Shown here piece by piece: positions 1-64,000 of a stretch of DNA of 64,000 bases; position 1 is the stretch's first letter; every line of letters begins with the position of its first letter. A model generated the notes under the pieces. The model was not told the DNA's origin. It worked only from the letters and a program-made list of their open reading frames with translations, and did not search any database. The DNA is from Chitinophaga pinensis DSM 2588. GTDB lineage: Bacteria > Bacteroidota > Bacteroidia > Chitinophagales > Chitinophagaceae. The stretch lies in NCBI RefSeq assembly GCF_000024005.1, contig NC_013132.1:1488001-1552000 (forward strand). The letters run 5' to 3'. The position numbers and the translations under genes are program-made.

Positions 1-111
1 ATACCTATCAACACGGCGGATGATATGAATTTTGCGCGGCCCAAGCTGAAAATGACAGAAGAGGAATTCAAGGCTGTACAGCAGCAGATTATAGCTGGCC
101 TGGAACGTTAA
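1..111 (+). CDS. C-terminal end of an unidentified gene (5' end outside window)
   Basis: Frame 1 is open from the first base to a TAA at 109-111 and encodes the last 36 residues of a protein, with a charged, helix-like tail (KMTEEEFKAVQQQIIAGLER). No family could be recognised from so short a piece. Its end overlaps the end of the convergent response-regulator gene by 23 bp, which is common for tail-to-tail genes. I am fairly sure it is coding, because the frame is open and the composition is protein-like, but its function cannot be stated. Confidence 0.5.
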   Translation: MPINTADDMNFARPKLKMTEEEFKAVQQQIIAGLER

Positions 112-793
112 AGCGGAACCCTACCCCATGAAGGGTTTCTAATTTGACAGAAGGATCAGACTTAAAATGTTTCCTGAGTTTGGTGATAAACACATCCATG
201 CTGCGGCCAAGGAAATAATCATCCTTGCCCCATACGTGAAATAATATTTCTTCCCGTTTGAGTGTCTTGTTAGCATTATCGCACAGATACTTTAACAGGT
301 CGGCTTCTTTTTGTGTAAGTGTACTTGATACCTCTCCGTTTTTTTCACGGAGAATAAGATCATTATAGTCAAAGGTGAGTTTGCCTATATTGTATTGTGT
401 GCGCTTTTCTGACGTGTTGTGAGCGGCTTTACTCCTTTTCAGGAATACTTCTATTCGCAGCAGGAGTTCCTGCATACTGAAAGGTTTGGTTATGTAATCA
501 TCTGCGCCGGTCTTGAAACCTTTGATTTTATCCTCATCCAGCGCTTTCGAGGTCAGAAAGAGTATGGGAATGAAGTCATTTTTTCTACGGATCTGTTCTG
601 CCAGTGTAAAGCCGTCTTTTTTAGGCATAACAACATCCAGTAAACATATGTCAAAGGTCCGCGACTGGAATTGCTCCCAGGCCATTTGGCCGTCTGTGCT
701 ATGTACCACGTCGTAGCCCGCTTCTTCCAGTCGTTTCTTTGTTACCGCACCAACATTCTGATCATCTTCCACCAATAGGATTCTTGCTTTCAT
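89..793 (-). CDS. OmpR/PhoB-family response regulator, RprY-like
   Basis: A 234-residue DNA-binding response regulator. The receiver domain covers residues 1-120 with the acidic pocket E9/D10/D11, phospho-acceptor D53 (CLLDVVMP), T81 and K103 (DDYITKPF). A winged-helix Trans_reg_C domain follows at about 132-232. It belongs to the RprY-like group common in Bacteroidota. No histidine kinase is adjacent, so it is an orphan here. It is clearly related to the regulator at 3465-4166, with the same LAE-IR and GADDYITKPF segments, which suggests an old duplication. The ATG at 791-793 directly precedes the receiver beta-strand and is the natural start. Target genes are unknown. Confidence 0.9.
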   Translation of the reverse strand: MKARILLVEDDQNVGAVTKKRLEEAGYDVVHSTDGQMAWEQFQSRTFDICLLDVVMPKKDGFTLAEQIRRKNDFIPILFLTSKALDEDKIKGFKTGADDYITKPFSMQELLLRIEVFLKRSKAAHNTSEKRTQYNIGKLTFDYNDLILREKNGEVSSTLTQKEADLLKYLCDNANKTLKREEILFHVWGKDDYFLGRSMDVFITKLRKHFKSDPSVKLETLHGVGFRFNVPGQL

Positions 794-871
794 AGCTTGT
801 GATGCTGATTATATAAATACCATATTAATGGTGTAAAGCCCCGAGTACCTTACAGGGGCCTCTATGAAGAT

Positions 872-887
872 TTTACTTCAAAGTAAA
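872..887. promoter_or_regulatory. 16-bp palindrome between divergently placed ends of ruvC and the response regulator
   Basis: The sequence TTTACTTCAAAGTAAA is a perfect palindrome with 7-bp arms and a CA/TG centre. It lies in the 158-bp gap downstream of ruvC and upstream of the response-regulator start. It could be an operator used by that regulator, but a chance AT-rich palindrome is also possible. Confidence 0.25.
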
Positions 888-951
888 TACAATTTATGAA
901 CTTCTGGAAAAACGTCAGCGTTAAACCTGGAATTATCTGTCATACAAAATA

Positions 952-1512
952 TTATCCTACAATCCTTTCGGGGTTTTTTTGAAGGAACTGTTCCCATCCT
1001 TTGGCTTTACGTGTATCCGGTATTACGCTTGATTCCTGGAAGAAATGACAAACCGCTACTGCGAGCGCATCGGAAGCATCCAGGAATTCAGGACGTTCAT
1101 TGAAATGTAATATTCTTTGTAACATCTGCCAAATCTGTTCCTTATCGGCATTACCATTGCCTGTTATGGACTGTTTGACTTTTTTTGGAGCGTATTCCGT
1201 TACGGGTACTCCTGCCTGCATTGCAGTCGCTATCGCTACGCCCTGAGCGCGGCCCAGCTTTAACATACTTTGCACATTCTTACCAAAGAAAGGAGCTTCA
1301 ATTGCGCAGGAAACCGGTTTGTGCTCGCGTATCAGTTCATGTACACGGGCGTGTATCAGTTGTAGCCTTTCGTAGTGGTCTTTATGACGGGACAGCTTGA
1401 GTACGTTCATGTCCAGCAGGCTGGCCTTAGACCCTTCCACAAGTATCAGTCCGTAACCCATCACAAGCGTACCGGGGTCAATGCCCAGAATTATTTTTGA
1501 CTTGTTTGCCAA
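952..1512 (-). CDS. ruvC: Crossover junction endodeoxyribonuclease RuvC
   Basis: RuvC is the Holliday-junction resolvase that cuts four-way junctions moved by RuvAB. Read from a TTG start at 1510-1512 the protein is 186 residues and begins MANKSKIILGIDPG, as expected for the family. An upstream ATG at 1572 would add 20 residues (IILVFLFRHQ...) that do not look like RuvC. Catalytic acids are visible: D12 in GIDPG, E72 in AIEAPFFGKN, and D145/D148 in LDASDALAVA. The start region overlaps a candidate promoter for the divergent gene at 1589. ruvB lies about 6.6 kb away and ruvA is not in the window. Confidence 0.93.
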   Translation of the reverse strand: MANKSKIILGIDPGTLVMGYGLILVEGSKASLLDMNVLKLSRHKDHYERLQLIHARVHELIREHKPVSCAIEAPFFGKNVQSMLKLGRAQGVAIATAMQAGVPVTEYAPKKVKQSITGNGNADKEQIWQMLQRILHFNERPEFLDASDALAVAVCHFFQESSVIPDTRKAKGWEQFLQKNPERIVG

Positions 1513-1528
1513 CCACAGTTTATTTTTG
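1502..1528 (+). promoter_or_regulatory. Candidate Bacteroidota promoter for the flippase-like gene
   Basis: TATTTTTG at 1521-1528 matches the TAnnTTTG -7 element, with TTG at 1502-1504 as a possible -33 element 16 bp upstream. It overlaps the first codons of ruvC on the other strand. The predicted transcript start at about 1533 would leave almost no leader before a CTG codon (1544) in frame with the membrane-protein gene. Confidence 0.35.
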
Positions 1529-1588
1529 CCAAAATCTTGATGTCTGAACAAAAATACCAAAATAATTCTCAATTACCTGCTGGGAGCA

Positions 1589-2536
1589 GTGCTTTTTACG
1601 TGGTTAGCCTATTCCATCTATACACAATTGCTGCATCAGCCTAATCTGAAGGCTTCTTTATGGCAGATGATGGCCACCCTGAAAGAGAAAGGTGCACTCA
1701 CCGTAGTACTGGTACTCATTGGCATGTTGCTGAACTGGGGGCTGGAAGCCCGTAAATGGCAGCTGTTAGTCAGGCCGTTACAACATATATCATTTCTTCG
1801 CGCTTTCAGCGCAGTGCTTTCCGGCGTCTCCTTTTCCATCAATACCCCTAACCGTATCGGTGAGTATGGAGGAAGGGTACTATACCTCCGGAACAACCGC
1901 AGCAAACTGAAAGGAATTGCCGCTACCATGGTCGGTAGCTTCAGTCAGCTGCTTGTCACTATTATTTTTGGGTTAACAGGTCTCTGCTACTATATCAACA
2001 AATTCCCGCTGGTAAAGGGAAATGGTTATTTCGCCCCTCACTTCTGGGAGAAAATCCTGTTAGGATTGCTAATAGTTATTTGCGCCTTGGTCATATTGTT
2101 ATATTTTCGACTACAGATCATCCTGGCGATATTTGAAAAGATCCCATTGTTGAGAAAAGCCCGGGTATTTGTACAGATCATTGTTCGTTACTCAGCCGGT
2201 GACCTTGAACATTTACTCCTGCTTTCAGCTGTCAGATACGTAGTCTTCTCGGCACAGTATTTGATTTTGCTTGACACATTGGGCGTTGAGATGCTCTGGT
2301 GGCAAGGTTTTTTGATGAATGCTGTTGTTTATCTTGTAATGGCCCTGGTACCTACTATCGCTATTGCGGAACTTGGACTCAGAGGGAAAGTCAGCCTGTA
2401 CTTTATGGGATTACTGAGTACCAATAGTCCGGGAATTATCGCTGCCACTGTATGCATCTGGGTAATCAACCTGGTTTTGCCAGCCATCTTAGGAAGTGTG
2501 TTGTTGCTCGGAATAAAGATTTTTAAGGAAAAATAG
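1589..2536 (+). CDS. Flippase-like (lysylphosphatidylglycerol synthase TM / UPF0104 family) membrane protein
   Basis: An integral membrane protein of at least 315 residues with about eight hydrophobic segments and the family's SFSINTPNRIGEYGGR signature near residues 82-97. Members of this superfamily are thought to flip or synthesise lipids such as lysyl-phosphatidylglycerol; the substrate here is unknown. The GTG at 1589 falls inside the first membrane helix. The frame stays open upstream to a stop at 1538-1540, and a CTG at 1544 would add 15 residues (NKNTKIILNYLLG...) that complete the helix with a basic cytoplasmic end. The true start may therefore be upstream. The gene sits 11 bp before the DUF3108 gene, probably in one operon. 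Confidence 0.82.
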   Translation: MLFTWLAYSIYTQLLHQPNLKASLWQMMATLKEKGALTVVLVLIGMLLNWGLEARKWQLLVRPLQHISFLRAFSAVLSGVSFSINTPNRIGEYGGRVLYLRNNRSKLKGIAATMVGSFSQLLVTIIFGLTGLCYYINKFPLVKGNGYFAPHFWEKILLGLLIVICALVILLYFRLQIILAIFEKIPLLRKARVFVQIIVRYSAGDLEHLLLLSAVRYVVFSAQYLILLDTLGVEMLWWQGFLMNAVVYLVMALVPTIAIAELGLRGKVSLYFMGLLSTNSPGIIAATVCIWVINLVLPAILGSVLLLGIKIFKEK

Positions 2537-2547
2537 CTTTCATCAAA

Positions 2548-3342
2548 ATGAGGTTCCTTCTACTATTAATCGTTTGTCTGGCCACTATTCGCCCTGTATC
2601 AGCCCAGAATCAGAATGAATTCTGCGGACTTACCAATACCAGCTTCCGGGCAGGTGAAACTATCACGTTCAAGGTATATTACAACCTGGGAAAACTCTTC
2701 GTAGGAGCCGGAGAAGCTACATTTACCTGTAACCTGGAGAAACTGAACGGAAGAGACGTATACCACATCTCCGGAGATGGTAAAACATTCCGCACCTACG
2801 ACTGGTTCTTTAAAGTAAGGGATAAATATGAAAGCTTTGTCGATACCGCCTCCCTCCAACCCCTGCGTTTTATCAGAAATGTAAATGAAGGCGGTTATAA
2901 GATATACCAGAACGTTACCTTCAATCATGCAGAAAATACCGCTGTCAGTAACGAGTCTACCCTGAAGATACCTAAGTGTACGCAGGACGTGATCAGTGCT
3001 ATCTATTACGCCCGTAACATTAATTTTGATAAGTATAAACCAGGTGACAAGATCTACTTCAATATGTACCTGGATGAAAAATTATACAATATCTATATCC
3101 GTTATATCGGTAAGGAAACCGTATCCACCAAGTTCGGTAAGTTCCGCGCGATCAAATTTGCTCCCCTGCTGATCCAGGGTACTATGTTTGAAGGTGGTGA
3201 GAAAATGCTGGTGTGGGTGAGCGATGACGGGAATAAAGTACCGCTGCGCGTAGATAGTCCCATCTCTGTAGGCAGTATCAAGGTAGATATGGTCGAATAC
3301 AAAAACCTCCGTTATAACTTTACATCCCTGATCAGTAAATAA
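2548..3342 (+). CDS. DUF3108 domain-containing exported protein
   Basis: A 264-residue protein with a clear signal peptide (about residues 1-20, cleavage after PVSA) and a DUF3108 domain over most of the mature chain. Typical blocks include FRAGETITFKVYYNLG, GDGKTFRTYDWFFKVRDKYESF and a C-terminal DDGNKVPLRVDSPISVGSIKVDMVEY segment. The family is periplasmic or surface-exposed in Bacteroidota and has no settled biochemical role. It follows the flippase-like gene by 11 bp, so a shared envelope function is plausible but unproven. Confidence 0.85.
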   Translation: MRFLLLLIVCLATIRPVSAQNQNEFCGLTNTSFRAGETITFKVYYNLGKLFVGAGEATFTCNLEKLNGRDVYHISGDGKTFRTYDWFFKVRDKYESFVDTASLQPLRFIRNVNEGGYKIYQNVTFNHAENTAVSNESTLKIPKCTQDVISAIYYARNINFDKYKPGDKIYFNMYLDEKLYNIYIRYIGKETVSTKFGKFRAIKFAPLLIQGTMFEGGEKMLVWVSDDGNKVPLRVDSPISVGSIKVDMVEYKNLRYNFTSLISK

Positions 3343-3410
3343 CCCCCCTTCCTGACGGCTGTCATCCTCTTTTTACCTAATTTTAACGTTCTGTATGCAA
3401 TGGCCTGCCA

Positions 3411-3439
3411 TTTGCGGACTATAATAATACCTATATTTG
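3411..3439 (+). promoter_or_regulatory. Bacteroidota-type promoter of the second RprY-like regulator
   Basis: TTTG at 3411-3414 and TATATTTG at 3432-3439 match the -33 TTTG and -7 TAnnTTTG elements with a 17-bp spacer. The start codon is at 3465, giving a leader of about 20 nt. Upstream at 3371-3387 two TTTTAmC-like half-sites about 10 bp apart (TTTTACC, TTTTAAC) resemble OmpR-family binding repeats. Confidence 0.6.
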
Positions 3440-3464
3440 TTTGCACATTAATACTTTATTGAAT

Positions 3465-4166
3465 ATGGAAGAGCGTAAGCCAAAAATATTGCTGGCAGAA
3501 GATGATACCAACCTGGGTATGGTACTGAAGAATTATCTCGAACTGAATGACTACGACGTAGAACTGTGCCGTGATGGTATACTCGCGCTGGCAGCGTTCA
3601 GACGCGAGAAATTTGACATCTGCCTGCTGGACATCATGATGCCTAATATGGATGGTTTTAAACTGGCAGAAGAGATCCGCGACGTTGATCCGGATATTCC
3701 TTTGTTCTTCCTGTCTGCCAAGACAATGAAAGAAGATGTGATCCATGGCTACAAACTGGGCGCTGATGATTACATCACCAAACCTTTTGACAGTGAACTG
3801 TTGCTGCTCAAAATCAAAGCGATCCTTAAACGTAACCAGGAACTGAACAGCAAAGAAGAAGAACAGCACGAGTTCCGCATCGGTCGTTATGCATTCAATG
3901 CACGCCTGCGTACACTCACCAGAGACGGCGATTCACACACTTTATCTCCTAAGGAGAACGAACTGCTGCGTATGCTGTGCGAACATAAAAACGACCTGCT
4001 GCCAAGAGAGCTGGCCCTGAAAAAGATCTGGGGCAGCGATACTTATTTCAACGGCCGCAGTATGGACGTTTATATCGCTAAACTGCGTAAATACCTGAAG
4101 GAAGACCCGGATATCGAGATCGTCAATATCCATGGTAATGGTTTCCGCCTGGTAGTAAAGGACTGA
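3465..4166 (+). CDS. OmpR/PhoB-family response regulator, RprY-like
   Basis: A 233-residue transcriptional regulator starting at the ATG of MEERKPKILLAEDDTNLG; a TTG 24 bp upstream is less likely because it lies only 2 bp after the -7 element. The receiver has AEDD, the phospho-acceptor Asp in CLLDIMMP and the conserved Lys in DDYITKPF, followed by a winged helix with NGRSMDVYIAKLRKYLKEDP, the recognition-helix region typical of RprY-like proteins. It is a paralogue of the gene at 89-793 and likewise has no adjacent kinase. A strong terminator follows, so it forms its own transcription unit. Confidence 0.92.
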   Translation: MEERKPKILLAEDDTNLGMVLKNYLELNDYDVELCRDGILALAAFRREKFDICLLDIMMPNMDGFKLAEEIRDVDPDIPLFFLSAKTMKEDVIHGYKLGADDYITKPFDSELLLLKIKAILKRNQELNSKEEEQHEFRIGRYAFNARLRTLTRDGDSHTLSPKENELLRMLCEHKNDLLPRELALKKIWGSDTYFNGRSMDVYIAKLRKYLKEDPDIEIVNIHGNGFRLVVKD

Positions 4167-4193
4167 TCATATTACGAGAGTATAATGGGAAAG

Positions 4194-4237
4194 CTCCCGG
4201 CGAACGAGGTTTTATCACTCCGCGCCGGGAGTTTTTT
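4194..4237 (+). terminator. Rho-independent terminator after the RprY-like regulator
   Basis: A 9-bp GC-rich stem (CTCCCGGCG at 4194-4202, CGCCGGGAG at 4223-4231) is followed by six T. It separates the orphan regulator from the two-component operon at 4267. Confidence 0.85.
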
Positions 4238-4266
4238 GTTTTGTAGCAAAGCATATCAGAGATGTA

Positions 4267-4974
4267 ATGAAACTTTTACTAATAGAAGATGAACCGTCGG
4301 TAGTCTCCTTTATACGGCGCTATCTTGCAGAAGCCGGCTATGATGTCAGTGTTGCACTGGATGGTCAGTCGGGACTACAGATGGCCACCGAAAATAACTT
4401 TCAGCTGATCATCCTCGATGTCATGCTGCCGGGTATGAACGGTATTGCCGTGTGTAAGGCTTTGCGACAACAACAATTAACCACGCCTATCCTTATGCTG
4501 ACCGCTTTGGGCTCCACCGAAAACGTAGTGGCAGGCCTTGACAGCGGTGCTGACGACTATCTGGTAAAACCGTTCAAACAGGCCGAATTACTGGCCCGTA
4601 TCCGCTCCCTGCTGCGTCGTAACAATGACACAGCTGCCGCAGCTACACCAGCTGTAACACAGAGTAACGGTAATGTGCTGAAAGTAGCCGATCTGGAACT
4701 GGACCTCAATACCAAAAGCGCCAGCAGATACGGACAAACCATTGTGCTGACCGCTACCGAATACCGGCTGCTGGAATATATGATGCGCAATCCCAAAAGG
4801 GTATTATCCAGGATGGAAATACTGGAAAACGTCTGGGGCGTTGACTTTAATATGAATACCAAAGTAGTGGACGTATACGTCAATTACCTGCGTAAAAAAG
4901 TAAACCGCAAAGACCAGCCGGCACTGATACAGACAGTGGTCGGTATGGGATATATGCTTAAAGAAGAAGAATGA
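4267..4974 (+). CDS. Two-component response regulator, OmpR/PhoB family
   Basis: A 235-residue regulator with receiver residues E8/D9, D51 (ILDVMLPGMNG), T79 and K101 (DDYLVKPF), then a Trans_reg_C winged helix from about residue 137. The overall pattern is that of the CzcR/CopR/ArlR-like regulators. Its stop codon overlaps the start of the histidine kinase gene by 4 bp (ATGA), so the two are co-translated partners. The array of CTTACC repeats directly downstream of the kinase, with 11-bp spacing, is a good candidate binding site for this class of regulator. The inducing signal is unknown; relatives often sense metals or envelope stress. Confidence 0.93.
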   Translation: MKLLLIEDEPSVVSFIRRYLAEAGYDVSVALDGQSGLQMATENNFQLIILDVMLPGMNGIAVCKALRQQQLTTPILMLTALGSTENVVAGLDSGADDYLVKPFKQAELLARIRSLLRRNNDTAAAATPAVTQSNGNVLKVADLELDLNTKSASRYGQTIVLTATEYRLLEYMMRNPKRVLSRMEILENVWGVDFNMNTKVVDVYVNYLRKKVNRKDQPALIQTVVGMGYMLKEEE

Positions 4975-6347
4975 CGATACGTAATAAGATAATGGGCCTT
5001 TTTACCGGTCTGACTGTTTCTATCATACTCATGATGGTCGCATTTGCCTATTTTCTTATTAGCAGACAGTCCTTCGACGACTTCTACAAACGCCTTGAGA
5101 TCAGGGCGTATATCGCCGCCAGGGCCAGACTGACAAAGGATGAGGGAAACAGCGCGGCCTATGCCGAGATCAGGAATGAACACCTGGAACGGCTGCCACA
5201 TGAACGGGAATACTTCATCCGGCTGGACACAACCGGTAAACCGCCACATTACTCCGAACTATCACCCTTACGCAATACCTTCTATGATAAAGTAAAATCA
5301 TCTGGTAAAGCCACTTATCGCTTCAGGGATACGTTCTTCCAGGGCGTATTATTTGAGAATGAATCCGGCCGTTATATCGTCATTGTTTCCGCCAGTAACG
5401 TCTTCGGACAGGAGTTCATGACCGAACTGAGGAGAACATTGCTGATCTGTCTGATCATTGCAGCTATAGTCATTGTCACAACAGGCTTGTTTTTCTCCCG
5501 TTATATCCTGCGGCCCGTCAGACTGATCACCTCCCGCGTAAAGGATATCAGGGCACATAACCTGCATCTGCGCCTCGATAAGCCGGATAGTGATGACGAA
5601 ATGAGTGAACTGGCGATGACCTTCAATAATATGCTGGACCGCCTGGAAACGGCGTTTGAAACACAGAATAACTTTGTCAGCAATGCCTCCCATGAACTGG
5701 GAACGCCCCTCACAGCTATTATCGGAGAAGCAGAACTGGCGCTCAACAAACAACGCTCCGAACTGCAATACCAGCAGTCCCTCTCTGTTATCCTGAAGGA
5801 AGCAGAGCGACTGGAACATATCACAAAGAGTCTGTTAAGTCTCGCCCAAACCGGATTTACCGATAAGAAACAGCGATTGGAACATATTCGTACGGACGAG
5901 CTCATATTCACTGTAAAAGAAACGATTGACCGTATCAATCCTGATAACCAGGTAGAAATAGACTATTCTATGCTGCCGGAAGAAGAAGATAAACTGGTCA
6001 TTCTGGGCGATCCGCAGCTCCTACAGCTGGCATTGAGCAACATTGTGCAGAATGCCTGCAAATACTCAGATAACCGCCCGGCATCTATCGCCCTGGCTGC
6101 TACCGATCACGACAATATCATCATTATTAAAGATAATGGTATCGGTATCCCTACCCAGGACCTGCCCTTTATATATGATCCTTTCTTCCGCGCTTCTAAC
6201 ACCAGCGGTTATAAAGGGTATGGAATCGGTTTACCGCTGGCGCGGAATATCGTGCGCCTACATGGTGGAAATATCATTGTAAACAGCCACCAGAACCAGG
6301 GAACGGAGATCCGCATCACCATTCCTACGTATACTCCTTCCAGGTGA
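4971..6347 (+). CDS. Sensor histidine kinase with HAMP domain
   Basis: A 458-residue membrane kinase. TM1 spans about residues 8-31 and TM2 about 157-175, enclosing a periplasmic sensor of roughly 125 residues. HAMP follows (about 178-232), then HisKA with H241 in NASHELGTPLTAI; the common Arg after HEL is Gly here. The ATPase domain shows the N box (NIVQNACKYS), G1 (DNGIGIP) and G2 (GYGIGLPLARNI). It is coupled by a 4-bp overlap to the upstream regulator. The periplasmic domain matches no sensor family I recognise, so the ligand is unknown. Confidence 0.93.
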   Translation: MTIRNKIMGLFTGLTVSIILMMVAFAYFLISRQSFDDFYKRLEIRAYIAARARLTKDEGNSAAYAEIRNEHLERLPHEREYFIRLDTTGKPPHYSELSPLRNTFYDKVKSSGKATYRFRDTFFQGVLFENESGRYIVIVSASNVFGQEFMTELRRTLLICLIIAAIVIVTTGLFFSRYILRPVRLITSRVKDIRAHNLHLRLDKPDSDDEMSELAMTFNNMLDRLETAFETQNNFVSNASHELGTPLTAIIGEAELALNKQRSELQYQQSLSVILKEAERLEHITKSLLSLAQTGFTDKKQRLEHIRTDELIFTVKETIDRINPDNQVEIDYSMLPEEEDKLVILGDPQLLQLALSNIVQNACKYSDNRPASIALAATDHDNIIIIKDNGIGIPTQDLPFIYDPFFRASNTSGYKGYGIGLPLARNIVRLHGGNIIVNSHQNQGTEIRITIPTYTPSR

Positions 6348-6349
6348 TT

Positions 6350-6462
6350 CTTACCGTTTTCTTACCGCTTTTTGGTGCCTTTCTTACCTAACGCTGTTTT
6401 TCTTACAGCATTTTTACCTCTTTTTTAAACAACTTTTATCTGTTCCTTACCTGTTGCTAACC
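6350..6462 (+). promoter_or_regulatory. Array of CTTACC direct repeats upstream of the universal-stress gene
   Basis: CTTACC occurs at 6350, 6361, 6383 and 6446, with variants CTTACA at 6402, TTTACC at 6413 and CTAACC at 6457. Several intervals are 11 or multiples of 11 bp (11, 22, 33, 11), one helical turn, as in binding sites of OmpR/PhoB-family regulators. The array starts 3 bp after the kinase stop and ends just before a TAGCTTTG -7 element. It probably controls the gene at 6497, perhaps through the adjacent regulator. Confidence 0.5.
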
Positions 6463-6471
6463 TCGTGCCGG

Positions 6472-6479
6472 TAGCTTTG
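6472..6479 (+). promoter_or_regulatory. Candidate -7 element (TAGCTTTG) for the universal-stress gene
   Basis: TAGCTTTG matches TAnnTTTG and lies 17 bp before the ATG at 6497. A TTG at 6454-6456 is a somewhat close -33 candidate (15-bp spacer), which would fit a promoter that needs an activator bound at the CTTACC array. Confidence 0.45.
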
Positions 6480-6496
6480 TGTTAAAATAATTACCA

Positions 6497-6976
6497 ATGA
6501 AGCACGTATTGATTCCAACGGATTTTTCTATCAGGTCTCTGCGCGTAGTACACGGTGTGGTTGAGCGCTTTGGAGGTGAACCGTTAAACATAGTTCTGAT
6601 GCACGCGATAGAAATGCCGACATCGATCATGGACCTGATGATGCTCTCCCGGAGATCAGCGCACCAGGATCTGATCACGGCAGATTATAAAGATGCATGT
6701 GAGATCATCAAAAACAAATATGCCTCTGTTATTCAATCCATGAAAACAGAGTTCCTGATAGGTAATGGCAAAGGAATATTCAGAAATTTCCTGCTGTATC
6801 ACAACATAGATGTGATCGCATGTGCCGCAAAAGAAGAATTCCGCAAAGCAGGTCCCAACAGTTACAATCCTGCTGAGCTGATCCGGAAAAGCAAATATCC
6901 TGTACATCAGGTACCACTGGCTCCAAGAAAAGAGAAGTTCCTGGTATCTGCAATGTCTGAGCTATTTGAAGCATAG
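6497..6976 (+). CDS. Universal stress protein (UspA)-like protein
   Basis: A 159-residue cytoplasmic protein with the Usp fold opening (MKHVLIPTDFS) and an alpha/beta pattern running to the KYPVHQVPLAP strand near residues 133-143. The nucleotide-binding loop GNGKG (about 88-92) is not the classical G2xG9xGST motif, so ATP binding is uncertain. The gene has its own candidate promoter with seven upstream repeats and lies 20 bp before a bestrophin gene, suggesting a small stress-responsive operon controlled by the neighbouring two-component system. Confidence 0.7.
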   Translation: MKHVLIPTDFSIRSLRVVHGVVERFGGEPLNIVLMHAIEMPTSIMDLMMLSRRSAHQDLITADYKDACEIIKNKYASVIQSMKTEFLIGNGKGIFRNFLLYHNIDVIACAAKEEFRKAGPNSYNPAELIRKSKYPVHQVPLAPRKEKFLVSAMSELFEA

Positions 6977-6996
6977 ACCAATTAAAACCGTTACCG

Positions 6997-7914
6997 ATGT
7001 TATTGAAAAACAATATCCCGTTTAAATACGTTTTCGGGAAAATCAAATATGAGGTCCTGCTTGTAGCGGTATATACGTTAATCATAGTAATACTGCATGA
7101 CAGGTTTAACCTGAAGCACATGGCAATTCCATTGTCTGTGCCGATGATAATGGGTACTGTAATATCTCTGTTGCTCGCCTTCCGCTCTAACCAGGCGTAT
7201 GACCGCTGGTGGGAAGCAAGAACGATATGGGGTGCGATAGTAAATGATTCAAGATCTTTTACCCGACAGGTGCTGTCCTTTGTTGACGACTCTGCCTATG
7301 AATCTGAGGAAATCAATCACTTCAGAGAGAGAATGGTACGCAGACAGATAGCCTGGTGTTACGCACTTAGTCAGTCACTGAGAGGACTGGATGGAAAAGA
7401 TGGTTTGGAAAAGCATATCTCTAAAAGAGAGGTTGCTTACGTATCAAGATTCGCAAACATACCAATGGCCTTGCTCGATCTGCATGCAAGGGATCTGAAC
7501 TATGCCCTGAAAAAAGGCTGGCTCAATGAATTCCAGCAGGTAACACTTGACCAGACATTAAGCCGTCTGTGTGATGCAATGGGTAAATGTGAGCGTATTA
7601 AAAACACCGTGTTCCCGGCTACGTACAGTCTGTATATTCATTTTGCAATGAACTTTTTCATACTGCTGTTACCGTTTGCACTGATAGAGTATTTCGGTTT
7701 GATTGAAGTACCATTGGTAGTAGCCATTGCAGCATCTTTCCTCTTGATAGAAAAGATGGCCATTCATCTGCAGGATCCGTTTGATAATAAACCAACGGAT
7801 ACGCCGATGACAACAATTTCAAGAAACATTGAACGTGATCTTAAGCAATTGCTGAACGATCATCATTTGCCGGAAACGACGCAAAATGTTGATCATAAGT
7901 TCTACGTGATGTAA
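6997..7914 (+). CDS. Bestrophin-family ion channel protein
   Basis: A 305-residue membrane protein of the bacterial bestrophin (RFP-TM, UPF0187) family, which forms pentameric anion or cation channels. Diagnostic stretches are the LLLAFRSNQAYDRWWEAR block at about residues 57-74 and the IEKMAIHLQDPFDNKPTDTPM block near 249-269, both conserved in the family. Hydrophobic segments lie at about 18-35, 44-61 and 205-245. It follows the universal-stress gene by 20 bp and probably shares its promoter. The ion carried is unknown. Confidence 0.9.
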   Translation: MLLKNNIPFKYVFGKIKYEVLLVAVYTLIIVILHDRFNLKHMAIPLSVPMIMGTVISLLLAFRSNQAYDRWWEARTIWGAIVNDSRSFTRQVLSFVDDSAYESEEINHFRERMVRRQIAWCYALSQSLRGLDGKDGLEKHISKREVAYVSRFANIPMALLDLHARDLNYALKKGWLNEFQQVTLDQTLSRLCDAMGKCERIKNTVFPATYSLYIHFAMNFFILLLPFALIEYFGLIEVPLVVAIAASFLLIEKMAIHLQDPFDNKPTDTPMTTISRNIERDLKQLLNDHHLPETTQNVDHKFYVM

Positions 7915-7963
7915 AAATATAGCTGTACAACCTACACTTACTCTGTTGGAGGAGGGATAGCGC

Positions 7964-8026
7964 TCTGGCGTATTTGAATAATAGACTAAATCAAAGAATC
8001 AGGGAGGGGAGAATTATTGCGCCAGA
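7964..8026. repeat. Imperfect inverted repeat in the bestrophin-ruvB gap
   Basis: TCTGGCG at 7964-7970 pairs with CGCCAGA at 8020-8026, and inside it AATAAT (7977-7982) pairs with ATTATT (8013-8018). The resulting two-part stem has no T-run and sits upstream of a proper terminator. Its role is unknown. Confidence 0.3.
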
Positions 8027-8070
8027 CGCGGTCCTAACATGGATATAGAGTGTTATATGGAGGAAACAAG

Positions 8071-8100
8071 TAAGGGAGCTTTTGCTCCCTTAAGTTTTTT
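8071..8100. terminator. Bidirectional terminator between bestrophin and ruvB
   Basis: A 9-bp perfect stem (TAAGGGAGC at 8071-8079, GCTCCCTTA at 8084-8092) with a TTTT loop is followed by AG and six T on the plus strand. It can end plus-strand transcription from 6497-7914 and, less well, minus-strand transcription from ruvB. Confidence 0.75.
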
Positions 8101-8123
8101 ATACCGGCTTGTAAATAATGTAA

Positions 8124-9152
8124 TCAGAATAATAACCCTGGACCGCTTCCGCCCCTTGGCGCTTTACCAAGATGTATATAGGCTTTCTCTGTTACTTCCC
8201 TGCCTCTTGGCGTACGTTTGATAAAACCTTCCTGTATAAGGAACGGTTCGTATACTTCTTCCAGCGTACCTGATTCTTCACCTACTGCTGTAGCGATGGT
8301 GGTAATACCTACAGGGCCACCTTTAAAATTTTCAATGATCACCTGCAGTATACGGTTGTCCATTTCGTCCAGTCCGTATTCATCTACATTCAGGGCTTTC
8401 AGACTGAATTGCGCTATTTCCAGGTCGATGGTACCATTCCCCATTACCTGTGCGAAATCACGTACACGTCTGAGTAATCCGTTTGCGATACGAGGAGTAC
8501 CACGGGAACGGCGGGCTATTTCCATGGCTGCATCTGAAGTGATCTTTGTATGTAGTATATCGGAGGCTCTCCAGATGATTTTCTGCAGTGTGGCTGCGTT
8601 ATAGTATTCCAGTCTTGATTTGATACCAAAACGGGACAGGAGCGGAGCTGTCAGCAAACCCGAACGCGTAGTAGCCCCGATCAGTGTGAAAGGATGCAGG
8701 GTAATCTGTATGGAACGGGCACTGGGGCCTGTGTCAATCATGATGTCAATGCGGTAGTCTTCCATGGCAGAATACAGGTATTCTTCCACTACAGTACTGA
8801 GCCGGTGTATTTCATCGATGAAGAGCACGTCTTTATCTTCCAGGTTAGTGAGCAGGCCCGCGAGATCGCCGGGTTTTTCTATAACAGGTCCGGAGGTCTC
8901 TTTGATGTTTACCCCCATTTCGTTAGCCACGATGCGGGACAGGGTCGTTTTACCCAGTCCGGGAGGTCCATGGAACAGGATATGATCCAGTGCTTCCCCT
9001 CTCATCTTGGCGGCCTTGATAAAAATCTTCAGGTTCTCGATGATCTGGTCCTGCCCGGAGAAATCTACGATCTCCCGGGGCCGGATACTATTCTCAAATT
9101 CCTTTTCTGCCGCACTCTGGCGGTGTTCATCTGGTCTTATCGGATTAGACAT
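8124..9152 (-). CDS. ruvB: Holliday junction branch-migration helicase RuvB
   Basis: RuvB is the hexameric AAA+ motor that, with RuvA, drives branch migration. The start at 9150-9152 ([10 protein letters not shown]) is chosen over an ATG 39 bp upstream because family members begin close to this point. The 342-residue protein shows the [16 protein letters not shown]-terminus, Walker [13 protein letters not shown], Walker [10 protein letters not shown], a sensor region [18 protein letters not shown], and the C-terminal winged helix ending [17 protein letters not shown]. Transcribed alone on the minus strand, divergent from the M28 peptidase gene. Confidence 0.97.
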
Positions 9153-9266
9153 ATCGGGGTGAAAGTTACCAAAAATATTAGCTGTCCCCATACTCCCGGT
9201 ACCGCTTTGTTTGCTATATTGTATATATTGAACCCAAAATCAACCGTAACCCGGAAAGGTCACAAC

Positions 9267-10571
9267 ATGAGAAAACACTTTATAACACTACCTGCACTAT
9301 GCCTGGCTGCCCTGTTTGCTCAGGGACAGCAAATAAAGAAAGCGGAGGTGAAACGTATCCTGTCAACTTTAGCGGCAGACGATATGGAAGGCCGCGAAAC
9401 GTTTAAATCGGGTGCGGAAAAAGCCGCTGTATTCCTGGAAAAAGAGTTCGCTAACGCAGGATTACAACCGCTGCAGGGAGATAATGATTTCAGACAGTCC
9501 TTTTTCCAGTTTGATACCAAACCTGTACGCCAGGACCTGATCCTGAACGGACAACCGGTATCCAGCAGCCGCACGTTTATAGCCGGTGTGGAAAGCAGTA
9601 TCAAATGGACGCAGGATACTAAACTGGAGGTAGCTACAATTGGCGCTGCTGATAATTTTGACAGCAAAGTAAGAGAACTGAGACGTAACAGCACACAGCC
9701 GACAATCGTATGGGTAGATAATTCACACAGTGAGAAATTCGGACTGTATTACAAAGGCTTACAGGAACACGGCGCTCCTAAAACGGACAGTTCAGTGACC
9801 GTAGCGTTTATATTGAAAAACGCGACTGACAGCGATATTGACAGCTGGTCACTGGACGCAAAACAGGAAGTAACCCGTTTACCACTCTGCAATATTGCAG
9901 GCATGATCAAGGGAAGTGGTAAACCTGATGAATATGTAATATTCTCTGGTCACTATGATCATATCGGTATCCTGCCGCCGGTAGAACAGGACAGTATTGC
10001 TAATGGCGCGGATGATGATGCAAGCGGTGTAACAGCCGTATTGTTACTGGCAAAATACTTCAAAGCACATCCGCCGGTACGCAGCATTCTGTTTGTTGCG
10101 TTTACAGGAGAAGAGATCGGAGGATATGGTTCCCGCTATTTTTCCCGTCAACTGGACCCTGAAAAGGTTGTTGCCATGTTCAACATCGAAATGATCGGTA
10201 AGGAGTCTAAATTCGGTAAAAACAGTGCTTTTATCACAGGATATGAGCGTTCCAGTTTTGGCGAGATACTGGCTAAAAACCTGGCTTCTTCCAAATTCCG
10301 TTTCCATCCTGATCCTTATCCGGAACAGCAGCTGTTCTATCGTTCAGACAATGCCACACTGGCAAGACTGGGCGTTCCTGCACATACAATTTCTACAACA
10401 CAGATTGATAAAGACACGCTCTATCACAGTGTAAATGATGAAATGGAAAGCATGGATCTGGACAATATCACCAGCATCATACAGGCAATTGCCACCAGCG
10501 CAACCTCCATCGTAGAGGGTAAGGATACCCCTTCCCGTATTGACAAGGCGACTGTCAGCAACCGCAGATAG
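9267..10571 (+). CDS. Secreted M28-family zinc metallopeptidase
   Basis: A 434-residue exported peptidase beginning MRKHFITLPALCLAALFAQGQQ, a signal peptide of about 20 residues. The open frame extends 570 bp further upstream, but that part is antisense to ruvB and is not coding. M28 metal ligands are visible in FSGHYDHIG (His), NGADDDASGV (bridging Asp), FTGEEIGGYGS (catalytic Glu plus ligand) and a late VPAHTISTT His. The protein is an aminopeptidase-like enzyme acting in the periplasm or outside. It ends 3 bp from the convergent M23 gene. Confidence 0.9.
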   Translation: MRKHFITLPALCLAALFAQGQQIKKAEVKRILSTLAADDMEGRETFKSGAEKAAVFLEKEFANAGLQPLQGDNDFRQSFFQFDTKPVRQDLILNGQPVSSSRTFIAGVESSIKWTQDTKLEVATIGAADNFDSKVRELRRNSTQPTIVWVDNSHSEKFGLYYKGLQEHGAPKTDSSVTVAFILKNATDSDIDSWSLDAKQEVTRLPLCNIAGMIKGSGKPDEYVIFSGHYDHIGILPPVEQDSIANGADDDASGVTAVLLLAKYFKAHPPVRSILFVAFTGEEIGGYGSRYFSRQLDPEKVVAMFNIEMIGKESKFGKNSAFITGYERSSFGEILAKNLASSKFRFHPDPYPEQQLFYRSDNATLARLGVPAHTISTTQIDKDTLYHSVNDEMESMDLDNITSIIQAIATSATSIVEGKDTPSRIDKATVSNRR

Positions 10572-10574
10572 TGC

Positions 10575-11249
10575 TTATGGCATGAATTGGAGGATCAGGT
10601 CTGGATCAGGACAGTTAGCGAGATATTGTGCTTTTTCACTGTAGCGGCATACACCGGGATAATCACCTTTATTCCCTTCCATATCAGTGATGATCTGGAA
10701 ATGCAGGTGAGGAGGCCAGTGACCGTTTTCCGGAATATCTCCGAAATGAGCGATCAGTTGTCCGGCAGCTACTCGCATCCCTTCCTGCAAACCTTCCAGG
10801 TCTTTGAGCGAAAGATGACCATACAGCGTGTGAAAGGTGTGTCCTTCCAGCTGATGCTGCAGGATGATGGTCGCGCCATAGTCGCCGTGTACATCGTTAA
10901 AACGGAAGCTGTGGACAGTGCCGTCCAGGGGAGCGAAGACATAGGTGTTAACCGGTCCCCAGATATCGATGCCCAGGTGCAGGCGGCGGGGTTCTTCACC
11001 GGTAGAGAAATGTTCGCTGCGGGCATAGATCGTACGGTGTTCTGCATAACCGCCGATACCAAACGTACAGTCGTGGTCTTCCAGCAGTTGATTGACATAA
11101 GCAGTGAACCGATCTGTATTATCAAGTATTTCAGGTGTAATAGAAGTATTCCGGTCGGTGAAGTCCATCAGCAGTAACCTGTCGATTTCCGGATCGAGCA
11201 GAACGACGGGCTGAAAAGGCTGATAATGCGCTAATATCTGTTCTAACAT
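10575..11249 (-). CDS. M23-family peptidase (LytM-like)
   Basis: A 224-residue protein with an M23 (lysostaphin/LytM-type) domain: the HLGIDIWGP motif supplies the His and Asp zinc ligands, HTLYGHLS the next His, and HLHFQI the last His pair. A catalytically complete domain is therefore present. No signal peptide is obvious at the N-terminus (MLEQILAHYQPFQPVVLL), so it may act in the cytoplasm or be exported otherwise; similar M23 domains occur fused to phosphotransferases and aminotransferases. Tail-to-tail with the M28 gene. Confidence 0.82.
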   Translation of the reverse strand: MLEQILAHYQPFQPVVLLDPEIDRLLLMDFTDRNTSITPEILDNTDRFTAYVNQLLEDHDCTFGIGGYAEHRTIYARSEHFSTGEEPRRLHLGIDIWGPVNTYVFAPLDGTVHSFRFNDVHGDYGATIILQHQLEGHTFHTLYGHLSLKDLEGLQEGMRVAAGQLIAHFGDIPENGHWPPHLHFQIITDMEGNKGDYPGVCRYSEKAQYLANCPDPDLILQFMP

Positions 11250-11307
11250 TCAAAAAGGTTGAGACGGGAAAAATACGTAAATTCCCAGTAAATAAAGGGT
11301 CATCCGG

Positions 11308-11384
11308 TACTTTGACTATAGTTATCCCTCGCTGATGCTGCGATAAAAAGGGAGCACTAACGAAGGATAACCATAGTCAAAGTA
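11308..11384. repeat. Long imperfect inverted repeat
   Basis: A 20-bp arm at 11308-11327 is the reverse complement of 11365-11384 with one mismatch. Pairing continues inward with interruptions (for example TGCT near 11336-11339 with AGCA near 11353-11356), giving a hairpin about 77 nt long. No T-run follows, so it is not a simple terminator. It could be a small mobile repeat (REP- or MITE-like), a structured RNA or a protein-binding cruciform. Confidence 0.6.
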
Positions 11385-11413
11385 TAGACAAACCGATAAG
11401 AAACTTAGAGGCA

Positions 11414-11458
11414 TAAAAAAAAGGAGCGCTCCATCTTGTGATGGAGCGCTCCTTTTTT
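11414..11458. terminator. Strong bidirectional terminator after leuS
   Basis: A 13-bp stem (GGAGCGCTCCATC at 11423-11435 with its complement at 11440-11452, loop TTGT) is flanked by A8 on the left and T6 on the right. It ends minus-strand leuS transcription and could also stop plus-strand reads. Confidence 0.92.
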
Positions 11459-11471
11459 ATTTCAGACAGTA

Positions 11472-14240
11472 TTAGACAACCAGGTTGATCATTCTGCCTT
11501 TTACGATCACGATTTTCTTAACTGGTTTACCATCAATCCATTTCTGGACAGCTTCGTTTTCCAGTACTTCTTTTTCGATAGCAGCATTATCAGCATCCAG
11601 CGGGAAGCTCAGTTCGGTACGTGTTTTACCGTTCACAGCTATCGGATAAGTAAATGCGCTTTCTTTTGTGTATTTCTCGTCGAATACCGGATATGGTGTA
11701 TCCAGGATACTGGTTGTATTACCCAGCAGGTGCCACAGTTCCTCTGCAATGTGTGGTGCATAAGGCGCCAGTAATATGAGTACCGGTTCCAGTACGCTAC
11801 GCTTGTTACATTTCAGGCTGCTCAGCTCATTGACACAGATCATGAACTGGCTGACAGCGGTATTGTAAGAGAAGTTTTCAGTATCTGCATCAATCTTCTG
11901 AATAGTCTTGTGCAGCGCTTTCAGTTCTTCAGGGGTAGCCGCATCATTGTTGACGATAATGCCTTTCTGCTCGTCAGCGAAGAGACGCCACAGTTTCTTC
12001 AGGAAGCGGTGCACACCCTCGATACCTTTGGTATCCCATGGTTTAGACTGCTCTACCGGACCGAGGAACATTTCGTACATACGGAAGGTATCCGCACCGA
12101 ATTTCTCTACGACATCATCCGGGTTTACGGTGTTGTACTTTCCTTTACTCATTTTTTCAAGGACTACACCACAGATATATTTACCGTCTTCCAGGATAAA
12201 TTCTGCGTCTTTATTGGCCGGACGCCAGTTCTTAAACGCTTGTATATCCAGTTCCAGGCCGTCTACGATATTCACATCAGTATGCAGTTCGTCTGTTTCG
12301 TACTGATCTTTCAGACCATGAGAAACATAGGTATTTGTGCCACGCAGGCGGTATACCATACGGGAACTACCACCGATCATACCCTGATTGATCAGCTTTT
12401 TATAAGGTTCCTGGAAACCTATATAACCGAGGTCATACAGGGCTTTGGTCCACATACGGGAGTACAGCAGGTGACCAACTGCGTGTTCGGTACCACCAAC
12501 GTATACATCCACCTGATTCCAGTAATCAGTCGCAGCACGGTCAGCAAATACTTCCGCGTTTTTAGGATCTGTATAACGCAGGAAGTACCAGCTGCTACCT
12601 GCATAACCAGGCATGGTGTTGGTTTCTCTTCTGGTGTTTGCGTCTATGTTTACCCAGTCGGTGATATTTGCCAGCGGACCTTCACCTTCTTCCCCTGGTT
12701 TATAGTTTTCTACGTGAGGCAGGGTAACCGGTAATTCTTTTTCATCCAGCGCGTAAGGCGTACCGTCTTTATACACGATAGGGAATGGCTCACCCCAGTA
12801 ACGCTGGCGACTGAAGCCGGAATCCCTCATCTTGTAATTGATCTGGCGTTTGCCTATACCCATTGCTTCCACTTTATCGATCACTACATCCATGGCATCC
12901 CGCATGTTCATACCATCCAGGAAATCACTGTTCTGGAGAGTAGCATCTTTGGTAGCATTGGCGTCTTCACCGTTGAAGGCGTCGCCGATGATATTGGTAA
13001 TGTGGATATCGAAGTGTTTGGCAAAGTTGAAATCACGCTGGTCGCCACACGGTACGGCCATGATAGCACCGGTACCGTAGCCTGCCAGTACGTATTCAGA
13101 GATCCACACCGGGATGCGCTGGCCGTTGAACGGATTGAGCACATAAGCGCCGGTGAAGCAACCGGTAATCTGTTTTACTTCTGCCATACGCTCTCTTTCG
13201 GAGCGGCTCTGTACATAATCCAGGTATTTCTCTACGTCTTCTTTTTTATCAGCGGTGGTAATGAGTGATACGAGATCATGCTCAGGGGCCAGTACCATAA
13301 AGTCCACACCGAAGATGGTGTCAGGACGGGTGGTATATACGGTAACTCCTGCATTTTCAACGCCATCGATCTGGAAGGTGATCTCAGCACCCTGGCTCTT
13401 ACCGATCCAGTTACGCTGCATTTCCTTCATTGCGTCGCTGAAGGAAACTGTTTCCAGTCCTTCCAGCAGGCGGTTAGCATACTCGGTAATACGCAGGAAC
13501 CACTGTCTCATTTTCTTTTTGACAACGGGGAATCCACCACGCTCGCTGACGCCGTTGATCACCTCGTCATTCGCCAGTACGGTACCCAGTGCTGCGCACC
13601 AGTTTACTTCTGCGAAGGCCAGGAAAGCCAGGCGGTAGTGCATGAGTATTTCACGCTGACGTACTTCGGAGAACTCTTTCCATTCCTCAGCGGTGAATTT
13701 AATATAGCGATCACCAGGACATTCATGGGCAGCATTACCTGACTGTTCAAAGATGCTGATCAGTGTGGAGATCCTTTCTGCTTTCTGAAGAGAGCGGTTA
13801 AACCAGCTGTCGAACAGTTGGAGGAAGATCCACTGTGTCCATTTATAATAGTCCGGGTCGCTGGTTTTTATCTCTCGTTCCCAGTCAAAGGAGAATCCGA
13901 TGTTATCCAGCTGCCTGCGGAAGGAAGCCAGGTTATTGGCAGTGGTCACTGCCGGATGCTGACCGGTTTCCAGTGCATATTGCTCTGCCGGCAGACCAAA
14001 GGCGTCCCAACCCATTGGGTGGAGCACGTTAAAGCCTTTTAGTCTTTTATAACGCGCATATATATCCGATGAAATATATCCAAGTGGATGGCCCACATGG
14101 AGTCCCGCTCCCGAAGGGTAGGGGAACATGTCCAGTACGTAACATTTGGGTTTGGGGCTATTGTTGCTGACCTGATAGGCTTTCGTTTCTACCCAGCGTG
14201 CCTGCCACTTTTTCTCAATCGCCCTGAAATTGTATTCCAT
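11472..14240 (-). CDS. leuS: Leucine-tRNA ligase
   Basis: Class I aminoacyl-tRNA synthetase that charges tRNA-Leu. The start at 14238-14240 (MEYNFRAIEKKWQARW) matches the family; an ATG 54 bp further upstream is not conserved-looking. The 922-residue protein has the HIGH motif as HVGHPLGY, the CP1 editing domain (TTRPDTIFGVDFMVLAPEH, GTGAIMAVPCGDQRDF), the AGSSWYFLRYTDP segment and a KMSKS loop reading EKMSKGKYN, where the final Ser is Gly as in several bacterial LeuRS. The C-terminal domain runs to KKIVIVKGRMINLVV. Monocistronic, ended by a strong terminator. Confidence 0.98.
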   Translation of the reverse strand: MEYNFRAIEKKWQARWVETKAYQVSNNSPKPKCYVLDMFPYPSGAGLHVGHPLGYISSDIYARYKRLKGFNVLHPMGWDAFGLPAEQYALETGQHPAVTTANNLASFRRQLDNIGFSFDWEREIKTSDPDYYKWTQWIFLQLFDSWFNRSLQKAERISTLISIFEQSGNAAHECPGDRYIKFTAEEWKEFSEVRQREILMHYRLAFLAFAEVNWCAALGTVLANDEVINGVSERGGFPVVKKKMRQWFLRITEYANRLLEGLETVSFSDAMKEMQRNWIGKSQGAEITFQIDGVENAGVTVYTTRPDTIFGVDFMVLAPEHDLVSLITTADKKEDVEKYLDYVQSRSERERMAEVKQITGCFTGAYVLNPFNGQRIPVWISEYVLAGYGTGAIMAVPCGDQRDFNFAKHFDIHITNIIGDAFNGEDANATKDATLQNSDFLDGMNMRDAMDVVIDKVEAMGIGKRQINYKMRDSGFSRQRYWGEPFPIVYKDGTPYALDEKELPVTLPHVENYKPGEEGEGPLANITDWVNIDANTRRETNTMPGYAGSSWYFLRYTDPKNAEVFADRAATDYWNQVDVYVGGTEHAVGHLLYSRMWTKALYDLGYIGFQEPYKKLINQGMIGGSSRMVYRLRGTNTYVSHGLKDQYETDELHTDVNIVDGLELDIQAFKNWRPANKDAEFILEDGKYICGVVLEKMSKGKYNTVNPDDVVEKFGADTFRMYEMFLGPVEQSKPWDTKGIEGVHRFLKKLWRLFADEQKGIIVNNDAATPEELKALHKTIQKIDADTENFSYNTAVSQFMICVNELSSLKCNKRSVLEPVLILLAPYAPHIAEELWHLLGNTTSILDTPYPVFDEKYTKESAFTYPIAVNGKTRTELSFPLDADNAAIEKEVLENEAVQKWIDGKPVKKIVIVKGRMINLVV

Positions 14241-14379
14241 ATAATTAAATAATAATCTGTCTGTTCTGTCCATGAGTCGATTCAAGCTGCTCATGTATCA
14301 GCATAAAATAACGTTAAAGGATGACAAAAGTAAACATAACTCCTAATTTTTATTATTTTCGCCAATAAACGGTAGATTA

Positions 14380-15255
14380 ATGGCGCAGCAACCCGGCAAA
14401 TCATCATCAAAAAAATCTAAACCTTCCTATCTGTACTCTATTATTGGAGTGGCTCTTGTCCTGTTCCTGCTGGGAACATTGGGACTTATTGTCATTCATG
14501 CCAATAAACTGAGTGAGTTCTTTAAGGAAAGTATTGAGATACAGGTGATTCTAAGGGATAACGTGAAAGAGGACCAGGCCATTGCACTGCGTGATTCTAT
14601 TGCTTCCCGTCCCTACGTGAAGTCTATTGAATACGTTTCCAAGGAGATGGCTGCAGACCGTTTCAAGAAAGAATTCGGTGAGGATTTCATCACCCTCTTA
14701 CAATATAACCCTTTGTACGCAAGTATCAATATTAAAGGTAATGCTCCCTACGTGAACCCTGACAGCCTCCGTATTATCGAGGCAAATCTGTCACAGCAGA
14801 GCATTGTAAGAGAAATTTCTTATCAGCGCGGGCTGGTAAGCAAGCTGAATGAAAATGTTCGTAAGATCGGACTGGTGATACTCGGCATTTGTGTGCTGCT
14901 GGCACTGGTAGTGATCGTACTGATTGACAATACAATCCGCCTGGCGATGTTCAGCAACCGTTTCCTGATCAAAACCATGCAGATGGTAGGAGCGACCCGC
15001 TGGTTCATTGCCAAACCGTTCGATATCCGCAGTATTATCAATGGTGCTATCAGTGCACTGATGGCAATCGCTGGATTGATCGGTATTGTTTATTTTGCAG
15101 ACCAGCTGCTGCCTGAATTGGCAGGTATGAGGGACTATTTCATGATGGCTGTGCTTTTCATCGGGATGATCATTATAGGTATCTTTATCTCCCTGGTGAG
15201 TACACACCGCTCAGTAATGAAGTACCTGCGTCTGAAGCTGGATGACCTTTATTAA
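14380..15255 (+). CDS. ftsX: Cell-division ABC-transporter-like permease FtsX
   Basis: A 291-residue inner-membrane protein that, with the ATPase FtsE, links septal peptidoglycan hydrolase control to division. TM1 is at about residues 19-42, a periplasmic domain at about 43-160 (ESIEIQVILRDNV, ...YVKSIEYVSKEMAADRFKKEFGED split by short loops), then three more helices at about 163-185, 215-240 and 250-275. The FtsX core motif MQMVGATRWFIAKPF is present. ftsE is not adjacent, which is usual in Bacteroidota. The DUF3098 gene and uppP follow, a conserved envelope-biogenesis order. Confidence 0.93.
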   Translation: MAQQPGKSSSKKSKPSYLYSIIGVALVLFLLGTLGLIVIHANKLSEFFKESIEIQVILRDNVKEDQAIALRDSIASRPYVKSIEYVSKEMAADRFKKEFGEDFITLLQYNPLYASINIKGNAPYVNPDSLRIIEANLSQQSIVREISYQRGLVSKLNENVRKIGLVILGICVLLALVVIVLIDNTIRLAMFSNRFLIKTMQMVGATRWFIAKPFDIRSIINGAISALMAIAGLIGIVYFADQLLPELAGMRDYFMMAVLFIGMIIIGIFISLVSTHRSVMKYLRLKLDDLY

Positions 15256-15281
15256 ACTGATAATTACACCATACTACAGAT

Positions 15282-15548
15282 ATGAGTAAAGCAACTAAGA
15301 CAATCAATGTCGAGAAAACAGGCGTAGACGTCCGTGCTGTTTTTCCAAAAGAAAACTACAAGATCATGATTGCCGGACTGGCAGTGGTAGTAGTGGGCTT
15401 CCTGTTAATGATGGGTGGCAACAGCGATGATCCTAATACCTTCAAACCTGAAGAAGTATATAGCTTCCGCCGTATAACACTGGCTCCGATCGTTATCTTA
15501 CTGGGCCTGGTGGTAGAGATCTACGCGATCATGCGCAGACCTAAATAA
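15282..15548 (+). CDS. DUF3098 small membrane protein
   Basis: An 88-residue protein with two hydrophobic helices (about 29-46 and 63-80) and the DUF3098 signature GNSDDPNTFKPEEVYSFRR between them. It is regularly found between ftsX and uppP in Bacteroidota and probably works in the envelope, but no biochemical activity is known. It starts 26 bp after ftsX and is followed by a terminator, so ftsX-DUF3098 forms a two-gene unit. Confidence 0.88.
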   Translation: MSKATKTINVEKTGVDVRAVFPKENYKIMIAGLAVVVVGFLLMMGGNSDDPNTFKPEEVYSFRRITLAPIVILLGLVVEIYAIMRRPK

Positions 15549-15574
15549 GCAGTAAAAAGATATGATTTTCATAT

Positions 15575-15603
15575 GGCGATGACCAGTTCATCGCCTTTTT
15601 TTT
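15575..15603 (+). terminator. Rho-independent terminator after the DUF3098 gene
   Basis: GGCGATGA (15575-15582) and TCATCGCC (15588-15595) form an 8-bp stem followed by eight T. Confidence 0.9.
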
Positions 15604-15644
15604 GATAAACAAGCAACCTCAGAAATTAAAACCCGTTAATTGTC

Positions 15645-16445
15645 ATGGAACTCTGGCAGGCCATCATTATTGCAATTGTGGAAGGATTAACCGAATTTTT
15701 ACCTGTATCATCTACAGGACATATGGTAATCACCAGTGCATTGTTAAAGCTCAACAAAGACGAATTTACCAAGCTGTTCGAAGTATGTATCCAGTTAGGC
15801 GCTATCCTGGCGGTAGTGGTACTTTACTGGAAGAAATTCCTGGTATTTGATAAGAACCGGGTCAACTTTTATATTAAACTGGTAGTGGCAGTATTACCTG
15901 CATTGATTGTAGGTTACCTGTTTGCCGATAAAATTGACGCCCTGCTGGAAAGTCCGCTGGTCGTTGGGATTACATTACTCGTAGGCGGTGTTGTGCTGCT
16001 GTTTGTAGACAACTGGTTTACCAAACAAACCATCGAAAGGGATGAAGATATGAGCCTGTTTAAGGCTTTACGTATCGGTTTCTGGCAATGTGTGGCCATG
16101 ATACCCGGTGTAAGTCGCAGCGCAGCGACTATCATCGGCGGTATGCAGCAAAAGCTCACCCGCAACGTAGCGGCTGAATTTTCCTTCTTCCTCGCGGTAC
16201 CAACCATGGCAGCTGCTACAGGTTACAAACTGCTGAAAGGACGTGAATTGCTCATGTCCAATACAGAGAACCTGAAGCTTCTTCTGATCGGTAATGTCGT
16301 AGCGTTTGTAGTGGCAATGGTGGCGATCAAGTTTTTTATCAATGCTCTGAAAAAATACGGCTTCAGAGTATGGGGCTACTACCGTATCGTGGTAGGTATT
16401 GCTATCCTGGTGGCGATCGGCCTGGGATATAAATTATCTGTGTAA
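15645..16445 (+). CDS. uppP: Undecaprenyl-diphosphatase (BacA/UppP)
   Basis: A 266-residue polytopic membrane enzyme that converts undecaprenyl diphosphate to the monophosphate, recycling the lipid carrier for cell-wall and O-antigen synthesis; family members give bacitracin resistance. The two catalytic signatures are clear: [14 protein letters not shown] at residues 13-26 and [13 protein letters not shown] at 154-166. The length is normal for the family. It has its own unit between two terminators but sits in the ftsX/DUF3098 envelope neighbourhood. Confidence 0.97.
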
Positions 16446-16461
16446 TCGAAGCTTCACATAT

Positions 16462-16494
16462 AAGCCCTGTCATAACATGGCAGGGCTTTTTTTT
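16462..16494 (+). terminator. Rho-independent terminator after uppP
   Basis: A 12-bp stem (16462-16473 with 16477-16488, one G-U pair) and 3-nt loop, followed by eight T's in total counting the stem end. Confidence 0.9.
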
Positions 16495-16507
16495 CCTGTT
16501 TATATTT

Positions 16508-17743
16508 ATGAGAACGTTTATCCTGTATCTGTACTGTATGGCGGTGGCCTGTGTTGCTATCGCACAGCGAAATTATGTTCCTGCAACAATCATTACCCTG
16601 AAAAATGATTCCCTGAAAGGTTTTGTAGACTTCCGTGACTGGTATCAGGCCCCTACTTCCATCACTTTTAAGCAAAGCTTATCCGATGCGTCAGACCAGC
16701 ATTTTGGTCCTGGTGATATCAGTGGTTTCCGGATAGGAGACGCTATGGATGAGTATGTATCCCGTAAAGTAAAAATTGATGTCACCTATGAAGACTTTTC
16801 TGCACAAAGCGAAATGGGCGCCCGTGAAATACGGGATACACTTGTGTTCCTGCATAAGCTGGTTACTGGTCACTATAACCTGTATGAGTATATAGACAAG
16901 CATTCAAGAGCGCATTATATCTACGACGCAGCGCATGTTCCCGTGACCGAACTGGAGTTGATTAAAGCGTATGTGTATGGTACCAACAGAGAGGGAGTAT
17001 TTACTGACGAACGTTATAAACAACAGTTATCTGAATTATTTGCAGATGCGCCAGGAATTTCTCGTAAGAGCTTGACTGCTAATTATTCAGAGAAAAGCCT
17101 CTCCCGGCTTTTTATGGCTTATAATAAAGAAAAAAATCCCGCGACGGTTGCTACTCCCCTGAGCGAAAAGGGAAATGTGCGTTACCCGGTAACATTCGGA
17201 TTGATGGGAGGAATGTCCTTTAACAGCTTTAATTTCTATGGTTCGGCGCTTTTCACGAAAGGGAAATACCCTTCCTATAACAGTCCGATAGGAGGCATAT
17301 GGGCAAATGTTCCTTTAGGAAGGGCTGGCCGTAATTTTTCGATCGCATTTGAAGCTTTCTATAAAAGGATCAAAACGGCTACAAAAGTGGAGATCGGAGA
17401 TGACTACAAATTTGACTTCAGTTATTTACAGGTGAATACATTGGTTCGTTACACCTATCCTACTAAATCTGCTATCAGACCCTATGCGAACATCGGGATC
17501 GGGCATGGATTTATGATAAAAGAGACGGATAATGCGCGCAGATATTACTATAGACCTGAAGAGTGGATACAAGCAATCGAAAAGCTCCGTAAATACGAGC
17601 AGTCACTTGTAGGAGGCATCGGTGTTGATATTTACAGGTTCGGAATTGAAGCCAGGTATAATACCAGTAACGGATTCTCTAACTATGTGAGTGGTAAATC
17701 TGCGGTAAACAGCTTTCAGCTATTGGCAAGATTCACTTTTTAG
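16508..17743 (+). CDS. Exported protein of unknown function, likely outer-membrane beta-barrel
   Basis: A 411-residue protein with a signal peptide (about residues 1-19, ending VAIAQ). The N-terminal half begins YVPATIITLKNDSLKGFVDFRDWYQAP and is rich in strands. The C-terminal half from about residue 225 has alternating-strand segments ending in the aromatic FQLLARFTF, typical of outer-membrane barrels. No named domain is recognised. It starts only 20 bp after the uppP terminator and its stop overlaps the convergent alanine dehydrogenase gene by 4 bp. Confidence 0.75.
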   Translation: MRTFILYLYCMAVACVAIAQRNYVPATIITLKNDSLKGFVDFRDWYQAPTSITFKQSLSDASDQHFGPGDISGFRIGDAMDEYVSRKVKIDVTYEDFSAQSEMGAREIRDTLVFLHKLVTGHYNLYEYIDKHSRAHYIYDAAHVPVTELELIKAYVYGTNREGVFTDERYKQQLSELFADAPGISRKSLTANYSEKSLSRLFMAYNKEKNPATVATPLSEKGNVRYPVTFGLMGGMSFNSFNFYGSALFTKGKYPSYNSPIGGIWANVPLGRAGRNFSIAFEAFYKRIKTATKVEIGDDYKFDFSYLQVNTLVRYTYPTKSAIRPYANIGIGHGFMIKETDNARRYYYRPEEWIQAIEKLRKYEQSLVGGIGVDIYRFGIEARYNTSNGFSNYVSGKSAVNSFQLLARFTF

Positions 17744-18957
17744 CCCTTCACTGCCAGCAGCAGCTCCAGATCTGTATACTTTAATTTGAATTTTTCGCTG
17801 AGGTGATAGTTGGTCAGCGCGCCTTTGTACAGATAGATACCATTACGTACACCGCGTTTGATCCATACCAGGTTTTCAAAGCCTCCGTCATCGGCGGCTT
17901 CCAGCAGCAGCGGCATCAGCACATTGCTGATCGCTTCTGATGCTGTACGGGCAAATCCGGATGGGATATTAGGTACGCAATAGTGTACGACGTCGTATTT
18001 CTTAAATACCGGATTCTCGTGGCTGGTGATCTCAGAAGTTTCGAAACAGCCACCACGGTCTATACTTACGTCAACGATTACAGAGCCGGCCTTCATATTG
18101 CTGACCATTGCTTCTGTTACAACAATAGGGGTACGGCCATTCTGAGAGGAGAGTGCACCTACCGCTACGTCGGCATTACGGAGTTGTTCTGCCAGCACCT
18201 TAGGTTGCATAACAGAAGTGAATATACGCACGCCGATGTTATTCTGCAGGCGTTTCAGCTTATAGATATTATTGTCGAATACTTTTACGGAAGCGCCCAG
18301 GGCCATCGCAGTCCTGGCGGCAAATTCGCCTACGATACCAGCCCCGATGATGACTACCTTGGTAGGCGGGATCCCTGTTACGCCACCCAATAAGATACCC
18401 TTTCCTTTATTGCTGTTACTGAGGTACTGACCGGCCAGCAGCATGACTGCGCCACCGGCAATTTCACTCATTGCCCTTACAATCGGATAGGTACCTGCAT
18501 CGTCTTTCAGGTTCTCAAAAGAAAGCAGGGTAATCCTTTTTTCCATCATCTTCTGTACCTGCTCAATTTTGAGTGCGGCAAGATGAATAGGAGAAATAAC
18601 GATCTGGTGGGGACGTAGCAGTTCTATTTCCTCGTCATTGAGGGGAGCAGATTTTACGATGATCTCTGCCTTAAAGACTTCTTTTTTGTCATATAGGATT
18701 TCAGCGCCAGCTTCTGAGTAATCGGTATCATAAAAATGAGAACCGTCGCCTGCTTTATGTTCAACCACTATATGATGACCATTGTTGGCCAGTATACTTA
18801 CTGCATCTGGTGTTAATGCAATACGGTTTTCCTGGAAGGAATTTTCTTTTGGTATACCTATAAATAAACGGGAATTTTTCTGAGGAATATCCAGCGTTTC
18901 TTCCAGTGGTGAATATGTAAAGCCAGCACTCACAACAGGTTTTTGCCTTTGCTCCAT
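17740..18957 (-). CDS. ald: Alanine dehydrogenase
   Basis: A 405-residue NAD-dependent enzyme of the alanine dehydrogenase / pyridine-nucleotide transhydrogenase alpha family, converting alanine to pyruvate and ammonia. Visible landmarks are IGIPKENSFQENRIALTPDAV (substrate site), the Rossmann loop VVIIGAGIVGEFAARTAMALGASVKVFD, and VDVSIDRGGCFETSEITSHENPVF near the active site. The N-terminal extension of about 30 residues (MEQRQKPVVSAGFTYSPLEE) is typical of the Bacteroidota form. tsaE lies upstream on the same strand with a 67-bp gap. Confidence 0.93.
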   Translation of the reverse strand: MEQRQKPVVSAGFTYSPLEETLDIPQKNSRLFIGIPKENSFQENRIALTPDAVSILANNGHHIVVEHKAGDGSHFYDTDYSEAGAEILYDKKEVFKAEIIVKSAPLNDEEIELLRPHQIVISPIHLAALKIEQVQKMMEKRITLLSFENLKDDAGTYPIVRAMSEIAGGAVMLLAGQYLSNSNKGKGILLGGVTGIPPTKVVIIGAGIVGEFAARTAMALGASVKVFDNNIYKLKRLQNNIGVRIFTSVMQPKVLAEQLRNADVAVGALSSQNGRTPIVVTEAMVSNMKAGSVIVDVSIDRGGCFETSEITSHENPVFKKYDVVHYCVPNIPSGFARTASEAISNVLMPLLLEAADDGGFENLVWIKRGVRNGIYLYKGALTNYHLSEKFKLKYTDLELLLAVKG

Positions 18958-19024
18958 ATGATTATCAAGATTGGTCCGGGTGATTTTTTCCGAGTATCCA
19001 AAGATACGTCATTTGTTGAAAGCA

Positions 19025-19447
19025 TTATCCGGCGCGTAAAAGCCTTTTTTTATCCGGTAACACTGATAACTGCAGCCGGATGGTATCCGGAGGCAGCAGA
19101 TCGTTAATGATGTCAGGCCATTCTACGAAACTGATTGCATGATCGCGGTATATGGTATCTTCTACGCCGGCAGCGATGGCCTCTTCTTCGTCTTTGAGAC
19201 GATAGAGATCGAGGTGATAAATGCTATACTGCTGGCCATTTTCCCTGAAAGCATATTCATTGATAATGGAAAAAGTGGGACTGGCAGTCGCATCTTCTAC
19301 ACCTCTGGCGGCGCATAAAGCTTTTATAAACGTGGTTTTACCTGCTCCCATCGGGCCTTCCAGGGTAAATATATGTTGCCCCTTGTAATGTTGCCAGAAG
19401 CTTTCAGCCGTGGCAGGCAGATCTTCCTGAGAAAATGTCCATTCCAT
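19025..19447 (-). CDS. tsaE: tRNA threonylcarbamoyladenosine biosynthesis ATPase TsaE
   Basis: A 140-residue P-loop protein required, with TsaB and TsaD, for the t6A37 modification of ANN-decoding tRNAs. It has Walker A GPMGAGKTT at residues 31-39, the SPTFSIINEY switch region, and HLDLYRLKDEEEAIAAGVEDT followed by FVEWPDI, all family hallmarks. The length is normal. It precedes ald on the minus strand and diverges from copA. Confidence 0.96.
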   Translation of the reverse strand: MEWTFSQEDLPATAESFWQHYKGQHIFTLEGPMGAGKTTFIKALCAARGVEDATASPTFSIINEYAFRENGQQYSIYHLDLYRLKDEEEAIAAGVEDTIYRDHAISFVEWPDIINDLLPPDTIRLQLSVLPDKKRLLRAG

Positions 19448-19490
19448 GCAGTAAATTTAGCTAATTACTATGTCATTGGTTGCTACCCAG

Positions 19491-19605
19491 TTGCATTAAA
19501 AATCCCGGTACCCGGAACGGATTGATAATCTGTATGATAAGCCCGTATGCCGATACTTCGTTGCATTAATATTTTATTCGCGTAAAACGGGGCATGGTAC
19601 CTTTG
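19491..19605 (+). promoter_or_regulatory. Promoter region of the copper ATPase gene
   Basis: TACCTTTG at 19598-19605 matches the TAnnTTTG -7 element, 37 bp before the ATG. No good -33 TTTG is present, which would fit an activator-dependent promoter. The nonamer TTGCATTAA occurs twice in direct orientation at 19491-19499 and 19561-19569, 70 bp apart, and may be a regulator site. Confidence 0.42.
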
Positions 19606-19642
19606 TAGTGGTATTTTGATATTAATATTTATTCAGTAGAAC

Positions 19643-21748
19643 ATGGAAACGATCAGTTGTAAAGTAAGGGGTATGCATTGCACCAATTGCGCGCAATCGG
19701 TGTCCAGGTACCTTGAACATAAAGGTATGCAGGACGTAAATGTGAGCTTTGCCACAGAAGAGTTGAGTTTTACCCTGCCGGAAGGCGTTACATCCGCTAC
19801 TGAAGTACTGAATGGCATTAACCAGATGGGCTATCAGATACTATTGCCTGACCAGCCTCTGCCTAAAGCCGCATTTCTCAATACCCTTAGTTTTAAATTC
19901 ATTTTCTGCGCCATATTTACCGCTCCATTGTTACTGCATATGTGGGTAAACTGGGGGTGGTTGCACAACCCATATGTACAGCTGGCCCTGTCTACACCGG
20001 TATACCTGGTGGGATTATGGCACTTTGGGCGTAGCGCATGGCGCTCCCTGGTCAACAGACTGGCCAATATGGACGTACTGATCACATTGGGTGCTACCGC
20101 TGCCTATGGTTACAGCCTTACAGGTACTTTACTGCATCTTGGCGGTGAGTATATGTTCTATGAAACGGCTGCCGCGATCATTACCCTCGTTTTCCTGGGT
20201 AATCTGCTGGAGGAGCGTTCTGTTAAACAAACAACTACCGCGATTGCGGATCTTGCACGTATGCAGGTCACCACGGCACGGCTGATCACCGACCACGGAA
20301 ATCACGAACATATCCATGCTGTCGATAATCGGACACTGAAACCAGGAGATAAAGTATTAGTCAATACGGGTGACAAAATCCCGATGGATGGCACTATTTA
20401 CTGGGGTAACGGATATATCAACGAGTCCATGATCACCGGTGAAAGCACACCCATATCAAAAAAAGAGAAAGATAAGGTAATCGGTGGCACCATCATGGAA
20501 GATGGTAGTATCAAGATGTTCATTACCGCTACAGGAAAGGATACTGTATTGTCCTATATCATAGAACTGGTCAAACAGGCCCAGGGCAGCAAACCCGATA
20601 TGCAAAGACTGGCGGACAGGATCAGTGGTATTTTTGTACCCCTGGTACTGGGTATTTCCATTGCCACTTTCCTCGGATGGCTGCTTTTCAGCCAGGTAAC
20701 GACCGGAGAAGCCATTATGAAGAGTATTGCCGTACTGGTGATTGCCTGTCCCTGTGCGATGGGACTGGCTACACCGGCAGCCGTTATGGTCGGATTGGGA
20801 CGCGCTGCTAATAATGGTATCCTGATAAAGGGAGCCAACACACTGGAAGCCTTTAAGGATATTAAATATGTGGTGCTGGATAAAACCGGTACCCTCACCA
20901 CTGGTAAATTACAGATAGGTAATTATCATTTTGAAGGCATAAGCGAACAGGCGTTCAAAGCCACGGTATATAGCCTGGAAAAATATTCCTCCCATCCGAT
21001 TGCCCGTTCTCTTTCTGCTCAATGGAAGGGAGAGGGAGAAGCCGGATTATTGCAGGTCAGAGAGATCAAAGGCCGCGGTATGCAGGCAAAAGACACACAG
21101 GGCAATGAATGGCAGCTGGGCTCCTATACAATGGCGGAAAACGCTACCAAAGATGACAGTCATAACATCTACCTGCTGAAAAACGGGCAACTGGCCGGCT
21201 GGATCGACTTTACCGACGAAATCAGACCTGATGCCGCCCAGATGGTGCAGCTGTTAAAACACAGGGGGATCAAGCCGGTACTGCTGAGTGGAGATACAGA
21301 AAGAAAATGCCGGGAACTGGCCGCACAGGTAGGTATTACCGAGGTATTTGCCGGACAAACACCTGAACAGAAGCTACAGAAGATCGATGCACTGATGAAA
21401 GAAGCCGCTGTGGCAATGGTAGGCGATGGCATCAATGACGCGCCTGCGCTGGCAAGGGCCAGCATAGGTATCTCTCTGAGTGATGCTACACATGTGGCCA
21501 TGCAGAGCGCCAATGTGATCCTGCTGAATAACCGTCTATCTTCACTGCCGCTGGCACTGGGATTAGGACGACATACCTACCTGACAATCAAACAGAACCT
21601 CTTCTGGGCATTTATTTATAATATCATTGCTATTCCTTTCGCTGCATTTGGCGTATTAAGCCCCATTTCAGGCGCCGGCGTGATGGCCTTGTCAGATATT
21701 GTTCTGGCAGTGAACTCAGTCAGATTACGCTATAAAAAGGTGGTCTGA
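19643..21748 (+). CDS. copA: Copper-translocating P-type ATPase
   Basis: A 701-residue P1B-1-type ATPase that exports Cu(I). A single N-terminal heavy-metal domain carries C13 and C16 (GMHCTNCAQS). Membrane segments precede the actuator domain (MITGESTPISK), the transport-site CPC motif is C369-P370-C371, the phosphorylated Asp is D413 in DKTGTLTTGK, and the hinge GDGINDAPALA is intact. The final membrane pair has NLFWAFIYNIIAIPFAAFG, as in copper pumps. It stands alone with a candidate promoter; no copper chaperone or CsoR/CueR gene is adjacent. Confidence 0.95.
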   Translation: METISCKVRGMHCTNCAQSVSRYLEHKGMQDVNVSFATEELSFTLPEGVTSATEVLNGINQMGYQILLPDQPLPKAAFLNTLSFKFIFCAIFTAPLLLHMWVNWGWLHNPYVQLALSTPVYLVGLWHFGRSAWRSLVNRLANMDVLITLGATAAYGYSLTGTLLHLGGEYMFYETAAAIITLVFLGNLLEERSVKQTTTAIADLARMQVTTARLITDHGNHEHIHAVDNRTLKPGDKVLVNTGDKIPMDGTIYWGNGYINESMITGESTPISKKEKDKVIGGTIMEDGSIKMFITATGKDTVLSYIIELVKQAQGSKPDMQRLADRISGIFVPLVLGISIATFLGWLLFSQVTTGEAIMKSIAVLVIACPCAMGLATPAAVMVGLGRAANNGILIKGANTLEAFKDIKYVVLDKTGTLTTGKLQIGNYHFEGISEQAFKATVYSLEKYSSHPIARSLSAQWKGEGEAGLLQVREIKGRGMQAKDTQGNEWQLGSYTMAENATKDDSHNIYLLKNGQLAGWIDFTDEIRPDAAQMVQLLKHRGIKPVLLSGDTERKCRELAAQVGITEVFAGQTPEQKLQKIDALMKEAAVAMVGDGINDAPALARASIGISLSDATHVAMQSANVILLNNRLSSLPLALGLGRHTYLTIKQNLFWAFIYNIIAIPFAAFGVLSPISGAGVMALSDIVLAVNSVRLRYKKVV

Positions 21749-21797
21749 GTATTGCATCCTGTAGGTGCAGATTCTTTATTTTTACACCTGCTCAGAT

Positions 21798-23702
21798 ATG
21801 CTCAATCCATCCGACATACTCAAGAAGTTCTGGGGATACGAACAATTCCGTCCTTTACAGGAAGATATCATACAGTCGATCATCAACGGAAAAGATACCC
21901 TTGCATTGCTGCCTACGGGTGGTGGTAAGTCTATTTGTTTCCAGGTGCCGGCATTGATGAAACCAGGATTATGCCTGGTCGTCACGCCGTTGATCGCGTT
22001 GATGAAAGACCAGGTAGCAAACCTGCAGAAGCGGAATATACCCGCTGCCGCCATCTATGCCGGTATGTATTATCAGGATGTGGAACGGCTGCTGGAAGAT
22101 GCCCGCAGAGGAAAGTATAAATTCCTGTATGTTTCTCCGGAGCGTTTGCAGAGTAAACGTTTCCTGGAATATTGCGATGGTATGCCGGTGAATCTGCTGG
22201 CTATTGATGAAGCACACTGTATTTCACAGTGGGGATATGATTTTCGTCCTGCTTATCTGGATATAGCAGCTATCAGGGGATATTTCCCGGGAGTGCCTGT
22301 ACTGGCGCTCACCGCATCTGCTACTCCTGAAGTACAGCAGGATATCTGTGAAAAGCTGCTGATGAAACGGGCGGCTATATTTACCAAAAGCTTTGCCCGT
22401 TCTAATCTTTCCTATAGTGTTATCGAAGAAGATAATAAACCTGAAAAACTGAAGCACATCCTGCAAAGAGTACCCGGCAGTGCGATCGTCTATTGCCGTA
22501 ACCGGAAACGTACGCGGGAGATTGCCGATATGCTGGAACAGGAGGGGATTTCTGCTACCTATTATCACGCGGGACTGACCGGAGATGAACGTACTGCACG
22601 GCAGGAATTGTGGATCAACAGCCGTATACGGGTGATTGCCTGTACCAATGCATTCGGTATGGGGATCGACAAACCGGATGTACGGCTGGTAGTACATTAT
22701 GATGCTACGGATGCGCTGGAGGCTTACTATCAGGAAGCGGGCCGCGCAGGAAGAGATGAAAAGAAGGCATATGCCGTACTCTTATACCAACAGCAGGAAC
22801 TGAATGAAATGGTTCAGGCAATGCAATTACAGTTCCCCGAAATACCCGAGATCCGTGAAGTGTATCAAAGTCTGGTTAACTATCTGCAGGTGGCTGTGGG
22901 CAGCGCAGAAGGAGTATATTACGATTTTGATATCAATGATTTTGTAAGAAAATTTAATCTCAATATCACGATTACCTATAGTGCGTTACGCATATTGGAA
23001 CAGGAAGGTATACTGCAACTGAGTGAAAGTGTGTTCATGCCTTCAAGAGTAGAGTTTGTGATCAGTAAGCAGACGTTGTATGATTTTACTGATATGCAAG
23101 CGGACTTCGAACCAATCACCCAGACATTACTGCGCACGTATGAAGGTGTTTTTGATACGCCGGTGCCGGTGTATGAAAAACAACTTGCACGTATTTTAAG
23201 AAAGCCTGAACCACAGATTGTACAATGGTTACAGCAATTACATCAACGGGGAATCATTAAGTATAATCAGCGTAAAGAAGAACCGCAATTGTGCTTTTCG
23301 CAGGAGCGGGTATCAGCGCAACGTCTGCAGATAGATGCGGGGAAGATAAAAGAGCGTATGCAGGCTTATAAAGCGCGGTTGGATGCCATGATGAATTATG
23401 TGGAGAACAGAGAGGTCTGTCGTACACAATTGCTGGTAAGGTATTTTGGTGAGAAAAATACAGCAGAATGTGGTACCTGTGATGTGTGTATAGAGAAAAG
23501 AAAAAAGCCCCTGGAAGCGAAGGCAGGTGCAACAATTGCCAGTCAGTTAATAGCGCAGTTAGGGAATGAACCGGAGGAGTGGCATGTAGTGAGAAACCGG
23601 CTTTTAGCTATTGAGGAAGACGCACTGCTGGAAGTGATGCAGTTCCTGATCCTGGAGGAAAAAGCAGGTCGGGACGCCGATGGAAAAGTATATCTCAGAT
23701 AA
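21798..23702 (+). CDS. recQ: ATP-dependent DNA helicase RecQ
   Basis: A 3'-5' DNA helicase of 634 residues counted from the ATG at 21798 (MLNPSDILKKFWGYEQFRPLQ); a GTG 33 bp upstream is possible but less likely. Walker A is LLPTGGGKSICFQVPAL, the Walker B/aromatic loop AIDEAHCISQWGYDFRP, and motif VI QEAGRAGRDEKKA. A zinc-binding RQC region follows with C-x16-C-x2-C-x2-C (CRTQLLVRYFGEKNTAECGTC split across about 549-570). There is no C-terminal HRDC domain, as in many Bacteroidota short RecQ proteins. It ends in a very long terminator. Confidence 0.95.
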   Translation: MLNPSDILKKFWGYEQFRPLQEDIIQSIINGKDTLALLPTGGGKSICFQVPALMKPGLCLVVTPLIALMKDQVANLQKRNIPAAAIYAGMYYQDVERLLEDARRGKYKFLYVSPERLQSKRFLEYCDGMPVNLLAIDEAHCISQWGYDFRPAYLDIAAIRGYFPGVPVLALTASATPEVQQDICEKLLMKRAAIFTKSFARSNLSYSVIEEDNKPEKLKHILQRVPGSAIVYCRNRKRTREIADMLEQEGISATYYHAGLTGDERTARQELWINSRIRVIACTNAFGMGIDKPDVRLVVHYDATDALEAYYQEAGRAGRDEKKAYAVLLYQQQELNEMVQAMQLQFPEIPEIREVYQSLVNYLQVAVGSAEGVYYDFDINDFVRKFNLNITITYSALRILEQEGILQLSESVFMPSRVEFVISKQTLYDFTDMQADFEPITQTLLRTYEGVFDTPVPVYEKQLARILRKPEPQIVQWLQQLHQRGIIKYNQRKEEPQLCFSQERVSAQRLQIDAGKIKERMQAYKARLDAMMNYVENREVCRTQLLVRYFGEKNTAECGTCDVCIEKRKKPLEAKAGATIASQLIAQLGNEPEEWHVVRNRLLAIEEDALLEVMQFLILEEKAGRDADGKVYLR

Positions 23703-23710
23703 TATGATTT

Positions 23711-23764
23711 TTATATAAAGCGAAAGCCGTCGCGCCTTTGGCGGACGGCTTTCGCTTTATATAA
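23711..23764. terminator. Very long bidirectional terminator between recQ and the oxidoreductase gene
   Basis: A perfect 21-bp stem (23711-23731 with the complement at 23744-23764) continues inward with CGCC/GGCG after one bulged G. AT-rich outer ends supply A/U tracts on both strands, so it serves both convergent genes. Confidence 0.9.
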
Positions 23765-23774
23765 AATGATTGTT

Positions 23775-24821
23775 TTACAGTTTAACGATACTGCCGGTTT
23801 TGCTGCTTTCAAATGCGGCTTCAATAACACGGATCACATTGACTGCATCAGTAGGCTGAACCGGTACAGGTGCGCCGTTTGCAATAGCGGCATACATACC
23901 GTCAAAGTATTCCAGGTAATTACCTTTTGGTGATGGCAGGTATTTTCTGATTACTTCTCCGTCTTTCTCTGTGTGTATCAGACCCCATTCATGAATGCCT
24001 TCTATACCCCATCCAGGAGCGCCAGGCATGAGTCCCTGTTGCAGCATTGTTTCCTGTGTATCAGCCTTTGTTTTAATGAAAGAACCTTTACGGCCATGGA
24101 ACTGATAAGAAGGAATAGGCTCTCTGGTGATGTAGCTGCATTTTAAACGAACACGCAGTTTATCGTAGAAGAATACCAGTTCGAAATAATCGTCCACCAG
24201 GGATTCTTTCCGGATGATACGGATATCAGCCCAGATCCCGTCAGGCATGCCGAACAGTTGCAGTGCCTGATCTACCAGGTGAGATCCGAGGTCATACAGT
24301 CCGCCGGTTCCTGGCAATGCCGCTTCTTTATGTTTCTTGTAACTGAGTTCTTCGCGGTAGCGGTCATAATGAATTTCTGCTTCCAGGATATCACCCAGGT
24401 CACCACTGCTGATCACCTGTTGTACGATCTTGAAATCGCTATCAAAACGTCTGTTATGGTATACGCTCAGTAAAAGACCTTTGCTTTTGGCCAGTTCCAC
24501 CAGTTCCTGTCCTTCTTCGGATGCAACGGTGAACGGTTTTTCTACGATCACATGTTTGCCCGCATTCAGCGCAGCTTTGGTGTATTCGTAGTGTGTATAG
24601 TTGGGCGTGTTTACAACGATCAGTTCCAGGCTGTCATCCTGGAGCATTTCTTCTACACTTTTGTACACCTTTACATCAGGATATCTTTCCTGAGCCATGT
24701 GTTTACTTCTTTCCACCACAGCCGTGAATGCAAATCCGGGATGTACATGAATAAAAGGTGCGTGAAAAACGTGGCCTGACATGCCATAGGCGCATATGCC
24801 GGTTTTGATGATTTTTTCCAT
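23775..24821 (-). CDS. Gfo/Idh/MocA-family NAD(P)-dependent oxidoreductase
   Basis: A 348-residue dehydrogenase with an N-terminal Rossmann fold (GICAYGMSGHVFHAPF at about residues 7-22, where the usual GxGxxG is altered) and the family motif EKPFTVASEEGQEL at about 94-107. The C-terminal domain contains GGLYDLGSHLVDQALQLFG with the conserved Asp and His of the active site. Related proteins oxidise sugars or inositol derivatives; the substrate cannot be told from the sequence. No signal peptide is seen. It appears monocistronic. Confidence 0.9.
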   Translation of the reverse strand: MEKIIKTGICAYGMSGHVFHAPFIHVHPGFAFTAVVERSKHMAQERYPDVKVYKSVEEMLQDDSLELIVVNTPNYTHYEYTKAALNAGKHVIVEKPFTVASEEGQELVELAKSKGLLLSVYHNRRFDSDFKIVQQVISSGDLGDILEAEIHYDRYREELSYKKHKEAALPGTGGLYDLGSHLVDQALQLFGMPDGIWADIRIIRKESLVDDYFELVFFYDKLRVRLKCSYITREPIPSYQFHGRKGSFIKTKADTQETMLQQGLMPGAPGWGIEGIHEWGLIHTEKDGEVIRKYLPSPKGNYLEYFDGMYAAIANGAPVPVQPTDAVNVIRVIEAAFESSKTGSIVKL

Positions 24822-24923
24822 GTAATCTTTAGTTTGATCTATTGAGGCAATAAGATAATAAATCTTGCGAAATGATTATCAATAAAATGTATGACAGGCA
24901 GGAACAGGAAGGGGGAAACCAAT

Positions 24924-24966
24924 AAAAAAGCCTGGCAGAAAGGCGTTTGTGACGCTGCTGCCAGGC
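24924..24966 (-). terminator. Terminator after the DUF1573 gene (minus strand)
   Basis: GCCTGGCAG at 24930-24938 pairs with CTGCCAGGC at 24958-24966, and an inner GCG/CGC pair extends it. The A6 at 24924-24929 becomes the U-tract on the minus strand. Confidence 0.85.
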
Positions 24967-24988
24967 AATAAGGTGATTGTAGCAAGGC

Positions 24989-25390
24989 TTAGTTCTGTAC
25001 AGTTCCGGTCAGATGTAATTCTTTTTCCTGGTCAATGCCTTTGATCTTTACCCAGATCGTTTTGTTTTGTTGTCCAACAGAGTTGGCAGAATAAGTAGTG
25101 GTTACTTTTCCAGATTTACCTGGCAGCACGGGTTCTTTCGTCCATGTAGGAGCGGTGCATCCGCAGCTGGTCCTTACATTTTCAATCAGCACCGGTTGTT
25201 TTTCCACGTTGGTAAACTCAAAATTGACAGTAACAGGTTTGTTAAAAGCAGTGGTACCGAAGTCAACATTTTCCTTTTTGAATTTTACTTTGCTGTCTGC
25301 AGGGTGTTCCGTAGCGGTAGAGGTATTTGTCTGGGCTTGGGTACATAAGAAAAAGAGGCTGACAAAAAGGGTTAAAGCTAATTTCTTCAT
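24989..25390 (-). CDS. DUF1573 domain-containing exported protein
   Basis: A 133-residue protein with a signal peptide (about residues 1-19, MKKLALTLFVSLFFLCTQAQ) and one immunoglobulin-like DUF1573 domain. The family fingerprint is plain: a phenylalanine-rich FGTT strand, FTNVEKQPVLIENVRTSCGC (paired cysteines) and PGKSGKVTTTYSANS. Such proteins are abundant in Bacteroidota and their role is unknown. It lies divergent from the aldo/keto reductase at the left edge of the peptide cluster and is probably not part of it. Confidence 0.9.
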   Translation of the reverse strand: MKKLALTLFVSLFFLCTQAQTNTSTATEHPADSKVKFKKENVDFGTTAFNKPVTVNFEFTNVEKQPVLIENVRTSCGCTAPTWTKEPVLPGKSGKVTTTYSANSVGQQNKTIWVKIKGIDQEKELHLTGTVQN

Positions 25391-25494
25391 GTTATACTTT
25401 TGAGGGTTATAGATAAAGTAAATTTAAAGAAAATGTGGTAAACGCTATAAAGGATTTATTTTAGTGATCCGAAGCCCTTTTTAAACCCTGAAAT

Positions 25495-26781
25495 ATGTTA
25501 CCGATACAACAACTTACTGCCGCCGGATTTGGCGCTTACCGTACATCAGTTAACCAGCAGGAACACCATGAAGCCCTTCTTGCTGCTATATACGCCGGAT
25601 GTAATCTGCTGGATACAGCCAGTAACTATCTGAATGGCGCTTCCGAACGATTGCTCGGCGAGGTGCTGTCAGCGCATCAGCTGAGAGAGAAGGTTTTTAT
25701 TGTAACGAAAGCAGGTTATATACAGGGTGAAAGTTTGCCCCTGTTAGACACTGTAGATAGTCAGCTCTTGGAAGATGAAGTGATTACTTTCTCTGAAAGG
25801 ATGAAGTATTCGATTCATCCGGTATACCTGGAACTACAGCTGACGCTTTCCTTACAACGTATGCAGGTTGATTATGTGGACACCTTCCTGTTGCATAACC
25901 CTGAACATTACTTCCGGCAAACAAACGTGCCAGTGAGTAGAATTGAGTATTACCATCGTATCCGCAAAGCGTTTGAATGGCTGGAAGCACAGGTTGATAA
26001 AGGTCTGATAAGGTACTATGGTATTAGTTCAAATACCTTCCCTTTAGATACGGCAGCCGATGATACGACAAACCTTGATAAACTGCTGGAGATCGCACGT
26101 AGCATTCGTTCTGCGCATCATTTTAAGTTCATACAGTTCCCTTTTAATCTGATTGAGCAGCAGGCGCTTATACCACATCATAATGGGCGTAGCATTATAA
26201 CAGCTGCAAAAGAGAATGATATCATCACCATTGCAAACAGACCACTGAGTAGTCAACAGGGGAATGAGATAATCAGGTTTGCCTCCTATGAGAAAGAAAC
26301 GGCCAAATTGCAGATGGAGAAGGATGTGTTGCTGGTAGAAAAAGTGATGGCATTGATACAACAACGGATGATTAAAAATGATCTTGAAGAAGATGTCTTG
26401 TCATTGCCGGTTGTAAAGATCATTCATGAGAGATGGATGAATATGGGTACTCCGGACGCCGTGGAGCAAGTGTTTCAGACACATTTGTATCCTCTGCTCA
26501 GAACTTTATATGATAACAATATTCCGGTTACGCATAAACGCATATACGAAAAACTGAAGCAGTTATGTAAAGATTACTCGCGAAAAGAACTCACGTTGAA
26601 AGCTGCTGCATGGAGAGATAAATTTGTCCAAAATGGCTTTTTGCCTGCGAATGATAAACGAGAAATTTCAGAGCTAGCTTGTGAATATTGTCTGAAAGCC
26701 GGTGTGGATCACGTTTTGGTAGGAATGACAAAGAAAAGTTATGTAAAGTCGATTGAGCGTTTGTTCTCAATGCGTGACTAA
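25495..26781 (+). CDS. Aldo/keto reductase with an extra C-terminal region
   Basis: A 428-residue protein whose first 290 residues follow the aldo/keto reductase barrel: DTASNYLNGASERLLGEVL holds the catalytic Asp and Tyr, TKAGY the Lys, and TFLLHNPEHY the His, so the tetrad appears complete. It is longer than most members (about 300-330), with an additional helical segment at about 270-390 before the closing GVDHVLVGMTKKSYV strand. It lies 111 bp before the peptide-modification gene on the same strand, so it may be the first gene of the RiPP cluster, reducing a modified residue or a small precursor, or an unrelated neighbour. Confidence 0.8.
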   Translation: MLPIQQLTAAGFGAYRTSVNQQEHHEALLAAIYAGCNLLDTASNYLNGASERLLGEVLSAHQLREKVFIVTKAGYIQGESLPLLDTVDSQLLEDEVITFSERMKYSIHPVYLELQLTLSLQRMQVDYVDTFLLHNPEHYFRQTNVPVSRIEYYHRIRKAFEWLEAQVDKGLIRYYGISSNTFPLDTAADDTTNLDKLLEIARSIRSAHHFKFIQFPFNLIEQQALIPHHNGRSIITAAKENDIITIANRPLSSQQGNEIIRFASYEKETAKLQMEKDVLLVEKVMALIQQRMIKNDLEEDVLSLPVVKIIHERWMNMGTPDAVEQVFQTHLYPLLRTLYDNNIPVTHKRIYEKLKQLCKDYSRKELTLKAAAWRDKFVQNGFLPANDKREISELACEYCLKAGVDHVLVGMTKKSYVKSIERLFSMRD

Positions 26782-26892
26782 ATTTTTTTGGAGGATTCGA
26801 AAATGTTGCTAAATTCGTTTTGAAGATTAAAGAAAGGAAGTAAGAAGTGTTGCCCAATAAAGTAAGACCCATAACATAACATCCACAACACT

Positions 26893-28131
26893 ATGTTACC
26901 CCTCAATATCACGCGGAGACCGGATCAATCAACAGATTTTATTGATGATCTCAGACTGCAGGATAAGCTGGAAGAACTTGCGCAAACAATAAAAATACTG
27001 GTATATAAGGAGGACGAAAATATCATATCCCTACTGGACATCAATGATGATGATATCTTTCTGGAACCACTGTTATTTGCCTGGTTTAATAACGCAACAG
27101 CTCCCAACCGTCCTTCACTGGAACAGATCCTGTTTGGATACATTTCTGAAGAACAGCGCCCAAATTCGTTTACAGCGACATTTGATCCGCATGGTATAGC
27201 TTATCTGCCTAAAATGGGAAGCATTTGCCTTACCGGTGCAACCCATGTAGAAACAGCGCAGGTGCGCTACAGAGGAGGAACAACCTTCGAAGTAAGACAT
27301 GGGGATACACTGCTGCCACATACTTTTGTGCCGCTGCAGATGGTTGGTGGTTTTGAATTGCTGCCATTCAATCACCCCCTGTTTTATAAGTATTTTGTCC
27401 CTGTACGTGAAGACGCTGTCGTGGATGCATCAGCGATTGATACCTACAACATCAGCGTGTTACAGCGCGATAACCTGGAACGTGCACTGAAGCTCATTGA
27501 AGCACACTGTCCTGCTTTTTACAGGATGTCCTGTATGACAAACCGCAAGATAGTGATCTTTAACAGCGAACCCGTTAACAGCTTTGCTACAAAAGAATTA
27601 CAGGGGACTGTGTTCCTGAATGCAAATGCGAACAGCAACATCGCTTTCTTTCTGGACGATCTGATACACCAGTGGTCACACAATATGCTCAATGCTTACA
27701 TGTTCAATATGGACGAGTATTTTGTGATCAATCCTGAACTGAAATTATTATCAGATTATTCAGGGATAACAGCTGACAAAAGAAATATCTACGACGCTTT
27801 CCATGGAATATTTACCGTGGCGCAACGTGTGAAATGTTTTGATGTGTTGTTCAGGTTAAAGGATGCATTCTCCCGGGAAGAACGTCATGAACTGATAGCC
27901 CGGTACTGTGACCAGAGCCGCAGATATAAGACCGGTATGCAAACAGTTGTTTTTTCAGAAGTCTATACCGATGCAGGAGAAAATCTCTATACATCCCTGC
28001 ATGAAGGTATTGAGCATACACTGGAAAACATCAGACATATACTGGATCGTGCGGACTTCTCCAATCAGGTTTCCAGGTTTAGTTATCCTAATTTTTGTCT
28101 CTTAAATGATTACTCAATAACCAGCGAATAA
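26893..28131 (+). CDS. HExxH-type putative peptide-modification protein (motif is HQxxH)
   Basis: A 412-residue cytoplasmic protein resembling the TIGR04267-type 'HExxH motif-containing putative peptide modification protein' found in RiPP clusters. The metal motif is H259-Q-W-S-H263 in DDLIHQWSHNML, followed about 40 residues later by KRNIYDAFHGIFTVAQRV, where H304 is the probable third ligand. The usual motif Glu is Gln, which would impair a peptidase. Some HExxH enzymes are believed to act instead as metal-dependent oxygenases or hydroxylases on precursor peptides, a reading in which Gln might be tolerated. It precedes the barrel protein by 40 bp and the precursor gene by 2.5 kb. Confidence 0.68.
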   Translation: MLPLNITRRPDQSTDFIDDLRLQDKLEELAQTIKILVYKEDENIISLLDINDDDIFLEPLLFAWFNNATAPNRPSLEQILFGYISEEQRPNSFTATFDPHGIAYLPKMGSICLTGATHVETAQVRYRGGTTFEVRHGDTLLPHTFVPLQMVGGFELLPFNHPLFYKYFVPVREDAVVDASAIDTYNISVLQRDNLERALKLIEAHCPAFYRMSCMTNRKIVIFNSEPVNSFATKELQGTVFLNANANSNIAFFLDDLIHQWSHNMLNAYMFNMDEYFVINPELKLLSDYSGITADKRNIYDAFHGIFTVAQRVKCFDVLFRLKDAFSREERHELIARYCDQSRRYKTGMQTVVFSEVYTDAGENLYTSLHEGIEHTLENIRHILDRADFSNQVSRFSYPNFCLLNDYSITSE

Positions 28132-28171
28132 CCAATAGATCCTGTTCCGATTTGCTTTTAAATGAAAACCT

Positions 28172-30592
28172 ATGATGAGCGCTTGTAAAAAGACAGCGTC
28201 ACTGTTACTATTGTCTGTACTCATTCACCTACAGGTGTCAGCCCAGTTACAGATTAGAGGAACAGTGAAGGAGGATAGTACGCAGTTACCTATCGCATAT
28301 GCTAAAATTACTGTGTTGAATCTGCCCGATTCGACAATAGTTGCCAATGCCGAAAGCGATGCTGCAGGTGGCTATGAAATCAGACACCTGAAGAAAGGAA
28401 ACTACGCACTGAAAGCAGTGTTAATCGGCTACAGGGAAGTATCTGTTCCGTTGAATCTTACCACCACTGATAACAATATTGCAGAACAGTCGCTGGTATT
28501 GAAAAGAGACCCTCGTCTGTTAAAAGAAGTGACTGTCGCATCGCGAAAGCCACTGATAGAATATAAGATCGATAAAATAGTACTGAACGTAGAGAAGAGT
28601 ATCCTGACAAACGGGAACTCTGTATGGAATCTCCTGGGTAAATCACCCGGTGTGGAAACCAGTGGCAGTGCAGTATCTATACTCGGTACTACAGGCGCTG
28701 TAGTATTGATAAATGGTAAATCAACTTATCTGCGCGGAGAACAACTGAGCAACATGCTGAGAGGTATGGCAGCCGATCAGGTAAGTCAGATAGAGATCAT
28801 TAAACATCCTTCTGCCCGCTATGAAGCAGGACAAGGTGTTGGTGTGGTGAATATCAGAACAGTAAGGAACCAGGCGGAAGGTATGAATGGAACCGCGTCT
28901 TTTACATACGGACAGGGAAAATATGATAAATACAGTCCCGCGGTAAACCTGAACTATAAAGTAGGAAAGCTGAATGCTTATGCGAACTATTCTTTCATGA
29001 GCATTAAAGATTATCAGCGGCAACCATCTTATGTTAATTATGCTGATCAGACAGTTCCGGTGTATTTCGATCAACAACAATATGCGCGTACAATCAACAG
29101 ATCGCATACGCTGATCGGCGGACTGGATTATACCATCAACGCCAAGCATACAATAGGTTTTCAGGTCAATGCCCAGCGGGTACGCAGGAAAAGCCAGTAT
29201 GATAATGATACTTATATCTGGAGCAAAGGCAATATAGATTCTATTGTACATACTAACAGCGCCATCAGATATCCGTCAGGTGTGCAGTTGTATAATGTGT
29301 ACTATAATCTGACAATGGGTGCGAAAGGATCCCTGAGTGTAAATGCAGACTATGCACATTACAACGCGGACAATGGACAGGACTATTTCTTTTCCTACTT
29401 CAATCCAAATATGGAGGAACGAAAACCCTCTGCTTACTTCAGGAACGAAGCGCCTGTAAAGCTGAATGTAAAAGGCATTACCGTCGATTTTATAAGAAAG
29501 CTGAAGAACGATTATACCCTGGAACTGGGCGCCAAAAGCACCTGGATGGAGAATAACAGCGACCTCGTTTACGCGGAATTGGAAGGGGATAAATACAGGG
29601 TAGATACTGCACAACTGAATAAGTTTGACTATACAGAAAATGTCAATGCCGCCTATTTTAACCTGGAAAAGGCATTTAAGAAATGGACGGTAAAGGCAGG
29701 TACACGTGTGGAACAGACCATTGCAAAAGGTAGTGTGTTAAGGCAGAACGATATCGTTGACAGGAATTATTTCAGGGTATTCCCGTCTGTGTTCGCACAG
29801 TATGTGGTCAATAAGAACCATGAATTTAATTTTTCTTACACCACGAGCTTTGAGCGGCCGAATTATAATTATCTCAGTCCGCTGGCCATCCGGAGAGATC
29901 CCAATGCTTATTCAACGGGTAATCCTTTCCTGAAGCCTTCTTATACCAATACGCTGGAACTGGCTTATATATTCAGGAAGAAATATCGCGTAGCGATCGA
30001 GATAGATAATATCAGCGACAGGATTGAACAGTCAGTACAGCAGCATTATGATACACAGTCATTGCAGAATATCATTGCAAATATTGATCACTGCTATTAC
30101 TACCGTATTTACTTTATTATTCCTGTCACAATCACGAAATGGTGGCAGAGTAATATCACCTGGAATAATTACCTGATACAGTATAAGACGCCTTATCTGA
30201 ATGGTACTTATAACATCACGAAACCGGTATTTTATATCAACGCGAATAATACATTTCCTATATCTAAGAGTGTGACGGCAGAGATGACAGCTTATTACAG
30301 AACGCCATCGCTGAATGGTTTGTATGAAGTAGGTACACGTTTCTTTGTGGATGCAGCTATCCGTAAAACATTCTCTGCAAAGTTTGCAGCCGTGTTAAGT
30401 GTAACGGATATCTTCTATACCAACAGGTGGCAGTGGGACATCAACTACCTGGACCAGCACTCCGGATACAAAACCTATACCGATTCAAGGGTTGTTAAAC
30501 TGAACCTCAGTTATAAGTTTGGCAACAGTAAACTGAGAACTGCCAAGAGACATACCATCGGTATCGGCAGCGAAAGGGATAGAATGAGATAA
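28172..30592 (+). CDS. Outer-membrane beta-barrel protein (TonB-receptor-like, OMP_b-brl_3 type)
   Basis: An 806-residue exported protein: signal peptide (about 1-24, ending VSAQ), a carboxypeptidase-regulatory-like beta-sandwich at about 27-110 (RGTVKEDSTQLPIAYAKITVLN), a plug-like domain at about 112-235 (LLGKSPGVE, VLINGKSTYLRGEQLSNMLRGM, IEIIKHPSARYEAGQGVGVVNI) and a long barrel to the C-terminus. This is the outer-membrane barrel family often seen in Bacteroidota. It sits between the HExxH-type gene and the precursor gene, so it may export, import or bind the mature peptide; that role is inferred from position only. Confidence 0.85.
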   Translation: MMSACKKTASLLLLSVLIHLQVSAQLQIRGTVKEDSTQLPIAYAKITVLNLPDSTIVANAESDAAGGYEIRHLKKGNYALKAVLIGYREVSVPLNLTTTDNNIAEQSLVLKRDPRLLKEVTVASRKPLIEYKIDKIVLNVEKSILTNGNSVWNLLGKSPGVETSGSAVSILGTTGAVVLINGKSTYLRGEQLSNMLRGMAADQVSQIEIIKHPSARYEAGQGVGVVNIRTVRNQAEGMNGTASFTYGQGKYDKYSPAVNLNYKVGKLNAYANYSFMSIKDYQRQPSYVNYADQTVPVYFDQQQYARTINRSHTLIGGLDYTINAKHTIGFQVNAQRVRRKSQYDNDTYIWSKGNIDSIVHTNSAIRYPSGVQLYNVYYNLTMGAKGSLSVNADYAHYNADNGQDYFFSYFNPNMEERKPSAYFRNEAPVKLNVKGITVDFIRKLKNDYTLELGAKSTWMENNSDLVYAELEGDKYRVDTAQLNKFDYTENVNAAYFNLEKAFKKWTVKAGTRVEQTIAKGSVLRQNDIVDRNYFRVFPSVFAQYVVNKNHEFNFSYTTSFERPNYNYLSPLAIRRDPNAYSTGNPFLKPSYTNTLELAYIFRKKYRVAIEIDNISDRIEQSVQQHYDTQSLQNIIANIDHCYYYRIYFIIPVTITKWWQSNITWNNYLIQYKTPYLNGTYNITKPVFYINANNTFPISKSVTAEMTAYYRTPSLNGLYEVGTRFFVDAAIRKTFSAKFAAVLSVTDIFYTNRWQWDINYLDQHSGYKTYTDSRVVKLNLSYKFGNSKLRTAKRHTIGIGSERDRMR

Positions 30593-30677
30593 TTGTTATT
30601 TACAATACACAAGGGTTTTACAGAGGAAGCCGAAAATCTGCGACAGAGTAGGCGTTAACCAAATAAACGTTCATTGT

Positions 30678-30848
30678 ATGAAAATGGGTAAAAACAGCTC
30701 CAAAGCTAACGAAACAAAGAAAAAACTGACCATCGAAGAGCTGAAAGCAGCAGCACAGTCAGTGAAAGCAGAAGATGCGCTGGCAAAAATCGTAGGTGGT
30801 ACACTCGCATCTTGCCACACTACGCTGGAAACAGCATCTGCGCTGTAA
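30678..30848 (+). CDS. RiPP precursor peptide with double-glycine leader
   Basis: A 56-codon ORF. The leader is lysine-rich at the start, then amphipathic (KLTIEELKAAAQSVKAEDAL) and ends AKIVGG with Gly40-Gly41, the classical site for C39 peptidases. The core that would be released is TLASCHTTLETASAL (residues 42-56), rich in Thr/Ser/Ala with one Cys46 and one His47. The C39 peptidase-ABC exporter and the PqqD-domain methyltransferase are encoded downstream, and an attenuator hairpin lies 22 bp after the stop. An ATG two codons later (30684) could also be the start. The gene is too short for most ORF callers. Its identity rests on leader shape and context; I do not recognise the sequence. Confidence 0.8.
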   Translation: MKMGKNSSKANETKKKLTIEELKAAAQSVKAEDALAKIVGGTLASCHTTLETASAL

Positions 30849-30870
30849 TCGAAACTACGTAAGAGTGTAA

Positions 30871-30904
30871 ACAAGGGCAGTAGCAATACTGCTCTTGTCT
30901 TTTT
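30871..30904 (+). terminator. Attenuator-like hairpin after the precursor gene
   Basis: ACAAGGGCAGTA (30871-30882) pairs with TACTGCTCTTGT (30887-30898) over 12 bp with one G-U, loop GCAA, followed by CTTTTT. Placed between the precursor and its modification genes on the same strand, it likely allows partial read-through so that much more precursor than enzyme is made. Confidence 0.82.
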
Positions 30905-30927
30905 CCCTTCACTAATAACCCCGCAAT

Positions 30928-31656
30928 ATGGATAACGAATTAACAACGTTCCATGCCGGTGATACGATCGTTGCCGCCAATGCAGGATGGACCTTCTCCG
31001 GTAAAACTGTGGCCGCCTTTGATACACACGCTCCCAAGTCGATTCCCTTATATCATGAAGGACATGACCTTATTGTAAAGTTATCGGATTTCTTTTTGTC
31101 GGACGATTCAGTATGTTATGAAATAGGTTGCTCAACAGCCGAACTCACCAAACAGTTAGCCATTAACTGTAAAGAAAAAGATGTTGAAATAATAGGCGTA
31201 GACAGAGAAGCCGATATGATCAGTGCTGCAAAGGAAAAATGCAGTGCATATCCGCAGGTTTCTTTTATATGTGATGATATACTTGATATCGACCTGAAGA
31301 AAAGTGACCTGATCATCCTGTATTACACCCTTCAATTCATAAAGCCGAAAGTGCGGCAACTGGTGGTGGACAAAATATACAATGCGCTCAACTGGGGCGG
31401 TGCGTTAATCATGTTTGAAAAAGTACGGGCGAATGATGCGCGTTTTCAGGATATTGCTACCAGCCTCTATACGGAGTTTAAACTGGCGCAGGGTTTTACT
31501 GCCGGAGAGATTCTGGCTAAGAGCAGAAGTCTGAAAGGTGTACTGGAACCTTTTTCTACTACCGGAAATAAAGACCTGCTGACAAGGGCCGGTTTTGTAG
31601 ATATCCTGTCTGTGATGAAATATGTTTGTTTTGAGGGTTTTCTTGCTATAAAATAA
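30928..31656 (+). CDS. CmoA-like class I SAM-dependent enzyme
   Basis: A 242-residue Rossmann-fold SAM enzyme closest in appearance to CmoA, the carboxy-S-adenosylmethionine synthase of tRNA modification: WTFSGKTVAAFDTHAPKSIP near residues 21-40, motif I YEIGCSTAELTK at 64-75, the acidic GVDREADMI at 90-98, YYTLQFIKPKVRQ at 132-144 and the NALNWGGALIMFEK block at 152-165. The ending LKGVLEPFSTTGNKDLLTRAGF is found in CmoA-like methyltransferases of other bacteria. Compared from memory with E. coli CmoA, the Arg that contacts the carboxylate (R199 there) falls one position off, at R200. It may therefore be an ordinary methyltransferase or a carboxy-SAM maker. The next gene begins 5 bp downstream. 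Confidence 0.72.
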   Translation: MDNELTTFHAGDTIVAANAGWTFSGKTVAAFDTHAPKSIPLYHEGHDLIVKLSDFFLSDDSVCYEIGCSTAELTKQLAINCKEKDVEIIGVDREADMISAAKEKCSAYPQVSFICDDILDIDLKKSDLIILYYTLQFIKPKVRQLVVDKIYNALNWGGALIMFEKVRANDARFQDIATSLYTEFKLAQGFTAGEILAKSRSLKGVLEPFSTTGNKDLLTRAGFVDILSVMKYVCFEGFLAIK

Positions 31657-31661
31657 ATCAG

Positions 31662-33068
31662 ATGATTACATATACTGACATTGCTGCCGATCAGATGATC
31701 TGCCTGCAATGCGGAGCGCCTCTTATAAAAGAGGAGACATACAGTTGTGCTGTATGCCATAAAGACTATCAGCACCTGCATGGGGTGCCATTGTTTATGA
31801 GCGACGAAGAGGAATATATTGCCGGTATGGCAAAACAATACGCAGATTTTGCCCGCCAGAAGGAAACTGAATTGGGTGAACTGGAACAGGCTTTTGAGAA
31901 CAGACCCTACAGACAGGTATACTGGCAGCAATTAAGAAAAGCATTGTCCGGCAATAATGAGCTAATAGGCACACTGGTCAACATGCTATGTGAGCGTGTG
32001 AGTCCTGCTGCACTGCTCAGGACCAGGTCTTCTTCCGCATCAGCCGCCGTCCTGAAAGATTTTCAATACCTGAAACGGGACTGGTGCTGGCTGGAAGAAG
32101 GAGAATTGCAATTGTCTGAAATACTGGGCCCACTGGAAGAAGTAATCAGTGACGCCATCAGCGACCGGGAGAATATTCTTGTGGCAGGGGCAGGAGTTGG
32201 GCGTATCGCTGTGGAACTCTGCGGATATTTTGAAAAGGTATATGCAACAGATCTGTCCTTTTCTATGCTCTGGTTCTTTCAGCAGTTGCTAAAAGGCGCG
32301 AGTATCAATTTTCATGAAATCAACTACGCTAATATATTACAGGATACTTATGTAGCCAGAGAACTGACCGCCAGCTATCATGCTCCTTTCAGCGGGTATA
32401 CGTTACCCGAGGTGAGTGATAAGCTTTTCTGTTACATTTCGGATATCCTGCATTCTCCGCATAAAGACGGCAGTATCTCTGCTTTTTGTTCTGCCTATTT
32501 TACGGACGTACTGGCCCTGAAGCTCTTATTGCCTGAAGTAAAAAGATTGTTGAAACCGGGCGGTGTGTTTATTCATCTCGGACCACTGGGATATGGGTTT
32601 GAAGACGTCAGCGAGAAGCTGGCTGCCAACGAGATTAGGGCTGCTTTTATAAGGGCTGGCTTTGAAGTGGTGCGGGAGGAAGTGATCACATGCAACCACC
32701 TGGAATCGGAATTGTCTATGCAGACGGTTTCCCTGAAGAACTGGCTGGTCGTGTTTCGTAAGAAAGAATATGTACAGCGGCCGATAGAGGATACCACCAT
32801 ATTCGGTGTTGCTGAAGGCATAAAATATGAAGTGAGAGGCCGGCTGGAAGAAGATATTCCGATGGATCAGATTATGATCCGTACGGCAGAAGGAGAGGCG
32901 GTTATCATTGCCGAACTGGCTTTTGACATATTGCGCTTTCTGGCTGCGCCACAGACATTCGAAGCATTGATCACGCACCTGGATAGTTGCTATGAGATCG
33001 AAGCACCTTCTATGATAGCAGATGTATTACTGCACCTTGAATCACTGAAAGTGATCAACAGAATCTAA
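31662..33068 (+). CDS. Zinc ribbon / carnosine N-methyltransferase-like (N2227) / PqqD fusion enzyme
   Basis: A 468-residue three-part protein. Residues 12-46 form a Trm112-like zinc ribbon with C14, C17, C29 and C32. Residues 130-370 resemble the N2227 family (carnosine N-methyltransferase): LKDFQYLKRDWCW, the SAM loop NILVAGAGVGRIAVEL (171-186), D282 in AYFTDV and LKPGGVFIHLGPLGYGFED (297-315). In animal CARNMT1 the corresponding Asp and a His in GPLLYHF bind the imidazole; the His is Gly312 here. Residues about 385-468 (AEGEAVIIAELAFDILRFL ... SLKVINRI) match a PqqD-type RRE that binds leader peptides. It probably modifies the precursor's core, with His47 the obvious candidate. No fusion of this kind is known to me. 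Confidence 0.75.
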   Translation: MITYTDIAADQMICLQCGAPLIKEETYSCAVCHKDYQHLHGVPLFMSDEEEYIAGMAKQYADFARQKETELGELEQAFENRPYRQVYWQQLRKALSGNNELIGTLVNMLCERVSPAALLRTRSSSASAAVLKDFQYLKRDWCWLEEGELQLSEILGPLEEVISDAISDRENILVAGAGVGRIAVELCGYFEKVYATDLSFSMLWFFQQLLKGASINFHEINYANILQDTYVARELTASYHAPFSGYTLPEVSDKLFCYISDILHSPHKDGSISAFCSAYFTDVLALKLLLPEVKRLLKPGGVFIHLGPLGYGFEDVSEKLAANEIRAAFIRAGFEVVREEVITCNHLESELSMQTVSLKNWLVVFRKKEYVQRPIEDTTIFGVAEGIKYEVRGRLEEDIPMDQIMIRTAEGEAVIIAELAFDILRFLAAPQTFEALITHLDSCYEIEAPSMIADVLLHLESLKVINRI

Positions 33069-33088
33069 TTATCTTAAACCGTTATCAG

Positions 33089-35302
33089 TTGATCAGATTT
33101 TCCTCATTTCCGTTCTTCAGGCAGCTGGACCAGATGGACTGCGGAGCAGCCTGTCTGAAGATGATCTGTGCTTTTTACAAAAAGAATTATTCCATTCAGC
33201 AGCTCAGGGAAATGTCGGGTATCACCAGACAGGGCGTTTCTGTACTGGGGCTTTGCGACGCCGCGGAACAGATCGGGATGAAAACACTGGCGCTCAATAT
33301 CAGTTTTGAGTCGCTGGTGAACGACGTACCGCTGCCTTGTATCGTACACTGGCGGCAGCGACATTTTGTGGTGGTCTATAAGACAGATGATCAGCATATC
33401 TGGGTGGCAGATCCTGCTTTCGGTAAGGTAAAATATACCCACGCAAAGTTTCTGGAAGGCTGGTTATACAACAAGAAGACTAAGAAAGAGGAGGAACAGG
33501 AAGGATTTGCCCTGTTTTTAGAACCTTCTGCGGAGTTTTATAATAGAGAGGACCAAGTAGCAGGGCGACCTCTTGATCTGCGATTTTTGCTGCCTTATTT
33601 GCGCTCACATAAGCAGATACTCTATCAGGTGATGATCGGAGTACTGATTCTTTCTTTTATACAGGTCGTTTTCCCTTTTCTGACAAAGGCGCTGGTCGAT
33701 AAAGGTATCCGGTTTAATAATCTCAATTTTGTATACCTGATTCTAGCCGGGCAACTGGTGTTATTTCTGTCACAGACGGGGGCCGAAATAGTGCGCCGCT
33801 GGCTGTTGCTGTACATGAGTAAGCGTGTAAATATCGCCATCGTTTCCGACTTCCTGGTGAAGATGATGAAACTGCCGATCGCGTTTTTTGATTCCAAAAT
33901 GATCACTGATCTTATTCAGCGTATAGAAGATCAGAAGCAGATAGATACCTTCTTATCCAATACCTCACTTAGTGTATTGTTTTCCCTGATCAACATATTG
34001 TTGTTCGGCACAGTACTGTGTGTATTCAGCTTTCCTTTATTCCTGATTTTCCTGGCGGGGAGTACGTTGTACTTTACCTGGATCATGTTGTTTGTAAAAA
34101 AGCGGGCTGTCCTGAGTTATAAAAGAAGGGACGAGTCAGTAGAAAACAGGAGTAGTATTCTTGAGATCATGCATGGTATCCAGGAAGTGAAACTGAATAA
34201 TAGTGAGCGCCGACGCAGATGGGAGTGGGAGTCTGTTCAGAACAGGGTGTATAACACAGCGGTGAAGGAATTGCGCCTGGAGCAGTTACAGGTAGTAGGT
34301 GGTAATTTCCTCCTGCAGCTGATGAATATCATTATCACTTTTGTGGCTGCCTGGTCAGTAATAGAAGGTAGAATTACCCTAGGTGTGATGCTGGCCACAC
34401 AATACATCATCGGACAACTGGCTACGCCGCTGAATAGTTTTGTGGCATTCATCCATGGCGCCGCAGAAGCCCGTATCAGTATAGAGCGCATAGGAGAGGT
34501 ACTGAATGTGGAAGAGGAAGATAAACAGAAGCATACTTTCGATGTATCTGACGAAGAAAATGATCTGGTGCTGGATAATGTCTCCTTCCGTTATGGAAGC
34601 GCCAGTTCGCGGCTGGTACTAAAGAATATCAGTCTGACCATTCCCCGGGGAAAAGTAACGGCTATAGTGGGAACCAGTGGTAGCGGAAAAACAACCCTGA
34701 TGAAACTATTGCTGAAGTTTTATGACCCTACTTCCGGTAGCATTAATCTTGGTGACAAATCACTGGAAGGTCTGGACAGCCGTCACTGGCGTAGCAACTG
34801 TGGTGTGGTGATGCAGGACGGGTTCATTTTTGCGGATACTGTACTACGCAATATTACAGAGTCGGATAACGATTATACGATTGATAAAGAAAGGTTGCAG
34901 CAGGCGGTGCATGTTGCCAACATTGAAGATATGATCGAGCAATTACCTTCCGGTTATCATACGAATCTGAGTCACGGGGGCATTGCTTTAAGTGGTGGGG
35001 AATACCAGCGTGTATTGATCGCGCGGGCGGTCTATAAAGGTCCGGCCTTCCTGTTCTTTGACGAGGCAACCAGTTCGCTGGACGCTAATAATGAAAAAGT
35101 GATCATGGAGAATCTGCAGGAGTTTTTTAAAGGGAGGACAGTTGTGATTATTGCACACCGTTTAAGTACCGTAAAACATGCGGATAAGATCATCGTTCTG
35201 GATAAAGGAGAGATCATAGAAGAAGGTGATCATACGGAGCTGGTGGCGCTGAAGCAACATTACTTCAAACTTGTAAAGAATCAACTGGAACTGGGAAAAT
35301 GA
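33089..35302 (+). CDS. C39-peptidase ABC exporter (PCAT) for the double-glycine peptide
   Basis: A 737-residue peptidase-containing ABC transporter. The N-terminal C39 domain has catalytic C18 (QMDCGAACLKM), H92 (QRHFVVV) and D108 (VADPAFG), with Q12 for the oxyanion hole. A membrane domain at about 155-445 follows, and the ATPase has Walker A GTSGSGKTTL, signature LSGGEYQRVLIARA, Walker B FLFFDEATSSLD and an AHR switch His. It should cut after Gly41 of the precursor and export the core across the inner membrane. Translation seems to begin at a TTG (33089), since no ATG or GTG exists before the conserved SSFPFFRQLDQMDCG. Overlaps the next small gene by 4 bp. Confidence 0.93.
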   Translation: MIRFSSFPFFRQLDQMDCGAACLKMICAFYKKNYSIQQLREMSGITRQGVSVLGLCDAAEQIGMKTLALNISFESLVNDVPLPCIVHWRQRHFVVVYKTDDQHIWVADPAFGKVKYTHAKFLEGWLYNKKTKKEEEQEGFALFLEPSAEFYNREDQVAGRPLDLRFLLPYLRSHKQILYQVMIGVLILSFIQVVFPFLTKALVDKGIRFNNLNFVYLILAGQLVLFLSQTGAEIVRRWLLLYMSKRVNIAIVSDFLVKMMKLPIAFFDSKMITDLIQRIEDQKQIDTFLSNTSLSVLFSLINILLFGTVLCVFSFPLFLIFLAGSTLYFTWIMLFVKKRAVLSYKRRDESVENRSSILEIMHGIQEVKLNNSERRRRWEWESVQNRVYNTAVKELRLEQLQVVGGNFLLQLMNIIITFVAAWSVIEGRITLGVMLATQYIIGQLATPLNSFVAFIHGAAEARISIERIGEVLNVEEEDKQKHTFDVSDEENDLVLDNVSFRYGSASSRLVLKNISLTIPRGKVTAIVGTSGSGKTTLMKLLLKFYDPTSGSINLGDKSLEGLDSRHWRSNCGVVMQDGFIFADTVLRNITESDNDYTIDKERLQQAVHVANIEDMIEQLPSGYHTNLSHGGIALSGGEYQRVLIARAVYKGPAFLFFDEATSSLDANNEKVIMENLQEFFKGRTVVIIAHRLSTVKHADKIIVLDKGEIIEEGDHTELVALKQHYFKLVKNQLELGK

Positions 35303-35466
35303 TAAAGCGATATAAAGCAATCGACGAGGTGCCTGAGAAAGGTGATTTTGTACTTGAAGTACAGAAGGACAAACCTCATTGGTTACTGCGTTATGGTAAC
35401 CTGTTGATCCTGATGTTTCTGGCTGCGGGGATATGCTTATTCCTGTATTGGAAAGACCGGATATAA
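35299..35466 (+). CDS. 55-residue single-helix protein resembling the N-terminal anchor of an HlyD-type adaptor
   Basis: A short ORF starting inside the exporter's stop codon (ATGA overlap), encoding 55 residues. The first 30 are polar (KGDFVLEVQKDKPHWLLRYGN), followed by one membrane helix at about 33-50 (LLILMFLAAGICLFLYW). The sequence before the helix resembles the opening of Bacteroidota HlyD-family secretion adaptors, which share an E-V-Q ... W-L/I-x-R-x-G-N pattern, but the coiled-coil and beta domains are missing. It may be a degenerate adaptor, an exporter subunit or an immunity peptide. Translation coupling to the exporter supports it being real. Confidence 0.65.
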   Translation: MIKRYKAIDEVPEKGDFVLEVQKDKPHWLLRYGNLLILMFLAAGICLFLYWKDRI

Positions 35467-35490
35467 AAAAGGCCGGCACATGGCCGGCCT
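35465..35490 (-). terminator. Terminator for the HerA-like gene (minus strand)
   Basis: AGGCCGGC (35470-35477) pairs with GCCGGCCT (35483-35490). The A-run at 35465-35470 gives the U-tract on the minus strand. It lies directly against the end of the RiPP cluster. Confidence 0.8.
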
Positions 35491-35512
35491 GTCTGAATAT
35501 TTTTAATACTGA

Positions 35513-37075
35513 TCAGAACCAGCTGCTGCTTTTTTTGCTGCTTTTGCCACCGAGGCCAAGGGCGCCCAGCAGACTGCGGGTAATGATATTAGCGGCAGTA
35601 CGACCTACCTGTCTGGCCGCAGAACTGGTCAGTACAGTTTCCAACACACTCTTTTCTTCTTTCTGTCTGCCACCTTTTGCAGCAGGCTTTTCCTGCTTTT
35701 CTTCTGCCGTTTTTTCGGCTGCTTCCTGAAGTTTGGCAGTTAGTATCTCGTACGCACTTTCGCTGTCTATTTCGCGGTTATATTTCTTCACCAGCTTGGA
35801 TCCATTCACTAGTGTATCAGCTTCAGTATCGGTCAGCACGTCCATACGGGAACGGGGAGATACGAGCATGGTGGCGGCAAGTGGTGTAGGCTGGCCTTTT
35901 TCATTCAGACAGGTAAAGAGTGCTTCTCCTATACCGATCTGCGTGAGCAGATCATCCGTTTTATAGAATTCCGAGAGTGGATAGTTTTCTGCGGTTTGTT
36001 TGATCGCTTTTCTATCATTCGCAGTAAACGCGCGTAGCGCATGTTGTACTTTCATTCCCAGTTGTCCCAGTACGGAAGGTGGTACGTCCATCGGGTTCTG
36101 TGTACAGAAGAATATACCTACGCCTTTTGAGCGGATCAGTTTAATGATGGTTTCTATCTGTTGCAGGAGGGCTGTGCTGGCTTCCTGGAATATGAGGTGT
36201 GCTTCATCGATGAACATTACCAGTTTTGGTTTTTCCAGATCGCCTTCTTCCGGCAGGGAGGCATAGAGTTCCGCCAGGAGACTTAACATGAACGTCGAGA
36301 ACAGCTTCGGACGGTCCTGGATGTCGGCGACTCTCACAATAGATATCACACCACGGCCATCATCACTGATATGCATCAGGTCGTCCACTTCAAAGGAGGC
36401 TTCTCCAAAGAAACGGTCGGCACCTTGTTGTTCCAGTCCGATTACCTTCCGGAGGATGGTGCCGGCAGAAGTGGTGGAGATTTTACCATAATCCTTCTCC
36501 ATATCCGCTTTACCCTTGTCGCTGACATATTGTAGTACTTTCTTAAAGTCTTTCAGGTCGAGCAGCGGGAGTTTACTGTCATCGCAATATTTGAAGATCA
36601 TGGATACCAGTCCTTCCTGGGTATCGTTCAGTTCGAGGATCTTAGAGAGTAATATGGGACCGAATTCACTGACGGTCGCACGTAGGCGTGCGCCTTTTTC
36701 ATTACTGAGGGAGAGCAGTTCCACGGGGTAGGCAGATGCAGACCAGCTGCCGCCTATTTTCTGATAACGCTCTTCAATTTTTGCATTGCTTGTACCGGCA
36801 GCGGCCACACCACTCAGGTCGCCTTTGATGTCCATCAGCAGGACAGGAACGCTTGCGTCGCTGAGTGCTTCTGCGATGACCTGCAGGGTTTTTGTTTTAC
36901 CGGTACCGGTGGCGCCGGCAATGAGACCGTGTCTGTTGAGTGTTTTCAGGGGTATAAATACATCAGCGCCGGTTACAACTTCGCCATCCAGCATGGCGCA
37001 TCCAAGCTTAACGTGTTCACCCTTAAAGGAATAACCATTGCGGATATATTCCAGAAATGCTTCTTTCGTTGCCAT
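35513..37075 (-). CDS. HerA-like ATPase (DUF853 helicase family)
   Basis: A 520-residue P-loop ATPase of the DUF853 / HerA C-terminal-like family, distantly related to the HerA-FtsK translocases. The start at 37073-37075 (MATKEAFLEYIRNGYSFKG) is preferred to an ATG 105 bp upstream. The Walker A is GLIAGATGTGKTKTLQVI, Walker B is KLVMFIDEAHLIFQEA, and further motifs are LLMDIKGDLSG and IGIFFCTQNPMDVPPSVLGQLG-like (split here as GVGIFFCTQNPMDVPPSVLG). The Lys/Glu/Ala-rich tail ends GKSSKKSSSWF. The family is widespread but its physiological substrate is unknown. Confidence 0.88.
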   Translation of the reverse strand: MATKEAFLEYIRNGYSFKGEHVKLGCAMLDGEVVTGADVFIPLKTLNRHGLIAGATGTGKTKTLQVIAEALSDASVPVLLMDIKGDLSGVAAAGTSNAKIEERYQKIGGSWSASAYPVELLSLSNEKGARLRATVSEFGPILLSKILELNDTQEGLVSMIFKYCDDSKLPLLDLKDFKKVLQYVSDKGKADMEKDYGKISTTSAGTILRKVIGLEQQGADRFFGEASFEVDDLMHISDDGRGVISIVRVADIQDRPKLFSTFMLSLLAELYASLPEEGDLEKPKLVMFIDEAHLIFQEASTALLQQIETIIKLIRSKGVGIFFCTQNPMDVPPSVLGQLGMKVQHALRAFTANDRKAIKQTAENYPLSEFYKTDDLLTQIGIGEALFTCLNEKGQPTPLAATMLVSPRSRMDVLTDTEADTLVNGSKLVKKYNREIDSESAYEILTAKLQEAAEKTAEEKQEKPAAKGGRQKEEKSVLETVLTSSAARQVGRTAANIITRSLLGALGLGGKSSKKSSSWF

Positions 37076-37132
37076 GGTGTGGAATTTTTTACTGAAGATA
37101 AAGAAAAGCGATTTCGGACAATAGTTATGCGC

Positions 37133-37187
37133 AAAAAAATTACGAATGCCTGGTGAGGAATCTTTATCCGCACCTGACATTCGTAAT
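37133..37187 (-). terminator. Terminator after the GroES-like gene (minus strand)
   Basis: ATTACGAATG (37139-37148) pairs with CATTCGTAAT (37178-37187) and pairing continues inward with GGTG/CACC and GG/CC. The A7 at 37133-37139 is the U-tract on the minus strand. It separates the GroES-like gene from the HerA-like gene. Confidence 0.8.
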
Positions 37188-37208
37188 AACTAACGGGCAT
37201 AATGGCCG

Positions 37209-37589
37209 TTACAGATCTTCTTCGCGTTCCAGGAGCAGGATAGCGCCTTGTGGAACGATATAATATTTTTCACCCTGGTAAGATACCTCGGTAGAACCAC
37301 TTAACAGGAAGATGGCGAGGTCGCCTTCTTTTGCCTGCAGCGGAATATATTTCACTTTCTCATCTTCCGGCTTCCACGCTTCATCCTCTTCAGAAGGCAG
37401 TGGAAGGGCATATCCGGGACCTGTTTTGATCACATATCCCTGTTGTACCTTTTCCTTTTCCTGCATGCCTGGAGGAAGGTATAAGCCGCTGTCGGTGCGT
37501 TCATTCTGAGTGGTCAGTTTGATCAGCACCCGGTCTCCTACAACAATTAGCTTCTTCAATTTATTGTCTTGAGTCAAATGTATAGCCAT
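37209..37589 (-). CDS. GroES-like co-chaperonin family protein
   Basis: A 126-residue protein with a Cpn10 (GroES) fold. It starts at 37587-37589 (MAIHLTQDNKLKKLIVVGDRVLIK); the longer ORF from 37658 adds 23 residues without similarity. GroES-like signatures are VVGDRVLIKLTTQNERTDSGLYLPPG and the KVQQGYVIKTGPG strand, with a long acidic insertion around SEEDEAWKPEDEK before the final beta-strands. No groEL is adjacent. In Bacteroidota this divergent stand-alone form is common and its partner is unknown; it is not the canonical groES, which is usually about 95 residues and linked to groEL. Confidence 0.8.
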   Translation of the reverse strand: MAIHLTQDNKLKKLIVVGDRVLIKLTTQNERTDSGLYLPPGMQEKEKVQQGYVIKTGPGYALPLPSEEDEAWKPEDEKVKYIPLQAKEGDLAIFLLSGSTEVSYQGEKYYIVPQGAILLLEREEDL

Positions 37590-37661
37590 GGTAATATATC
37601 CTCCGCTAAGGGTATTGCAAAATGTGTGCAGCAGGGGCTCGTGGTGCCAATATGGCACTGC

Positions 37662-38501
37662 TTATACATCAGACAGTCTGAATGTATCTGCTACCCGGAT
37701 GCCTTTGTCGGTCATCTGCACCGTGCAACACTCTGTCACAGGATCGTGTTCAAAAAACAGAATATATTTATTCTCAACGGCCTCCTGGAGGAAATTTTTT
37801 TTCTCCTGAAGGGTTGTCATCGGGAACATATCGTAAGACATGATATAAGGGATGGGAATATGCCCCTTGCTTGGCAACAGATCGGCCATATACAGGAGTG
37901 TTTTATCCTTATACTGGATCTGTGGCAGCATCATGGAATCAGTGTGACCAAGTACAAAACGGACGTTGAAATCGTTGCTGAAAGGAATGCCTTCTTCTCT
38001 GGGAATAAATTTCAGCTGACCGCTTTCCTGGATAGGGAGGATGTTCTCTTTCAGGAAGGAGGCTTTTTCACGCTCATTGGGTTTAGTTGCCCATTGCCAG
38101 TGTTCCTCATTGCTCCAATAGGCCGCATTTTTAAATGCAGGTACCAGTTTATCGCCCTGTCTTTCTATACAACCTCCACAATGATCAAAATGCAGATGTG
38201 TCAGAAATACGTCTGTAATGTCATTGCGGCTGAAGCCATGTTTTGCCAGTGACTGATCGGTCGAATCGTTACCATGCAGGTAATAATGGCTGAAGAACTT
38301 TTCGTCCTGTTTATTACCAATGCCGGTGTCTATCAGTATCAGGCGGTCGCCATCCTCTATCAGCAGACTACGCATGGCCCAGGAGCACATGTTATTTTCA
38401 TCCGCCGGATTCAGTTTATTCCAGATACTTTTAGGTACAACGCCAAACATAGCGCCACCGTCCAGTTTAAAATTGCCCGTCTCTATTGTATATAACTTCA
38501 T
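37662..38501 (-). CDS. MBL-fold metallo-hydrolase
   Basis: A 279-residue metallo-beta-lactamase-fold hydrolase with the HxHxDH motif as HLHFDHCGG (about residues 101-109) and further ligands in LGHTDSMML, ADLLPSKGHI and the late FFEHDP. The general layout (MKLYTIETGNFKLDGGAMFGVVPK) is that of lactonase-like members. The substrate is unknown. No signal peptide is present. It lies 38 bp downstream of the UMF1-type transporter gene on the same strand, so the two are probably co-transcribed. Confidence 0.88.
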   Translation of the reverse strand: MKLYTIETGNFKLDGGAMFGVVPKSIWNKLNPADENNMCSWAMRSLLIEDGDRLILIDTGIGNKQDEKFFSHYYLHGNDSTDQSLAKHGFSRNDITDVFLTHLHFDHCGGCIERQGDKLVPAFKNAAYWSNEEHWQWATKPNEREKASFLKENILPIQESGQLKFIPREEGIPFSNDFNVRFVLGHTDSMMLPQIQYKDKTLLYMADLLPSKGHIPIPYIMSYDMFPMTTLQEKKNFLQEAVENKYILFFEHDPVTECCTVQMTDKGIRVADTFRLSDV

Positions 38502-38539
38502 GGTCTTGTCAGTTGATTGCCTGCTGAAGTTCGTGAATT

Positions 38540-39835
38540 TCAGCTTTGTGCAGCGAGGCTTTTTTGTTTTTTCTGTGCTGATAAGAGCCAGATCAATCCT
38601 ATCACAAAGAAAACAATAAGTGCCAGTACGGAATTACGCATACTGCCGGTCAGTTCGTGGATGTAACCGAATGTGGTCAGGCCGACAGTGATGGACAATT
38701 TCTCTACAACATCATAGTAGCTGAAGAAGGAGGTGGTATCTTCTGTTTCCGGCATCAGTTTGGCGTAAGTAGAACGGCTGAGGGATTGTACACCGCCCAT
38801 TACCAGACCTACGGCAACAGCCAGCATATAGAAATCATTAGCGGTCTGCATACGGTAACCCGCCAGACAGATACCGATCCACAATACGATCACAACCATC
38901 AGTACGGGCAGGTTGCCAAATTTGCCGGAGAGCTTAGCCATACCCCATGCCCCCAGTATTGCTACCACCTGAATGGCAACAACGGCTACGATCAGGTTAG
39001 TGGAAGGCAGGTGTAATTCCTGGCTACCGAAGATCGTAGCTGCCATCATTACGGTCTGGACGCCCATGCTGTAAAAGAAGAAGCCACGCAGGAAGTTTTT
39101 CAGTACAGGCATGGTTTTTACCTGTGCATATACTTTCTTGAGTTCATGAAACCCTTCAGTCAGCGCACCCGCCTTATGTTCCTGTATAGTACCCTTAGAG
39201 GCCGGCAGACGCAGGAAGGTGATCTGGGCAAAGCCGATCCACCATATGCCGGTGAGCAGGAAAGTCAGCCGTACGGCATCTCCGTCACTGAGACCAAATG
39301 GTTTTACTGCCACCAGCACAAAGCCGATCAGCTGTAATATTACACTACCGATATACCCCATAGCGAAACCTTTGGCACTGATACGGTCACGGTCTTCTAC
39401 CGCTGCCAGTTCAGGCAGGTAGGAGTTATAGAATACCAGGCCGCCACAATAGCCAAGGGTGGCGAGGATAAAGAATATGATGCCATATTCTACATTTCCA
39501 CCACGAAAGTTATACAGGGCGATACAGCTTAATCCACCCAGCCAGGTGAACAGCATGAGATATCTTTTCTTATTACCTCTCGTATCGGCGATAGAGGAGA
39601 GGATAGGAGACAGCAATGCGGCGAGTATAAATGCGGCCGCCATTGCATAGTCATAAAGTGCGGAGTTAACGAAGTATTTACCAAAGAAGGAGACATTGTC
39701 GCCTGTTTCAGCGGAATGGGTTGCTGAGGTAAAGTAAATAGGGAAAAAAGTGGTGGTAATTACCAGGTTGTACACGGAGTTCGCCCAGTCATACATCGCC
39801 CAGCCATTGATTACTTTTTTACTGGCAGTTTGCAT
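38540..39835 (-). CDS. UMF1/Atg22-type MFS transporter
   Basis: A 431-residue membrane protein with about twelve hydrophobic segments and the family's opening NGWAMYDWANSVYNLVITTTFFPIYF, characteristic of the Atg22-like UMF1 branch of the major facilitator superfamily. Between TM6 and TM7 it has the loop LPASKGTIQEHKAGALTEGFHELKKVYAQVK. Fungal relatives export amino acids from the vacuole; the bacterial substrates are not established. It probably leads a two-gene unit with the metallo-hydrolase. Confidence 0.88.
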   Translation of the reverse strand: MQTASKKVINGWAMYDWANSVYNLVITTTFFPIYFTSATHSAETGDNVSFFGKYFVNSALYDYAMAAAFILAALLSPILSSIADTRGNKKRYLMLFTWLGGLSCIALYNFRGGNVEYGIIFFILATLGYCGGLVFYNSYLPELAAVEDRDRISAKGFAMGYIGSVILQLIGFVLVAVKPFGLSDGDAVRLTFLLTGIWWIGFAQITFLRLPASKGTIQEHKAGALTEGFHELKKVYAQVKTMPVLKNFLRGFFFYSMGVQTVMMAATIFGSQELHLPSTNLIVAVVAIQVVAILGAWGMAKLSGKFGNLPVLMVVIVLWIGICLAGYRMQTANDFYMLAVAVGLVMGGVQSLSRSTYAKLMPETEDTTSFFSYYDVVEKLSITVGLTTFGYIHELTGSMRNSVLALIVFFVIGLIWLLSAQKKQKSLAAQS

Positions 39836-39916
39836 ATTGAGTAAAGTAAGTTAATGATCAAATATAAGAAACAAGACATTGGCAGCAGCTGTCGGGGCTA
39901 CTATCGGAGGGGGAGC

Positions 39917-40534
39917 TTATTTATAATCCTGTATCCTGATGTGGTTGGGACACATGAAATATTCCTGTTCGTCATTGGAACTGACGATGATCATGCGGTC
40001 GCCACTATAGTCAGTAATAAGTTGCTGATAAAGCCGGATGCCTGCGGCATCCAGGTTGGTACAGGGTTCATCCAGCAGTAATACCGGAACATCGGAGAAA
40101 ATGGTCAGTGCCAGTTTCAGGCGTTGTTTCATGCCGGAGGAGAAGTTGCGGACCTGTTTATGCATGGATTTCTCCAGGCCAACGATGGCTACAGCATCAG
40201 CAGGAGTAATATCGGGAATTAAGTTTTTGAACTGCAGGTGGAATTGCAGGCTTTCTGCGAGAGTGAATTCTTCCACCAGTTCAAGATAGGGAGCAGCGAT
40301 GGCACAATGCCGGAAAAACTGATCATGACTGAGCAGTTCTTCCGGAGTGCTATAGGTAACGGTACCTTCGTTCTGGTGAAGGTGCCCGCTTATAACCTGT
40401 AATAGAGTAGATTTTCCCGAGCCATTGGGACCCAGTATGGCATATCGTCCGCCCTGTTCGAAGGTAGCGGAAACACGACGGAAGATCCAGTCGTAGTTAA
40501 AGCGTTTGCCTGTCTGGTCGAGCGTTATTTTCAT
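39917..40534 (-). CDS. ABC transporter ATP-binding protein
   Basis: A 205-residue stand-alone ABC ATPase with Walker A GPNGSGKSTLLQVISG, Q-loop region APYLELVEEFTLAESL, signature FSSGMKQRLKLAL, Walker B VLLLDEPCTNLD and a switch region SSNDEQEY, where the usual His is replaced by Asn-Asp. No permease is adjacent. It overlaps the lpxA stop by 4 bp, so it is translated with the lipid A genes, which is the common Bacteroidota order. It may serve lipid or haem-type export, but the partner is unknown. Confidence 0.88.
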   Translation of the reverse strand: MKITLDQTGKRFNYDWIFRRVSATFEQGGRYAILGPNGSGKSTLLQVISGHLHQNEGTVTYSTPEELLSHDQFFRHCAIAAPYLELVEEFTLAESLQFHLQFKNLIPDITPADAVAIVGLEKSMHKQVRNFSSGMKQRLKLALTIFSDVPVLLLDEPCTNLDAAGIRLYQQLITDYSGDRMIIVSSNDEQEYFMCPNHIRIQDYK

Positions 40535-41325
40535 TCGTCGCCGGCTAGTGACGTATAACCTTTCATAATGCCCCGGCCGGATTCACGGATGAAGGAGAGT
40601 ATTTCATCTCTTTCGTCGGTGGCGGGATATTCCGCTTCGATGATACTGATTGCTTTGGAGAGCTTGTATCCTTTCACGAATATCACACGGTATATGTCAA
40701 GTATGTGATTGATCTTTTCGAGTGAGAAACCTCTTCTTTTGAGACCGATAGAGTTTACACCTACGTAAGACAGCGGTTCACGGGCTGCTTTTACGAAAGG
40801 CGGCACGTCTTTTCTTACCAGGGAGCCACCTGTAACAAAGGCATGATCGCCAATTTTACAGAATTGTTGTACAGCCACCATACCTGCAAGTACCACGTAG
40901 TCGCCCACGGTGATATGACCTGCCAGTGTAGTGCTGTTGGAGAATACGCAGCTGTTACCAACTTCGCAGTCGTGAGCAATATGGCTATAGGCCATGATCA
41001 GGCAATTCTTGCCGATAACGGTTTTCCATTTGTCCTTGGTTCCTCGGTTAATGGTTACATACTCTCTGATGGTGGTGTTGTCTCCGATTTCGGTTGTAGT
41101 GTCTTCGCCAGCAAATTTGAGGTCTTGCGGGATAGCGGAAATTACAGACCCGGGGAAGATACGGCAGTTCTTGCCGATCCTTGCGCCTTCCATAATAGTG
41201 ACGTTTGAACCGATCCAGGTGCCTTCACCGATTTCAACATTTTTGTGAATAACGGTAAACGGATCGATTTTCACGTTTGGCGCAACCTTCGCGTCCGGGT
41301 GAATGTAAGTAAGCGGATGGATCAT
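40531..41325 (-). CDS. lpxA: Acyl-ACP--UDP-N-acetylglucosamine O-acyltransferase
   Basis: LpxA performs the first step of lipid A synthesis, moving a 3-hydroxyacyl chain from ACP to UDP-GlcNAc. The 264-residue protein is a left-handed beta-helix of hexapeptide repeats (IHPDAKVAPNVKIDPFTVI, IGEGTWIGSNVTIMEGARIG) with the catalytic His in YSHIAHDCEVGN and a helical C-terminal domain (GLKRRGFSLEKINHILDIYRVIF). Length is normal. It follows lpxC/fabZ by 9 bp and overlaps the ABC ATPase gene by 4 bp. Confidence 0.97.
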   Translation of the reverse strand: MIHPLTYIHPDAKVAPNVKIDPFTVIHKNVEIGEGTWIGSNVTIMEGARIGKNCRIFPGSVISAIPQDLKFAGEDTTTEIGDNTTIREYVTINRGTKDKWKTVIGKNCLIMAYSHIAHDCEVGNSCVFSNSTTLAGHITVGDYVVLAGMVAVQQFCKIGDHAFVTGGSLVRKDVPPFVKAAREPLSYVGVNSIGLKRRGFSLEKINHILDIYRVIFVKGYKLSKAISIIEAEYPATDERDEILSFIRESGRGIMKGYTSLAGDE

Positions 41326-41334
41326 TGCTATGGT

Positions 41335-42750
41335 TTAGCTTTCTCTTGTTTTAATGATTTGAGCGGTCAGGTCACCTTCAGTAACTACCTTGTTACCTAC
41401 AAATACGGTTCCTCTCATTTCCACTATACCTCTCCTGATAGGGCTAAGTAATTCCATTTTCAGGATCATGGTATCTCCGGGAACCACTTTCTGCTTGAAC
41501 TTACAGTTGTCTATCTTGATAAAGTAGGTATCGTAATTATGAGGATCCGGAACAGTGCTGAGTGCAAGAATGCCACCACATTGTGCCAGTGCTTCCACCT
41601 GGAGTACACCCGGCATCACCGGATTACTTGGGAAGTGCCCCTGGAAAAATGGTTCGTTGAAGGTAACGTTCTTGATACCTACTACTTGCGTATCGGTGAG
41701 ATCGATGATCTTGTCCACCAGCAGCATCGGAAAACGATGCGGCAATGTTCTTTCAATACGTGGTACGTCGAAGACAGCTGGTTTACTAGGATCGTATACA
41801 GGCATATCCTTGATATGCTTGTTCTTCTTGATATATTGCTTGATCTTACGGGCAAACTCCACGTTGGAAGCATGTCCGGGACGGTTTGCAATGATATGCG
41901 CCTTAATAGGCACACCTACCAGTGCGAGGTCTCCCACGATGTCCAGCAGTTTGTGACGTGCCGGTTCATTCGGGAAGTGAAGCTGAATATTATTGAGGAT
42001 ACCTTCCCGCTGTGCTACGCTGATATGTTCACGGTTGAACACTTTTGCCAGATGGCCCAGTTGTTCTTCACTTACCGCTTTATCTACGATCACAATAGCG
42101 TTATTAATATCGCCGCCTTTGATCAGGTTGTTGGATATCAGGTATTCGAGTTCGTGCAGAAACACGAAGGTGCGGCATGGCGCTACTTCCTGTTTGAAAT
42201 CCTGCAGGCTGTTAAGATTAGCGTGCTGTGTACCTAATATCGGAGAGTTGAAATCGATCATGCAGGTGATGCGATAGTCAACAGCTGGTAATGCTACCAT
42301 TTCTACGTTCTTTTTATCGTCGTAGAAGCTGATGTTGGTATCAATCGTATACCATATTTTTTTCGCATCCTGTTCTGCAATACCTGCTTCCTCTATTTTC
42401 TGGATAAAAGGGTAGGAACTACCATCCATGATAGGGATTTCAGGACCATCGATTTCAATGTGCACATTGTCTACGCCGGTACCAACCAGGGCAGCCATGA
42501 TGTGCTCTATCGTACTAACGCGGGCGCCATTGTGTTCAAGCGTTGTGCTGCGGGATGTATCCACAACATAATCTACATCGGCTTTCACTACAGGTTGTCC
42601 TGGCAGATCCACACGCTGAAATTTAATACCATAACCGGGGGTAGCCGGCTTCAGAGTCATATTTACATGGGCTCCTGTGTGTAAACCAACACCCGATATT
42701 GTAACTGGGTCTTTAATCGTGTGTTGATTAGACGACTGTTGATTATCCAT
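41335..42750 (-). CDS. lpxC/fabZ: Bifunctional LpxC/FabZ: UDP-3-O-acyl-GlcNAc deacetylase and 3-hydroxyacyl-ACP dehydratase
   Basis: A 471-residue fusion typical of Bacteroidota. The LpxC half (about 1-310) has GVGLHTG near the start, TIEHIMAALVG with a zinc His, and ARHKLLDIVGDLAL with the second His and the Asp. The FabZ half (about 320-471) has RTLPHRFPMLLVDKI and FFQGHFPSNPVMPGVLQVEALAQCGG, giving the catalytic His and Glu of the hot-dog dehydratase. One protein thus does the committed deacetylation of lipid A synthesis and the dehydration step of fatty-acid synthesis, tying both pathways. It lies between lpxD and lpxA. Confidence 0.98.
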   Translation of the reverse strand: MDNQQSSNQHTIKDPVTISGVGLHTGAHVNMTLKPATPGYGIKFQRVDLPGQPVVKADVDYVVDTSRSTTLEHNGARVSTIEHIMAALVGTGVDNVHIEIDGPEIPIMDGSSYPFIQKIEEAGIAEQDAKKIWYTIDTNISFYDDKKNVEMVALPAVDYRITCMIDFNSPILGTQHANLNSLQDFKQEVAPCRTFVFLHELEYLISNNLIKGGDINNAIVIVDKAVSEEQLGHLAKVFNREHISVAQREGILNNIQLHFPNEPARHKLLDIVGDLALVGVPIKAHIIANRPGHASNVEFARKIKQYIKKNKHIKDMPVYDPSKPAVFDVPRIERTLPHRFPMLLVDKIIDLTDTQVVGIKNVTFNEPFFQGHFPSNPVMPGVLQVEALAQCGGILALSTVPDPHNYDTYFIKIDNCKFKQKVVPGDTMILKMELLSPIRRGIVEMRGTVFVGNKVVTEGDLTAQIIKTRES

Positions 42751-42782
42751 ATTTTGCTATAACTGTTTGTCCTACTTAATCA

Positions 42783-43832
42783 TCAAACACCTTCCCGCAC
42801 GGAAAGCAGTTGTTTTACCATGTCTTCCAATTCCTTCACACGTTTTTCCAGATCGGGCAAATTTCTAAAAATTGCCTGACTTTTTAAGGAGCTTTTATAA
42901 TCAAAAGCAGGAGATCCCATTAGGGCTGAATTCGGTTCTGCAATAGATTTAGACAGGCCGCTCTGTGCATTGATTTTGGTGCCATCAGCCAGCTGGATGT
43001 GTCCAACCAAGCCAACCTGACCACCAATCACACAGTTCTTACCAATTTTAGTACTGCCGGAAATACCCGTCTGTGCTGCTATAACTGTATTGGTGTCTAC
43101 ATCTACGTTGTGCGCGATTTGGATCAGGTTGTCCAGCTTTACGCCCTGGCGGATGATCGTAGAACCCATAGTTGCACGGTCAATAGTGGTATTGGCGCCG
43201 ATCTCAACATCATCATGAATGATCACATTACCGATCTGCGGTACTTTTTTATAGGTACCGTCAGGCTGAGGTGCAAAACCAAAGCCATCTCCTCCGATCA
43301 CACAACCTGCGTGTAATATCACACGGCTACCCAGTACACAATTCTCGTACACCTTTACGCCAGGGAAGATAGTTGTATCGTCCTGTACGATCACGTTATC
43401 ACCCAGATAAACTCCAGGGTAGATCTTTACGTTGTTACCGATCACGACATTCTCACCCAGATAGGCGAAAGCACCGATGAAAACATTCTGTCCGGTCTTT
43501 ACAGATGCAGGAATATGAGACGGTTGTTGAATACCCGTCTTATTACTCATGATCTGCTTATATTTTTCAAGTAAAAGGGCGAAGGCGCTGTAGGCGTCTT
43601 TTACCCTGATAAGCGTCGATTTTACAGGTTTTTCCGTTACAAGGCTCTCATTCACTATCAGTATGGAGGCATTGGTCGTATAGATAAACTCTTCGTACTT
43701 AGGATTGGCGATAAAGCTGAGCATCCCTTCACCCGCCTCTTCGATCTTGGCGATGTTGCTCACTTTTACGTCCGGGTTGCCTTCCAGCTTACCATCCAAC
43801 ATGGTAGCCAATTGTAATGCGCTAAACTGCAT
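42783..43832 (-). CDS. lpxD: UDP-3-O-(3-hydroxyacyl)glucosamine N-acyltransferase
   Basis: LpxD adds the second hydroxyacyl chain in lipid A synthesis. The 349-residue protein has the N-terminal uridine-binding domain (MQFSALQLATMLDGKLEGN, ANPKYEEFIYTTNASILIV), a long hexapeptide beta-helix with the catalytic His in NLIQIAHNVDVDTNTVIAAQ, and a C-terminal helix (IFRNLPDLEKRVKELEDMVKQLL). The preceding gap to the HD gene is 101 bp and AT-rich. Transcription runs HD gene, lpxD, lpxC/fabZ, lpxA, ABC ATPase. Confidence 0.97.
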   Translation of the reverse strand: MQFSALQLATMLDGKLEGNPDVKVSNIAKIEEAGEGMLSFIANPKYEEFIYTTNASILIVNESLVTEKPVKSTLIRVKDAYSAFALLLEKYKQIMSNKTGIQQPSHIPASVKTGQNVFIGAFAYLGENVVIGNNVKIYPGVYLGDNVIVQDDTTIFPGVKVYENCVLGSRVILHAGCVIGGDGFGFAPQPDGTYKKVPQIGNVIIHDDVEIGANTTIDRATMGSTIIRQGVKLDNLIQIAHNVDVDTNTVIAAQTGISGSTKIGKNCVIGGQVGLVGHIQLADGTKINAQSGLSKSIAEPNSALMGSPAFDYKSSLKSQAIFRNLPDLEKRVKELEDMVKQLLSVREGV

Positions 43833-43933
43833 AGTTATTAATTAATATATGTTATCCGAATCTGACCAGCTATCAAAACGCTCAATTTTGCCTATCGTAT
43901 TTTTTTTATTCTTAATTGATAATTAGCCATTCA

Positions 43934-45160
43934 TCAGATTTTTGGATGACAAATGTAGAATTTTTTTACGGGTATAGCCAGAGTATGACTAATCAGGGCA
44001 TTATCAATGGAGGAAATGTCTTTTACAGTGCCGTCTTTGAAAAGAATGTTAATCTTCTCGTTGTTCATATTATATGTACTGAGGCAGGCAGTTCCGGTAA
44101 AAACAAAATAATCCAGGTCGGCGCCGCTAATGCCATATTCCCGTTGTACCTTTTGTTTCAGCAGCTGGATACTTTCTATGTCAAATGCCTCACTATTCAG
44201 GACGCATTTGAATAAGTTTCTGTCAATGAGCCATTTACATAATAAGGAGAGCACTTTGTCCGGATGTTGCGCCCAGACTTTAATGGCGCCCATAATGTCA
44301 TAGTCATCCAGCAGACAGAACTGCTGCAGACAGGACGGTTCCTGCTCAAAGTTGGCCGCGGTAATAGTATGGTATAGAAAATACTGCAAGGCCGGTGAGG
44401 CAAAAAGCGTAACGCCCTGTAAAGCCAGTTCTTTGGCCCTGCGCAATATTTTAACCAGCAGATTCTCCGCACTCAGTACCGTTTTATGCAGGTATACCTG
44501 CCAGTACATCAGCCTCCTCGCTATAATGAACTTCTCTATTGAATAAATTCCTTTCTCTTCCACCATGAGTTCCCCACGGTGTACAGTCAGCATCTTAATG
44601 ATCCTGTCGTAGCTGATCACCCCCTCAGAAACGCCCGTATAGAAGCTGTCCCTGTTCAGGTAGTCCATTCTGTCTACATCCAACTGACTGGATACCAGCT
44701 GGTGCAGGAACGTCTTATGGTACCGGCCGTTGAATATCTCTATCGTCAGCGTCAGTGCTCCATCCATTTCCTTGTTCAGTTCCTCCATCAGCCACTGACT
44801 GATCTCTTCATGCGATACACCTTCAATAATGCCATTCTCCAGTGCATGTGAATACGGCCCATGACCTATATCATGCAAAAGTATGGCCATCTTTGCAGCA
44901 ACCTCTTCCTCTTCTGTGATATCCACTCCCTTCCCCTTCAGTTCCGAGAGCGCACAGCACATCAGGTGATAGGCTCCCATGCTATGATGGAAACGGGTAT
45001 GCATTGCGCCCGGATAAACAAGGTGCGCCAGCGCCATCTGATGGATCCTGCGCAGGCGCTGATAATAAGGATGGGAAATCAATGTAAAGATCAACGGATG
45101 GTCAATCGTGATGAAACCATATACCGGATCGTTTACAATTTTACGCTTGCGTTCTGCCAT
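43934..45160 (-). CDS. HD-domain phosphohydrolase (dNTPase-like)
   Basis: A 408-residue HD-superfamily protein similar to SamHD1/dGTPase-like bacterial hydrolases: NDPVYGFITIDHPLIFTLISHPYYQRLRR (divided here) at the start, HTRFHHSMGAYHL with the first metal His, LLHDIGHGPYSHALE with the HD pair at about residues 95-99, and a downstream DVDRMDYLNRDSFYTGV motif with the last Asp. These enzymes usually cleave dNTPs to nucleoside and triphosphate, but the substrate has not been shown for this branch. It leads the lipid A operon and has a candidate promoter on the minus strand. Confidence 0.9.
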   Translation of the reverse strand: MAERKRKIVNDPVYGFITIDHPLIFTLISHPYYQRLRRIHQMALAHLVYPGAMHTRFHHSMGAYHLMCCALSELKGKGVDITEEEEVAAKMAILLHDIGHGPYSHALENGIIEGVSHEEISQWLMEELNKEMDGALTLTIEIFNGRYHKTFLHQLVSSQLDVDRMDYLNRDSFYTGVSEGVISYDRIIKMLTVHRGELMVEEKGIYSIEKFIIARRLMYWQVYLHKTVLSAENLLVKILRRAKELALQGVTLFASPALQYFLYHTITAANFEQEPSCLQQFCLLDDYDIMGAIKVWAQHPDKVLSLLCKWLIDRNLFKCVLNSEAFDIESIQLLKQKVQREYGISGADLDYFVFTGTACLSTYNMNNEKINILFKDGTVKDISSIDNALISHTLAIPVKKFYICHPKI

Positions 45161-45182
45161 TGACCGTTCTCCTTTAGCTAGA

Positions 45183-45190
45183 CAAAGCTA
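45183..45190 (-). promoter_or_regulatory. Candidate -7 element for the HD/lpx operon
   Basis: The minus strand reads TAGCTTTG here, a match to TAnnTTTG about 22 bp before the HD-gene ATG. No clear -33 TTTG is found, so the call rests on one element. Confidence 0.4.
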
Positions 45191-45403
45191 CGTTAAGGAA
45201 TTATTATCTGTAACTTTTTCTAATGTATAGACGCACGAAGGAAGTCTTTCCCCTATCTTACCCGCTATTTTAACTATTTTTATGATCGAAATTATTAATA
45301 TTTGACGATAGCTTACGGAACATGTTGTTTTTTAACAATTTATTGTGTCCCCCGGAAGGCGGAGGAACGGTTTTTGACCAAATGATATCTTAACTTGAGT
45401 ACG

Positions 45404-45424
45404 ATAGTTGTTAGCGCCAACTAT
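45404..45424. repeat. Inverted repeat in the porX leader
   Basis: ATAGTTG (45404-45410) and CAACTAT (45418-45424) flank a 7-nt centre, 30 bp before the porX ATG. It could be an operator in the 294-bp divergent gap, or a leader hairpin. Confidence 0.3.
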
Positions 45425-45454
45425 TCTTTACCTTACTATAAACACCTTACTTGA

Positions 45455-47008
45455 ATGAGTCAAATAAATATACTTTGGGTAGATGACGAGATAGAATCAC
45501 TGAAATCACAGATTATGTTCCTGGAAACAAAGGGCTACAAAGTGTCAGCACTCACCAATGGGTATGACGCGCTTGAGTTCCTGAAGGAGCAGGTGGTCGA
45601 TGTGGTGCTCCTGGATGAATCTATGCCGGGTATAACCGGGTTGGAAACGCTGGGTAAGATCAAAGAGATCGATCAGCAGATCCCGGTAGTGATGATCACC
45701 AAGAATGAGGCAGAGAATGTGATGGATGAAGCTATCGGTTCACAGATCACGGATTACCTGATCAAACCCGTGAATCCTAACCAGGTACTCCTGTCCCTGA
45801 AAAAGATCATTGACAACAAGCGTCTTGTGGCTGAAAAGACCACCATCGCTTACCAACAGGAGTTCCGCAGCCTGTTTATGGCGCTCAACTCCAACCCTGA
45901 CTACAATGAATGGATGGATATTTACAAGAAACTGGTATACTGGGAGATGGAAATGGGTAAAACCAACAGTCCGGAATTGCTGGAAGTACTGAATACCCAA
46001 AAGGCGGAAGCCAATACGGAGTTTGCCAAATTTATCAGCCGTAACTACGCCAGCTGGGTAAGTCCCAAGGCCAAGGAGGCACCTGTAATGTCGCATACCC
46101 TGTTCCGGGATAAGATCGTACCCTCCCTGGACAGCGAAGTCGCCAATTTTGTCATTATAATAGATAACCTGCGCCTGGACCAGTGGAAGGCCATTTTGCC
46201 GATCTTCCTGGAATCGTTCCGTCTGGTGCAGGAAGATACTTTTTATAGTATCCTGCCTACCTCTACCCAGTACAGCCGTAACGCGATTTTCGCGGGTATG
46301 CTGCCGGTAGATATTGAAAGCCGTTTTCCGCAGGAATGGAAAAATGACGATGAGGAAGGTGGGAAAAACCTGCATGAAGAACATTTCTTTGCCGACCAGC
46401 TGCGCCGCCTGAAAATGGATACACGGTTTTCCTACACCAAGGTAACCACCCATAATGACGGACAGCACCTGGTTAACAATATTCACAACCTGATGGCCTA
46501 TCCCCTGAATGTCATTGTCTACAATTTCGTGGATATGCTCAGTCACGCACGTACCGAAATGGAAGTGCTGAAGGAACTGGCCGCAGATGAAATGTCTTAT
46601 CGCTCCATTACCGCCAGTTGGTTTGAACACTCTCCGCTGCACCAGGCACTGAAAAAAATCTCGGAAAAAAAGATAAACCTGATCATAGCGACCGACCATG
46701 GTAACGTGCGCGTCAAAACGCCGATCAAAGTGATCGGAGATAAGCAGACCACTACCAATCTGCGCTATAAGCATGGCCGTAACCTTAATTACGAGGCAAA
46801 GGAAGTACTGGCGTTCAGAGATCCGAAAGAAGCCGGACTGCCCAGGCCGAACGTGAATTCCTCTTATATATTTGCGAAAGAAGACGGCTATCTCTGCTAT
46901 CCTAATAATTATAATTACTTTGTTAATTTCTACCGGAATACTTTTCAGCATGGCGGTATATCACTGGAAGAAGTGATCGTACCTGTGGCCAGACTGGTGA
47001 GTAAATAG
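45455..47008 (+). CDS. porX: PorX-type response regulator with PglZ domain
   Basis: A 517-residue protein with a receiver domain (D10/D11, phospho-acceptor D54 in LLDESMPGITG, K103-like Lys in YLIKPVNP) followed by a helical linker and a PglZ alkaline-phosphatase-fold domain (IIDNLRLDQWKAILPIF, STQYSRNAIFAGMLP, ATDHGNVRVKTPIK). This is the PorX architecture. In Porphyromonas and Flavobacterium PorX controls type IX secretion with the kinase PorY and an ECF sigma factor, and its PglZ domain is a zinc phosphodiesterase. There is no DNA-binding domain. No porY gene is in the window. The next gene starts 31 bp downstream. Confidence 0.93.
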   Translation: MSQINILWVDDEIESLKSQIMFLETKGYKVSALTNGYDALEFLKEQVVDVVLLDESMPGITGLETLGKIKEIDQQIPVVMITKNEAENVMDEAIGSQITDYLIKPVNPNQVLLSLKKIIDNKRLVAEKTTIAYQQEFRSLFMALNSNPDYNEWMDIYKKLVYWEMEMGKTNSPELLEVLNTQKAEANTEFAKFISRNYASWVSPKAKEAPVMSHTLFRDKIVPSLDSEVANFVIIIDNLRLDQWKAILPIFLESFRLVQEDTFYSILPTSTQYSRNAIFAGMLPVDIESRFPQEWKNDDEEGGKNLHEEHFFADQLRRLKMDTRFSYTKVTTHNDGQHLVNNIHNLMAYPLNVIVYNFVDMLSHARTEMEVLKELAADEMSYRSITASWFEHSPLHQALKKISEKKINLIIATDHGNVRVKTPIKVIGDKQTTTNLRYKHGRNLNYEAKEVLAFRDPKEAGLPRPNVNSSYIFAKEDGYLCYPNNYNYFVNFYRNTFQHGGISLEEVIVPVARLVSK

Positions 47009-47039
47009 GAGCTCCCGGCTTTTTCCTTATTTTTGCCGA

Positions 47040-47372
47040 ATGAATTTTAAAGTCACGCCCAATAACCTCACCCGCCTCGAAAAAATATTTGGAGAGGCTA
47101 AGTATGAGTTGCGTTTTGAAAAAGGAACGTTCAACTCAGGCTATTGTGTACTTGAGCACAAGAAGGTGGTTGTAGTTAACAAATTCCTGAACCTGGAAGG
47201 CCGTATCAATACCCTCCTTGATATCCTTGGCGGTATGGATCTGGATGAAACTATGCTGTCGCCGGAGTCCCTGAAACTTTACAAACAGGTACTGGAAAAC
47301 AGGAATGCGCCGGACGCAGAAGACAACACCGAAGAAAAATCACCTTCACCCGAACAACCTTCAGAAAATTGA
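47040..47372 (+). CDS. Conserved small protein of unknown function
   Basis: A 110-residue cytoplasmic protein with an alpha/beta N-terminal part (LEKIFGEAKYELRFEKGTFNSGYCVLEHKKVVVVNKFLNLEGRI divided by loops) and an acidic, disordered tail (DAEDNTEEKSPSPEQPSEN). I do not recognise a domain. Its stop overlaps the start of the metallo-hydrolase gene by 4 bp, and the pair follows porX closely, so the three probably form one operon. Confidence 0.72.
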   Translation: MNFKVTPNNLTRLEKIFGEAKYELRFEKGTFNSGYCVLEHKKVVVVNKFLNLEGRINTLLDILGGMDLDETMLSPESLKLYKQVLENRNAPDAEDNTEEKSPSPEQPSEN

Positions 47373-48133
47373 AAGTAACCTTTTTAGGCACAGGTACATC
47401 ACAGGGCGTACCTGTAATCGCCTGTGGCTGTCAGGTCTGTGTTTCCTCCAACTCAAAGGACAAGCGTCTTCGCAGCAGCATCCTGATCAGTGATACGCCC
47501 GCCGGTAATATTGTGGTAGATACCACACCGGATTTCCGTTATCAGATGCTCAGAGCCGGTGTAAAACACCTGGAAGCAGTGCTGATCACCCATTCACATA
47601 AAGACCATATCGCGGGTATGGACGATATCCGCGCTTTCAACTATTTCCAGCAGCGGGCCATTGATATCTATGCGACGGAATTCAGTCAGCAGGTGATCCG
47701 TAATGAGTTCTCCTATGCTTTCGCAGAACAGAAATATCCCGGTATTCCGGAGCTAAACCTGCGTACACTGACCAATGCGTCTTTCAATGTTAACGGACTG
47801 GATATCGCCCCTATCAATGTAATGCATCACCGTATGCCGGTGATGGGATTCCGCTTTAACGATTTTACTTATATCACCGACGCCAACTTTATCGCCGAAG
47901 AAGAAAAAAAGAAGATCATCGGTTCCAAAGTGCTGGTATTGAATACCCTCAGAAAAGAAAAACATATCTCTCACTTTACGCTTGGCGAAGGCATCGAACT
48001 TGCCAGAGAACTGGGCGTTCCCCAGGTTTATTTTACACATATCAGTCATCAGCTGGGATTACATGAAGAAGTATCTGCAGAGCTGCCGCATGGTATGGCG
48101 CTCGCCTATGACGGCCTGGAAGTGATACTGTAA
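47369..48133 (+). CDS. PhnP-like MBL-fold phosphodiesterase/hydrolase
   Basis: A 254-residue metallo-beta-lactamase-fold protein opening MKVTFLGTGTSQGVPVIACGCQVC, with the HSHKDH metal motif (ITHSHKDHIAGMDDIR at about 72-87), HHRMPVMGFRF and YFTHISHQLGLHEE supplying later ligands. This is the PhnP / YycJ-like layout; related enzymes cleave cyclic phosphodiesters. Translation starts at a TTG that shares the TTGA with the upstream stop, since no ATG or GTG fits the conserved N-terminus. The product is cytoplasmic. Confidence 0.88.
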   Translation: MKVTFLGTGTSQGVPVIACGCQVCVSSNSKDKRLRSSILISDTPAGNIVVDTTPDFRYQMLRAGVKHLEAVLITHSHKDHIAGMDDIRAFNYFQQRAIDIYATEFSQQVIRNEFSYAFAEQKYPGIPELNLRTLTNASFNVNGLDIAPINVMHHRMPVMGFRFNDFTYITDANFIAEEEKKKIIGSKVLVLNTLRKEKHISHFTLGEGIELARELGVPQVYFTHISHQLGLHEEVSAELPHGMALAYDGLEVIL

Positions 48134-48174
48134 CTTTTAGCCTGTAATACCCGTTTTACTGGAAATCCCCTTCT

Positions 48175-48441
48175 ATGCGATTTGTAGCTGTTTCACTGTC
48201 ATTAACAGGGCTGTTCCTGTTTCTCCCTGCCTGTGATAAGAATGACGATCAATCCGCATCAGAAAAAGGATCCGAAGGAAGAGTGGTACTTTATAGCAAT
48301 ACAGGCTCCGGATGGACCAATTGTCATGATCAGCAAACCTATGAACATGTACTCAATACTACATTGAGTGATGGCGTGTGCTTCTTTCGGATCAGCAACG
48401 ATACGTATTACCGACAACTGACTAAAATATCCCTTACATGA
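48175..48441 (+). CDS. Small putative lipoprotein, copy 1 of a tandem family
   Basis: An 88-residue exported protein with a lipobox-like LFLFLPAC (Cys20) followed by the acidic KNDDQSASEKG, typical of Bacteroidota surface lipoproteins. Its mature part carries GWTNCHDQQTYEHVL, the motif shared by the two following genes. It is shorter than them: the stretch TTVVxVxNxDxG before the motif is reduced to SNTGS, so it may be an internally deleted copy. Its stop overlaps the next start by 4 bp. Confidence 0.68.
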   Translation: MRFVAVSLSLTGLFLFLPACDKNDDQSASEKGSEGRVVLYSNTGSGWTNCHDQQTYEHVLNTTLSDGVCFFRISNDTYYRQLTKISLT

Positions 48442-48800
48442 AACCTTTATCTGCGATGATACTGTTAAGCGGCCTGTTGATGGCATCAGCCGGCTGTAGC
48501 AAAGATGACGCGAAGGATAATAACATCCTTCAGAAAGGATTGAGAGGCAAGATCATCTATTCTTCCTGCGCAACGACCGTTGTACAGGTGCTGAATAAAG
48601 ATATTGGTGCGGAATGGACCAACTGCCACAATCAGCAGACTTTCCAACATGTGATCGGTGTCAATATCATTAACCGGAATGGCATAGCGGCAGAAGCAGC
48701 ATTTAACTTCAATATCGTTCAGAAAGAACCAGAAATGAAATGCGATATGGGGGATTGTGGCCCTATCAACTATGAGACGATTGTGATTACCGGCAATTAA
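48438..48800 (+). CDS. Small putative lipoprotein, copy 2 of a tandem family
   Basis: A 120-residue protein with signal peptide and lipobox (LLMASAGC, Cys20). The mature domain reads GKIIYSSCATTVVQVLNKDIGAEWTNCHNQQTFQHVIGV, then a strand-rich C-terminal half with two further cysteines (MKCDMGDCGPINYE). It shares the C-TTVV ... WTNCHN ... HV pattern with the copies before and after. No known family is recognised. Confidence 0.75.
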   Translation: MKPLSAMILLSGLLMASAGCSKDDAKDNNILQKGLRGKIIYSSCATTVVQVLNKDIGAEWTNCHNQQTFQHVIGVNIINRNGIAAEAAFNFNIVQKEPEMKCDMGDCGPINYETIVITGN

Positions 48801-48833
48801 CCTCAAAATTTTATCTATATACGATCAACCTCT

Positions 48834-49166
48834 TTGTTATTCTGTAGCATTCTTTTATGGCTGCTCTTCACTGGCTGCCGTAAAGACGAGGATCAATATT
48901 ATGTAGGCATCGTTGTATATCAGTCCTGCACAACAACCGTTGTGGCAGTCACTAACCGGGATTATGGTGTAGCCTGGACCAACTGTCACAACGGAGCACG
49001 TTATGAACATGTTTTTGAAGCACACGTTTCCGGTACAGGCCATCTGGGAGATGGGCTGCATCCAGGTGACAAAATCAGGTTTGAACTGGCGCCCGGAGAA
49101 TCATTTGCACACTGCAAGGTAATGGACTGTACGCCTTCACTGACAGCCACTGTTATTCTCCGGTGA
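48834..49166 (+). CDS. Small putative lipoprotein, copy 3 of a tandem family
   Basis: A 110-residue protein whose only usable start is a TTG at 48834 (MLFCSILLWLLFTGC), giving a short signal with a lipobox Cys15. The mature part, VGIVVYQSCTTTVVAVTNRDYGVAWTNCHNGARYEHVF, is clearly related to copy 2, and the cysteine pair recurs in AHCKVMDCTPSL. The exact start is uncertain. The four conserved cysteines suggest two disulfides in an extracytoplasmic domain. Confidence 0.68.
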   Translation: MLFCSILLWLLFTGCRKDEDQYYVGIVVYQSCTTTVVAVTNRDYGVAWTNCHNGARYEHVFEAHVSGTGHLGDGLHPGDKIRFELAPGESFAHCKVMDCTPSLTATVILR

Positions 49167-49235
49167 GTTTAACTTCGTATTAACCAAATCCGGCTATTTA
49201 TGCGATAATTTGCCCTGCTTTAAAATCGTTAACCC

Positions 49236-50156
49236 ATGAAGCAGGCATTATGGAAGGCTTATTGCAGCTTTTCAGTCAAAGAACGGCAGGGAATTTTATT
49301 ACTGTTATTAGTAACAGTTGTCTGTGCAGCAACACCTGCTTTGTGGGAGTATTGTATGCCACCGGCAGCCCTGAAGACGGACAGTACTTTGCTGGCTGAG
49401 GTCAGGGCATTCCGTTCGTCTTTGTCTGCGACAGCTGTTAAAGGAAGTGATGACGTAAAACATCACCAGCGATTTTACTTTGATCCGAATACAATTGATG
49501 CTGAAGGATGGAGCGCGCTCGGGCTACCGGAGCGTACTATCCGGATGATAGCACGCTATCGGGATAAGGGAGGGCAATTCCGCCGTAAAGAAGATCTGTT
49601 GCGGATCTATGGACTATCGCCTGTACTTGCCTGTGAACTGTTACCATACGTGCGTATTTCCGCCCCGGTAGCGAAAAAAGATACCGGTTATCCGTCAGGG
49701 ACTGCCTTTGCTGCCAGACAACCTTATAAGGTGGGAAAGCGCATCCCGCAACTGGATATCAACACCGCTGATTCAATGCAATGGGAAGCACTCCCGGGTA
49801 TCGGACCGGTGCTGGCAGCGCGCATTGTGAAATTCAGGGATAGGCTGGGCGGATTCTATACAGTCGCACAGATAGGCGAGACTTTCGGATTGCCGGACAG
49901 TACATTTAATAAAATTCAACCGTACCTCAGATTGTCTACAGTTTCACTAAAAAAACTGGACCTCAATCAGACGGATGAAAAATCTTTGGCACAACATCCA
50001 TATATCCGCTATAAACTGGCGCGGTTAATCATACTGTATCGTAGTAACCACGGGGCTTTCAGGCGACTGGATGACCTTCTTGGCATACCATTGGTAGATG
50101 ATAGTATTTATCGTAAAATTGAACATTACATCAAAACAGAAAATTCCCCTTTATGA
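49236..50156 (+). CDS. Helix-hairpin-helix (ComEA-like) membrane-anchored protein
   Basis: A 306-residue protein with one N-terminal membrane helix (about 18-38, GILLLLLVTVVCAATPALW) and three helix-hairpin-helix modules: FDPNTIDAEGWSALGLPERTIRMIARYRDKGG, LDINTADSMQWEALPGIGPVLAARIVKFRDRLGGF and LDLNQTDEKSLAQHPYIRYKLARLIILYRSNHGAF (each given in short blocks here as N-T/Q-D ... L-G/Y-I ... A-R-I). ComEA-type HhH domains bind DNA outside the membrane during uptake, though this Bacteroidota form is not proved to do so. It overlaps the acyl-CoA dehydrogenase gene by 4 bp. Confidence 0.85.
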   Translation: MKQALWKAYCSFSVKERQGILLLLLVTVVCAATPALWEYCMPPAALKTDSTLLAEVRAFRSSLSATAVKGSDDVKHHQRFYFDPNTIDAEGWSALGLPERTIRMIARYRDKGGQFRRKEDLLRIYGLSPVLACELLPYVRISAPVAKKDTGYPSGTAFAARQPYKVGKRIPQLDINTADSMQWEALPGIGPVLAARIVKFRDRLGGFYTVAQIGETFGLPDSTFNKIQPYLRLSTVSLKKLDLNQTDEKSLAQHPYIRYKLARLIILYRSNHGAFRRLDDLLGIPLVDDSIYRKIEHYIKTENSPL

Positions 50157-51292
50157 ACTTTGAGCCCACTGAAATGCAGCAACAGATTACACAGGTGATT
50201 CGCGATTTCGGAAAGATACATATGCAACCCTATATCCTTGAATGGGATGAGAATCAATCTTTTCCTGTTCAGTTATTCAAACAGTTGGGAGAACTGGGGC
50301 TTATGGGCGTACTCGTACCCGAAAAATATGGCGGCAGCGGCCTGGGATACCTGGAGTATGTCACCGTGATCAGTGAAATAGCAAAGATCTGTGGCGCTAT
50401 CGGATTGAGCGTGGCAGCACATAATTCACTCTGTACCGGTCATATTCTGCAATTCGGATCAGAAGAGCAGAAACAGCGTTATCTGCCAAAACTCGCCAGT
50501 GCTGAATGGATTGGCGCCTGGGGACTAACAGAGCCGAATACAGGTTCTGATGCCATGAATATGAAATGCGTAGCACGCAGGGAAGGAGATGAATGGGTAC
50601 TCAATGGTACCAAATGCTGGATTACACATGGTAAAAGCGGCGATGTGGCCGTTGTGATCGCGAGAACGGGAGATGTCAGGGATAGCCATGGTATGAGCGC
50701 TTTTGTGGTGGAAAGAGGAACGCCGGGTTTCAGTGGTGGTAAAAAGGAAAATAAATTGGGTATGCGGGCTTCTGAGACCGCAGAAATGATATTTGACAAT
50801 TGTCGTATACCGGTAGCCAACATGCTGGGTAATGAAGGAGATGGTTTTATTCAGTCGATGAAAGTATTGGATGGCGGACGTATTTCTATCGCCGCACTTT
50901 CGCTTGGTATCGCAAAAGGCGCTTATGAAGCTGCGTTGAAATATGCACAGGAAAGACACCAGTTTGACAAGCCAATTGCCAGTTTTCAGGGTATCTCATT
51001 TAAACTGGCGGATATGGCCACAGAGATCATGGCGGCAGAATTACTGACCATGCAGGCCGCAGATGGTAAAACAAGAGGGGCGAAGGTGACGCAACACGCC
51101 GCTATGGCGAAATACTATGCCTCAGAGGTGGCGGTAAAAGCAGCTAATGAAGCTGTACAGATCTTTGGTGGTTATGGCTATACAAAAGACTTCCCGGTGG
51201 AGAAATTCTACCGTGACGCCAAATTGTGTACAATAGGAGAGGGTACTTCTGAAATACAGAAGCTGGTGATCGCCCGCGAAGCGTTAAAATAA
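50153..51292 (+). CDS. Acyl-CoA dehydrogenase
   Basis: A 379-residue FAD-dependent dehydrogenase that puts a trans-2 double bond into acyl-CoA. It has the family blocks GLTEPNTGSDAMNMKC (FAD-binding), GWITHG-like CWITHGKSGDVAVV, MRASETAEMIFDNCRIP, and the C-terminal QIFGGYGYTKDFPVEKFYRDAKL followed by IGEGTSEIQKLVIAR, where the Glu of GEGTSEIQ is the catalytic base position. The length is that of short-chain or branched-chain types. Co-translated with the HhH gene and ended by a terminator. Confidence 0.95.
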   Translation: MNFEPTEMQQQITQVIRDFGKIHMQPYILEWDENQSFPVQLFKQLGELGLMGVLVPEKYGGSGLGYLEYVTVISEIAKICGAIGLSVAAHNSLCTGHILQFGSEEQKQRYLPKLASAEWIGAWGLTEPNTGSDAMNMKCVARREGDEWVLNGTKCWITHGKSGDVAVVIARTGDVRDSHGMSAFVVERGTPGFSGGKKENKLGMRASETAEMIFDNCRIPVANMLGNEGDGFIQSMKVLDGGRISIAALSLGIAKGAYEAALKYAQERHQFDKPIASFQGISFKLADMATEIMAAELLTMQAADGKTRGAKVTQHAAMAKYYASEVAVKAANEAVQIFGGYGYTKDFPVEKFYRDAKLCTIGEGTSEIQKLVIAREALK

Positions 51293-51319
51293 TAGGAACA
51301 GATTGTTATAAGTGGTCAC

Positions 51320-51347
51320 ACCGTCGGGCGTTGCCCGGCGGTTTTTT
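51320..51347 (+). terminator. Rho-independent terminator after the acyl-CoA dehydrogenase
   Basis: ACCGTCGGGC (51320-51329) pairs with GCCCGGCGGT (51333-51342) with one G-U and loop GTT, followed by six T. Confidence 0.92.
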
Positions 51348-51494
51348 ATTTGTTTTAAGGACCATATTGGCTGCCGTTTTCCGCTATTACTTGTATGAAA
51401 GACAGAAATAGTTATCAATTTCAAAGACTGAGGCATGTGGGCTATACTCTCTTCACACCTTTTCTTATCTTCATCTGACTAAATTAACTATGTC

Positions 51495-53120
51495 ATGAGC
51501 TTTGAAGAACAATTACACCAAATGTTCCCTACAGCTGACGCAATTCCAGCCGAATACAGGCTGGAGAAGGAAGTACATCAGCGGGAATACCTTTCAGGTG
51601 GTGAGATGAAACCATGGAATGGCGATGTGCATACAGTGTTATCTCCGATCTGTATTCAGACAGCCAACGGACTGGAGAGAAAAGTGATTGGTTCCTATCC
51701 TTTATGTGGCCCGGAAGAGGCGATGGCCGCGCTGGATGCAGCAGTACTCGCCTACAATGACGGTCGCGGAGAATGGCCTACAATGCCGGTTCCTGAACGT
51801 ATTGCCTGTATGGAGAAATTCACGGGTAAGATGATCGAAAAGAAACCGGAGATCGTTCAACTCATTATGTGGGAGATCGGTAAATCTTATGCCGATTCCG
51901 TTAAAGAGTTTGACCGTACTATCGAATATATCAACACGACCATAGACGCACTTAAAGATCTGGACCGCAACTCCAGCCGCTTTGAAATTGAACAGGGTAT
52001 TATCGCCCAGATCAGGCGTTCTCCATTGGGCGTAGTGCTTTGTATGGGACCATTCAACTACCCGCTGAATGAAACCTTTACCACGCTGATCCCTGCGCTG
52101 ATCATGGGGAATACAATACTGTTCAAACCACCGAAACACGGTACTTTATTACACTATCCACTGCTGGAAGCTTTTGCCAGCTGTTTCCCGAAAGGTGTTG
52201 TAAATACCATCTACGGTCGTGGTAACGTAATTATCGGTCCGTTGATGGAAACGGGTAAGATCAATGTCCTGACACTGATAGGTAGCAGTAGGGTGGCTAA
52301 TCAGCTGAAGAAAATGCACCCGAAAGTAAACCGTCTGAGAGCCATCCTCGGACTGGATGCTAAAAATGCTGCTATTATCTCTGATAAGGCGGATCTTGAC
52401 CTTGCGGTACAGGAAACGGTACTGGGTTCATTGTCATTTAACGGACAGCGTTGTACTGCCCTGAAGATCATATTTGTGCACAGCAAAGTGGCAGATGTAT
52501 TCCTGCAGAAACTCAGTGCCGCTATCAGCCAGCTGAAAATCGGTATGCCATGGGAAAAAGGCGTGTTCCTGACCCCATTACCAGAACCGCAGAAACCGGC
52601 TTACCTGAAGGAGTGTATTGATGACGCCATTGCCAACGGCGCAAAGATCATCAATGAAAACGGCGGTGCTGCCTATGAATCATTCGTGTACCCGGCGGTG
52701 TTATATCCGGTAAACGATAAGATGAAATTATACAGAGAGGAGCAATTTGGTCCGGTAATTCCAGTCATCCCATTTGATGATATCGAAACGCCGATCGAAT
52801 ACCTGATTGAATCAGATCATGGTCAGCAGGTAAGCCTGTTCTCCAATGATGCTGACGAACTGGCTTCGCTGATAGATCCGCTGGTGAACCAGGTAAGCCG
52901 CGTTAATATCAATTGCCAGTGTCAGCGTGGTCCCGACGTATATCCGTTCACAGGACGTAAGGATTCTGCAGAAGGTACATTAAGTGTACCAGATGCATTG
53001 CGTGCATTTTCGATTCGTTCAATGGTTGCCACAAAACAATCGGAAATGAACAAAAATTTGCTCAATCGAATCGTAAATGATCAGACTTCAAACTTTTTAT
53101 CAACAAAATATATATTCTGA
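51495..53120 (+). CDS. GapN-like NADP-dependent glyceraldehyde-3-phosphate / aldehyde dehydrogenase
   Basis: A 541-residue aldehyde-dehydrogenase superfamily protein resembling the non-phosphorylating glyceraldehyde-3-phosphate dehydrogenases. It has PLGVVLCMGPFNYPLNETFTTLIPAL, the catalytic C320 in FNGQRCTALK and EEQFGPVIPVIPF. At the place of the usual general-base Glu (E-L-G-G-K) it reads G286-L-D-A-K-N, exactly 34 residues before the Cys, the normal Glu-Cys distance. So the Glu is absent, which would change the deacylation step or mark a distinct subfamily. The N-terminal 45 residues and a C-terminal 40-residue tail are longer than typical. Confidence 0.85.
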   Translation: MSFEEQLHQMFPTADAIPAEYRLEKEVHQREYLSGGEMKPWNGDVHTVLSPICIQTANGLERKVIGSYPLCGPEEAMAALDAAVLAYNDGRGEWPTMPVPERIACMEKFTGKMIEKKPEIVQLIMWEIGKSYADSVKEFDRTIEYINTTIDALKDLDRNSSRFEIEQGIIAQIRRSPLGVVLCMGPFNYPLNETFTTLIPALIMGNTILFKPPKHGTLLHYPLLEAFASCFPKGVVNTIYGRGNVIIGPLMETGKINVLTLIGSSRVANQLKKMHPKVNRLRAILGLDAKNAAIISDKADLDLAVQETVLGSLSFNGQRCTALKIIFVHSKVADVFLQKLSAAISQLKIGMPWEKGVFLTPLPEPQKPAYLKECIDDAIANGAKIINENGGAAYESFVYPAVLYPVNDKMKLYREEQFGPVIPVIPFDDIETPIEYLIESDHGQQVSLFSNDADELASLIDPLVNQVSRVNINCQCQRGPDVYPFTGRKDSAEGTLSVPDALRAFSIRSMVATKQSEMNKNLLNRIVNDQTSNFLSTKYIF

Positions 53121-53477
53121 TCAAAATATTATTCGAGGGTAAAATAATTGTTACAACACTATGATATAGTTGTTTAACTATATTTTAAAATTATAATGTG
53201 AAGATTATTATTATCTTTTTTTGCAAAAAAATGACTGTTAGTGGCTTAGGGTGATGGAATTGTGGATTAAGAACGTTAAATTTGGGTTAATTCATCACTC
53301 TTTACCATTTATCAACCTTCAACAAAAAGAAAGACAATCGAAACATTTTTACGCAACCCACAAGAAAAGCATCCGCTTCCACAAAGCGGATGTTTTTTTG
53401 TCCTGCGGAGAGTGTATAAACGATCGCTCTAACTGTTAGTAAGTCCCAGGTATGTGATCGACTACCGGACGAAAAGG
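53121..53477. other. Intergenic stretch without a convincing gene
   Basis: The 412 bp between gapN and the next gene are AT-rich at first (53121-53250). They include a 62-codon frame (53251-53439, GTG start) that has no family likeness and runs through a terminator, so it is probably not coding. The terminator at 53370 lies 250 bp after gapN, so either gapN has a long 3' UTR or a small RNA is made here. A T-rich TATC-T7-G at about 53211-53222 is a loose -7-like element. Confidence 0.45.
53370..53399 (+). terminator. Rho-independent terminator in the gapN downstream gap
   Basis: CATCCGCTT (53370-53378) pairs with AAGCGGATG (53384-53392), loop CCACA, followed by seven T. Confidence 0.9.
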
Positions 53478-53514
53478 AAAAAGGCCGATCTGTCTCAGAC
53501 AGATCGGCCTTTTA
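53478..53514. terminator. Bidirectional terminator before the 69-residue protein gene
   Basis: A perfect 11-bp GC-rich stem (GGCCGATCTGT at 53483-53493 with its complement at 53499-53509, loop CTCAG) is flanked by A5 on the left and T4 on the right. It ends the minus-strand gene at 53533. Confidence 0.88.
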
Positions 53515-53532
53515 TTATCCTTTACTCCTGGT

Positions 53533-53742
53533 TTAGTGCTCCAGGAAATCATTTTCTTTACTTTCATCGGTTGTGCCACTAGTGCCTGCTCTTTTTTCAA
53601 TATCTGCAAACCATTTTTCTACAGTACCTGACAGAAATACGGGCACTTTTCCCCTTACATACTCTTTCAGTATTTCGAAAGTTTTCACTGCCTGCTCATT
53701 GGAGAGTCCGGCTTTTTCTTGAAGTTCTTTTAAGAGGTCCAT
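53533..53742 (-). CDS. Conserved small protein of unknown function
   Basis: A 69-residue hydrophilic protein: an amphipathic helical half (MDLLKELQEKAGLSNEQAVKTFEILKEYVRGK divided at the Gly) and a polar tail ending ENDFLEH. The LSNEQAVKTFEILKEYV segment resembles small helical-bundle proteins of Bacteroidota, but I cannot name the family. It has a proper terminator and lies divergent from the gene at 53829 with a 44-87-bp gap, so it is likely real. Confidence 0.7.
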   Translation of the reverse strand: MDLLKELQEKAGLSNEQAVKTFEILKEYVRGKVPVFLSGTVEKWFADIEKRAGTSGTTDESKENDFLEH

Positions 53743-53828
53743 ATCGTATTACTTTGAGTTTAAAGGTAGGAGAAAATGCAGTAAGTATGAATTATATTCT
53801 ATTTTTGCCGGAGCAATCCCCTATACCT

Positions 53829-54179
53829 ATGAGCAGAATACCTGTTGGAATCCGCCATTTTACCAGGCGAGCCCTATCCAAAGAAGAGGCAGGATGCATT
53901 GACGCAATGCCTGGCGCGTTGCAACTCGAATATGTCCAGTATTACTTTCACATCTGTCAGATCCCGGTGTTACCGACGAAAGCCGGCTGGTATGCACGTA
54001 ATAAAGAGAATGTGATTGAAAAATTGCCGGAGGACATAGCTGCGCAACTCAATGCTATCTATCATCCCCGTGTTTCTCTCTGGGCCTGTCTGGGACCATT
54101 GATGCTGATCACTGTCGTGGCGCTGGCCTTCCTTGTAAAAGGACTGGCTGCGTACTACACGGAAAAGCATATCCTATGA
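53829..54179 (+). CDS. Small membrane protein with a degenerate zinc-ribbon-like N-terminus
   Basis: A 116-residue protein from the ATG at 53829 (MSRIPVGIRHFTRRALSKEEAG); an in-frame ATG at 53787 would add 14 residues. A TATTTTTG -7-like element at 53800-53807 favours the shorter form. The pattern IRHF ... LEYVQYYFHICQIPVLPTKAGWYARN recalls the 'zinc ribbon 15' proteins (F-H-x-F-IPxxP), but the cysteine pairs are missing. One membrane helix lies near the C-terminus (WACLGPLMLITVVALAFLV). It is paralogous to the N-terminus of the next gene. Confidence 0.68.
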   Translation: MSRIPVGIRHFTRRALSKEEAGCIDAMPGALQLEYVQYYFHICQIPVLPTKAGWYARNKENVIEKLPEDIAAQLNAIYHPRVSLWACLGPLMLITVVALAFLVKGLAAYYTEKHIL

Positions 54180-54379
54180 AGCATGATAAAAAACGCATCA
54201 GGTATAAGCCGCATTATTAGAAAGAAGATTGCTGCTGCTAACTTAATCGTATATGTTAGTCCGGCATAACCGTCTTTGCTATGGCCGGTTTGTGCTGAAG
54301 ATATACATCGGGCAACGGCTTATGCCCATCAATAGTAATACTGCTATGACATTATTCCCTGCCTTATAAGACTATACCT

Positions 54380-55393
54380 ATGTTATTCATTTTTGGCACT
54401 AATTCCTATGTCAGGAAAACGATCTATCCTTCCGAGTTAAAAATGGAAGTACCGGCTGATATCAGCCGCTTTGAGTATGTACAACACTATATGCATCTCT
54501 TTTATCTTCCTGTTATGCCGGTAGACGCGGAATGGATTGCCCGTAGTAAGGAAAACAAGCGTAAATCGTATAAGGTCAATGAGCTGCATGAAGAAGCGCT
54601 CTGGAAGTTGTATGACCCTGGCGCTCCGCTGATAAGTTTTCTACTTCCAGGCGTGCTGTTAATTGGATTGCTGGTCTTCTTTGGCGTCAATATAATAAGG
54701 ACAGAAGTGGAGAGCTTTAGTGGTAACAGTGAGCGGGCTGACTGGAACAATACCGCCGGTATCAGGGAACAGCTCAATCATGCTGTTGAGAATGACTATC
54801 TCAGGTTTGGTAAGAAAGTCTTTGGTGAGCGGGAGCGGCCGATATATGCGAAAGTATTATCTGTGAAAGATTCCGCTTTGCTGTTGCAGGTGGCAGATAC
54901 GCTAAGTGGCCAGTTTTATCGTGCGGAAAACCTGGCTGAGCTATTTGATGATCATATACCCACTATTCAGCCCGAATGGGTCCGCATTGATGCGCTTAGG
55001 GGAATTACCTTAAAGAACCGTAATATGGCCCTATTTGGGGTTAAAAACCTATCGCTGAAGCAAGTTGGGCATATAGAAGACAAGCGGATCTTTGATGTAA
55101 GGAAAGTAAACAGTTATGGTGAGCAGGATGAGCTGGTCATGGAGCATACAGGAAAGGACATCAGCATGACTGCTATAAAAAGCCTGGAAGGGAAGATCGA
55201 GCCAGCTGATAAAACCATGAGCGCTCCCTATGCATTACCCTCGTTGTTCTCATTGAAGTACCATATTCATAAAAAAGATAGTACTGCCAGATTTAAGGTG
55301 ACCCTGAAAGATATGAAAGGACGTTATTCCTATTATACGGTTGCTGTGAGAAGTGATGAAGAGCAGGCGGTGATCACGCGGGATAGTCTGTAA
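54380..55393 (+). CDS. Single-pass membrane protein of unknown function
   Basis: A 337-residue protein. The first 110 residues are related to the preceding gene (FEYVQHYMHLFYLPVMPVDAEWIARSKENK, then a helix at about 89-108, FLLPGVLLIGLLVFFGVNII). The rest is a soluble, strand-rich domain (YAKVLSVKDSALLLQVADTL, VRIDALRGITLKNRNMALFG) probably outside the cytoplasm, with no recognised family. The start ATG at 54380 matches the length of the paralogue. A 200-bp gap separates it from the upstream gene, and a bidirectional terminator follows. Confidence 0.72.
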   Translation: MLFIFGTNSYVRKTIYPSELKMEVPADISRFEYVQHYMHLFYLPVMPVDAEWIARSKENKRKSYKVNELHEEALWKLYDPGAPLISFLLPGVLLIGLLVFFGVNIIRTEVESFSGNSERADWNNTAGIREQLNHAVENDYLRFGKKVFGERERPIYAKVLSVKDSALLLQVADTLSGQFYRAENLAELFDDHIPTIQPEWVRIDALRGITLKNRNMALFGVKNLSLKQVGHIEDKRIFDVRKVNSYGEQDELVMEHTGKDISMTAIKSLEGKIEPADKTMSAPYALPSLFSLKYHIHKKDSTARFKVTLKDMKGRYSYYTVAVRSDEEQAVITRDSL

Positions 55394-55398
55394 AAAAG

Positions 55399-55429
55399 AA
55401 AAGGCGTCCGTGAATAGCGGACGCCTTTT
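55399..55429. terminator. Bidirectional terminator between the membrane protein gene and clpX
   Basis: AAAAGGCGTCCG (55399-55410) pairs with CGGACGCCTTTT (55418-55429) with a 7-nt loop; A- and T-tracts flank both sides. Confidence 0.93.
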
Positions 55430-55462
55430 TTATTTCCCTGTAGTATTAGTATAGTGCGTTTA

Positions 55463-56698
55463 TTAAGCGACTTTCAGCTGTACGAGAGTCGATTTGTCCA
55501 GTCTTTCTTCTGCATAAGCCCTTGTCAGTACAAAGGTACTTTCACTAGAAGAAGGCAGGTTAAACATTGCGTCGCTCAGTACCACTTCACAGATGGAGCG
55601 GAGACCACGTGCGCCGAGTTTATATTCCATTGCTTTCTCAACGATATAATCTACTGCATCGTCTTCGATTACCAGCTCAATACCTTCCACTTTGAACAGT
55701 TTCTTGTATTGTTTTACCAGTGCATTTTTCGGCTCGGTCAGAATAGCTTTCAGCGCTTCATGATCGAGTGAGTTCAGGTAAGTCACTACCGGCAGACGAC
55801 CCAGCAATTCAGGGATCAGACCGAAAGCCTTGAGATCCTGGGAATTGATGTAGCGAAGAATGTGCTTTTTGTTCTCTTCTTCTCTGTCAGTGTTAACGGT
55901 GAAGCCGATACTGTGTGTCTGCACCCTGCGGCTGATGATTTTATCAACGCCGTCGAATGCGCCACCGCATATAAACAGGATATTCTGTGTATTTACTTTG
56001 ATAAGTTTCTGCTCAGGGTGTTTACGACCGCCCTGTGGTGGTACGAGTGCTTCGGTACCTTCCAGCAGTTTGAGCAGACCCTGTTGTACACCTTCACCGC
56101 TTACGTCGCGGGTGATGGAAGGGTTATCGCTTTTACGTGCGATCTTATCGATCTCATCGATATATACAATACCACGTTCAGCAGCCTCTACATCGTAGTT
56201 ACATACCTGTAACAGGCGGGTCAGGATGCTTTCTACGTCTTCACCTACGTAACCTGCTTCCGTAAATACGGTCGCATCTACGATGGTAAACGGTACATTC
56301 AGCAGACGTGCGATAGATTTAGCCAGCAGGGTTTTACCCGTACCGGTTTCTCCTACCATGATGATATTGGATTTCTCGATTTCCACATCGTCATCACCAA
56401 CTTGTTGATTCAGACGTTTGTAGTGGTTATAAACGGCAACGGCCAGTATTTTTTTCGCGTCGTCCTGTCCAATTACATATTCATCCAGGAATTTCTTAAT
56501 CTCTACCGGCTTCGCCACCTTAGGAACGAAGTGGGAAGGCGCTTTCTTGCCTTGTTGCTGAAACAGCTCCTGTTCTATGATTTCCTGCGCGTTTGCGACA
56601 CAGTTCTCACAGATATGACCTTCAGCACCAGCAATCAGTATCTGCACTTCATCTTTTGAACGGTTGCAAAATGAGCAACGGATTTTGGACTCTTTCAT
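55463..56698 (-). CDS. clpX: ATP-dependent Clp protease ATPase subunit ClpX
   Basis: A 411-residue AAA+ unfoldase that feeds substrates to ClpP. The N-terminal zinc-binding domain has the four cysteines ([17 protein letters not shown]). Walker A is [16 protein letters not shown], Walker [12 protein letters not shown], the pore loop GYVG ([13 protein letters not shown]), and [19 protein letters not shown] and [18 protein letters not shown] are ClpX-typical. It is downstream of clpP on the same strand, behind a terminator-like hairpin. Confidence 0.98.
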
Positions 56699-56740
56699 AG
56701 CTTACAAAGGTACATTAAAAGGGGGAATGGAATTAGATAA

Positions 56741-56777
56741 AAAAAGGGTGCTGAAAAGTCATTTTCGCACCCTTTTT
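56741..56777 (-). terminator. Hairpin terminator or attenuator between clpP and clpX
   Basis: GGGTGC (56746-56751) pairs with GCACCC (56767-56772), and GAAAA/TTTTC extends the stem inward past one bulged T. The A-tract at 56741-56745 provides the U-tract on the minus strand. It would reduce read-through from tig-clpP into clpX. Confidence 0.82.
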
Positions 56778-56800
56778 CATTTAACTTTTTCCGTAATCTA

Positions 56801-57505
56801 TTATTGCGGAGTGTTGTTTTCCTGCTGTTTTCTTGGATTTCTGGTGAGTACGTCATCAATGATGCCGTATTCTTTTGCTTCATCAGCAGTCATCCAATAG
56901 TCACGATCTGAGTCTTTCTCGACTTTCTTCACTGGCTGACCGCAATGGGTAGCGATGATTTCGTTCAGCTCTTTTTTCAGCTTAACGAACTCACGTGCAG
57001 TGATTTCGATGTCGGAAGTCTGACCTTCTGCACCACCATGAGGCTGGTGAATCATCACCCTTGCGTGTTTCAGCGCGGTACGCTTACCTTTTGTACCAGC
57101 TACCAGCAGTACAGCGCCGAAAGAGGCGGCCATACCAGTACAGATAGTTGCTACATCAGGAGCGATGATCTGCATTGTGTCATATATACCTAAACCTGCA
57201 TAAACGCTACCACCTGGACTGTTGATATACATCTGTATATCACGGGTACGGTCTGTAGATTCCAGGAACAGTAACTGAGCAGTAATGATATTCGCTACAT
57301 AGTCATTTACAGGGTCTCCCATGAAAATGATACGATCCATCATCAAACGAGAAAACACGTCCATGATTGCCATGTTCATCGGGCGTTCCTCGATGATGTT
57401 TGGCGTCAGGGCATTGATCTGATGACGGGTATAGCTATCTACTACCAGGCTGCTGATCCCTCTATGCTGGATGGCATATTTCCTGAATTCGTTATTAATG
57501 TTCAT
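56801..57505 (-). CDS. clpP: ATP-dependent Clp protease proteolytic subunit
   Basis: A 234-residue serine peptidase. The start at 57503-57505 (MNINNEFRKYAIQHRGIS) is chosen over an ATG 30 bp upstream. The catalytic triad is S128 (GMAASFGAVLL), H153 (RVMIHQPHGG) and D202 (DSDRDYWM). The INSPGGSVYAGLGIYDTM segment forms the substrate-binding strand. The N-terminal extension of about 30 residues before the folded domain is longer than in E. coli. The gene overlaps the end of tig by 11 bp, so the two are translated together. Confidence 0.98.
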   Translation of the reverse strand: MNINNEFRKYAIQHRGISSLVVDSYTRHQINALTPNIIEERPMNMAIMDVFSRLMMDRIIFMGDPVNDYVANIITAQLLFLESTDRTRDIQMYINSPGGSVYAGLGIYDTMQIIAPDVATICTGMAASFGAVLLVAGTKGKRTALKHARVMIHQPHGGAEGQTSDIEITAREFVKLKKELNEIIATHCGQPVKKVEKDSDRDYWMTADEAKEYGIIDDVLTRNPRKQQENNTPQ

Positions 57506-58871
57506 GATGGTGATGTTTATTAGGTAATTTAGCAAATTCTTCGGCTGTTACTTCCTCTTCCTTCACATTTACCTTATTTTCTGCCCAATCAAACAATTTC
57601 TGGGTCACCATTTCGCGGTAGGTCTGGTCCACGAATTTCTCATCCTGCAGCAGACGCTCCAGGTAGCTGTCCAGCCAGTCAGCGCCATCGGTAGCAGCAG
57701 CACCACCAAAATAGCCCATAACTTTCTGTTTAGCAGCTTCTTTCACCTCGTCGAAAGAAACGTCCAGCTGATTTTCGCGGATCAGTTTATCGCTGATGAG
57801 TGTCCAGCGTAACTGATGATCAAAACCTGGATATTCTTTGTCAGCTTCTTCAGCGGTTTTTGGCTTTTCGCCACCGGTCTGCAGCCAACGTTTCAGAAAA
57901 TCCTTAGGCAGCTCAATAGGCGTCTCGTGAACCAGCACTTCGAACAGGTCGTTGTGCAGGCGGTTGCGGCTTTCGGCATCCCAGGATTTTTCTATTTCTG
58001 ATTGCAGTTTTTCGCGGAAGGCTGCTTCAGTAGTGATTTCTTCAGCATTGAATACTTCTTTGAAAAACTCTTCGTTCAGTTCTCTTTTCTCTATTAATTC
58101 TACCTTGGTAATAGTCAGTTTATAGTATTTCGCAGAGATATCTTCGTGCAGACCCAGTACGTCGTGCTGGAACCACACCAGTTTATCTGCATCGATCGCA
58201 GCAGAAGCCAGCACTACAATGCTATCTTCTTTTTTCTTACCCTGCAGTTCTTTCTGTGTAGCCGCAGAGAAATTCTTTACGAGGAAAGAAACTTCTTTCT
58301 GCAGACCACCCTCTACAGGCGTACCCTGAGCGTCTGTTTCAACAACATTCAGGCCGAGTACATTATTTTCAGAAGAAATCGCTTCAACTTCTTCAGATTT
58401 ACCACCTCTTAACTGCAGGCGCTCAATCTCTTCGTTCAGCATTTCCGGAGTAGCCTTGATCTTGTAACGTGTCAGGGTAGTCTTTCCGGACTCAAGTGGA
58501 GTCACTTCGAAAGCTGGTTTCAGACCGATTTCGAAATCGAAGTTGTATTCAGACGGGCTATTGATATCGAAATTTCTCGCTTCTTTGTCCAGGGACAGTG
58601 GCTGTGCAAATATTTCCACCTTCTCGTTCTGGATATATCCCATCAACTCTTTTTCCACTGTTTTCAATACTTCATCCGCGAAAATGGCCTGACCATGCAT
58701 CTTTTTTACCATGCCTACAGGTACCATTCCTTTACGGAATCCTGGTATATTGGCGGTTTTGCTGAGTTGCTTTACTGCTTTGTCAAAATTGGGAAGATAA
58801 TCTTCCTGGCTCACTTTCACAGTGATCTTATCATTCAATAAACCGATGTTTTCTCTGGTAACGGTTGCCAT
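57495..58871 (-). CDS. tig: Trigger factor (ribosome-associated chaperone)
   Basis: A 458-residue chaperone that binds nascent chains at the ribosome exit. The ribosome-binding domain has ITVKVSQEDYLPNFDKAVKQL and the GFRKGMVPVGMVKK loop at about 44-57. The middle region stands where the FKBP-type domain lies but has lost its usual signature, as in other Bacteroidota. The long helical C-terminal domain follows. The end is a natural histidine cluster (HHHHEH). Tig-clpP-clpX is a common bacterial order. Confidence 0.93.
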   Translation of the reverse strand: MATVTRENIGLLNDKITVKVSQEDYLPNFDKAVKQLSKTANIPGFRKGMVPVGMVKKMHGQAIFADEVLKTVEKELMGYIQNEKVEIFAQPLSLDKEARNFDINSPSEYNFDFEIGLKPAFEVTPLESGKTTLTRYKIKATPEMLNEEIERLQLRGGKSEEVEAISSENNVLGLNVVETDAQGTPVEGGLQKEVSFLVKNFSAATQKELQGKKKEDSIVVLASAAIDADKLVWFQHDVLGLHEDISAKYYKLTITKVELIEKRELNEEFFKEVFNAEEITTEAAFREKLQSEIEKSWDAESRNRLHNDLFEVLVHETPIELPKDFLKRWLQTGGEKPKTAEEADKEYPGFDHQLRWTLISDKLIRENQLDVSFDEVKEAAKQKVMGYFGGAAATDGADWLDSYLERLLQDEKFVDQTYREMVTQKLFDWAENKVNVKEEEVTAEEFAKLPNKHHHHEH

Positions 58872-59031
58872 AATAGTTTAAATGTTCTTGTATGAAGCAA
58901 TAATAATTCCTTGTTTGTATTTTCTGCCATGAAGTCACAAAGGCACGAAGGAATGGCAGCTATGTGGGAGTTACTTGGTGACTTAGCGCCTTAATGGCAA
59001 TTTTCAGAAGCCGGTTGCCGGATAAAAAAAA

Positions 59032-59094
59032 CGCTTAATGCTGAGGCAGTCTCTGCGTTAAGCGGTCAGCATCTTGCATTAAGCGTCAAAAAAA
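59032..59094 (-). terminator. Terminator after tRNA-Leu (minus strand) with nested alternative pairing
   Basis: ACGCTTAATGC (59032-59042) pairs perfectly with GCATTAAGCGT (59077-59087); the A8 just left of 59032 gives the U-tract. Inside, ATGCTGA (59039-59045) can alternatively pair with TCAGCAT (59067-59073), which excludes part of the outer stem. Confidence 0.75.
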
Positions 59095-59095
59095 G

Positions 59096-59177
59096 TGCGG
59101 GTGATAGGACTCGAACCTACATGCCGTGAAGCACCAGATCCTAAGTCTGGCGTGTCTACCAATTTCACCACACCCGC
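59096..59177 (-). tRNA. tRNA-Leu, anticodon UAG
   Basis: The minus strand folds into a class II tRNA of 82 nt: acceptor stem GCGGGTG with CACCCGC and discriminator A, anticodon stem CCAGA/TCTGG around the loop CTTAGGA (anticodon TAG), a variable arm, and the T-arm with GGTTCGAGTCC. Anticodon UAG reads CUN leucine codons. The 3' CCA is not encoded. A terminator follows on the same strand. Confidence 0.96.
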
Positions 59178-59281
59178 ATTTAATATTTGTAAGAACTATT
59201 TTCCCAGTACAGAAATACTGGGAAAAGGACTGCGAAGGTATGTTTTTTTATGAATAAAAAAAATCAGACCCAACAGAATTT

Positions 59282-60199
59282 TTAACTCACTGTCAGTCCT
59301 TCCACAACGGGTCTCAACAGATGGGCCAGCCGCTCGGAAAAAGTCCGTGTATATCGGTTGTCAGGGTCCAGTGTAGGATCAAGGATCGTAATATGCATCC
59401 CCTTGAAATATCCGGAGTTAACTAATGGTATCAGGGTTTCTTCCAGTTCCAGGTAGGAGAGGCCACCCTCTTCCGGACTGTCCACACAAGGCATGACATC
59501 ATTGTCCAGTACATCTACATCCAGGTGGATCCAGAATCCGTCCAGTCCCGAATGCCCCATCATCGTCAGGAACTCCGTCGTTATGGCTTGTATCCCTCTC
59601 GCCCGGATAGACGGCAGGTCATAATAATGGACCTGGCTGTCCCGGATAATCTGTACATATTCCTCATCCAGCTCACGGTTCCCATAAGCATAGATGTGCT
59701 GCTCCATTATATATGGTCGCAAAGAGTGGATATCGCACAATTTAGGATGTCCGTTGCCGGATACGATCGCTAAGCCCATACCTGCCGCCCCGGCAGTGCC
59801 GGAATGGAAGGGTAACATATAATCATGGTGTCCATCCATAGAAAACAATCCGTAGCTGCCACCGGTACTCTTCAGTCCCAGGGCAGTACCTATCAGGATG
59901 CTACAGTCGCCGCCTATAACGATCGGGATAATATCCTTCTGAACGGCCTCACAAACCCTTTCTGCCAGTAGCTGACTATAAGCACAAATGGCATCGGCAT
60001 TCCGGATCTGGCTGTCCGGGTCTATATCCATCGTATATGGAGGTGCAGGAACATTGATAACTTGAGTGATGCCGGCTTCTCTGGAAAAGCCGTTCCGGCG
60101 TAGTGCTTCCGGAAGAAAACGTACACCGGGTTCCACACCTGGACGCGGTTCTTTCAAACCCAGGTTGGATGGGGCCTCAATGATCATGAAATTACGCAT
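59282..60199 (-). CDS. Arginase/agmatinase-family ureohydrolase
   Basis: A 305-residue manganese ureohydrolase. Metal-binding motifs are present: GGDCSILIG (first), SMDGHHDYM (second, DxHxD-type), and HLDVDVLD (third). The family cleaves guanidino groups of arginine, agmatine or similar substrates; the N-terminal PRPGVEPGVRFLPEALRRNG segment and the FHSGTAGAAGMGL loop do not decide which. It is the last gene of a minus-strand run with an MFS transporter, an M20 amidohydrolase and an AraC regulator, so it may act on a nitrogen compound taken up or released by them. Confidence 0.88.
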   Translation of the reverse strand: MRNFMIIEAPSNLGLKEPRPGVEPGVRFLPEALRRNGFSREAGITQVINVPAPPYTMDIDPDSQIRNADAICAYSQLLAERVCEAVQKDIIPIVIGGDCSILIGTALGLKSTGGSYGLFSMDGHHDYMLPFHSGTAGAAGMGLAIVSGNGHPKLCDIHSLRPYIMEQHIYAYGNRELDEEYVQIIRDSQVHYYDLPSIRARGIQAITTEFLTMMGHSGLDGFWIHLDVDVLDNDVMPCVDSPEEGGLSYLELEETLIPLVNSGYFKGMHITILDPTLDPDNRYTRTFSERLAHLLRPVVEGLTVS

Positions 60200-60289
60200 C
60201 GGTATACGGTTTAGTGTCGTTTAACGTGACAGAACAGTTGTGTACCGAAGGTAAGTGCTTTCACGCAAAGCCTGGACGCAGTGGCTGCT

Positions 60290-61495
60290 TTAAATTTTCT
60301 GCAGTGCCATTTCTATTGCTGCATTACGTGCTGCTTTCGCCTTATTTCTGAAGAATAGCAGGATGTTGACAGTAATTATGACACAGCAACCCAGGCATAC
60401 TGCCGGCCAGTGACCAACTTTCCAGAGGAACAGTCCCATAGCGGAACCTGTTGCCCCCCCAATAAAAGTGGAAGTCATAAATACCGTATTGAAACGATTC
60501 CTCGCTTCCGGGAGAATAGAATATATAATGGTCTGGTTGGTGACCTGTACCGCCTGATGGCCTACGTCAAGAATGATGATGCCCGCCAGGAGCAGGAAAA
60601 TACCACTGCCGGTGAAGTAAAAGCCGATAAAGCTCAATAACTCACATACCAGTCCTATAATAATATTGTTACGGGGATCGCGTCCGTCACTGATCTTTCC
60701 TACCAGCGGAGCAGCCAGTGCGCCTGCAGCTCCTGCCAGTCCGAACAGCCCTATTTCAAAACTCTTGTATCCAAAAGGAGCTGCGGAGAGGAATAATACC
60801 ATCGTTACCCAGAAAGCGCTTAGCACAGCAAAAGAGAGTGCATTGGTCACGGCCGCCTGTCTTAACAGTGGTTGTGTCATAGCATAATGGGCTACTGACT
60901 TCATTAACTGCCCATAATTGCCATTAAAGGAAGGCTGGCTCAACGGAAAACGGAGTCGCATCAGTACCATCAATACAGCGCAGACGCCTGCTGCAATATA
61001 ATACATGGCTCGCCAGCCGTATAATGAACCTATGGCGCCGCTAAGACTACGGGAAGCCAGTATGCCTACCAGCAGACCGGCCATAATGGCGCCGATCGTA
61101 CTGCCACGTTTATGATCTGCTGCCAGGGTTGCACCTAATGGCAGGATCAGCTGCGGTATAATACTACAGATCCCGATCAGGACGCTGGCTATCTGTAAAA
61201 TGATAAAGTTTTGTGCCGTGGCCGCCATCAGCAGGGCTACGATAGCAGCGCCTGTACCGAAAAGTATCTGTTTACGGCGTTCGAGAATATCTCCCAGGGG
61301 TACCAAGAGCAGCAGTCCCATGGCATAACCGATCTGTGTCAGATAGGTTACCCTTCCTGCTATACTTTCATGTAACCCCCATTCTTTGGCCATTAATACG
61401 ATCAGCGGCTGGCAATAGTAGATGTTGGCGACGATTAGTCCCGCGCAGGCCGCCATGAATGCTGTATCTCCCTTTCCTAAGTGTTTCTGTTCCAT
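60290..61495 (-). CDS. MFS transporter
   Basis: A 401-residue twelve-helix major facilitator protein starting at 61493-61495 (MEQKHLGKGDTAFMAACAGLIVANIYYCQPLI); the longer frame adds 35 residues that overlap the M20 gene region and look non-coding. The YYCQPL motif in TM1 and GDILERRKQILFG between TM2 and TM3 are typical of the drug/solute exporter branch that includes YnfM- and YtbD-like proteins. The substrate is unknown; the neighbouring hydrolases suggest an amino-acid derivative. Confidence 0.88.
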   Translation of the reverse strand: MEQKHLGKGDTAFMAACAGLIVANIYYCQPLIVLMAKEWGLHESIAGRVTYLTQIGYAMGLLLLVPLGDILERRKQILFGTGAAIVALLMAATAQNFIILQIASVLIGICSIIPQLILPLGATLAADHKRGSTIGAIMAGLLVGILASRSLSGAIGSLYGWRAMYYIAAGVCAVLMVLMRLRFPLSQPSFNGNYGQLMKSVAHYAMTQPLLRQAAVTNALSFAVLSAFWVTMVLFLSAAPFGYKSFEIGLFGLAGAAGALAAPLVGKISDGRDPRNNIIIGLVCELLSFIGFYFTGSGIFLLLAGIIILDVGHQAVQVTNQTIIYSILPEARNRFNTVFMTSTFIGGATGSAMGLFLWKVGHWPAVCLGCCVIITVNILLFFRNKAKAARNAAIEMALQKI

Positions 61496-61533
61496 TCCCT
61501 GAGAATTCTGATAAAGGCGCAAAGTTACGACAA

Positions 61534-62703
61534 TTACCGGAAGCCCTCCAGAAGAGCAACAGCTCCTTTTGCCAGAAAAGAGGAGCCGAAAGGAATACAA
61601 GCCTCATTGAAGATGACTTTCGGATGGTGGAGGTAGTATTCCGGAGAAGCCGGATCCTGCGCCCCCAGCAGATAAAACATGGAAGGTACCTTACGGGAGT
61701 AATAACAGAAATCCTCTCCGGCAAGTAAAGGTACTTTCTCCAGGGTGTTGGTTTCTCCGAATACATCGGTCAGACTGACCTGCAACTGACGATGCACTTG
61801 CTTATTGTTGAGTACACTAGGGATGGTGAAGTAGAGGTCAAATATAATCTCTGTCCGATGGATCAGCTTTAAACCGTCAATGATCTGTTGCAGGTGTGCC
61901 ACCACGCCTTCATAAATATCCAGGTTCAGGGCACGGATGGTACCTTCCAGTATGACCTTGTCTGCAATCACATTGGGGGCTACGCCACCGTTGATCTTGG
62001 TAAATGACAATACGGCGGTCTCCATCGGAGGCGTTTGCCTGGATACAATCGCCTGGGCTGACTGTACCAGTTGCGACGCAATCAATACCGCATCTATGCC
62101 CAGCTGTGGTGAAGCGCCGGCATGGGCCGCTTTTCCTCTTACTTCAATGGTAAAGAATCCGGTACATGCCAGGGCGGGACCAAGTGCATAAGATATTTGT
62201 CCGACCGGTAAGGACGGATCTACATGTAATCCCAGCGCCGCCTGTACATTATCCAGGTGACCGGCCTCCACAAATTTCCTTGCGCCACTTTTCTTCTCCG
62301 GATCATTAGCCGGACCTTCTTCAGAGGGCTGAAAAAGGAATTTAATGGAACCACGGAAATCCATGTCCTTCAGCAAAGCTGCAGCACCAATCAGCATGGT
62401 AGTATGAATGTCATGGCCGCAGGCATGCATTTTCCCGCTTATCGCAGAGGAGAATGGCAAACCCGTCTCTTCTTGCATAGGAAGAGCGTCCATATCTGCA
62501 CGGATAGCTACACAGGGACCTTGTCCGCGTGTCAGTGTGGCGATAACGCCTGTGCCGGCAACATTTGAAATATAATCTATTCCCAGTCTGTCTAATTCCT
62601 GTTGTACAAGGCGGGATGTGTTTTCTTCTTCGTACCCTAATTCAGGTTGTGTGTGAATCTGTCTCCTGATCTGAATAAGCCTGTCCGTTAGTTGTGCGTC
62701 CAT
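61534..62703 (-). CDS. M20-family amidohydrolase
   Basis: A 389-residue cytoplasmic zinc peptidase/amidohydrolase of the hippurate-hydrolase / IAA-amino-acid hydrolase group. Signature blocks are IRADMDALPMQEETGLPFSS, MHACGHDIHTTMLIGAA with a metal Cys and His, FLFQPSEEGP with the catalytic Glu, AAHAGASPQLGIDAV, and PLLAGEDFCYYSRKVPSMFYLLG. These enzymes remove N-acyl groups from amino acids. It begins 17 bp after the AraC gene and precedes the MFS gene by 38 bp, forming an apparent operon. Confidence 0.93.
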   Translation of the reverse strand: MDAQLTDRLIQIRRQIHTQPELGYEEENTSRLVQQELDRLGIDYISNVAGTGVIATLTRGQGPCVAIRADMDALPMQEETGLPFSSAISGKMHACGHDIHTTMLIGAAALLKDMDFRGSIKFLFQPSEEGPANDPEKKSGARKFVEAGHLDNVQAALGLHVDPSLPVGQISYALGPALACTGFFTIEVRGKAAHAGASPQLGIDAVLIASQLVQSAQAIVSRQTPPMETAVLSFTKINGGVAPNVIADKVILEGTIRALNLDIYEGVVAHLQQIIDGLKLIHRTEIIFDLYFTIPSVLNNKQVHRQLQVSLTDVFGETNTLEKVPLLAGEDFCYYSRKVPSMFYLLGAQDPASPEYYLHHPKVIFNEACIPFGSSFLAKGAVALLEGFR

Positions 62704-62720
62704 CTATGCAGCATTTTCCG

Positions 62721-63725
62721 TCAAGTTAAGTGGTTTTTCCGAAATTCTCTCGGAGAACAACGATAACGCTTGCGGAATACAGCAGTGAAGTAGTTAGCGC
62801 CCCGATACCCACTGCTGATACTGATTTCTTTAATGCTGAGGGATGTTTGCGCAAGCAGAGAAGCTGCTTTTTTCATGCGTAAGTGCTCTATATATCCTCT
62901 GGGCGATACGCTGAGCAGTTCTTTGAAAGCTCTTTCAAAAGTATTGATGTGCATGCCGGCCTGCTTGCTCAGTTCAGCAATGCTGAGATGATGGTGATAA
63001 TGCTCCTGGATATACTGACAGGTCTGCCGCAGCTTTTGTGCCTGATCGCTGTTCTGCAGGTATTTGGGTGTCAGAGCGTTGAAATAAAGGGTGAGCAGGT
63101 CATGGAGCCTTGTATCAATATATGGCTTCAGTGCTTCTGCGGCAGCTGGCGATTGCCGCATTTCCAGCAACACTTTCAGGTCAGCAACTTCCATACGGAT
63201 AGCGGGCAACATAGACGCGCGGCGGGCCTGCCGCTGTTGCAGCTGAAAGATCTCTTCGAAAGAAGGATGATGGGCAATGAATTGCCGTAGGAATGCGGGA
63301 GAGAAAGAGATACATATCATCTCATAATAACCGGGTCGCAGATCCGCTGTGTTGTCAGAATGATCAGGAATGTAATAGATACCAAATTCCTTTTCTATCA
63401 GCATGAGTTTTCCCTTTCCCTGCAGGCGGCACGAGATATTGCCCTGCAGGATGCAATACATTGCAAGCATGGGTTGTGCAACGGAGGGGCGCAATCTTAC
63501 TTTTTCTTTCACGAAACAGTGCTGCCAGCTGATAACCCAGTCGGGTTCGCTGATCTGTTGTGTGATGTAACTGCCAAAGGGTGCTTCTGCATACGTTGTT
63601 TCAGTGGCTTGTGCGATCCGGTATTGCTGATATCTTTCCGGCAGGCTCTCTGATGTCCGGACATGTGGCTGCATCGCTTCGGGAATGCCGAAATGCAGTG
63701 CCGGGGGATATAAGCTGGAGGTCAT
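62721..63725 (-). CDS. AraC-family transcriptional regulator
   Basis: A 334-residue regulator starting at 63723-63725 (MTSSLYPPALHFGIPEAM); the longer frame from 63887 overlaps the end of the upstream gene and a promoter. The N-terminal half is a probable ligand/cupin-like domain (about 60-200). The two C-terminal helix-turn-helix motifs are LSIAELSKQAGMHINTFERAFKELLSVSPRGYIEHLR (split in practice at Met) and SIKEISISSGYRGANYFTAVFRKRYRCSPREF. It probably controls the M20-MFS-arginase genes behind it, 17 bp away. Confidence 0.9.
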   Translation of the reverse strand: MTSSLYPPALHFGIPEAMQPHVRTSESLPERYQQYRIAQATETTYAEAPFGSYITQQISEPDWVISWQHCFVKEKVRLRPSVAQPMLAMYCILQGNISCRLQGKGKLMLIEKEFGIYYIPDHSDNTADLRPGYYEMICISFSPAFLRQFIAHHPSFEEIFQLQQRQARRASMLPAIRMEVADLKVLLEMRQSPAAAEALKPYIDTRLHDLLTLYFNALTPKYLQNSDQAQKLRQTCQYIQEHYHHHLSIAELSKQAGMHINTFERAFKELLSVSPRGYIEHLRMKKAASLLAQTSLSIKEISISSGYRGANYFTAVFRKRYRCSPREFRKNHLT

Positions 63726-63785
63726 GTTCAGGCATTTAACCGGTGACTGTAATAAATTCTGGTTGTAATAATTCTGGCTACTTCC

Positions 63786-63793
63786 CAAATGTA
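63786..63793 (-). promoter_or_regulatory. Candidate -7 element for the AraC gene
   Basis: The minus strand reads TACATTTG, a full match to TAnnTTTG, about 60 bp before the AraC start. A GTTTC at 63811-63815 is a weak -33 candidate. Confidence 0.4.
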
Positions 63794-63832
63794 TGTCCCG
63801 GTACTGCGATGAAACTTCAGATGAATTGGCTG

Positions 63833-64000
63833 CTAAATATACTTCAGCCACCACTGGTTGTGCGTTTTCCGGTATTCCCAAAACCATTTACACGGCTTAT
63901 ATAGTACTGCAACAACTGCTATCCATAACAGATATACTACCGGTAATGGATAACCGAAATTTGCCGGACGGAATAAGAATGGAATATTCGGATCAACAAT
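63833..64000 (-). CDS. C-terminal end of a membrane protein, DUF1624/heparan-N-acetyltransferase-like (5' end outside window)
   Basis: The minus strand is open from the window edge to a TAG at 63833-63835, giving the last 55 residues: a polar NIPFLFRPANFGYPLPV segment, one membrane helix (VVYLLWIAVVAVLYKP) and the ending CKWFWEYRKTHNQWWLKYI. This terminal pattern (F-x-F-RP ... Y-L-x-W ... YP-x-C-R/K-W ... WWLxYL) is the one I associate with the DUF1624 / heparan-alpha-glucosaminide N-acetyltransferase-like membrane family. Only the end is visible, so the family call is tentative. It lies upstream of the AraC gene on the same strand. Confidence 0.6.
   Translation of the reverse strand: MVDPNIPFLFRPANFGYPLPVVYLLWIAVVAVLYKPCKWFWEYRKTHNQWWLKYI

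Follow-up and report, generated by a model that had tools for sequence, protein, structure and literature searches.

A probable RiPP biosynthesis and export cluster with a conserved Cys-His precursor signature in Chitinophaga pinensis

Gene content of the locus

The window, that is, the whole stretch of DNA analysed, spans 64,000 nt of Chitinophaga pinensis DSM 2588 (contig NC_013132.1, positions 1,488,001 to 1,552,000). The host, C. pinensis, is a soil bacterium. The seven same-strand ORFs listed in the initial annotation were all recovered on the + strand at the positions given there, and together with an aldo-keto reductase gene that had been overlooked they make up a cluster of eight genes (Table 1), so that the gene set was confirmed with amendments. 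Computation shows which genes the cluster contains, that these are co-conserved, what signature marks the precursor and which folds the proteins are predicted to have. In comparisons with two close relatives, the seven ORFs except the precursor were found to be under purifying selection (dN/dS 0.01-0.10), and the precursor showed only 2-3 changes. Two peptide-modifying enzyme families adjoin the precursor gene, namely the HQxxH protein, with the alpha-ketoglutarate HExxH fold, and the CARME enzyme. As had been reported, no LanB, LanM, LanC, radical SAM or ATP-grasp protein appeared among the Pfam matches listed for the eight cluster proteins (for the exporter, the best 25 of 27 families).

Table 1. 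Features of the C. pinensis cluster (positions in the window)
Feature	Position	Strand	Basis
Aldo-keto reductase, 428 aa, cluster member	25495..26781	+	PF00248, 101 bits
HQxxH protein, alpha-ketoglutarate HExxH-type oxygenase fold, 412 aa	26893..28131	+	
HQWSH motif (H259, H263), likely iron ligands	27667..27681	+	aligned rows
Outer-membrane beta-barrel with carboxypeptidase-regulatory-like domain (OMP_b-brl_3/TonB type)	28172..30592	+	PF14905, 301 bits
Leader peptide of precursor, ending Gly-Gly	30678..30800	+	direct reading
Core peptide TLASCHTTLETASAL	30801..30845	+	direct reading; family with conserved Cys-His
Cys-His dipeptide, proposed modification site	30813..30818	+	26/26 leader-selected ORFs; 120/120 listed database relatives
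Stem-loop followed by T-run, directly after precursor	30871..30898	+	12-pair stem
CmoA-related SAM enzyme without R199 equivalent, 242 aa	30928..31656	+	TIGR00740; alignment to 4gek
CARME/N2227 methyltransferase, N-terminal Cys-rich stretch, C-terminal PqqD-like domain, 468 aa	31662..33068	+	
D282, equivalent of imidazole-binding CARNMT1 Asp316	32505..32507	+	HMMER alignment to 5yf0
PqqD-like (RRE-type) C-terminal domain	32871..33047	+	profile of nine relatives; below Pfam cut-off in window
C39 peptidase-ABC exporter (PCAT)	33089..35302	+	PF03412, PF00664, PF00005
55-aa membrane anchor, N-terminal piece of HlyD-type adaptor	35299..35466	+	weak matches in relatives

The barrel, the exporter and the one-helix protein were compared with the proteins of 20 loci encoding a CARME relative. 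The outer-membrane barrel could be refined to an OMP_b-brl_3/TonB-type protein by Pfam, with homologues in five of the 20 loci. The C39-peptidase exporter was recovered with all three of its domains over cut-off and has a homologue in 18 of them. The one-helix protein stood as such and could be further identified: it matches the N-terminus of HlyD-family adaptors of relatives, the matches being weak (E 0.006 to 6e-5) and one of the matched proteins (L014:3756-5027) being assigned HlyD by Pfam; its dN/dS is 0.05-0.10. The stem-loop behind the precursor gene has an MFE of -18.6 kcal/mol (z -2.5), a value matched by 3 of 200 shuffles, and is terminator- or attenuator-like.

The Cys-His precursor family and its distribution

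The assignment of the 56-residue ORF as a GG-leader precursor was borne out by its relatives, which share leader positions L-7, L-4, G-2 and G-1. In the window's precursor a Cys-His dipeptide occupies core positions 5-6. The same dipeptide was present in all 26 ORFs picked by a leader pattern that was composed after the leaders had been inspected, and in all 120 database relatives among the matches listed, a count that leans towards Cys-His because these matches share exact 5-residue words with Cys-His-bearing precursors. Its histidine is the sole one common to the listed cores, 60 of the 120 having no other. The head of the core is near-constant, typically [IV]L[GA]xCH (TLASCH in the window), and the tail is hypervariable. 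The resulting signature, i.e. GG, about four residues and Cys-His, most often as GGILGACH, could be used to mine a family of probably secreted peptides, whose named entries among the listed relatives are annotated as hypothetical or uncharacterised proteins.

In 16 of the 20 CARME loci the fetched stretch contains an ORF that has both a GG leader and the Cys-His motif, the exceptions being L010, L022 and two Legionella-type contigs (9.8 and 4.5 kb). According to record names, enzymes, exporter and precursor occur together in Chitinophaga, Niastella, Cellulophaga, Flavobacterium, Chryseobacterium, Saprospiraceae and others, and the test proposed in the initial annotation, whether the precursor is conserved together with the N2227 enzyme and the C39 exporter, has a positive outcome well beyond Chitinophagaceae. 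Related clusters have a scattered distribution in Bacteroidota and differ widely in their peptide tails. The CARME protein is rare: with the seed genomes counted, it was detected in 2 of 294 genomes in the family, in 3 of 395 in the phylum and in 2 of 239 in the family of G942. The precursor profile matched 4 of 395 genomes in the class and 6 of 239 in the family of G942. Two precursor-seeded scans yielded ten genomes including the window's own, four of which (G000, G648, G930 and G942) carry CARME; G648 and G930 proved to contain the sequences already known as L006 and L019, and L024, L030 and L032 therefore do not enter the count as new loci. No CARME relative was detected in the plasmid collection at E 1e-5.

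Six loci have a Cys-His precursor and, to a distance of about 10 kb, no CARME gene: L028 (G366), L029 (G478), L045 (G1128), L046 (G1125), L047 (G1176) and L048, the last being a second place in G942; for G1169 a 2.5-kb piece was examined. Among these CARME-less loci the HQxxH gene is present in L029, L045 (split) and L047, and no full copy was found within about 10 kb in L028, L046 and L048. A short ORF in L028 looks, on visual inspection, like the N-terminus of HQxxH. In L029 the precursor, HQxxH and C39 genes adjoin LanB and LanC. The range of the precursor type therefore exceeds that of the enzyme set described here: some copies have no N2227 enzyme nearby, and one adjoins LanB/LanC. It follows that Cys-His alone is no proof of histidine methylation, and also that the dipeptide is not strictly tied to the HQxxH enzyme. 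Accordingly, the interpretation of the locus as a RiPP cluster was supported with two corrections, one concerning this range of the precursor and the other the leader-binding domain.

Modifying enzymes and alternative assignments

The largest enzyme had been described as an N2227-PqqD fusion. Its N2227 part holds, with PF07942 above cut-off and a fold agreeing with the CARME/CARNMT family, whereas its PqqD part falls below the Pfam cut-off in the window (14.9 vs 23.4 bits, E 0.035); when the whole genome was searched with PF05402, the one copy listed lay elsewhere and not in this enzyme. In the relative L006 the corresponding part exceeds the cut-off (26.7 bits), and structures of lasso-peptide PqqD and of PqqD (9x90 and 5sxy; E 8.7e-4 and 0.027) are matched by a profile built from nine relatives. 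The PqqD-like domain, for which leader binding is predicted, had been regarded as a core part of the system; it is present in 13 of the 20 CARME loci and absent in 7, and a profile search with the domain (built from 18 of the 25 rows of the CARME alignment) recovered no stand-alone copy among the selected ORFs of >= 80 aa in the 20 loci. The idea that the fusion forms the core of the system was thus lowered, as CARME occurs without the domain in L013-L017 and no separate copy was recovered among those ORFs. The position of D282 is Asp in 25/25 aligned rows. The equivalent of CARNMT1 His347, presumably a residue that matters, is Gly in the window and G, P, H, F or N across the family.

The protein assigned to the HQxxH peptide-modification type shares the fold of the TIGR04267 family; it has no Pfam match, and its TIGR04267 score (20.6 bits) lies below the cut-off of 40, the model being matched by 5 of 18 family members at E <= 0.01. 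In an alignment that omits L004, L005 and L034, all near rows already included, H259 and H263 are found in 18/18 rows, which makes them likely iron ligands, and H304, a candidate third ligand, in 16/18. Position 260 is Q in 14/18 rows, including the window's, and E in 4/18. A profile of HQxxH relatives searched against PDB sequences returned one chance-level row.

The occurrence of Cys-His precursors in one stretch with HQxxH and without CARME, in L029, L045 and L047, would fit a RiPP in which only the HQxxH oxygenase, or some other enzyme, acts on the dipeptide and CARME methylates elsewhere, e.g. in the variable tail or at the N-terminus. We consider this unlikely, since the structures closest to the CARME enzyme, among the best 19 Foldseek rows, are by title histidine-imidazole methyltransferases, and the only histidine common to the listed cores is that of Cys-His.

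The third enzyme had been called CmoA-like. Its relationship to CmoA stands, this being the closest named family, yet its TIGR00740 score (160.1 bits) is below the cut-off (193.3) and no arginine is found at the place of R199, the column being S, T or A in 15/15 rows aligned to 4gek. In the window the N132 equivalent is Tyr. That the enzyme makes carboxy-SAM, and that its partner uses this to carboxymethylate the peptide, was our first idea; a known RiPP pathway, which we take to be that of 3-thiaglutamate, works in this way. In favour of the idea are the family match and, in 14/14 loci, a directly adjoining methyltransferase gene whose product could use the cofactor. One RiPP pathway is reported to employ a dedicated carboxy-SAM enzyme for carboxymethylation (PMC12636315), and R199 of CmoA is described as the carboxylate-binding residue (PMC3663124). 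This assignment was lowered to an improbable one because R199 is not conserved and the score stays under the curated cut-off. In 11 of the 20 CARME loci a homologue of the aldo-keto reductase lies <= 1.4 kb from an HQxxH or a C39 gene, and L034 has a homologue too; D40, Y45, K72 and H134 are kept in 12/12 rows, and other aldo-keto reductase matches in the genome reach 23.4 bits at most.

Proposed pathway and comparison with known systems

Taken together, the locus probably serves the biosynthesis and export of a RiPP, and clusters of its type had no description in the literature searched. We infer each reaction, the reaction order and an antagonistic or signalling role of the product. The GG-leader precursor would be made with Cys-His at core positions 5-6, and the CARME enzyme, its PqqD-like domain holding the leader where present, would methylate an imidazole nitrogen of the dipeptide's histidine. 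The HQxxH enzyme, predicted from its modelled fold to depend on iron and alpha-ketoglutarate, would oxidise the Cys-His unit as an oxygenase, the CmoA-related enzyme could add a further methylation and the aldo-keto reductase could reduce a carbonyl. Finally, the C39 exporter would cut after GG and secrete a peptide with a near-constant modified head and a hypervariable tail. Points against this reading are the Cys-His precursors found without CARME or HQxxH, the variation at the His347 equivalent, the PqqD part that scores below cut-off in the window and is absent in 7 of the 20 loci, and the Gln in place of the HExxH Glu in 14/18 rows. GG leaders and C39 exporters are also features of class II type bacteriocins, of which the bacteroidetocins are an example (PMC10352776), yet an ordinary unmodified bacteriocin with its exporter, adjoining unrelated enzymes, is highly improbable here, given that enzymes, exporter and precursor travel together across several genera and that a fixed Cys-His head would be unexpected without modification or binding.

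The constant head with varying tails suggests a shared warhead, or an uptake or export tag with a fast-evolving targeting part. In a more specific and rather improbable version of the proposed pathway, HQxxH would join the sulfur of Cys to the imidazole of His, or oxidise the imidazole towards a thio-imidazole, and CARME would N-methylate it, giving an ovothiol-like redox or metal-binding head on more than 100 different tails. If the model is true, it would represent histidine-imidazole methylation in a RiPP, and the enzymes could serve as leader-guided editors of Cys-His-bearing peptides. The main text of a 2024 review of RiPP methyltransferases (PMC11285071) contains neither "histidine" nor "imidazole".

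The earlier statement that no described class has this enzyme set agreed with the literature searched, in the best 15-20 matches of long lists. The alpha-ketoglutarate HExxH peptide hydroxylase pathways (ChlB, PflC/PosC and PesO) share the fold of the HQxxH protein; their reported partners are radical SAM, MNIO or nitrile-forming enzymes, whereas those in the window are CARME, the CmoA-related enzyme and the aldo-keto reductase, and the family also differs from these hydroxylases in its predominant HQxxH motif and, for the window's protein, in scoring below TIGR04267. CmoA itself, a carboxy-SAM synthase, differs by its R199 and by score. A likeness to class I lanthipeptide clusters is seen in the relative L029, the window's proteins matching no lanthipeptide enzyme among the Pfam matches listed. 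The TIGR04149 precursors of Bacteroidetes radical-SAM systems have a similar GG-type leader, but 3 of 26 precursors match the model only weakly (best E 0.017), none significantly, and no radical SAM protein is among the eight. OvoM, OvsM and OvoA methyltransferases act, by PDB titles, on free 5-thio- or selenohistidine, unlike the peptide substrate proposed here, and no sulfoxide synthase family was among the Pfam and NCBIfam matches listed for the eight proteins. CARNMT1, the carnosine and C3H zinc-finger histidine N1-methyltransferase, resembles the window's enzyme in the CARME Pfam family, as the best structural match and in the Asp316 equivalent; the window's enzyme is set apart by being bacterial, by its Cys-rich N-terminus and PqqD-like C-terminus, by the lack of the His347 equivalent and by adjoining a RiPP-type precursor.

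An eight-gene cluster and its export genes

The initial annotation had described seven genes at 26893..35466 as an apparent RiPP cluster of a new type. Reading of the genes and domains bore out all seven, but the extent was too short, since an eighth gene on the same strand, encoding an aldo-keto reductase (AKR), had been missed.

Genes of the Chitinophaga pinensis DSM 2588 cluster
Product	Positions	Strand
Aldo-keto reductase	25495-26781	+
HQxxH protein	26893-28131	+
Outer-membrane barrel	28172-30592	+
Precursor, 56 residues	30678-30848	+
CmoA-related SAM enzyme	30928-31656	+
CARME/N2227 methyltransferase	31662-33068	+
C39-peptidase ABC exporter	33089-35302	+
Membrane anchor, 55 residues	35299-35466	+

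The window belongs to a single-contig genome of 9,127,347 bases. The same genes occur in C. pinensis YS-16 (locus L005), where the CARME protein, a methyltransferase with a PqqD-like C-terminus, is 94% identical. Against the close relatives L004 and L005, dN/dS is 0.01-0.10, indicating purifying selection, except for the precursor, which has 2-3 changes in all. In the same comparison, synonymous divergence is 0.18-0.23 for HQxxH and 0.03-0.08 for the short precursor, far below the 0.6-0.96 of CARME or the exporter, with the barrel gene lying between HQxxH and the precursor intermediate (0.45-0.59). These low values hint that the HQxxH-to-precursor part (26893-30848) may have recently recombined.

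The C39, ABC membrane and ATPase domains of the exporter all score above cut-off. The last gene matches the relatives' HlyD-family proteins weakly (E 0.006 to 6e-5; one of them confirmed as HlyD), and is apparently a shortened HlyD-type adaptor kept in two close relatives. Directly 3' of the precursor lies a 12-pair stem-loop with a T-run, which would be a usual means of making more precursor than enzyme message; it is supporting evidence only, because terminator-like sites in the region as a whole outnumber those in shuffles (18 versus 8.1).

Distribution and co-conservation

The CARME protein is sparse, being found in 2/294 genomes of the family, 3/395 of the phylum and 2/239 of another family, seed genomes included. 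A profile built on nine relatives recovered 19 CARME loci from a species-genome collection, and L023, from genome G288, makes 20. By record name, the 19 belong to Chitinophaga (two), Niastella, Saprospiraceae (two), Cellulophaga, Tenacibaculum, Aquimarina, Croceitalea, Flavobacterium, Chryseobacterium (three), Moheibacter, Crocinitomicaceae, Aureispira, one Bacteroidetes MAG and two Legionella-type MAGs. Another full cluster was found in genome G942 (L034).

Clustering of selected ORFs of at least 80 aa placed HQxxH and the C39 exporter each in 18 of the 20 loci, an HlyD-family adaptor (234-441 aa) in 16, the CmoA-like enzyme in 14, AKR in 11 and the barrel in five; L004 and L005, as close kin, are not independent of the window in these counts. 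The co-conservation proposed as a check was thus observed, a GG-Cys-His precursor ORF being present in 16 of the loci. The gene set was absent from both Legionella-type contigs. On one of them (L018:4205-8742) the CARME relative lies near asparagine-synthase-like, nucleotidyltransferase-like and DsbB-like genes; no Cys-His precursor was found there, and this is perhaps another peptide pathway with the same methyltransferase.

Two further ORF families, f5 (a TPR protein, from scanning one member) and f6 (a second secreted-looking protein), each occur in 13/20 loci, but were not found by the clustering in L004 or L005. Their genes are adjacent at L014:6169-7466, and such a pair is present in 13/20 loci. 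Judged by eye, their N-termini are mostly signal- or lipoprotein-like, and they may be partners or immunity proteins. In the Cellulophaga cluster (L007:6988-9138) a tryptophan-halogenase-like protein is encoded between the precursor and the CmoA-like gene, and at L008 and L019 Rce1-like proteases precede the latter.

The precursor signature

Among ORFs of up to 140 aa in the 20 loci, 26 of 2,395 match GG followed by one to six residues and Cys-His, and are spread over 16 loci. With seven control motifs built in the same way, the matches numbered 7 (His-Cys), 4 (Cys-Thr), 1, 1, 1, 0 and 0; on reading, six of the seven His-Cys matches were the same ORFs, with Cys-His-Cys cores. A selection on the leader only, meant to lessen circularity, was applied to 21 loci (the 20 plus L034) and matched 26 of 2,489 ORFs, all 26 with Cys-His, although the leader pattern was devised after these leaders had been seen and two ORFs with the Cys-His motif escape it (L007:945 and one at L021). 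No NCBIfam or Pfam family fits the 26 members (best E 0.017 and 0.063).

Searched with a profile, a database of 5.8 billion proteins yielded 141 precursor relatives. In all 120 listed, Cys-His follows GG or GA, an upper estimate of invariance because matches need exact five-residue words in common with the query set, which favours the motif. In these 120, the leader keeps L-7 (117), L-4 (101; Ile in 16), G-2 and G-1 (120 each), which we take to be the classic C39 leader positions. The core head is mostly [IV]L[GA]xCH, with an entropy of 0.07 bits at C and H, rising to 3.0 bits at core position 7 (Cys in 40) and about 4 bits beyond. No two cores are alike, partly by construction, the database being clustered at 90% identity. 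Up to four precursors occur in one cluster (L008).

Profile-seeded scans also found Cys-His precursors without CARME at six loci (L028, L029, L045-L048). HQxxH lies nearby at L029, L045 and L047, whereas a full HQxxH gene is absent from the stretch at L028, L046 and L048; f5 is present at L045-L047. Therefore, the Cys-His head either predates this enzyme set or reaches beyond it, and its link to CARME and to HQxxH has exceptions in each case. At L029:9894-18728 the precursor adjoins genes for a full LanB (Lant_dehydr N and C), a LanC-like protein, HQxxH and C39; that is, the precursor type extends into class I lanthipeptide clusters. At L048 a LanB N-terminal protein lies 6.5 kb from the precursor. 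At L047:8674-12705 two HQxxH genes flank one precursor, whose core has two Cys-His pairs, followed by f6 and f5. The HQxxH gene beside the L045 precursor (7883-9005) is split into two ORFs and is perhaps decaying.

Proposed pathway and comparison with known systems

Most likely, the leader would guide methylation of the core His, the Cys-His unit would be oxidised, and the CmoA-like enzyme and reductase would tailor the peptide further before the leader is cut off after GG and the product exported. The reductase keeps D40, Y45, K72 and H134, presumably the catalytic tetrad, which makes a carbonyl-reducing step after the putative HQxxH oxygenase plausible. The near-constant, presumably modified head, the hypervariable tails and the presence of up to four precursors in one cluster favour antagonism, kin recognition or signalling as the product's role over that of a fixed cofactor.

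In all 14 loci that have it, the CmoA-like gene immediately precedes CARME and is read in the same direction. According to PMC3663124, Arg199 of CmoA binds the carboxylate of carboxy-SAM. Its place was set by alignment to 4gek, with the numbering checked on Asp117 and Asn132, both named in PMC3663124; the window's enzyme has Ser there and all 15 rows S, T or A, the next residue being mostly Arg (Lys or Asn in three). Unlike CmoA, the window's 242-aa enzyme therefore has no Arg199 equivalent, and it falls below the CmoA cut-off (160 versus 193 bits); the next match in the genome reaches 32 bits. Because Arg199 is not kept, the 242-aa enzyme is read as a plain SAM enzyme, probably a second methyltransferase.

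As the initial annotation had stated, no lanthipeptide, radical SAM or ATP-grasp enzymes were among the Pfam matches listed for the eight proteins. In a collection of 5.39 million open-access papers, no description of a cluster like this one was among the matches listed. The part available of a Bacteroidales RiPP survey (PMC10352776) names GG motifs and C39 exporters but mentions neither HEXXH nor Chitinophaga. On the open-access literature covered, novelty of the cluster is likely, not proven. In kind the system is an already known one, a RiPP; its enzyme set and precursor signature appear to be new.
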